Part shown: positions 1-20,948 of the stretch, in pieces | Layout: the number at the start of each line of letters is the position of its first letter | How positions within the stretch are numbered: position 1 is the stretch's first letter | Source: a virus | Strand: one strand, 5' to 3' | Virus record (IMG/VR): IMGVR_UViG_3300025872_004046 | Location: 1-20,948 of that record | DNA length: 20,948 nt | Translations under genes and position numbers: made by a program | Notes under the pieces: model-generated | Databases searched by the model: none | What the model was told of the DNA's origin: nothing | Seen by the model: the letters and a program-made list of their open reading frames with translations, nothing else

Positions 1-890
1 TGCTCACCCAGTCTGGGAAGAAGGTGTTCACCCGGCCCGAAATCCTCGAGGCCGCCAAGTCGGTGGGTGAGAACCCCAACCCCATTTTCAATAAGTTTCG
101 CTCCGGGCATGGCCAGTACACCATCACCCCGCTGAAGCGTAAGACGGACACGGAAGTCCTGCAGGATCTCAAGGATCGGTTCGAAATGCTCCATAAGCTC
201 ACGGATGGCACCACTCGCAGCCAGATTCGCAGCTTGGTGGTGACAGGCGCCCCAGGCGTGGGCAAGTCTTACACCGTCACGGAAGTCCTCTCCAAGCTCT
301 CGGAAGAGCGATACGAGGTGGTGAGTGGCGCCGTGTCAGCCGTCGAGCTCTACAAGCTCGGGTATCGCATGCGCAAGCCCGGTTCCGTGATTGTCATGGA
401 TGACGCCGACTCCATCTTCACCGACGAGGATGCCTTGAACATCCTGAAGGCGCTCTGCGATTCCAGCAGCACGCGGCGCGTCAGCTGGTTGAAGGACTCC
501 TCTACTCTCCGCGATGATGACGTTCCCCAGAGCTACGAATTCCATGGGGCGTTCATTTTCATCAGCAACTTGGACTTCCAGAAGTATGTGGACGAGGGTG
601 GCAATAAGTTTGTGAAGCATTTCGAGGCGCTGATGTCTCGCAGTCTCTATCTCGACCTTCGACTGCATGACCGTCAGGCCGTACACCTTTGGGTCTCGCA
701 TATCGCTCGCTCGGGCCTGCTGAAGCGTGAGGGCGTACAGACCAAGCAGGAAGAGATTCTGGAGTGGTTGGGTGATTATCAGGACGAGCTTCGGGAATAC
801 TCGCTCAGAACTTTGGTGAAGCTCTGTAACCTCATGAAGTCGCATCCCCAGGATTGGGAGAAAATGGGTCGGGTGTTGCTCTGTAGGTAG
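1..890 (+). CDS. AAA+ family ATPase, 5' end missing
   Basis: A P-loop ATPase of a type common in large aquatic phages. Counting from a GTG at 24, the Walker A motif GAPGVGKS lies at about residues 75-82 and the Walker B motif VIVMDDAD at about 121-128. Further on comes a sensor-like FIFISN, then EALMSRS, as in AAA+ ATPases of this phage family. The frame is open upstream of the GTG to the first base and reads like coding sequence (LTQSGKKV), so I treat the gene as truncated by the window edge and not as starting at 24. An N-terminal segment with RPEILEAAK could be a small DNA-binding helix bundle; that is inference. Base composition is odd: sampled lines are about 62% GC, against 25-43% in sampled lines further on. 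Its exact job in the phage is not known to me. Confidence 0.85.
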   Translation, partial: LTQSGKKVFTRPEILEAAKSVGENPNPIFNKFRSGHGQYTITPLKRKTDTEVLQDLKDRFEMLHKLTDGTTRSQIRSLVVTGAPGVGKSYTVTEVLSKLSEERYEVVSGAVSAVELYKLGYRMRKPGSVIVMDDADSIFTDEDALNILKALCDSSSTRRVSWLKDSSTLRDDDVPQSYEFHGAFIFISNLDFQKYVDEGGNKFVKHFEALMSRSLYLDLRLHDRQAVHLWVSHIARSGLLKREGVQTKQEEILEWLGDYQDELREYSLRTLVKLCNLMKSHPQDWEKMGRVLLCR

Positions 891-905
891 GAGCACACCG
901 AGGTG

Positions 906-931
906 GGGCCTAGTGGGTGACGCCTAGGCCC
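906..931 (+). terminator. GC-rich hairpin after the ATPase gene
   Basis: GGGCCTAG (906-913) and CTAGGCCC (924-931) form a perfect 8-base-pair stem with a 10-base loop, starting 15 bases after the ATPase stop codon. No T tract follows, so it is not a classical intrinsic terminator. It may be a 3'-end stabilising or processing structure. The stem is clear; the function is inferred. Confidence 0.5.
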
Positions 932-961
932 TGGAGAGCAACAAGGATCGAGCATCTGCTA

Positions 962-967
962 TATAAT
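962..967 (+). promoter_or_regulatory. Possible -10 box TATAAT
   Basis: An exact TATAAT lies at the point where the sequence changes from GC-rich to AT-rich and upstream of the small-gene cluster. The base group 17 upstream (CAACAA, 939-944) is a poor -35 match, unlike the four strong promoters elsewhere in the window. It would need an activator or be a different promoter class, or it may be chance. Confidence 0.3.
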
Positions 968-1121
968 ACGGTATGGAAATCTCTAGTCGAAATTGGATAT
1001 AGAGGACGATATAAACCCCTCATCTACACATTCCTTCGGTATGGAATTCTGCTGTAACTCTCAATGTTGTCTTGTAAAAAATTTTTCTGCGCAATTTTCC
1101 ACCCTATAACCCTGCTGATAT

Positions 1122-1313
1122 ATGTCATCTTCTCTGTTCATTTCTCTAGTTACGGGCGTCACGTTATTCCATTTCATGTCCATTTTTCCGGAGAAATTTT
1201 CACCCAAAGCTCTGATAACGGCTGGGATAACATCATTGACAATCGTGATATTCAGTGTTATCATGATATTCATGAAACTTTTTCATCTCATCTATCTCAT
1301 CATCTGGGGGTGA
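1122..1313 (+). CDS. Small hydrophobic protein, probably membrane, function unknown
   Basis: A 63-residue frame starting with ATG, with an in-frame TGA only two codons upstream, so this is the only ATG start. Two hydrophobic stretches (about residues 3-21 and 30-62, the second broken by one lysine at about residue 52) suggest one or two membrane segments joined by a short PEKFSPK loop. No clear Shine-Dalgarno sequence precedes the ATG. The stop codon falls four bases before the TTG start of the next frame, which suggests coupling. T-rich DNA readily produces hydrophobic false frames, and an overlapping frame (1064-1369) competes, so the call is tentative. No family recognised. Confidence 0.4.
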   Translation: MSSSLFISLVTGVTLFHFMSIFPEKFSPKALITAGITSLTIVIFSVIMIFMKLFHLIYLIIWG

Positions 1314-1316
1314 CGT

Positions 1317-1493
1317 TTGCAACCGAAAAACAGACCCTATGTTTACACCGCCTTCACAAACCATTATAAGTATAGTACAGTTGTCTATGCCAAAAACGTG
1401 AAACAGGCGCGACAATATGGACGATATGAAACCCTGAAAGTGATGGGACGATGCGCCGTGGTGCGCCGAGATGTAGTGGAGGATATGAAATGA
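1317..1493 (+). CDS. Small conserved-type phage protein, TTG start
   Basis: A 58-residue frame I found by reading back from the ATGA overlap with the next gene. It begins LQPKNRPYVYTAF and continues with a basic, well-composed protein (YAKNVKQARQYGRYE, then MGRCAVVRRDVVEDMK). No in-frame ATG lies near the front. TTG at 1317 is the first start after the in-frame stop of the preceding frame, and GGGGGTGA stands just upstream as a ribosome site. The last four bases overlap the next gene as ATGA, as expected in a coupled phage operon. Its composition looks coding and it resembles small proteins in T4-like phages, but I cannot name a function. The main doubt is the rare start codon. Confidence 0.6.
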   Translation: MQPKNRPYVYTAFTNHYKYSTVVYAKNVKQARQYGRYETLKVMGRCAVVRRDVVEDMK

Positions 1494-1726
1494 ACATACC
1501 TGATTTGCTAGAAATTGCCGTGGCATGGAAGCGTGCCGCCCGCCCCACCGACGAAGAACAAGAAAAAGCCGATGCCCGGGTATCCATTTGCAATGGTTGC
1601 GAACATAAGGCATTTCGAGAATTTCTACACATCTATGTGTGTGATGCCTGTGGATGTCCCCTAAATAAAAAAATCTATAGTCCCAGGGGTCCCGAGGCCT
1701 GTCCGAAAAACAAATGGCATATTTAA
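1490..1726 (+). CDS. Small cysteine-rich zinc-binding phage protein
   Basis: A 78-residue protein with cysteines at 34, 37, 51, 54, 56 and 71, in the order CNGC, CDACGC and a final CPKNKW. The first two pairs probably bind one zinc ion. Small phage proteins with this layout (two CxxC pairs and a terminal CPxxKW) are common in T4-like phages and have no assigned function. I chose ATG 1490 and not the upstream ATG at 1451, because GTGGAGG lies seven bases before 1490 and the ATGA overlap with the preceding gene fits the operon style. A role in binding nucleic acid or a host protein is possible but unproven. Confidence 0.75.
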   Translation: MNIPDLLEIAVAWKRAARPTDEEQEKADARVSICNGCEHKAFREFLHIYVCDACGCPLNKKIYSPRGPEACPKNKWHI

Positions 1727-2376
1727 ACAGCAACATCCCGGTGATGAGTTGTTTTGTCCGGGGAGAATATCTACAGAATCATGAACGGGGATTCGGGGAG
1801 TTTTATCCCTGTGTGGCGTTTGCTGTGATTAGTCGTCCCGGAGAAGCCACGTTGTTCAACATTCTCATGGAAGATGGGGGTGTTTGGTGGGGTGTTCCCA
1901 TCAGTGCCTTGTGCTGGAAGCACTGTGAACCGCGTCCATTAGAACAATTGCAACTCTGGAACAATTTCAGTTACAACATCAGCGTCACCACATTTGCCGC
2001 CTTGAGTGGATTAACTTGTGTGTATTATGATAGAGACAACATCAAGCACTCAGGAGAATATCTGTTCACCTTGGATTGGGCCCAAGGAGATTACTCAGAA
2101 CTGCGCTATGGATACAGCGAAACACCTGACAATCATAAATGTGGTCATGTCATTCGATTGGATTCCGGGCATTTCGCCATTCAACCCAACAACAGAATGC
2201 GCTTCTTTGACCCTAGCTTCACCGTGAAGAAAGATGTCGTGGTACATAGATTAATCAATCAAAGAACCTACCGAGTGGAAAATTCCCCTAAATATACTAC
2301 AGAAGATAGTAACAGGTTCTATTACGACATCATCCACGAGGACTCGGATGGCTCTACCAGCGGGCGTGGCCAATGA
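1714..2376 (+). CDS. Conserved phage protein of unknown function (about 220 residues)
   Basis: Starts with MAYLNSNIPVMSCFVRGEYL and contains FYPCVAFAVIS, GVWWGVPISALCWK, LEQLQLWNNFSYNISVT, CGHVIRLDSGHFAIQPNNR and ends near FYYDI. From memory this pattern matches a hypothetical protein found widely in marine T4-like phages. It has no signal peptide, no membrane segment and no catalytic motif that I recognise. It is rich in aromatic residues and predicted to be mostly beta structure, so a small globular cytoplasmic or virion-associated protein is likely. The ATG overlaps the end of the zinc protein gene by 13 bases, and its own end overlaps the next gene by 29 bases, so the three genes are probably translated together. 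Confidence 0.7.
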   Translation: MAYLNSNIPVMSCFVRGEYLQNHERGFGEFYPCVAFAVISRPGEATLFNILMEDGGVWWGVPISALCWKHCEPRPLEQLQLWNNFSYNISVTTFAALSGLTCVYYDRDNIKHSGEYLFTLDWAQGDYSELRYGYSETPDNHKCGHVIRLDSGHFAIQPNNRMRFFDPSFTVKKDVVVHRLINQRTYRVENSPKYTTEDSNRFYYDIIHEDSDGSTSGRGQ

Positions 2377-3124
2377 AAAGGCATATGCAAGTTTTTTTGA
2401 TTCTTTTTACCGAGAAGCAAAAAAAGTAAACCCCAAAATGTCCGGCGTGACATTGGTGTTCAAGGATTCAATGGGACGTAGCATCACACTGAACAATGTC
2501 ACAGCAATGCGTCATGTAGGGGCCAAAGGACGTAAGGCAGACCTTGCTGTGTATAGAAAAAATGCGCCCACACCATATAAAATTAGCATTAAGGATAACA
2601 CATCCATTTATTGGGGAAGTGAGGACAAATACATTCGTCAAAAATATGCACCTATGATATTGAAATATATCAAGACATTAGATAATGATGATATTGTATC
2701 CTATGATGCAAAAAATAAAAAATATATTCTAAAAGGAAAATTAGCACTCACCATTGATAAGTCATCAAAAAATAAAACGGTATTTGGGTCAGAAACCCGA
2801 ACAGGTGATAATGATTGTGATGTGGTGGTTCGTGGTCAAATCAAAATAAGTGATGTGAACAAGGATGTGAAGAATAATACTATAACATTCAATGTGAAAA
2901 GAATTTACGAAAACATTCAAGACATACCTGAACGAGAAGAACCTGTGTTGTTCGTTTATAATGAAGGTGGTAAACGTCCTCGTTCCACATTTAACACAAA
3001 AAACTCTGATATTGAAGATGAAATATTGGTTTCCATCACCGAACTTCCTGGTATCCGAGGGGCATTTCGTTCCCGTGAAAATGCCGAATATGAAATTGAA
3101 AAAAATGGTATTTGGTTGATATGA
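2348..3124 (+). CDS. Hypothetical protein with weak nuclease-like motif
   Basis: 258 residues, start MALPAGVANEKAYASFF, with GAGG before the ATG at good spacing inside the preceding gene. Residues 63-82 (D65 followed by YKISIK, with S80 and K82) resemble the D...(E/S)xK core of PD-(D/E)XK nucleases, and a long lysine-rich region follows. This is only a motif resemblance; a structural or assembly role is equally possible. The gene becomes more AT-rich toward its 3' end. It is the last gene before the promoter at 3126, so it probably ends a transcription unit. I do not recognise the family. Confidence 0.65.
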   Translation: MALPAGVANEKAYASFFDSFYREAKKVNPKMSGVTLVFKDSMGRSITLNNVTAMRHVGAKGRKADLAVYRKNAPTPYKISIKDNTSIYWGSEDKYIRQKYAPMILKYIKTLDNDDIVSYDAKNKKYILKGKLALTIDKSSKNKTVFGSETRTGDNDCDVVVRGQIKISDVNKDVKNNTITFNVKRIYENIQDIPEREEPVLFVYNEGGKRPRSTFNTKNSDIEDEILVSITELPGIRGAFRSRENAEYEIEKNGIWLI

Positions 3125-3125
3125 C

Positions 3126-3154
3126 TTGACAAACACCACACATCAACATATATT
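3126..3154 (+). promoter_or_regulatory. Strong sigma70-like promoter
   Basis: TTGACA at 3126-3131, a 17-base spacer and TATATT at 3149-3154, two bases after the stop codon of the preceding gene. Transcription would begin near 3161, about 20 bases before the zinc-finger gene. It has the same layout as the promoters at 7607, 17997 and 20646. Confidence 0.85.
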
Positions 3155-3181
3155 ATCTCTGTGACTTTTCCGGAGAAAATT

Positions 3182-3394
3182 ATGCGAACGTGTGCTCGGT
3201 GTAAAACATATATTCCACAATCTCGCCTTGATGTACTCCCCGACACACAAACCTGTGTGGGTTGTTCCGGCGTTCAGAAATATGTGGGTGCAATGGTGTA
3301 TGACCATAAGACCGCCGGCCGTGTGGTATTTGTCCGTCCAGAAAACAAAGAAGCAGTTCACACACTATCACGATTCGTAAATCGGGGTAGATAA
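3182..3394 (+). CDS. Small DksA/TraR-like zinc-finger protein
   Basis: 70 residues with CxxC at 4-7 and 25-28. The spacing and the segment IPQSRLDVLPDTQTCVGC closely follow the C-terminal zinc finger of DksA/TraR proteins, which bind the secondary channel of RNA polymerase. The long coiled-coil of DksA is absent, so this is a finger-only protein, and polymerase binding is inference. I chose ATG 3182 and not GTG 3161: CCGGAGA lies six bases upstream, and the promoter at 3126-3154 would start transcription at about 3161, making the upstream codon unusable. It is the first gene of its transcription unit, a position that suits an early regulator of host transcription. Confidence 0.75.
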   Translation: MRTCARCKTYIPQSRLDVLPDTQTCVGCSGVQKYVGAMVYDHKTAGRVVFVRPENKEAVHTLSRFVNRGR

Positions 3395-3423
3395 GTATAT
3401 CGGACCTATGTGAGGAGTAACTT

Positions 3424-4017
3424 ATGGATACCAGTATCATCATTACAGAAAATTTCTACAATAATCCCCATGAAGTGCGTCAACATGCACTGAATCAAGA
3501 ATATAAAGTTCGAGGAAATTATCCTGGACTACGAACCATTTCATTCTTGAATGATTCCATCAAAAATACTATTAATGGCATCATTTCACCCCACGCCGGT
3601 AATGTCACCTGGTGGGGCGGTGATGGACCTGATAATTACACGGGATGTTATCAGCTCACCACGGCAGCAGACAGAACTTGGATTCATGCCGACCACACCA
3701 CGAAGTGGGCAGGGGTGTTATACTTGACTCCGGGTGCCCCACATACCGGCGGTACAGGATTGTTCCGTCACAAGAAAACTGGATGGTTCAAACAACCTGT
3801 GTTACCTAATGGTAAAACTGACACCGAGGCGGAATCGAAAATTTCCAACGAGTTTCAAGATTATACCAAATGGGATTTGTTTGATGTTGTGGGAAATCGT
3901 TTCAATCGGTTAGTGATGTATCGCGGTGATTATTATCATGCATCTTTAGATTACTTTGGAAAAGATTTACAAGATGGTAGATTGTTCCAGGTATTTTTCT
4001 TCAACACTGAGCGGTAA
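3424..4017 (+). CDS. DUF6445-like 2-oxoglutarate/Fe(II) oxygenase fold protein
   Basis: 197 residues. The pattern matches the DUF6445 family: an N-terminal NFYNNPHEVRQHAL, then WIHAD with the metal-binding pair H88 and D90, TTKWAGVLYLTP, a distal histidine at 172 in DYYHAS and R186 near the end. These are the HxD...H facial triad and the 2-oxoglutarate-binding arginine of the cupin-type dioxygenases. Substrate is unknown; members occur next to halogenases and in marine phages. Start ATG 3424 has GAGGAG eight bases upstream. It lies between the zinc-finger gene and the purine gene in one apparent unit. Hydroxylation of a small molecule or protein is the likeliest activity, from fold only. Confidence 0.75.
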   Translation: MDTSIIITENFYNNPHEVRQHALNQEYKVRGNYPGLRTISFLNDSIKNTINGIISPHAGNVTWWGGDGPDNYTGCYQLTTAADRTWIHADHTTKWAGVLYLTPGAPHTGGTGLFRHKKTGWFKQPVLPNGKTDTEAESKISNEFQDYTKWDLFDVVGNRFNRLVMYRGDYYHASLDYFGKDLQDGRLFQVFFFNTER

Positions 4018-4023
4018 TATTTT

Positions 4024-5046
4024 ATGATTCGTCATGCAGACATTGTTGTGGATTTACAGGCCGGTGACACCGGCAAGGGTAAGGTGTCACATTGGCTTGC
4101 CAAGAATTTCAAATATGATGCCGTACTACGATATAACGGTGGTGCCAATGCCGGTCACACCATATATCATAATGGACAAAAGGTGGTGACACATCAGGTG
4201 CCTGTGGGTGTGTTTTATGGCATCCCAAGCATCATTGGGTTGGGGTGTGTTGTGAATCTCCCAAAACTTCGTGATGAAATTGATATGTTAAAGAATCTTG
4301 GGTTTCAGGCTCCCATCATGATTGATGGAAGATGCCATGTCACCACAGAAGAACATATCAAGGAAGATAGTGATGACACAAAGATTGGTACCACCCGTCA
4401 AGGCATTGGTCCCACTTACCGAGACAAGTATGCCAGAACAGGCACACGCATCGCCAACTTTTTGAAATATAACAGTTGGGATATCCCGTATGACATGATT
4501 GATACCTATAGATATTTTCATGGTGACAATCGTGAAATGAACATACTATGCGAAGGTGCACAAGGATTTCAAATTGACATTGATTGGGGCGATTATCCCT
4601 ATGTTACTAGCTCACATTGCACCTCAGGTGCTGTGGCATTGAATGGTGTTCCACCTCGAAGCTGGAGAAGTGTGTATGGTGTTATGAAGGCGTATGAAAC
4701 CTATTCAGGATTCAAAACCCATTTCACAGATGATTCTCCTATATTTGAAAAGATACAAGAAGTGGGTCAAGAATTTGGTGCCACAACTGGAAGAAAGCGT
4801 CAGGTCCGTTGGTTACATCTTGACGGAGTAATTCAAGCTATGTATATTAATGATGTGACACATCTTATTATTAACAAGATAGATGTGTTAGAGCAAGTAG
4901 GAAAGTACGGTGTAGTGTTCAATGGAACTCGAACAATGCTTGATACAGCTTCACAATTCAAGGGCTTTGTTGAGGATACCATTCGTTGGCATTATCGTAG
5001 TGATTTGCATAGTATAACATGGTCATCAACACCGGAGGGTGTATGA
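4024..5046 (+). CDS. purA: Adenylosuccinate synthetase family (PurA/PurZ-like)
   Basis: PurA enzymes join aspartate to IMP using GTP, on the way to AMP; phage PurZ does the same to dGMP to make diaminopurine. Motifs in order: GDTGKGK (14-20), GGANAGHT with catalytic H45, GTTRQGIGPTYRDKYA (122-137), EGAQGFQIDIDWGDYPYVTS (177-196), ATTGRKRQ (253-260) and NKIDVL (284-289), the guanine-recognition segment. At 340 residues it is far shorter than E. coli PurA (about 430) and matches the compact archaeal/phage form. The usual GDE is GDT: the catalytic aspartate (D15) is kept, but the next residue is threonine as in PurZ. The ATG follows the oxygenase gene by six bases, and its stop overlaps the kinase gene (ATGA). 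The enzyme family is certain; whether it acts on IMP or dGMP is not. Confidence 0.92.
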   Translation: MIRHADIVVDLQAGDTGKGKVSHWLAKNFKYDAVLRYNGGANAGHTIYHNGQKVVTHQVPVGVFYGIPSIIGLGCVVNLPKLRDEIDMLKNLGFQAPIMIDGRCHVTTEEHIKEDSDDTKIGTTRQGIGPTYRDKYARTGTRIANFLKYNSWDIPYDMIDTYRYFHGDNREMNILCEGAQGFQIDIDWGDYPYVTSSHCTSGAVALNGVPPRSWRSVYGVMKAYETYSGFKTHFTDDSPIFEKIQEVGQEFGATTGRKRQVRWLHLDGVIQAMYINDVTHLIINKIDVLEQVGKYGVVFNGTRTMLDTASQFKGFVEDTIRWHYRSDLHSITWSSTPEGV

Positions 5047-5810
5047 GAATTTTAGTTATGGGTCTTCCGGGTTCAGGAAAGTCCACATTGGCAAAAGTAT
5101 TGGCAGAAAAGTTGAATGCTGTATATCTGAATGCCGATGATATTCGAAAGCAATACAATGATTGGGATTTTTCTGAGGAAGGAAGAGTTCGTCAAGCTCA
5201 GCGCATGGCAGATTTGTCATGGGTGGCAGAAGATTATGAAAAGAATGTAGTAGCAGACTTTGTGTGTCCCACTGAACAAACCCGTAGAAGGTTTAGTGCC
5301 GACTTCACCATCTTCATGGATACCATTCAAGAAGGACGATTTGAAGATACCAACAAGGTGTTTGAACGTCCTTTACACCCCGATGTTGTGATTTCTGAAT
5401 GGGGTAATGTTGAAGACCAAGTAAAGGATATTGTATGGCGTATCAACATGGGTGTTGCTTTCAGCCATCAAAAGCCCACAGGTCTAATGATTGGAAGATT
5501 TCAACCATTTCATCCTGGCCATAAGAAGTTGTTTGAAAAGATTTTGGAGAAGCAGGGACAGGTGATGATTATGGTTCGAAACACACACGGCTTGGATGAT
5601 AAAAATCCTTTTGCTTATGCTGAAGTAGTGGAAGGTATCAACAAGGCACTTCAAGAATATCGTAATAAATATATTGTTGTTCAGGCGCCTAACATTTGCG
5701 GTGTTTATTATGGGAGGGATGTCGGTTATGAAGTTGAAAGAATTCATTTGGATGCGGAAACTGAGAGCATTTCTGCGACTGATATTAGGAAAAAGATGGC
5801 TGAGCAATAG
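5043..5810 (+). CDS. APS-kinase-like domain fused to a nucleotidyltransferase (NMNAT-like)
   Basis: 255 residues in two domains. Residues 1-120 resemble adenylylsulfate kinase: P-loop GLPGSGKS (7-14), NADDIR (30-35), DFSEEGRVRQAQRM (42-55), DFVCPTEQTRRRF (72-84) and FEDTNKVFERP (100-110), corresponding to the APS-binding segments. Residues about 146-255 form a small HxGH nucleotidyltransferase: GRFQPFHPGH (151-160) and ISATDIR (243-249), as in nicotinamide-nucleotide adenylyltransferases. Start ATG 5043 overlaps the synthetase stop; the upstream in-frame start at 5019 lies inside that gene and is rejected. NadR has the opposite domain order, and animal PAPS synthetase has the same order but a much larger sulfurylase. 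Possible products are PAPS or NAD; substrates are unproven. Confidence 0.82.
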   Translation: MRILVMGLPGSGKSTLAKVLAEKLNAVYLNADDIRKQYNDWDFSEEGRVRQAQRMADLSWVAEDYEKNVVADFVCPTEQTRRRFSADFTIFMDTIQEGRFEDTNKVFERPLHPDVVISEWGNVEDQVKDIVWRINMGVAFSHQKPTGLMIGRFQPFHPGHKKLFEKILEKQGQVMIMVRNTHGLDDKNPFAYAEVVEGINKALQEYRNKYIVVQAPNICGVYYGRDVGYEVERIHLDAETESISATDIRKKMAEQ

Positions 5811-5814
5811 AGTA

Positions 5815-5994
5815 TTGTTTGTTAAGGCCGTCATTTATCGTTTCTTTTCAGTTGGTGCCACGTTTCTGATTTCTTTTGCCGTTACAGGAAGCTTTCAAAT
5901 AAGTTTAAGTATCTCTGCATTGGATTTCATTGGAAAGACATTGTTGTATTTTGTGTTTGATGTAAGTTGGAACAACATGATAAAGAGGATGTGA
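5815..5994 (+). CDS. DUF2061 membrane protein
   Basis: About 59 residues matching DUF2061, a small two-helix membrane family: FVKAVIYRFFS, then TFLISFAVTGSFQISLSIS, then a helix with GKTLLYFVFDVSWN. The family signature of KA.xWR, TG, and the xKxxLYYxxxxxW end is visible. The start is uncertain. TTG at 5815 gives the normal family length and lies just after the kinase stop; ATG at 5752 would add 21 residues and overlap the kinase gene by 59 bases. The function of DUF2061 is unknown. It would sit in the host inner membrane. The stop shares an A with the next ATG (TGATG). Confidence 0.7.
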   Translation: MFVKAVIYRFFSVGATFLISFAVTGSFQISLSISALDFIGKTLLYFVFDVSWNNMIKRM

Positions 5995-6641
5995 TGTATT
6001 GTATTTTTCATCTTCCAAGATGTGGATCGCATTATTTACATAGCTTGTTAAATACAAGTTTAAGTTTGTTGAATCCTATTCATATGAAAGATGATATTGA
6101 ACCTTTTAATCCTGCGTTCAATACTGCACAAACCGTGCAAGAAAAATATCAACAATTCATTTCCAGAACACCTCATCCTGTCGTAAAAATGGTTATTAAC
6201 CATTATCCTGAATTGGCCGAAGATTTTTTAAGGCATCCAGGATATACAACTTTGTTTATCAAACCTAAAGATTATAGAAAACGTTTACTAAAAGCTTTGG
6301 TAGAAAAACACTTCAAAACTTATAGCGGTGGTTCAGATAGAAAGAAAATTCGAGAACCTTTCGTTGGAACACTAGAATTTTCTGATGAGTTGATTCGAGA
6401 AAGATTTCTTCATTATTCAATACACATGAAGTATGAAAATAAATGTGATTATGTTTTCTATGATGAAGATATTTTTGAAAATCCACAGAGCATTCAAACT
6501 TTGTTTAATTTGCCTGTGACAATTCCAAAATATAAAAGAGTTGCTCCTTTTTATGATGATGAAATCATGTTGATAAGCAAAGAACAATTTAACACACAGT
6601 ATAACCGAATATCGCAAGAAATATTAGGAGAAGTTATATGA
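5994..6641 (+). CDS. Sulfotransferase-like protein
   Basis: 215 residues beginning MYCIFHLPRCGSHYLHSLL. The segment LPRCGSHYL (7-15) is the 5'-phosphosulfate loop of P-loop sulfotransferases, and LFIKPKDYRKRLLKAL (87-102) sits where the 3'-phosphate-binding segment of the family is expected. The C-terminal third (YDEDIFENPQSIQTLFNLP) is like the end of bacterial and phage sulfotransferase domains. Start ATG 5994 follows AAAGAGG and overlaps the DUF2061 stop; the earlier in-frame TTG at 5967 is rejected. A sulfotransferase needs PAPS, which the kinase-like protein encoded 184 bases upstream could supply. The acceptor is unknown. The sequence is divergent, so a non-catalytic role cannot be excluded. 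Confidence 0.68.
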   Translation: MYCIFHLPRCGSHYLHSLLNTSLSLLNPIHMKDDIEPFNPAFNTAQTVQEKYQQFISRTPHPVVKMVINHYPELAEDFLRHPGYTTLFIKPKDYRKRLLKALVEKHFKTYSGGSDRKKIREPFVGTLEFSDELIRERFLHYSIHMKYENKCDYVFYDEDIFENPQSIQTLFNLPVTIPKYKRVAPFYDDEIMLISKEQFNTQYNRISQEILGEVI

Positions 6642-6823
6642 ACGGCAAAGGTGATACACCTAGACCTTTAAGTATTAGTCAAAAAGAGTTTGAAAGTAAC
6701 TGGGAAAGAATTTTTAATATAAAGGAGAAAGATGATGTTACATCCCAACGAAGTGAAGTTGACACCACAGAACATCCCAGAGTGGATGAAGATGGCAACC
6801 CAATTGAGTGGACAGCATGTTGA
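6638..6823 (+). CDS. Small conserved phage protein (MNGKGDxPRPLS family)
   Basis: 61 residues. The beginning MNGKGDTPRPLSISQKEFES, followed by NWERIF, is a pattern I recall from many small T4-like phage proteins of unknown function. AGGAG precedes the ATG, which overlaps the sulfotransferase stop. The last 30 codons overlap another credible gene in a different frame (start 6732). The end EDGNPIEWTAC also looks like true coding sequence, so both frames may be used. Confidence 0.7.
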   Translation: MNGKGDTPRPLSISQKEFESNWERIFNIKEKDDVTSQRSEVDTTEHPRVDEDGNPIEWTAC

Positions 6824-6878
6824 AGCACTTAAAGAACAAATGATTCGTCAAGGAGTAAATGATGCCACATCCGCATAA
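6732..6878 (+). CDS. Small protein overlapping the preceding gene, function unknown
   Basis: 48 residues (47 if the second of two adjacent ATGs is used). It starts MMLHPNEVKLTPQNIPEWM and continues KMATQLSGQHVEALKEQMIR. AAAGGAGAAA lies directly upstream, the best ribosome site in this cluster. The first 92 bases overlap the preceding gene in another frame, and its end overlaps the next basic protein gene by 17 bases. The predicted structure is mostly helical. No family recognised. Confidence 0.6.
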   Translation: MMLHPNEVKLTPQNIPEWMKMATQLSGQHVEALKEQMIRQGVNDATSA

Positions 6879-6954
6879 GAATCGTCCTAGAAAGGGACGT
6901 AGAAAACTTGGTAGCAAAAAACGTAAGGCTCGTTCAAATAGGAGAAAACGATAA
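6862..6954 (+). CDS. Very basic 30-residue protein
   Basis: Begins MPHPHKNRPRKGRRKLGSKK and ends RSNRRKR; more than half the residues are Lys, Arg or His. AAGGAG lies seven bases before the ATG. Such peptides can bind RNA or DNA like small ribosomal proteins, but no function is known. The stop overlaps the next ATG as TAATG. Confidence 0.6.
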   Translation: MPHPHKNRPRKGRRKLGSKKRKARSNRRKR

Positions 6955-7061
6955 TGGCTCAGCGTAAAGCTCATGTGCGATACACAAAAGACAAATATGG
7001 TAGTCAAAAAACGGTTCGTGTAAAGAATACTACAACCAAACCTAGAAAAAAGAAGAAGTAA
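6954..7061 (+). CDS. Basic 35-residue protein
   Basis: Begins MAQRKAHVRYTKDKYGSQKT and ends with a TKPRKKKK tail. AGGAG lies about nine bases before the ATG, inside the preceding gene. It is the second of two consecutive lysine/arginine-rich peptides. The segment VRYTKDKYGSQKTVRV has alternating residues that could form a beta hairpin, as in some small nucleic-acid-binding proteins. No family recognised; function unknown. Confidence 0.6.
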   Translation: MAQRKAHVRYTKDKYGSQKTVRVKNTTTKPRKKKK

Positions 7062-7063
7062 TT

Positions 7064-7621
7064 GTGGATATTTCAGCACCATCTGAAAAATCTATCGGAG
7101 TATTTTTGTCAGGAGGTATGGATAGTGCATTGCTTCTATACCTTCTGGCGCAACGCTCTGATAAAATAAAAATTTTTACAATACCAAAGTATGATGGCGC
7201 AGAACTCTACGTTGGTCCAATAGTATCTTGGATAAACAAAAGACTGGGATGTAACTTACCTGACCCCATCATTATTGGTGACCCCAACGCCAATCATGAA
7301 CTTCAGGTCAACACAGGGTTGTATAAAGTATACCATACCTGTGATATTTTTTATTTTGCTGGAAATTCATATCCCGAAGATATATTACCCAATGGACCTA
7401 ACAGAACCAGAAGAAAAAATCCAAAAGAGAAACAACCTTTTTTTGATTTATATAAAACAGACATTGTAAAGATGTATGTTGAACATGATTTAATGGATTT
7501 GTTGACATTGACTCATACCTGCACCGAGCAATCTTTAGGACGATGTAATAATTGTTGGCAATGTCGTGAAAGACAATGGGCATTTAAAGAATGTGGTATA
7601 GAGGACTTGACAAATACGTAG
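7064..7621 (+). CDS. QueC-like PP-loop ATP pyrophosphatase
   Basis: 185 residues. FLSGGMDSA (14-22) is the PP-loop (SGGxDS) that binds ATP in QueC, asparagine synthetase and related enzymes. Near the end, C153, C161, C164 and C167 (in HTC...CNNCWQCRERQ) give a C-x7-C-x2-C-x2-C pattern, nearly that of the zinc site in QueC, which makes preQ0 for tRNA queuosine and for phage deazaguanine DNA. The middle is shorter and different from QueC (about 230 residues). GTG at 7064 is the only good start, two bases after the preceding stop. No other queuosine-pathway gene (FolE, QueD, QueE) or DNA-insertion enzyme is in this window, so the substrate is open. Confidence 0.72.
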   Translation: MDISAPSEKSIGVFLSGGMDSALLLYLLAQRSDKIKIFTIPKYDGAELYVGPIVSWINKRLGCNLPDPIIIGDPNANHELQVNTGLYKVYHTCDIFYFAGNSYPEDILPNGPNRTRRKNPKEKQPFFDLYKTDIVKMYVEHDLMDLLTLTHTCTEQSLGRCNNCWQCRERQWAFKECGIEDLTNT

Positions 7622-7635
7622 ATATGTGTTATATT
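7607..7635 (+). promoter_or_regulatory. Strong sigma70-like promoter
   Basis: TTGACA at 7607-7612, a 17-base spacer and TATATT at 7630-7635, overlapping the last codons of the QueC-like gene. Transcription would start near 7642, just before the GTGAGGTG ribosome site of the UV endonuclease gene. The same design as the one at 3126. Confidence 0.87.
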
Positions 7636-7660
7636 TCAGTATGACTTCAAGTGAGGTGTT

Positions 7661-8578
7661 ATGCCACATCAAGTTGGATACTGCTGTATCAATCTCACAT
7701 TAGGCAAAGACAAGATTTCCACTGGAAGGACGCTACGCCAGGCTTCATTTAAGGAAGACACGAAGCTGGAGCGTACGTCCTTGCTTGCCTTGCAGAATGC
7801 CACAGATTTGGTAAAGATACTAAAGTGGAATGTGGACAATAACATCAAGGTGTTTCGTATTGGTAGCAACATCTTCCCTTGGAATTCAGAATATGAAGTG
7901 ACACAGCTACCCGATTATTTCACTATCGCGGAATACTTACATCTAGCTGGGCAAATCATCAAACAATCAGGACAGCGTGTAAGTTTTCATCCTGACCATT
8001 TCGTGAAACTGGCATCTAGTAAGCCTGATGTGGTACGCCGTAGCTTACACGATTTGAATCATCATAATTTGCTATTCGACATGATGAATCTTCCTGCTAC
8101 ATATCATTATCCATTAAACATTCATGTGGGTATGAATTATTCTGAGGAAATTACTGAAAAATTCTGTGAGCAATTCAACAACTTGAATCATAGCACACGG
8201 TGTCGTTTGGTGGTCGAGAATGATGACAAGGCCAATGCCTATTCAGTGAAAAAGTTGTATAAGCACATATATTCAAAAATCGGAACGCCTATCACGTTTG
8301 ATTATTTTCATCATACCTTCAATGATGATGGGTTGACTAGCAAAGAAGCTGCCCACCTTGCCGCAGAAACTTGGCATGAATACAAGCCATTGTTTCATTA
8401 CAGTGAAAGCAAAAATTTAAATGAGAATGTGCAAGGCAATCCACGAGCACATTCCGATTATGCTCTGTTAACATTAGATGATTACGGACTAAATATTGAC
8501 GTTGATTTGGAAACGAAAGCGAAGGAACTGGCCTGGACACTATACGAGAGGAATAGACATGACAAAATGGTATCGTAA
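7661..8578 (+). CDS. uvsE: UV DNA damage endonuclease (UvsE/UVDE family)
   Basis: 305 residues with the UVDE barrel pattern: GYCCINLTL near the start, LVKILKWNVDNNIKVFRIGS, RVSFHPDHFVKLASS, PLNIHVG, RLVVENDDK and TFDYFHH. The histidines, glutamate and aspartates in these blocks are the metal ligands of the family. The enzyme nicks DNA 5' to UV photoproducts and other lesions to begin repair. Length is normal for bacterial UvsE. ATG 7661 has GAGGTG upstream and lies directly behind the promoter at 7607. The final 20 bases overlap the PspC-like gene. A phage in sunlit water would benefit from such repair, but that is inference. Confidence 0.93.
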   Translation: MPHQVGYCCINLTLGKDKISTGRTLRQASFKEDTKLERTSLLALQNATDLVKILKWNVDNNIKVFRIGSNIFPWNSEYEVTQLPDYFTIAEYLHLAGQIIKQSGQRVSFHPDHFVKLASSKPDVVRRSLHDLNHHNLLFDMMNLPATYHYPLNIHVGMNYSEEITEKFCEQFNNLNHSTRCRLVVENDDKANAYSVKKLYKHIYSKIGTPITFDYFHHTFNDDGLTSKEAAHLAAETWHEYKPLFHYSESKNLNENVQGNPRAHSDYALLTLDDYGLNIDVDLETKAKELAWTLYERNRHDKMVS

Positions 8579-8816
8579 TTCCAAGAAGGGAAAGTTGGGC
8601 GGAGTTTGCGCAGGATTAAGTGAGATGTGGAATGTAGATGTGACCTTGATACGGTTTGCATGGTTTCTGATGATTTGGATACCTGTGCCTGCTGTGATTG
8701 GATATGTTATAGCATGGTTCATTGTACCAGACAAGGAGGAGATCCATGCTGACAACATTAGCACTCGTACTACAACTACAAGCTCCGCTGGTAGTAAAGA
8801 ATTTCTTGCCGGGTAA
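8559..8816 (+). CDS. PspC-domain membrane protein
   Basis: 85 residues. The PspC domain is clear: KGKLGGVCAGLSEMW, DVTLIRFAWFL, then a membrane segment (about 32-57) ending AWFIVPDKEE. Bacterial PspC responds to inner-membrane stress together with PspA and PspB. The start ATG 8559 has GAGAGGAA upstream; an in-frame ATG at 8496 lies within the UvsE gene and is rejected. The gene overlaps UvsE at its start and the endolysin gene (by 71 bases) at its end. Its position beside the lysis gene suggests that it may help manage membrane stress during infection. Confidence 0.85.
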   Translation: MTKWYRNSKKGKLGGVCAGLSEMWNVDVTLIRFAWFLMIWIPVPAVIGYVIAWFIVPDKEEIHADNISTRTTTTSSAGSKEFLAG

Positions 8817-9279
8817 AACACTCAGAGACACAACAAGAAATTACATTGTAATACACAATGATGGCGCCAGTTTAAGTGCCACGGCAACTCGCGCCATCTT
8901 GAAACGAAGAAGATTGTCCTATCATTATTTCATTTCTCGAACAGGAGAAATACATCAATGGAAAGATTTGACACAGAAGGCGTTACACGCAGGAGTTTCG
9001 AAATGGAATGGAATAAGCGATTGGAATACTTTCAGTATCGGTGTATGCTTACAAGGGACAAGCTTTTTACCTTACACGGAAAAGCAATATCAAGCCTTGA
9101 AAATATTAGTGAACTATATTAACTTTAGATATCCGGATAGCAAAGACAAACCAATTCTGGGTCATTCAGATGTTGCCTATCCGAAAACACGAAAGAAAGA
9201 CCCAGGTGAACATTTTCAGTTATGGAGAATATACAATGACATTACCTACGACACCAGCCGACAAGTTAAAGCTCCTTGA
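8746..9279 (+). CDS. N-acetylmuramoyl-L-alanine amidase (AmpD-type endolysin)
   Basis: 177 residues of the amidase_2 family, which cuts the bond between muramic acid and the peptide in peptidoglycan. Motifs: NYIVIHNDGAS with H37, LSYHYFISRTGEIHQW, ALHAGVS, FSIGVCLQG, ILGHSDVAYP with H140, and KKDPGEHF with D152. H37, H140 and D152 are the zinc ligands. The first 20 residues (LTTLALVLQLQAPLVV) are hydrophobic but have no early basic residues, so a signal-anchor is possible, not proven. ATG 8746 follows AAGGAGGAG, so the upstream in-frame start at 8722 is rejected. It overlaps PspC by 71 bases and the DsbA-like gene by 44. Confidence 0.88.
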   Translation: MLTTLALVLQLQAPLVVKNFLPGKTLRDTTRNYIVIHNDGASLSATATRAILKRRRLSYHYFISRTGEIHQWKDLTQKALHAGVSKWNGISDWNTFSIGVCLQGTSFLPYTEKQYQALKILVNYINFRYPDSKDKPILGHSDVAYPKTRKKDPGEHFQLWRIYNDITYDTSRQVKAP

Positions 9280-9493
9280 TGCTCTTAAGGAAATTTCTGC
9301 GAGCATGGCAAGAGTAGAAGCAGAACGTGATTTGATGAAGAATGTAAAAAGTGATATTTGTGATGACCTTCAATTAAACCGAAAGGTATTGAACAAGTTG
9401 GCTCGTACCTATCACAAGGGCAACTTCAGCGAAGAAGTTGAGCTTCATAAGGATTTTGAATCTCTTTATGAAACTGTAACCAAGAAGGTGTAA
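9236..9493 (+). CDS. DsbA-like double-stranded DNA-binding protein (T4 type)
   Basis: 85 residues, charged and helical, with ALKEISASMARVEAERDL, VKSDICDDLQLNRKVLNKLA and RTYHKGNFSEE. This follows the pattern of T4 DsbA (late dsDNA-binding protein, 89 residues), where the central segment is followed by YHKxN and an acidic helix. It is unrelated to the disulfide oxidase of the same name. ATG 9236 has GGAGAA eight bases upstream, inside the endolysin gene. In T4 the protein affects late transcription; whether it does here is inference. A one-base gap separates it from the next gene. Confidence 0.65.
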   Translation: MTLPTTPADKLKLLDALKEISASMARVEAERDLMKNVKSDICDDLQLNRKVLNKLARTYHKGNFSEEVELHKDFESLYETVTKKV

Positions 9494-9494
9494 G

Positions 9495-10082
9495 ATGCCT
9501 AGACATTTTGTTTTTCCTAAAAATCATTCGGATTCACAAAACTATTATTATTTTTCTGATGGTATTTCTACTGATGAATTGAAGAGGTTGTTTAATGATG
9601 TGGCTTTGATACCTGAACATCGTGCCACAACGGTTGCTTCTGATGATTCAGCAATCCGGTCATCTATTGTAAAATGGATACCACAGAATGACCAATGGTC
9701 TTGGTTATATGACAAGATGATTAACATGGCCACTATTGCCAACAATGCTTTGTGGAATTTTGATTTACAAACTGCACCTGAGCAAATTCAATTCACCGAA
9801 TATCATGCTTCGCAGGGCGGACATTATGGTTGGCATCAAGATATTGGACCTGGAATGCTTTCTCTCCGAAAGGTTTCCATCACGGTTCAATTGTCTGGTC
9901 CCGAAGATTATCAAGGCGGGGATTTACAAATTTGGCAGGGCGGAGATAATCCAATTGATGCCCCTAAAGGAAAGGGAACTGTAGTTATTTTCCCTTCATA
10001 TATGATGCATCGTGTAACTAAGGTAACATCAGGCGTTCGTCGTTCATTAGTACTTTGGGTAGGTGGAGAACATTACAGGTAA
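9495..10082 (+). CDS. PKHD-type 2-oxoglutarate/Fe(II) dioxygenase
   Basis: 195 residues. The HxD...H...R triad is clear: H114 and D116 in YGWHQDIGPG, H172 in SYMMHRV, and R182 in GVRRSLVLWVGG. TEYHASQGGHY precedes the triad as in prolyl-4-hydroxylase and PKHD-type proteins, and GGDLQIW plus VVIFPSYM complete the double-stranded beta helix. It likely hydroxylates a protein or nucleotide substrate, which is unknown. Such oxygenases are common accessory genes in T4-like aquatic phages. It lies directly downstream of the DsbA-like gene and four bases before the GMP reductase gene. This is the second oxygenase in the window and belongs to a different family from the one at 3424. Confidence 0.88.
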   Translation: MPRHFVFPKNHSDSQNYYYFSDGISTDELKRLFNDVALIPEHRATTVASDDSAIRSSIVKWIPQNDQWSWLYDKMINMATIANNALWNFDLQTAPEQIQFTEYHASQGGHYGWHQDIGPGMLSLRKVSITVQLSGPEDYQGGDLQIWQGGDNPIDAPKGKGTVVIFPSYMMHRVTKVTSGVRRSLVLWVGGEHYR

Positions 10083-10086
10083 TATT

Positions 10087-11103
10087 ATGAGAAAACTTGA
10101 TTTTGATGATGTATTAATTGTTCCTCAGTTTTCAGATATAACTTCACGCAGCCAAGTTGAAGTTGAAACTACCATTAAAGGTAAATGGGGTGCTGCTATC
10201 AAAGGCGTACCTATCATTGCAGCCAATATGGATGGTGTTGGAACCTTTAGTATGCATCATGCTTTAAAACGGTTTGGGGCATTTACTGCCATCACAAAAC
10301 ATCATACCATAGCAGATTGGACCACACAAAAAGATGTAAGCCATGCTTTCATCACTATTGGTATGAATAATGATGAATTATACCATGCCGCAGATGTTTC
10401 TGACATCTGGAAAGATAGAATTCATAATTACACACCAAAAATTGTCATTGATGTGGCAAATGGTTACATGAATGCCTTCTATGATTTCATTAAGCGTGTT
10501 CGTGACGAGATACCTGATGCCTTCATCATGGCCGGAACAGTGGTAACCCCTGAAGCTGTTGAAAGAACCATCTTGTCGGGTGCTGATTTAGCTCGGGTAG
10601 GTATTGGAACTGGTGCGGTTTGTACAACTCGGCGGGTTGCAGGCGTTGGTTATCCTCAATTCTCTGCACTTCAAGAGTGTGTTCCTGCTGCAAAGGCAGT
10701 TGGCGGCGGTGTTCAAAGTGATGGAGGATGTGTTTTTCCTGGAGATTTTTCAAAAGCATTGGCTGCTGGTGCAGAAATGGTGATGGCAGGTAGTATTTTT
10801 GCCGGTCATGATGAGTCGGAACAGGAAATTCGTCATGGAAAGGTCACTTTTTATGGCATGAGTAGTCATGCAGCACAACAAAAGCACAATCAAGTAAAGA
10901 AATATCGTGCTTCCGAAGGAAGAGTTGTGGAAATTCCATACAAGGGCTTGGTGGAGCACACAATTTCTGACATTTTAGGAGGTATTCGTTCAACTTGTGC
11001 CTATGTAAATGCCCTAAATATCTCGGAACTGCCTGAAAAAGCACGTTTCATTGAAGTAAATAACCAACTTAACCGCTCACTAGAGCAATATACCATCCGA
11101 TGA
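10087..11103 (+). CDS. guaC: GMP reductase (IMPDH/GMPR family)
   Basis: GMP reductase converts GMP to IMP and ammonia with NADPH. The 338 residues match the family length (E. coli GuaC 347) and lack the CBS domains of IMP dehydrogenase. Motifs: FDDVLIVPQ at the front, IIAANMDGVGT, VVIDVANGYMNAF-like strand, MAGTVVTPEA, GIGTGAVCTTR with the catalytic C179, GVGYPQFSA, SDGGCVFPGD, FYGMSSHAA and YRASEGRVVEIPYKG, then GGIRSTCAYVN. The CTTR and GMSS blocks point to GMP reductase. ATG 10087 is chosen over GTG 10063, which lies in the oxygenase gene. Its product IMP is the substrate of the PurA-like enzyme at 4024. The stop overlaps the next small gene as TGATG. Confidence 0.9.
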   Translation: MRKLDFDDVLIVPQFSDITSRSQVEVETTIKGKWGAAIKGVPIIAANMDGVGTFSMHHALKRFGAFTAITKHHTIADWTTQKDVSHAFITIGMNNDELYHAADVSDIWKDRIHNYTPKIVIDVANGYMNAFYDFIKRVRDEIPDAFIMAGTVVTPEAVERTILSGADLARVGIGTGAVCTTRRVAGVGYPQFSALQECVPAAKAVGGGVQSDGGCVFPGDFSKALAAGAEMVMAGSIFAGHDESEQEIRHGKVTFYGMSSHAAQQKHNQVKKYRASEGRVVEIPYKGLVEHTISDILGGIRSTCAYVNALNISELPEKARFIEVNNQLNRSLEQYTIR

Positions 11104-11213
11104 TGAAAATTATTGATAAAATTGTGGATGTAATTTTTCAATTATTGGTAAAATACCGCCAAAAAAGAAAAATTGCGGAGTTGAAAAAGCGTGACCCCTT
11201 CATTTATCGTTGA
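11103..11213 (+). CDS. Small phage protein ending in RDPFIYR
   Basis: 36 residues: an amphipathic front (MKIIDKIVDVIFQLLVKY), a basic middle (RQKRKIAELKK) and the end RDPFIYR. I recall small T4-like phage proteins with a similar basic helix and a DPFIY tail, function unknown. The ATG overlaps the GMP reductase stop, and the end overlaps the next gene by 23 bases. A short membrane-associated helix is likely from its shape. Confidence 0.65.
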   Translation: MKIIDKIVDVIFQLLVKYRQKRKIAELKKRDPFIYR

Positions 11214-11808
11214 TATACCTAGTGATAAGGTAATTTCTTGGATGAATGTTGTCCGAGAACACACAGGTAAGCAACAAAAAAGAATTTTAGAAAATTTTTG
11301 GGAAAGTCAATTAAAAAGTAAGGCCTGGGCCATCAATTGTTTGAAAGAACATAACGTTGATGGTCCGGGCGATGCTTATATTTTTGGTGGATGGTATGGA
11401 ATATTGGCATCTTTGTTAAAAGATAAGTTTTTCTTCAATGAAATTTACAGCATTGACCTAGACCCTGAGTGTAAAATCATTGGACCAAAGTTTGATGATA
11501 GGATAAAATTCATAACCAGAGATATGAAACAATTTTTCTTTGATACAAAAAGAAAAATAAGTTTAATTGTAAATACTAGCACTGAACACGTTAGCCAAAA
11601 TACATTTGATACATGGTTATCACATATGCCTTCACAAACCCCCATCTTGTTACAAGGAAATAATTTTTTTGACTGTGGTGAGCATGTAAGGTGTTCAAAT
11701 AATCTAGATGATTTCAAAAAACAAAATCATTTAGATGTAGTATTATTTGAAGGTGAATTAGAATGTGGTAACTTCACAAGATTTATGACTTTAGGATATA
11801 AAATATAA
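11191..11808 (+). CDS. Probable class I SAM-dependent methyltransferase-like protein
   Basis: 205 residues. DAYIFGGWYGILASLL (61-76) has the glycine-rich loop position of motif I, and IYSIDLDPE (85-93) ends strand 2 with an acidic residue that would hold the SAM ribose. A following RDMKQFF and ISLIVNTSTEHVS fit motifs III and IV. The motif I sequence is atypical (GGWYG), so activity needs proof. GTG at 11191 is the first start; GGAG is 11 bases upstream, inside the small gene. It opens the AT-rich operon whose members all overlap. The acceptor is unknown; sugar or protein methylation would fit the neighbours. Confidence 0.62.
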   Translation: MTPSFIVDIPSDKVISWMNVVREHTGKQQKRILENFWESQLKSKAWAINCLKEHNVDGPGDAYIFGGWYGILASLLKDKFFFNEIYSIDLDPECKIIGPKFDDRIKFITRDMKQFFFDTKRKISLIVNTSTEHVSQNTFDTWLSHMPSQTPILLQGNNFFDCGEHVRCSNNLDDFKKQNHLDVVLFEGELECGNFTRFMTLGYKI

Positions 11809-13217
11809 TGAATGTAATAGAAAATTTTCAAAAAACAAAAAGACAACTTGATGTCATTAGTCCATCTTTGTGTGTAGCAAAGTGGAATCAGGTTACTTTA
11901 CATTTAGGAACAGGTACAACCCATAGTTGCCATCATCCTACTGCACATCACATACCATTAGCTGAAATTGAAATCAATCCTTCAGCATTACATAATACCA
12001 ACTTTAAAAAAGAACAAAGAAAGTTGATGTTAGAGGGCAAACGCCCTAACGAATGTGATTATTGTTGGCGAGTTGAAGATACTACCAGGTTAAAAAATGA
12101 ATCTGATGTGTTTAGTGACCGCATCACTAAAAGTTCTGAGTCTTGGGCTCAATCACACATACAAAAAATAGCATCTCTTCCTTGGAATACTAATATCAAT
12201 CCTACATATCTTGAAGTGGACTTTGATACTACGTGTAATTTCAAGTGTGCTTATTGTTCGCCATCATATTCAACCACATGGATGCAGGAAATTAAGCAAC
12301 ACGGTGCTTATAATTTGCCATCAATTATTTTCAATAGTGTTGAAGGGTTGAAAAAGGGCACTGGTTTACCAATATTACAGAGTGAAGAAAATCCTTATGT
12401 TGATGCATTTTGGAAATGGTGGCCTGATGCTGTAAAAGATTTGCATGTGTTTAGAATAACCGGTGGGGAACCTCTATTAAGTAAAAATACTTTTAAAGTT
12501 CTTGATTATATAATTGAGAACCCTCAGCCACAGATGGAATTTAACATTAATTCAAATCTCGGCATCCCCAAAGAAGTTCTTGATAAGTTTATTGAGAAAA
12601 TTTCAATTATTCAGGACATGAAAGCAGTAAAGGAGTTTAAACTCTTTACGAGTAATGAAGCCCATGGTAAAAAGGCTGATTATATTCGATTTGGTATGAA
12701 GTATGATTATTGGAAAGAAAATGTACACAGAATTTTACGTGAAGTTTCAAATAGTAAAGTAACTTTGATGTGCACGTATAATGCTCTTTCTGTAACCTCC
12801 TTTACAGATTTCTTAAAGGATATGCTAGAAATCAAATTAGAATATGCTGATAGACACACAAGAATTCTTCCTTTAAGTGTAGATGTTCCTTACTTACGAC
12901 ATCCGGGATTTTTAGCTCCATGGATTCTTACAGAAAACTTTTTGCCACACATTGAAAATAGCGTGACGTTTATGTATAGAAATGCCGAAACGCCTAAATG
13001 GGTGCCATTAGCTGCAAAGGGATTTTTTGATTATGAAATTCATAGAATGGAAAGATTGTATTATGTTGTAAGAGATAGCATGGGAAATACAGACTCAAAT
13101 TTACGAGAAAGAAAAAACTTTGCAGCATTTATAGAAGAATATGATAAACGTAGAGGAATGTCATTTGTTGAAGTTTTTCCGGAACTTAAAGATTTTTACC
13201 ATTATTGTAAAATATAA
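11808..13217 (+). CDS. Twitch-domain radical SAM protein
   Basis: 469 residues. The radical SAM cluster motif CxxxCxxC is C143, C147 and C150 in CNFKCAYC, with ITGGEPLLSK (the GGEP SAM-binding motif) downstream. The N-terminal region has HSCHHPTAHH and NECDYCWRVED (C83, C86), like the partial SPASM or twitch region that binds an additional cluster in this phage- and marine-type family. Such enzymes make 5'-deoxyadenosyl radicals to modify peptides or sugars; the reaction here is unknown. Start ATG 11808 overlaps the preceding stop as TAATG, and its own stop overlaps the next gene the same way. No small precursor peptide was found beside it other than the 36-residue protein upstream. Confidence 0.85.
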   Translation: MNVIENFQKTKRQLDVISPSLCVAKWNQVTLHLGTGTTHSCHHPTAHHIPLAEIEINPSALHNTNFKKEQRKLMLEGKRPNECDYCWRVEDTTRLKNESDVFSDRITKSSESWAQSHIQKIASLPWNTNINPTYLEVDFDTTCNFKCAYCSPSYSTTWMQEIKQHGAYNLPSIIFNSVEGLKKGTGLPILQSEENPYVDAFWKWWPDAVKDLHVFRITGGEPLLSKNTFKVLDYIIENPQPQMEFNINSNLGIPKEVLDKFIEKISIIQDMKAVKEFKLFTSNEAHGKKADYIRFGMKYDYWKENVHRILREVSNSKVTLMCTYNALSVTSFTDFLKDMLEIKLEYADRHTRILPLSVDVPYLRHPGFLAPWILTENFLPHIENSVTFMYRNAETPKWVPLAAKGFFDYEIHRMERLYYVVRDSMGNTDSNLRERKNFAAFIEEYDKRRGMSFVEVFPELKDFYHYCKI

Positions 13218-14509
13218 TGTCTGATATTATTTGTGTTGTAGAATCATGGGATTCTATTTTAGATTACTGGAAACCGAACTGTTCATCTTCGAGTTGGTAT
13301 GTAAAAGAATTGGGACAGCTTATGACCCCCTTTCCGCTTTTTACAGGAACGGTGCTTAATTGGTTTTCCAATCAACACAATAAAGAATTGATTACTCCGA
13401 CATTTCCTAAGGTACGATATGTAAAGTATGATGAATTAAGCGACACACAACGGTATCTTTATTTGATTCCGGTGCATGACGGTGCATTTTTTCAAAAAAA
13501 TGATAAGGTTGGATTTTCTGTAATACCATTAAAAATATTAGATGATATTAGATTAAAAAAAGCAGCTATGGTTTTTTATTTTCCATATGAAGGTTTTAGT
13601 GGGTGTGAACATGCAACAAATCAGACCGATTTGCTTCTTATTCAAAAGTGGTGTGAAACAGCTAATATAGCACCTGAAAGTATATACTTCATTCACGGCA
13701 ATCTAAAAATAGAACAAATTAAAGAAAAACAAAATGTTAGGATAAACACCATTCCTATCTCTTTGTTTGAATTATGGAATAATATATTTGCAATACAAAA
13801 AGAAATACCTAATTATGTGGGAGATAAGATTTTTTTGTGCTATAATAGAGCACCTCGTCTACATAGAGCAATTTTTTGTTGTGAATTAATAAAAAATGAT
13901 TTACTAGACAAAGGTATTGTCAGTTTTAATACCAATAAACAATGGACACCTGAGTTGTGGAGACCTTATATTCCACAATATGATGTAACACTTATGGATG
14001 CTTACAATAAATTAAGAGAATATGGGTCTATATACACAGATATAGAAACTACAGATAATTTGGCGATGAATATTAACGTTTCTCATTATGAAAATACATT
14101 TATTTCTGTAGTAAGCGAAACCCTTGTTTGTGACGATATACTATTTCTCAGCGAAAAAATTTGGAAACCCATTATTGTTGGTCACCCATTTATAGTGATA
14201 GGAAATCCTGGCACATTAAAATATTTGAAATCTTTAGGGTTTCAAACATTTGATAAATGGATTGATGAATCCTATGATGATATTATAGATATCAAAAAAA
14301 GGTATTCAATAATATTAAACGAACTTAATAAATTTTCTAATATGTCAAAGAGTCAACTATTGGATATCAGAAATGAAATGCGTGAGGTTTGTTTCCATAA
14401 TAAAAATCATATGGTGAAATTTGTCAGAGAAAAATATCCCTCATTAAATTCTAATGAGTATGTCACAACACACGTATTAACTCCAATATGGAATAGATTG
14501 TATGAATAG
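13217..14509 (+). CDS. Glycosyltransferase-like conserved phage protein
   Basis: 430 residues. The most conserved part is in the C-terminal half: ENTFISVVSETLVC, then LFLSEKIWKPIIVGHPFIV, GNPGTLKYLKSLGF, TFDKWIDESYDDI. This S-E-K-x-x-K-P pattern is the type seen at the donor site of GT-B enzymes such as fucosyltransferase-like families, where the acidic residue contacts the nucleotide sugar. I recognise it as a family common in marine T4-like phages, without a proven activity. It has no signal or membrane segment. It sits between the radical SAM and SGNH genes, with a TAATG overlap at the front and an eight-base overlap at the end, so it belongs to the same operon. Confidence 0.55.
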   Translation: MSDIICVVESWDSILDYWKPNCSSSSWYVKELGQLMTPFPLFTGTVLNWFSNQHNKELITPTFPKVRYVKYDELSDTQRYLYLIPVHDGAFFQKNDKVGFSVIPLKILDDIRLKKAAMVFYFPYEGFSGCEHATNQTDLLLIQKWCETANIAPESIYFIHGNLKIEQIKEKQNVRINTIPISLFELWNNIFAIQKEIPNYVGDKIFLCYNRAPRLHRAIFCCELIKNDLLDKGIVSFNTNKQWTPELWRPYIPQYDVTLMDAYNKLREYGSIYTDIETTDNLAMNINVSHYENTFISVVSETLVCDDILFLSEKIWKPIIVGHPFIVIGNPGTLKYLKSLGFQTFDKWIDESYDDIIDIKKRYSIILNELNKFSNMSKSQLLDIRNEMREVCFHNKNHMVKFVREKYPSLNSNEYVTTHVLTPIWNRLYE

Positions 14510-15317
14510 ACTTTTTACATTTGGATGTAGCTTTTCTGGCTGGGCTTGGCCAACATGGGCAGATATTTTATGCTTTGATGCAAACAAAAAAAATTTTTCG
14601 ATTGTAGAAAATTATGGTAGAGCAGGTGCGGGTAATTTATATATTTTTACCCGACTTTGGGAAGCACATGCAAAATACAATTTCAATGAAAACGATATAG
14701 TAATTATTCAATGGACTTCATTTACAAGAGAAGATAGGTATGTAGAAGGACATTGGGTAACACCCGGAAATATCTTTACACAAAACATCTATAACAAAGA
14801 TTTTTTAAATAGATGGTCAGACCCAAAGCATTTCTATTACAGGGATTATTCTTTGATAATAGCTACACAGAATGCATTAAAAAACATTGGATGTAAAACT
14901 ATATTCCTGTCTATGACACCAATTTCTCAGGCAGACAGCAACGATGTGAATTTTATGTACGAAGAAACAAAAGATATTGAAGCTTTATTTGCACCACAAA
15001 TAAAGCTTGATTGCCCTAGTATGATGGAATATTTAAATTTATTAGACCATTCTCCTATAAAAGCAAAATTAAGATTAAAGACTTTTTGGGGTCATGATAA
15101 AATACCAAATGTAATGCCAGAATGGCATCCTTATCCTGATGAACATTTTAAATATCTGACCAACAATATTATACCTTTATTAGACAATTATACGTTAGAA
15201 GAAGAAACTAAACAATTTGCTAATGAATGGGCTGAAAGAATATATTCTTGGCCTCAACCTATAAATTTAAGTGGTACATTATGGGGAAATGGAATTCCCT
15301 GGAGGAAAATAGGATGA
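14502..15317 (+). CDS. SGNH/GDSL-type hydrolase-like protein
   Basis: 271 residues. FTFGCSFSGWAW at the front has the block I serine (GCSFS, S10 or S12), AGAGN (41-45) is the block II glycine position, IIQWTSFTRE fits block III, and EWHPYPDEHFKYL (207-219) gives the C-terminal acidic residue and histidine, probably E207 or D213 with H209 or H215. SGNH enzymes remove or move acyl groups on sugars and proteins. Phage members without proven activity are frequent near glycosyltransferase-like genes. The ATG overlaps the preceding gene, and the stop overlaps the dehydrogenase ATG (ATGA). Likely cytoplasmic, since no signal peptide is visible. Confidence 0.68.
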   Translation: MNRLFTFGCSFSGWAWPTWADILCFDANKKNFSIVENYGRAGAGNLYIFTRLWEAHAKYNFNENDIVIIQWTSFTREDRYVEGHWVTPGNIFTQNIYNKDFLNRWSDPKHFYYRDYSLIIATQNALKNIGCKTIFLSMTPISQADSNDVNFMYEETKDIEALFAPQIKLDCPSMMEYLNLLDHSPIKAKLRLKTFWGHDKIPNVMPEWHPYPDEHFKYLTNNIIPLLDNYTLEEETKQFANEWAERIYSWPQPINLSGTLWGNGIPWRKIG

Positions 15318-16549
15318 AAGTTGCAATGATTGGGTGTGGTAAATTAGGCGCACCTTGTGCAAATGAAATGTTAAAGGCAGGTCATGATGTTATTGGATAT
15401 GATGTAGTAAAATCTACATTACCTATGTTTCCTCTGGTGAATAGTATTGAAGAGGCTGTAAAGGATAGGAAATTAATTTTTATTGCTGTGCCTACACCCC
15501 ATGATAACTTATATGGAGGCGAAACTCCTACATCTCATCTAGAACCTAAAGATTTTGATTATTCTATTGTTATTGATGTGCTGAAACAATTAAACAAAGT
15601 TTGCACTAAAGACCAACTGATTGTATTAATCAGCACCGTTCTCCCAGGAACAACACGCAGAGAATTTATTCAACATACAAACAATTATCGTTTCATTTAT
15701 AACCCATATTTAATTGCAATGGGGTCTGTGAACTGGGATATGGTAAACCCTGAAATGATTATTATAGGAACGGAAGATGGCTCTGTAACAGGTGATGCGA
15801 AAATTTTAATTGATTTTTATAAAACCATCATGCAAAATGACCCACGATATGAAGTTGGTACATGGGATGAAGCAGAAGGAATTAAAATTTTCTATAACAC
15901 GTTTATTTCAGCCAAAATAGGTCTTGTAAACATGATACAAGATGTTGCCGAAACAAATGGTAATATGAATGTTGACGTTATTACAGGTGCATTAGAAAGA
16001 AGCACACAACGTATCATGGGGCCTTCATATATGAAAGCAGGTATGGGGGATGCAGGGGCGTGTCATCCTCGTGACAATATTGCCCTTCGTTGGTTATCTC
16101 AGAATTTAGATTTGGGATACGATTTGTTTGGCGCAATCATGAATAGTAGAGAACTTCAAGCAAAACGAGTAGCCGATAAACTTATTGAACTATCAAATAA
16201 ACACAATTTACCTATTTTTATTCACGGTAAATCATATAAACCCGGAGTTGAGTACATAGAAGGTAGCTATAGTTTATTAATTGGTTATTATATTGAAAAG
16301 AAAGGGATTTCTGTGACATATATTGACCCCCTCACAGAAAAAGAAACACCCACTGGTATTAAAGGTGTGGTGTTAATGGCACATCACGCTCCTACTACAT
16401 ATAAACATAGTAAACTAATTGGATCCGAAAAACAAAACTTTTATTGTGAGATATTTAAAGGTTCAATTATTTTAGATATTTGGAGATTTATCACCGACAC
16501 AGAAGAAGGAATTTCTTTAATACGTTATGGAGACAGCAGACAAAAATGA
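15314..16549 (+). CDS. UDP-sugar dehydrogenase (UDP-glucose/UDP-ManNAc type)
   Basis: 411 residues. The NAD site GCGKLG (7-12) opens the Rossmann fold and FIAVPTP (56-62) follows; the catalytic cysteine C250 is in GACHPRDN, with K191 and N195 in KIFYNTFIS as the other conserved residues. The enzyme oxidises the sugar alcohol of a UDP-sugar to a carboxylate, giving a uronic acid donor. Two departures are seen: the usual NPE(F) is NPYLIAMG (130-137), so the glutamate is absent, and the PKD after the cysteine is PRD. ATG 15314 has GGAGG eight bases upstream, so the in-frame start at 15248 inside the SGNH gene is rejected. The exact sugar is unknown. Confidence 0.8.
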   Translation: MKVAMIGCGKLGAPCANEMLKAGHDVIGYDVVKSTLPMFPLVNSIEEAVKDRKLIFIAVPTPHDNLYGGETPTSHLEPKDFDYSIVIDVLKQLNKVCTKDQLIVLISTVLPGTTRREFIQHTNNYRFIYNPYLIAMGSVNWDMVNPEMIIIGTEDGSVTGDAKILIDFYKTIMQNDPRYEVGTWDEAEGIKIFYNTFISAKIGLVNMIQDVAETNGNMNVDVITGALERSTQRIMGPSYMKAGMGDAGACHPRDNIALRWLSQNLDLGYDLFGAIMNSRELQAKRVADKLIELSNKHNLPIFIHGKSYKPGVEYIEGSYSLLIGYYIEKKGISVTYIDPLTEKETPTGIKGVVLMAHHAPTTYKHSKLIGSEKQNFYCEIFKGSIILDIWRFITDTEEGISLIRYGDSRQK

Positions 16550-18000
16550 TAATTTGGGGAATATCAGCCAATAGCCATGATGCTGCCATCACAGTGGTGG
16601 GAGATAAAGAAATCTTATTTGCATCACATTCAGAACGTTATTCAGGTGTAAAGAATGATGCACATTTAAATACTGAAATAGTAAATGATGCTAAAAAATA
16701 TGGCGAACCAGATGTCATTGTCTGGTATGAAAAACCTTGGTTAAAATCTTTACGGCAATTTCGCGCAGGACAAGGGTGGGTAAATAACAACATTAGAAAA
16801 TATTTGAATCAATATAATATTTCAACACCTTTTACCACCGTAGGGCATCACAATAGTCATGCAGCTGGAGGATATTACACTTCTCCTTATCAAGAAGCTG
16901 CTGTATTGGTGATAGATGCTATTGGTGAGTTTGATACCACAACAATTTGGCATGGCAAAGGCACAAAACTAGAAAAGAAGTTTTCTCTTGGATATCCACA
17001 TAGTCTAGGATTATGGTATTCTGCCATGACCCAACGTGTGGGGTTTAAACCAAATGAAGAAGAATATATTTTAATGGGTATGGCAGCATATGGTGACCCA
17101 TTAAAATATACTCCAATGATATTGGAAGATTTCTTTGATAGTAAACATATGTTGAAGATGAATCATAATCTTCATCGGGGATGTATGTGGTGGCGTCCTG
17201 AATTATGTTCTGAACAAGACAAGTATGATATTGCTGCCGCTACACAATTCATCTATGAAATGTGTTTTCATGATTTACTAGATGAAGCCAAGAAGTTGAC
17301 AGGAAGCAAGAATCTTGTGTTGGGTGGTGGTTGTGCTTTGAATTGTGTTGCCAACAGTATTGCTTTTCAATATTTTGATAATGTTTGGATTATGCCGAAC
17401 CCAGGAGATGCCGGCAATAGTCTAGGTGCCATTGCCGCATATCAACAAGAATTCTTGAATTGGCGTGGCCCTTATTTAGGGTTGGATATTGGAACAAAAT
17501 ATCCCACCGAACAATTGATTGATACGTTACAAACAGAGCAAATTGCAGGTGTGGCATTTGGTCGTGCCGAATTTGGACCTAGGGCATTAGGTCATAGAAG
17601 TTTATTGGCAGACCCTCGTGGAGATGACATCAAGGACAAAGTAAACGCCATCAAGAAACGTCAAAAGTTCCGTCCGTTTGCTCCTGCCATTCTTGCTGAA
17701 CATGCTCATGAATATTTTCATATGCCAACCACAGAAAGTCCGTATATGCAATACACGGCTTTGTGTAAGCGTCCATTAGAGTTTCCTGCCATTATTCATA
17801 CCGATGGAACATCCCGAGTGCAAACCGTTTCTAGAACGGATTCACCATATTTCTATGAATTTCTTCAAGAATGGTATCGTGAAACAGGATGTCCTATGGT
17901 ACTGAACACCAGTTTGAACATTAAAGGCAAGCCTATGGTGAACAACCAAAAGGACGCAAAAGATTTCTCCAACCACTATTCTGTACCAGTATACACTTGA
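16546..18000 (+). CDS. NodU/CmcH-type carbamoyltransferase
   Basis: 484 residues. The N-terminal domain has GISANSHDAAITVV and TVGHHNSHAAGGYYTSPY with LVIDAIGEFDTTTIW, which hold the metal and carbamoyladenylate in NodU and TobZ. GGCALNC and NPGDAGNSLGA follow, and the C-terminal domain has EFGPRALGHRSLLADPR, KKRQKFRPFAPAIL and PMVLNTSLNIKGKPMV. These enzymes move a carbamoyl group from carbamoyl phosphate to hydroxyl groups, usually on sugars. All key blocks are present, so activity is likely; the acceptor is unknown. ATG 16546 overlaps the preceding stop (ATGA), and its own TGA lies inside the TTGACA of the next promoter. Confidence 0.9.
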   Translation: MIIWGISANSHDAAITVVGDKEILFASHSERYSGVKNDAHLNTEIVNDAKKYGEPDVIVWYEKPWLKSLRQFRAGQGWVNNNIRKYLNQYNISTPFTTVGHHNSHAAGGYYTSPYQEAAVLVIDAIGEFDTTTIWHGKGTKLEKKFSLGYPHSLGLWYSAMTQRVGFKPNEEEYILMGMAAYGDPLKYTPMILEDFFDSKHMLKMNHNLHRGCMWWRPELCSEQDKYDIAAATQFIYEMCFHDLLDEAKKLTGSKNLVLGGGCALNCVANSIAFQYFDNVWIMPNPGDAGNSLGAIAAYQQEFLNWRGPYLGLDIGTKYPTEQLIDTLQTEQIAGVAFGRAEFGPRALGHRSLLADPRGDDIKDKVNAIKKRQKFRPFAPAILAEHAHEYFHMPTTESPYMQYTALCKRPLEFPAIIHTDGTSRVQTVSRTDSPYFYEFLQEWYRETGCPMVLNTSLNIKGKPMVNNQKDAKDFSNHYSVPVYT

Positions 18001-18025
18001 CAAAAGTATGGTGATGTATTAGATT
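17997..18025 (+). promoter_or_regulatory. Strong sigma70-like promoter
   Basis: TTGACA at 17997-18002, a 17-base spacer and TAGATT at 18020-18025. The upstream stop codon TGA (17998-18000) lies within the -35 box. Transcription would begin near 18032, after the in-frame ATG at 18027, which decides the ligase start at 18048. Confidence 0.8.
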
Positions 18026-18047
18026 CATGGTAACTCTGGGAGGAACT

Positions 18048-19346
18048 ATGAATTCTATTTTTCTTGACTTAGCAAACACAAGCAGTCGTTTGGAAAAAGA
18101 AGCCATTTTAAAGAAGCATCACGCCAATGAAACATTGAAGCGTGTGTTGTTTCTTGCTCTTGACCCATACACACAATTCTATATTCGAAAGATTCCTGTT
18201 TATATCCCAGACACCTCACCGACACATAGAAGCACCATGATGTTGGAGGGTGCCTTGGATAATTTGCAAAAGATTATCAACCGTGATGTCACTGGCAATG
18301 CTGCCATCAATCACCTGAAAATCATTTTGGAAAGTGTGCAGGCAGATGATGCCAAGGTTATCGAACGCATCATTGAAAAGGATTTAAAGTGTGGTGTATC
18401 CGAGGCCACTGTGAACAAGATTTGGCCCAACTTGATTCCCACCTATCCTGTGATGTTGGCATCAGGCTTTGATGAAAAGATTATGAATAAGATGACCTAT
18501 CCTGCTTATGTTCAATTAAAGCTAGATGGGATGCGTTTCAATGCCATTGTGCAAAACGGTAAGGTGGATTTCCGTTCTCGTAATGGCAAGAGTATTGATT
18601 TGCTTGGCAATCTTGAACAAGAATTTCTGGCATTGGCAGGTGAATTGCCTGTGGTGTTTGATGGTGAATTGATTGTTCGAGAAAAGAATGGAGCTATCAT
18701 GAACCGTCAGCAGGGTAATGGCATCTTGAACAAGGCTGTAAAAGGAACTATATCTTCAAGTGAAGCTGCTCAAGTTGAAGCTGTGTTATGGGATATTATT
18801 TTACTGAAGGACTTCAAAGATGGATTTTCCAAGATGCCATATGAAATGCGTTTCCAGATGCTTGAAGAGCTGGAAATGCCATGGCGTGTATCATTGATTG
18901 AAAACATTGAAGTAGCCTCCGAAGATGAAGCACATCATTTGTTTGAGGAATATTTCTCCAAGGGTGAAGAAGGCATCATTCTCAAGGACATCACCAAAGG
19001 CTGGGAAGATAAGCGAGTGAAGCATCAAGTGAAGTTCAAGGGAGAATTGGAGTGTGACTTGCTGTGTGTGGATTGGCAAGAAGGCACAGGTAAGAATGTA
19101 GGTAAGTTGGGTGCCTTGGTGTTGGAATCCTCAGATAAACTGGTGAAAGTGAATGTGGGTTCTGGATTCACTGATGAGCAACGAGATAAATATACAAAGA
19201 AGAATACGGTTGGCAAGATTGTGGCGGTGAAGTATAACGCCAAGATTCAGGATAAAAAGACTGGTGAGTTCAGTTTATTTCTTCCTGTGTTCATTGAACT
19301 TCGTGAGGATAAGGATGTTGCCGATTCTTTATCTTCCATCAAGTAG
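18048..19346 (+). CDS. ATP-dependent DNA ligase (T4 gp30-like)
   Basis: 432 residues; T4 ligase has 487. The nucleophile lysine is K158 in KLDGMR (158-163), close to K159 of T4. The other nucleotidyltransferase motifs are FDGELIV (motif III), EEGIILKD (motif IV) and KHQVKFK (motif V). A DNA-binding segment fills the first 140 residues (RSTMMLEGALDNLQKIINRD and the DLKCGVSEATVNKIWP block), as in T4. It seals nicks using ATP and would serve phage replication and repair. I start at ATG 18048 because GGGAGGA lies four bases upstream; the in-frame ATG at 18027 falls before the predicted transcript start. It is the first gene behind its promoter. Confidence 0.93.
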   Translation: MNSIFLDLANTSSRLEKEAILKKHHANETLKRVLFLALDPYTQFYIRKIPVYIPDTSPTHRSTMMLEGALDNLQKIINRDVTGNAAINHLKIILESVQADDAKVIERIIEKDLKCGVSEATVNKIWPNLIPTYPVMLASGFDEKIMNKMTYPAYVQLKLDGMRFNAIVQNGKVDFRSRNGKSIDLLGNLEQEFLALAGELPVVFDGELIVREKNGAIMNRQQGNGILNKAVKGTISSSEAAQVEAVLWDIILLKDFKDGFSKMPYEMRFQMLEELEMPWRVSLIENIEVASEDEAHHLFEEYFSKGEEGIILKDITKGWEDKRVKHQVKFKGELECDLLCVDWQEGTGKNVGKLGALVLESSDKLVKVNVGSGFTDEQRDKYTKKNTVGKIVAVKYNAKIQDKKTGEFSLFLPVFIELREDKDVADSLSSIK

Positions 19347-19354
19347 GAGGGTGT

Positions 19355-19534
19355 ATGGAAAAGCATGATGAGTATTATGAAGAAGTAGATAACAGAATTC
19401 GATATTTTGTTACAGATATGAACGAAGAACTGGACAATATTGAACGATTAGTACGCGGAAATGAGTCTGCTGTGCTACTTCTTCAATGGGTGCGGGATAC
19501 GATGCATCGTGTCGCAGAAAACTACGAAAGATAA
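19355..19534 (+). CDS. Small helical protein, function unknown
   Basis: 59 residues, starting MEKHDEYYEEVDNRIRYFV and continuing with a mixed charged helix (TDMNEELDNIERLVRGNE, then LLLQWVRDTMHRVAENYER). AGGAGG is five bases before the ATG and the gene follows the ligase stop by eight bases. The heptad-like spacing of hydrophobic residues suggests a coiled coil. No family recognised. Conserved spacing and the strong ribosome site argue that it is real. Confidence 0.7.
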   Translation: MEKHDEYYEEVDNRIRYFVTDMNEELDNIERLVRGNESAVLLLQWVRDTMHRVAENYER

Positions 19535-19542
19535 ATAAAAAT

Positions 19543-19809
19543 ATGCCAACATATGAATATCGCTGTGAGAAATGTGAGAACTATTTCACAAGAAATGTAA
19601 GTATCTCTTCCATGTATGTCCCAGAGGAGGAACCATGTACTAATTGTGGTGAAGTTGCAGTCAAGAAGGTGATTATGACTGCGCCTACTCTCGGTGACCC
19701 TGTTCGTCTAGGTATTCGACGACCCGATAATGGATTCAAAGAGGTCTTGCAAAAGATTCATGATAAAACTCCCGGCTCAAATATTAATACAACTAGCAGA
19801 TATATGTAA
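19543..19809 (+). CDS. FmdB-family zinc-ribbon protein
   Basis: 88 residues. MPTYEYRCEKCENYFTRNVS is the FmdB opening, with zinc-binding pairs C8/C11 and C32/C35 (CTNCG), followed by VKKVIMTAPT, as in the family. FmdB-like proteins are frequent in T4-like phages and in bacteria, where they are called regulatory without proof of mechanism. ATG 19543 matches the family start; the upstream in-frame start at 19486 would lie in the preceding gene. The ribosome site is weak (GAAAG), and GATAAATA lies directly before the ATG. It is the last gene before the terminator. Confidence 0.85.
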   Translation: MPTYEYRCEKCENYFTRNVSISSMYVPEEEPCTNCGEVAVKKVIMTAPTLGDPVRLGIRRPDNGFKEVLQKIHDKTPGSNINTTSRYM

Positions 19810-19830
19810 CACGGACTCTCCGTCCATTCT

Positions 19831-19867
19831 ACTCCGGTAGGGCTTTACGGCCCGCCGGAGTTTTTTT
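19831..19867 (+). terminator. Rho-independent terminator
   Basis: ACTCCGG (19831-19837) pairs with CCGGAGT (19855-19861), with an inner GGGC/GCCC stem (19840-19843 and 19850-19853) around a TTTACG loop, followed by seven Ts at 19861-19867. It ends the ligase-FmdB unit. A small GGAC/GTCC hairpin lies just upstream at 19813-19825. Confidence 0.92.
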
Positions 19868-19890
19868 ACCCCCAACCCAGCGAGTGCTTT

Positions 19891-20649
19891 ATGTCACGCA
19901 AAAAACGTCTGAAATTGGTTACTTCACAAACGTACATTGTCCAAGAGGAACAAGAATCGAAACACAAAATCAAACTCGCAGATTTAAAAGAAATTTATCC
20001 TCTCACACAAAATCAGGAGAATTTTTTCAATTATTATAGAAAAGGAAATACTGCATTGCTTTGTCATGGTGTGGCAGGTACAGGGAAAACATACATTGCC
20101 ATGTATAACGCTTTTAGAGAAATTCTAGAAAATTCCATTTATAAAAAAGTCATCATTGTTCGTTCTGCTGTTCCATCCCGAGATATTGGATTCCTTCCAG
20201 GAAATGAAAAAGAAAAGGTGGAGATTTATTCTCAACCTTATCAAGAAATTTGCACAGACCTATTTCCAAGATTTAGTGAACGGGCCTACAACAAATTAAA
20301 AGAACAAAATCTGGTTCATTTCATGGTAACATCTTATGTTCGAGGATTGACATTAGATAACGCTATTGTTATTGTAGATGAGGCACAAAACATGAACGAC
20401 ATGGAATTAAATAGCATCATGACTCGTATTGGCAAAAATACCAAAGTGATTTTCTGTGGAGATTTCCGTCAAACAGACCTTCAAAAGCGTAATGATATGT
20501 CGGGATTAAAAAAGTTCATGGCAATCGCCAACCATATGCCCTCATTCCGCCATGTTGAGTTCGAAGTGGAAGATATTGTTCGTGGACCATTAGTGAAAGA
20601 ATACATCATTGCACGTTTAGCGTGTGAGGAAATTTTAATAGCATCTTGA
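19891..20649 (+). CDS. phoH: PhoH-like P-loop ATPase
   Basis: 252 residues. Walker A is GVAGTGKT (60-67) and Walker B is AIVIVDEAQN, with VIIVRSAVPSRDIGFLPG and FCGDFRQTDL, the characteristic PhoH blocks. PhoH proteins are ATPases, linked to RNA handling in some bacteria, and are very common in marine phages; they are used as a marker gene. Length fits the phage form, which lacks the extra RNA-binding domain. It follows a terminator, yet no good sigma70-like promoter is seen in the 23 bases before it, so it may depend on readthrough or another promoter class. The stop TGA (20647-20649) lies inside the next -35 box. Confidence 0.94.
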   Translation: MSRKKRLKLVTSQTYIVQEEQESKHKIKLADLKEIYPLTQNQENFFNYYRKGNTALLCHGVAGTGKTYIAMYNAFREILENSIYKKVIIVRSAVPSRDIGFLPGNEKEKVEIYSQPYQEICTDLFPRFSERAYNKLKEQNLVHFMVTSYVRGLTLDNAIVIVDEAQNMNDMELNSIMTRIGKNTKVIFCGDFRQTDLQKRNDMSGLKKFMAIANHMPSFRHVEFEVEDIVRGPLVKEYIIARLACEEILIAS

Positions 20650-20674
20650 CAAATTTGTGGTTTGATGTTAAATT
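20646..20674 (+). promoter_or_regulatory. Strong sigma70-like promoter
   Basis: TTGACA at 20646-20651, a 17-base spacer and TAAATT at 20669-20674. Only six bases separate the -10 box from the ATG of the next gene, so transcription should start on or near the ATG. The -35 box contains the stop codon of PhoH. Confidence 0.78.
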
Positions 20675-20680
20675 TACATT

Positions 20681-20948
20681 ATGAAAACATTCCTACATAA
20701 TACAATAAAAATTGAATCCATTCAGGATATCACCAGTTCATCGGGAGATAGAGTTTATCAGACTCCAGAAGGTAAGCTCTATCCCTCGGTAACTACCGTT
20801 TTATCTGCCCATACAAAAAAAGGTATTCTTGAATGGAGAGAACGTGTTGGCGAAGAAGAAGCCAATAAAATTTCTCGCCGCGCTGCTTTTCGTGGGACCC
20901 GCTTTCACAATTTAGCAGAAAAATATTTGCAGAATAATTTAACAGGTG
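20681..20948 (+). CDS. PD-(D/E)XK nuclease (RecB/MGME1-like), 3' end missing
   Basis: The first 89 residues of a gene that runs off the window. LYPSVTTVLS (33-42), GILEWRERVGEEEANKIS (48-65) and RGTRFHNLAEKYL (71-83) match a family of phage nucleases in which RGTxxHxxxExYL forms the first part of the active site (E80). In the family, a later D and ExK complete the site; these lie beyond the window. It may degrade or process DNA ends, as the related MGME1 and Cas4-like enzymes do. ATG 20681 agrees with the family N terminus and has no upstream ribosome site. Confidence 0.78.
   Translation, partial: MKTFLHNTIKIESIQDITSSSGDRVYQTPEGKLYPSVTTVLSAHTKKGILEWRERVGEEEANKISRRAAFRGTRFHNLAEKYLQNNLTG

Follow-up and report, generated by a model that had tools for sequence, protein, structure and literature searches.

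Known islands in T4-like phages

Islands in which glycosyltransferases lie close to a UDP-glucose dehydrogenase are known from T4-like marine phages, and phage carbamoyltransferases have been reported separately (PMC3037559, PMC7029224). The hypervariable host-recognition or LPS islands of pelagimyophages and cyanomyophages have such a variable block set between conserved core genes; carbamoyltransferase is recorded there in cyanophage islands and radical SAM genes in pelagimyophage islands (PMC7029224, PMC3037559). The locus described here, from a T4-like aquatic phage (IMG/VR record IMGVR_UViG_3300025872_004046, 20,948 nucleotides, hereafter the window), has the same build and contains both types of gene. 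The LPS clusters of P-SSM2 are near phoH (PMC3037559), and our island is also close to a PhoH gene. However, the pelagimyophage HRC is located between VrlC and gp14 and includes tail fibres (PMC7029224), while this island is found between guaC and the ligase and PhoH genes, and no tail-fibre-like ORF was recognised in the window. It behaves as a host-recognition island does, yet it is distinct from the HRC. Neither report, in its available text, describes pelagimyophage or cyanomyophage islands that begin with the small peptide gene and end with the carbamoyltransferase (CTase) gene found here (PMC7029224, PMC3037559).

The CTase clusters of the Pelagibacter phages HTVC008M and Mosig resemble ours in that the CTase adjoins methyltransferase, UDP-glucose dehydrogenase or MoaA-like genes; these CTases are ~27-32% identical to the one in the window, and no DPFIY tail (see below) was found nearby.

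Organization and base composition

ORF coordinates bear out the initial annotation in that seven plus-strand ORFs occupy 11103-18000 and overlap at each junction (by 23, 1, 1, 8, 4 and 4 nt in island order); the first in turn shares 1 nt with the stop of guaC (Table 1). Genes are often packed tightly in this genome, and further pairs overlap elsewhere in the window.

Table 1. Predicted genes of the island and its flanks
Feature	Position	Strand	Basis or remark
GMP reductase (guaC)	10087..11103	+	NF003470, 368.6 bits, below cut-off (397); left neighbour, outside island
DPFIY-tail peptide, 36 aa (MKIIDKIVDVIFQLLVKYRQKRKIAELKKRDPFIYR)	11103..11213	+	Fixed first gene of island
Class I SAM-dependent methyltransferase-like protein, 205 aa, GTG start	11191..11808	+	AF2 model
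N-twitch radical SAM protein (N_Twi_rSAM)	11808..13217	+	NF033640; CX3CX2C cluster motif in sequence
Glycosyltransferase, GT-B fold	13217..14509	+	AF2 model, pLDDT 81; exchanged cassette gene
SGNH-hydrolase-like protein	14502..15317	+	Sequence motifs; exchanged cassette gene
UDP-sugar 6-dehydrogenase family protein	15314..16549	+	Pfam, PHROGs; exchanged cassette gene
NodU/TobZ/GdmN-type O-carbamoyltransferase, Kae1-like and YrdC-like domains	16546..18000	+	Fixed last gene of island
ATP-dependent DNA-ligase-like protein	18048..19346	+	Named in the initial annotation; conserved right neighbour, outside island
PhoH-like	19891-20649		After ligase-like gene

The AT-richness first ascribed to all seven genes holds for six of them. 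The stretch 11103-16545, with 32.6% GC, is the lowest 5.4-kb stretch of the window (40.1% upstream, 39.5% downstream). The six ORFs up to 16549 have per-gene values of 30-35%, whereas the CTase gene, with 39.2%, is at background, so that the AT-rich part stops before the seventh gene. Earlier GC figures were approximate: the ligase gene has 41% (not 43%), and the first ORF of the window 57% overall and 59.6% in its first 500 nt (not 62%). No 500-nt interval in the region falls below 28%, where sampled lines had been put as low as 25%. Low GC had been taken as the sign of an acquired cassette, but the islands of relatives are likewise AT-rich; hence, it is a property of the locus and does not prove recent acquisition of the set. 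The GC-rich first gene also raised the suspicion of an assembly chimera, which we rejected because a syntenic contig has the same gene (77% identity, 55% GC).

Fixed ends and an exchanged interior

Relatives share the order GuaC, DPFIY peptide, methyltransferase, radical SAM, variable genes and CTase, with an interior of 0 to ~18 genes. On the left, guaC is in the same position in most relatives whose contigs reach that flank, and on the right the order CTase-Lig(-PhoH-Cas4-like) recurs in many. Contig L007 is 96-99% identical to the window across most of the left flank. Identity breaks within the radical SAM gene near 12.2 kb and is ~72% from there to the end of that gene; L007 has nothing in common with 13210-16546, and similarity restarts exactly at the CTase start. 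Exactly in place of the glycosyltransferase, SGNH and dehydrogenase genes are eight others, including two DUF6071/GDSL-like proteins and a sugar nucleotidyltransferase. The seven genes, previously seen as one system, are not a fixed set, since the interior is exchanged wholesale between near-identical phages. Scattering of the members among related phages, which had been proposed as evidence against a cassette, is half borne out: the interior is swapped, but the DPFIY-methyltransferase-radical SAM start persists, as does the CTase at the other end.

Like hypervariable glycan islands, the locus thus combines a conserved flanking core with content that varies between close relatives, and it includes a glycosyltransferase and a nucleotide-sugar enzyme. 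All of its enzymes are soluble. None of the islands studied encodes a flippase or polymerase, nor an exporter or initiating transferase, and hydropathy revealed no multi-pass membrane protein in 14 islands. A PADLOC scan found no defence system, the weak matches being generic (the radical SAM protein to pVip, 1e-5 over 97 residues; a QueC-like ORF to QueC).

Enzymes of the island

Profiles, motifs and models uphold the enzyme names first proposed, and support a low-GC, co-oriented set that modifies a sugar or another acceptor. The methyltransferase-like protein has no Pfam match, but its AF2 model (pLDDT 95) resembles methyltransferases (e.g., NodS, 3ofk) and MtNAS (3fpg), nicotianamine synthase being the top fold match. 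Its GGWYG, D.D and NTS.EH motifs were found in 28 relatives. The modelled class I fold and the glycine-rich SAM motif place it among methyltransferase-like proteins, although its activity could differ. The radical SAM protein scores 313.3 bits against NF033640 (cut-off, 170). An origin in host glycan clusters, examined through this gene, is not supported for it: in a sample of 299 cellular genomes, all from the phylum to which G063 belongs, just 3 have a match above the cut-off.

Since a profile search of PDB sequences with the glycosyltransferase gave no match, we compared folds, within a list of structures outside of which other families may also fit. The model aligns with T4 beta-glucosyltransferase (1j39; Z 12.3, rmsd 5.2, 305 aligned) and comparably with a fucosyltransferase (2nzw) and GtfA (4pqg), a serine-rich-protein transferase; in Pfam there is a single weak match, to DUF5886, below the cut-off. 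The SGNH-like protein has no Pfam match either, but its GCS, N and [DE]xHP motifs are invariant or nearly so in seven relatives, and these residues (Ser, Gly, Asn and His) correspond to those of the SGNH blocks. The dehydrogenase is above the cut-off for PF03721 (72.5 bits) and PF00984 (51.4 bits) and below it for PF03720 (20.3 bits versus 30) and TIGR03026 (160.8 versus 189.8); it matches phrog_9148 (2e-96) and has the expected catalytic Cys in GDAGACHPRD. By sequence, it is a divergent relative of UDP-glucose/GDP-mannose dehydrogenases.

The CTase exceeds the cut-offs of both PF02543 and PF16861 and matches GdmN (7vzq, 5e-52) and TobZ (3ven, 1e-39). Its HHNSHA agrees with the HxxxH metal motif, and HHxxHA and other sites are conserved. 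With predicted Kae1-like and YrdC-like domains, it would be an O-carbamoyltransferase of the NodU/TobZ type. It shares both domains and HHxxHA with NodU, TobZ and GdmN, but differs in being coupled to a conserved C-terminal peptide and in the existence of Kae1-only versions. To our knowledge, the known members of this family act on small molecules and without such a peptide.

A viral peptide family paired with the carbamoyltransferase

The small protein, listed without comment in the initial annotation, is indeed present and is the most informative part of the island. Pfam and PHROGs give it no name (phrog_5432 matches one member weakly), and the papers searched do not mention the string DPFIY. 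C-terminal DPFIY followed by exactly one residue occurs in 155 distinct ORFs; the Tyr is invariant, the last residue variable and the C-terminal length fixed. All viral matches to the pattern (120/120) are at ORF C-termini, and in 101 of these loci a CTase is found no more than four genes downstream. Each of 28 virus contigs chosen by this motif has one tail, and the reversed pattern, as a control, gave no match. The CTase is present in 27 of the 28, always downstream and on the same strand (27/27), at a distance of ≤16 nt in 14 of the 27 and ≤1.1 kb in 20; the exception is an 83-kb contig with the tail and no CTase. Apart from that contig, the linkage is one-to-one, a single tail with a single CTase in each. 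Cellular genomes contain almost no members of the family, and the tail was mostly not found near the CTases of isolated phages; tblastn against INPHARED phages with the radical SAM, glycosyltransferase, SGNH and DPFIY proteins gave no useful match.

The tail also terminates larger proteins (138-355 aa). At ~20 loci it is paired with a Kae1-only form of the CTase (312-340 aa) that lacks the YrdC-like half and keeps HHxxHA; these forms lack E30/R31/K36 and hence may not transfer carbamoyl groups. The pair is found as well in a replication setting, flanked by genes for a DnaG-like primase and a DnaB-like helicase, in some contigs without any radical SAM gene. There it has no sugar cassette, an arrangement that speaks against a glycan role.

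Dozens of viruses that otherwise differ share this pairing of peptide and CTase, which points to a partnership of the two that has not been described. We tentatively suggest, as a possibility that could well prove wrong, that DPFIY marks an almost exclusively viral family of dedicated partners of the Kae1-like domain, acceptors or docking tags, in CTases and Kae1-only proteins alike, by which viruses would run a carbamoylation directed by the peptide, or some related reaction of the Kae1-like domain. We know of no such reaction in cells. The invariant tail would most likely act with the Kae1-like domain either as a docking peptide, guiding the enzyme towards its substrate, or as the acceptor. 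HypF, a Kae1/YrdC carbamoyltransferase, acts on the conserved C-terminus of HypE, which has a defined length and ends in Cys. The DPFIY-CTase pair may be comparable in principle, but its tail differs in that the Tyr is invariant and the residue after it varies. C-terminal DPFIYx is a sequence tag for a virus-specific partner of carbamoyltransferase-family proteins in many aquatic viruses. Should the tail be acceptor or dock, the role of the widespread phage carbamoyltransferases could be tested directly through it.

Possible function of the island

What had been a vague modification operon becomes a defined architecture, with its ends fixed and its middle swappable. We think it fairly probable that a T4-like aquatic phage carries here one allele of a glycan-decoration island that is modular and exchangeable, a reading that includes the sugar chemistry, a surface-glycan product and the link between the DPFIY tail and Kae1. 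The dehydrogenase would supply UDP-uronic acid, and the GT-B enzyme would transfer a sugar; the methyltransferase, radical SAM enzyme and SGNH protein may tailor the sugar, and the CTase would add a carbamoyl cap to a hydroxyl. The product would most likely be on a surface glycan, either host O-chain precursors or a virion glycan, and swapping the cassette could alter recognition by receptors, rival phages or defences. Since exporters and initiating transferases are missing from all islands studied, a product at the surface would depend on host machinery.

Alternatively, what the enzymes glycosylate and cap could be a virion protein or another cytoplasmic one (perhaps the DPFIY peptide, on its invariant Tyr) and not the host surface polysaccharide. 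This would suit an entirely soluble enzyme set, a glycosyltransferase model that resembles GtfA among others and a tail with an invariant Tyr at fixed C-terminal length; however, the DPFIY-CTase pair is also found without adjoining glycosyltransferases, and we consider this reading rather unlikely. Phage DNA is an improbable target: a UDP-sugar-derived group could be placed on a base, with methylation or carbamoylation to follow, as a protection from restriction, as the match to T4 beta-glucosyltransferase, the location among DNA-metabolism genes, the variable interior and the missing exporter might suggest, but the fucosyltransferase and GtfA matches are comparable, the GT-B fold is common, and, of 21 contigs from relatives, 19 lack any gene of the thymidylate-synthase/dCMP-hydroxymethylase family, 124-kb and 101-kb ones with gp23 included, although all of the contigs are fragments.

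Sullivan et al. (2010) raised the possibility of stuffer DNA for cyanophage LPS clusters (PMC3037559). A random AT-rich pile-up of acquired genes with no joint function would explain the highly variable interior, but it is very hard to reconcile with reading frames that overlap and are intact, active-site motifs that are conserved, end genes that keep their order and boundaries that coincide exactly with the ends of genes. The least credible reading is a mycofactocin-like RiPP, with the DPFIY peptide, a small ORF with a conserved C-terminus directly ahead of the methyltransferase and twitch radical SAM genes in this lineage, as the precursor for these enzymes and the glycosyltransferase; we dropped it because the constant partner across viruses is the CTase and not the radical SAM protein, N_Twi_rSAM is missing in 10 of 22 DPFIY contigs (108-kb and 122-kb ones included), and the tail is also carried by proteins of 138-355 aa.

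Apart from the glycan-decoration reading that we prefer, an uncharacterised twitch radical SAM family, rare in the sampled cellular genomes, is greatly expanded in the same islands. Radical SAM genes are similarly multiplied in a T4-like marine virus, an environmental genome with 12 of them, discussed in terms of Fe-S metabolism and not as a glycan island (PMC5332604).

Gene arrangement and exchange of the island interior

The window, a linear IMG/VR record of 20,948 bases, carries between 11103 and 18000 seven ORFs in one direction that overlap at successive junctions by 23, 1, 1, 8, 4, and 4 nt, the first also overlapping the GMP reductase gene guaC by 1 nt. At 32.6% GC, positions 11103-16545 are the lowest 5.4 kb in the window, against about 40% in both flanks. 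These overlaps and GC values therefore bear out the initial annotation, which had described seven overlapping, codirectional AT-rich genes, except that the AT-rich part ends before the seventh gene, a NodU/TobZ-type carbamoyltransferase (CTase) at background GC (39.2%).

We took close relatives from viral contigs and read their islands end to end, using mechanical ORFs as gene calls. All of these relatives are fragments from metagenomes; a gene missing from a contig is therefore weak evidence that the genome lacks it, and the contigs are not fully independent. The gene order is guaC, a short peptide ending in DPFIY plus one residue (the DPFIY peptide), methyltransferase, radical SAM protein (rSAM), variable genes, and CTase, followed by the ligase where the right side is covered. 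Low GC also marks their islands and is thus not confined to the window. The presence of gp23 major capsid genes in 7 of 21 relatives supports the T4-like assignment.

One close relative, the locus L007, matches most of the window's left flank at 96 to 99% identity (down to 92% within guaC). Identity drops to about 70 to 78% inside the rSAM gene past ~12.2 kb, nothing is common to both from 13210 to 16546, and similarity resumes at the first base of the CTase gene. Between rSAM and CTase, the window has a glycosyltransferase (GT), an SGNH-hydrolase-like protein, and a UDP-sugar dehydrogenase, whereas L007 has eight different genes, among them DUF6071/GDSL-like proteins, a nucleotidyltransferase, and a RuBisCO-large-chain-like protein. 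Such fast exchange among near-identical phages suggests that the product is under diversifying pressure, and it may for example be a surface glycan, of either the host or the virion. No multi-pass membrane proteins were seen in 14 islands by hydropathy, and hence no recognizable flippase or polymerase. The RuBisCO-like protein of L007 (350 aa, L007:8948-10000; PF00016, 3e-21) lies directly 5' of CTase; its nearest NCBIfam models are RuBisCO large subunit and type III, and its active-site loop reads KEDE.

Islands of this type have precedents. The cyanophage genomes described by Sullivan et al. 2010 (PMC3037559) include four with a carbamoyltransferase, as well as LPS clusters near phoH in P-SSM2. 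In pelagimyophages, Zaragoza-Solas et al. 2020 (PMC7029224) described islands of hypervariable content that carry glycosyltransferases and UDP-glucose dehydrogenase, for which they proposed O-chain modification against coinfection. Another study reports a T4-like environmental genome in which radical SAM genes number 12 (PMC5332604). Thus, the island type is already known, and the island in the window is a variant of it.

Predicted functions of the island proteins

The rSAM protein scores 313 bits with NF033640, the model for N-terminal twitch radical SAM proteins, whose cutoff is 170. The 205-aa protein had no match in a Pfam search, and its predicted model (pLDDT 95) is that of a class I methyltransferase. 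The 430-aa protein gave a single Pfam match, below threshold, and no relative among PDB sequences; its predicted model is of the GT-B type, with T4 beta-glucosyltransferase at Z 12.3, followed closely by fucosyltransferases and bacterial protein glycosyltransferases. The modeled fold points to a glycosyltransferase and does not specify the acceptor. SGNH motifs are present in the 271-aa protein, the dehydrogenase exceeds Pfam cutoffs in two of three domains and is a divergent family member, and CTase aligns with GdmN, novobiocin carbamoyltransferase, and TobZ. In the proposed pathway, the dehydrogenase would make a uronic acid donor, the GT would transfer a sugar, the methyltransferase, rSAM, and SGNH enzymes would tailor the product, and CTase would cap it with carbamoyl.

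The rSAM family (N_Twi_rSAM) is greatly expanded in some virus contigs, with 21, 19, and 13 matches, weak ones counted, in G031, G038, and G043 (the contigs of loci L119, L176, and L162), and in others too. It was above cutoff in 3 of 299 sampled cellular genomes, compared with up to 21 matches per virus contig.

A short peptide family linked to the carbamoyltransferase

The product of the first island ORF ends in KKRDPFIYR, and a scan without a stop requirement found short ORFs in the loci examined that share this C terminus, always with one residue past the Tyr. When K-R-DPFIY-x-stop was demanded, at least 120 stretches of viral contigs matched, and all the matches listed are ORF C termini, nearly all in ORFs of 33 to 60 aa. 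Over all loci examined, 155 distinct ORFs end in DPFIY plus one residue; their last ~16 residues are conserved (consensus KKLKELRKRDPFIYK) and the N terminus is not. Variants include a few DPYIY and one DEFIY, and the tail also occurs on larger proteins (138 aa, 250 aa, and a GatZ/KbaZ-like protein of 355 aa). Cellular genomes (257 Gb) gave 11 matches. Five are real short ORFs, each on a contig from a metagenome-assembled genome, and four of these five loci have CTase matches; virus contigs binned into these assemblies are the likely explanation. We found no description of this family in the literature or family libraries searched, although one may still exist.

CTase lies no more than four genes downstream of the tail in at least 101 loci among the matches listed. 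Among 30 contigs picked by homology to the genes of the window, the pattern occurs in 22, once only in 21 of these, and the reversed pattern never. Each of 28 motif-picked contigs has one tail (an extra match in contig G058 ends in TGG rather than a stop), and 27 have a CTase relative, in every case downstream of the tail on the same strand. No more than 16 nt separate tail and CTase in 14 of the 27; the distance is below 1.1 kb in 20 and reaches as much as 34 kb in the others. Seeding the survey with CTase instead, 12 of 37 nonredundant loci have a DPFIY-ended ORF stopping about 60 nt or less from the CTase start. In the lineage of the window, the island stands between the two. Many DPFIY loci are flanked by a DnaG-like primase on one side and a DnaB-like helicase on the other.

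Of 76 uncut partners, about 20 consist of the Kae1-like domain only, with lengths of 312 to 340 aa; they keep the HHxxHA, GGCALN-type, and NPGD motifs but have lost E30, R31, and K36. Such short partners suggest that it is the Kae1-like domain with which the tail works. The nearest known precedent may be HypF, an enzyme that carbamoylates HypE at its C-terminal residue. Of the Kae1-only relatives (L120, L124, L131, L135, L141, and similar loci), several adjoin the primase and helicase, and two contigs checked also carry a CTase-matching ORF of 606 to 609 aa elsewhere.

Other genes in the window

Features of the window with their positions and the basis of each name
Feature	Position	Basis or remark
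First ORF, ATPase-like	3-890	By eye; P-loop GAPGVGKS
2OG-Fe(II) oxygenase-like ORF	3424-4017	By eye
Adenylosuccinate synthetase, 340 aa	4024-5046	Far better score as PurA than PurZ; GDTGKGK kept
QueC-like ORF	7064-7621	Pfam match covering C-terminal third
UvdE UV endonuclease	7661-8578	Above Pfam cutoff
PspC-like small membrane protein	8565-8816	Name by eye
Amidase-like ORF, after PspC-like ORF	8749-9279	Name by eye
2OG-Fe(II) oxygenase-like ORF	9495-10082	By eye
GMP reductase (guaC)	10087-11103	
DPFIY peptide, 36 aa	11103-11213	
rSAM protein	11808-13217	
CTase	16546-18000	

The first ORF is rich in GC (57%, with 76% GC3, in a window of 39%). An assembly join was considered and rejected, since the related locus L263 carries the same gene (77% identical, 55% GC); the GC-rich ORF is therefore real. 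Adenylosuccinate synthetase and GMP reductase together could form a GMP-to-AMP route. The PspC-like and amidase-like pair is kept upstream of guaC in relatives.
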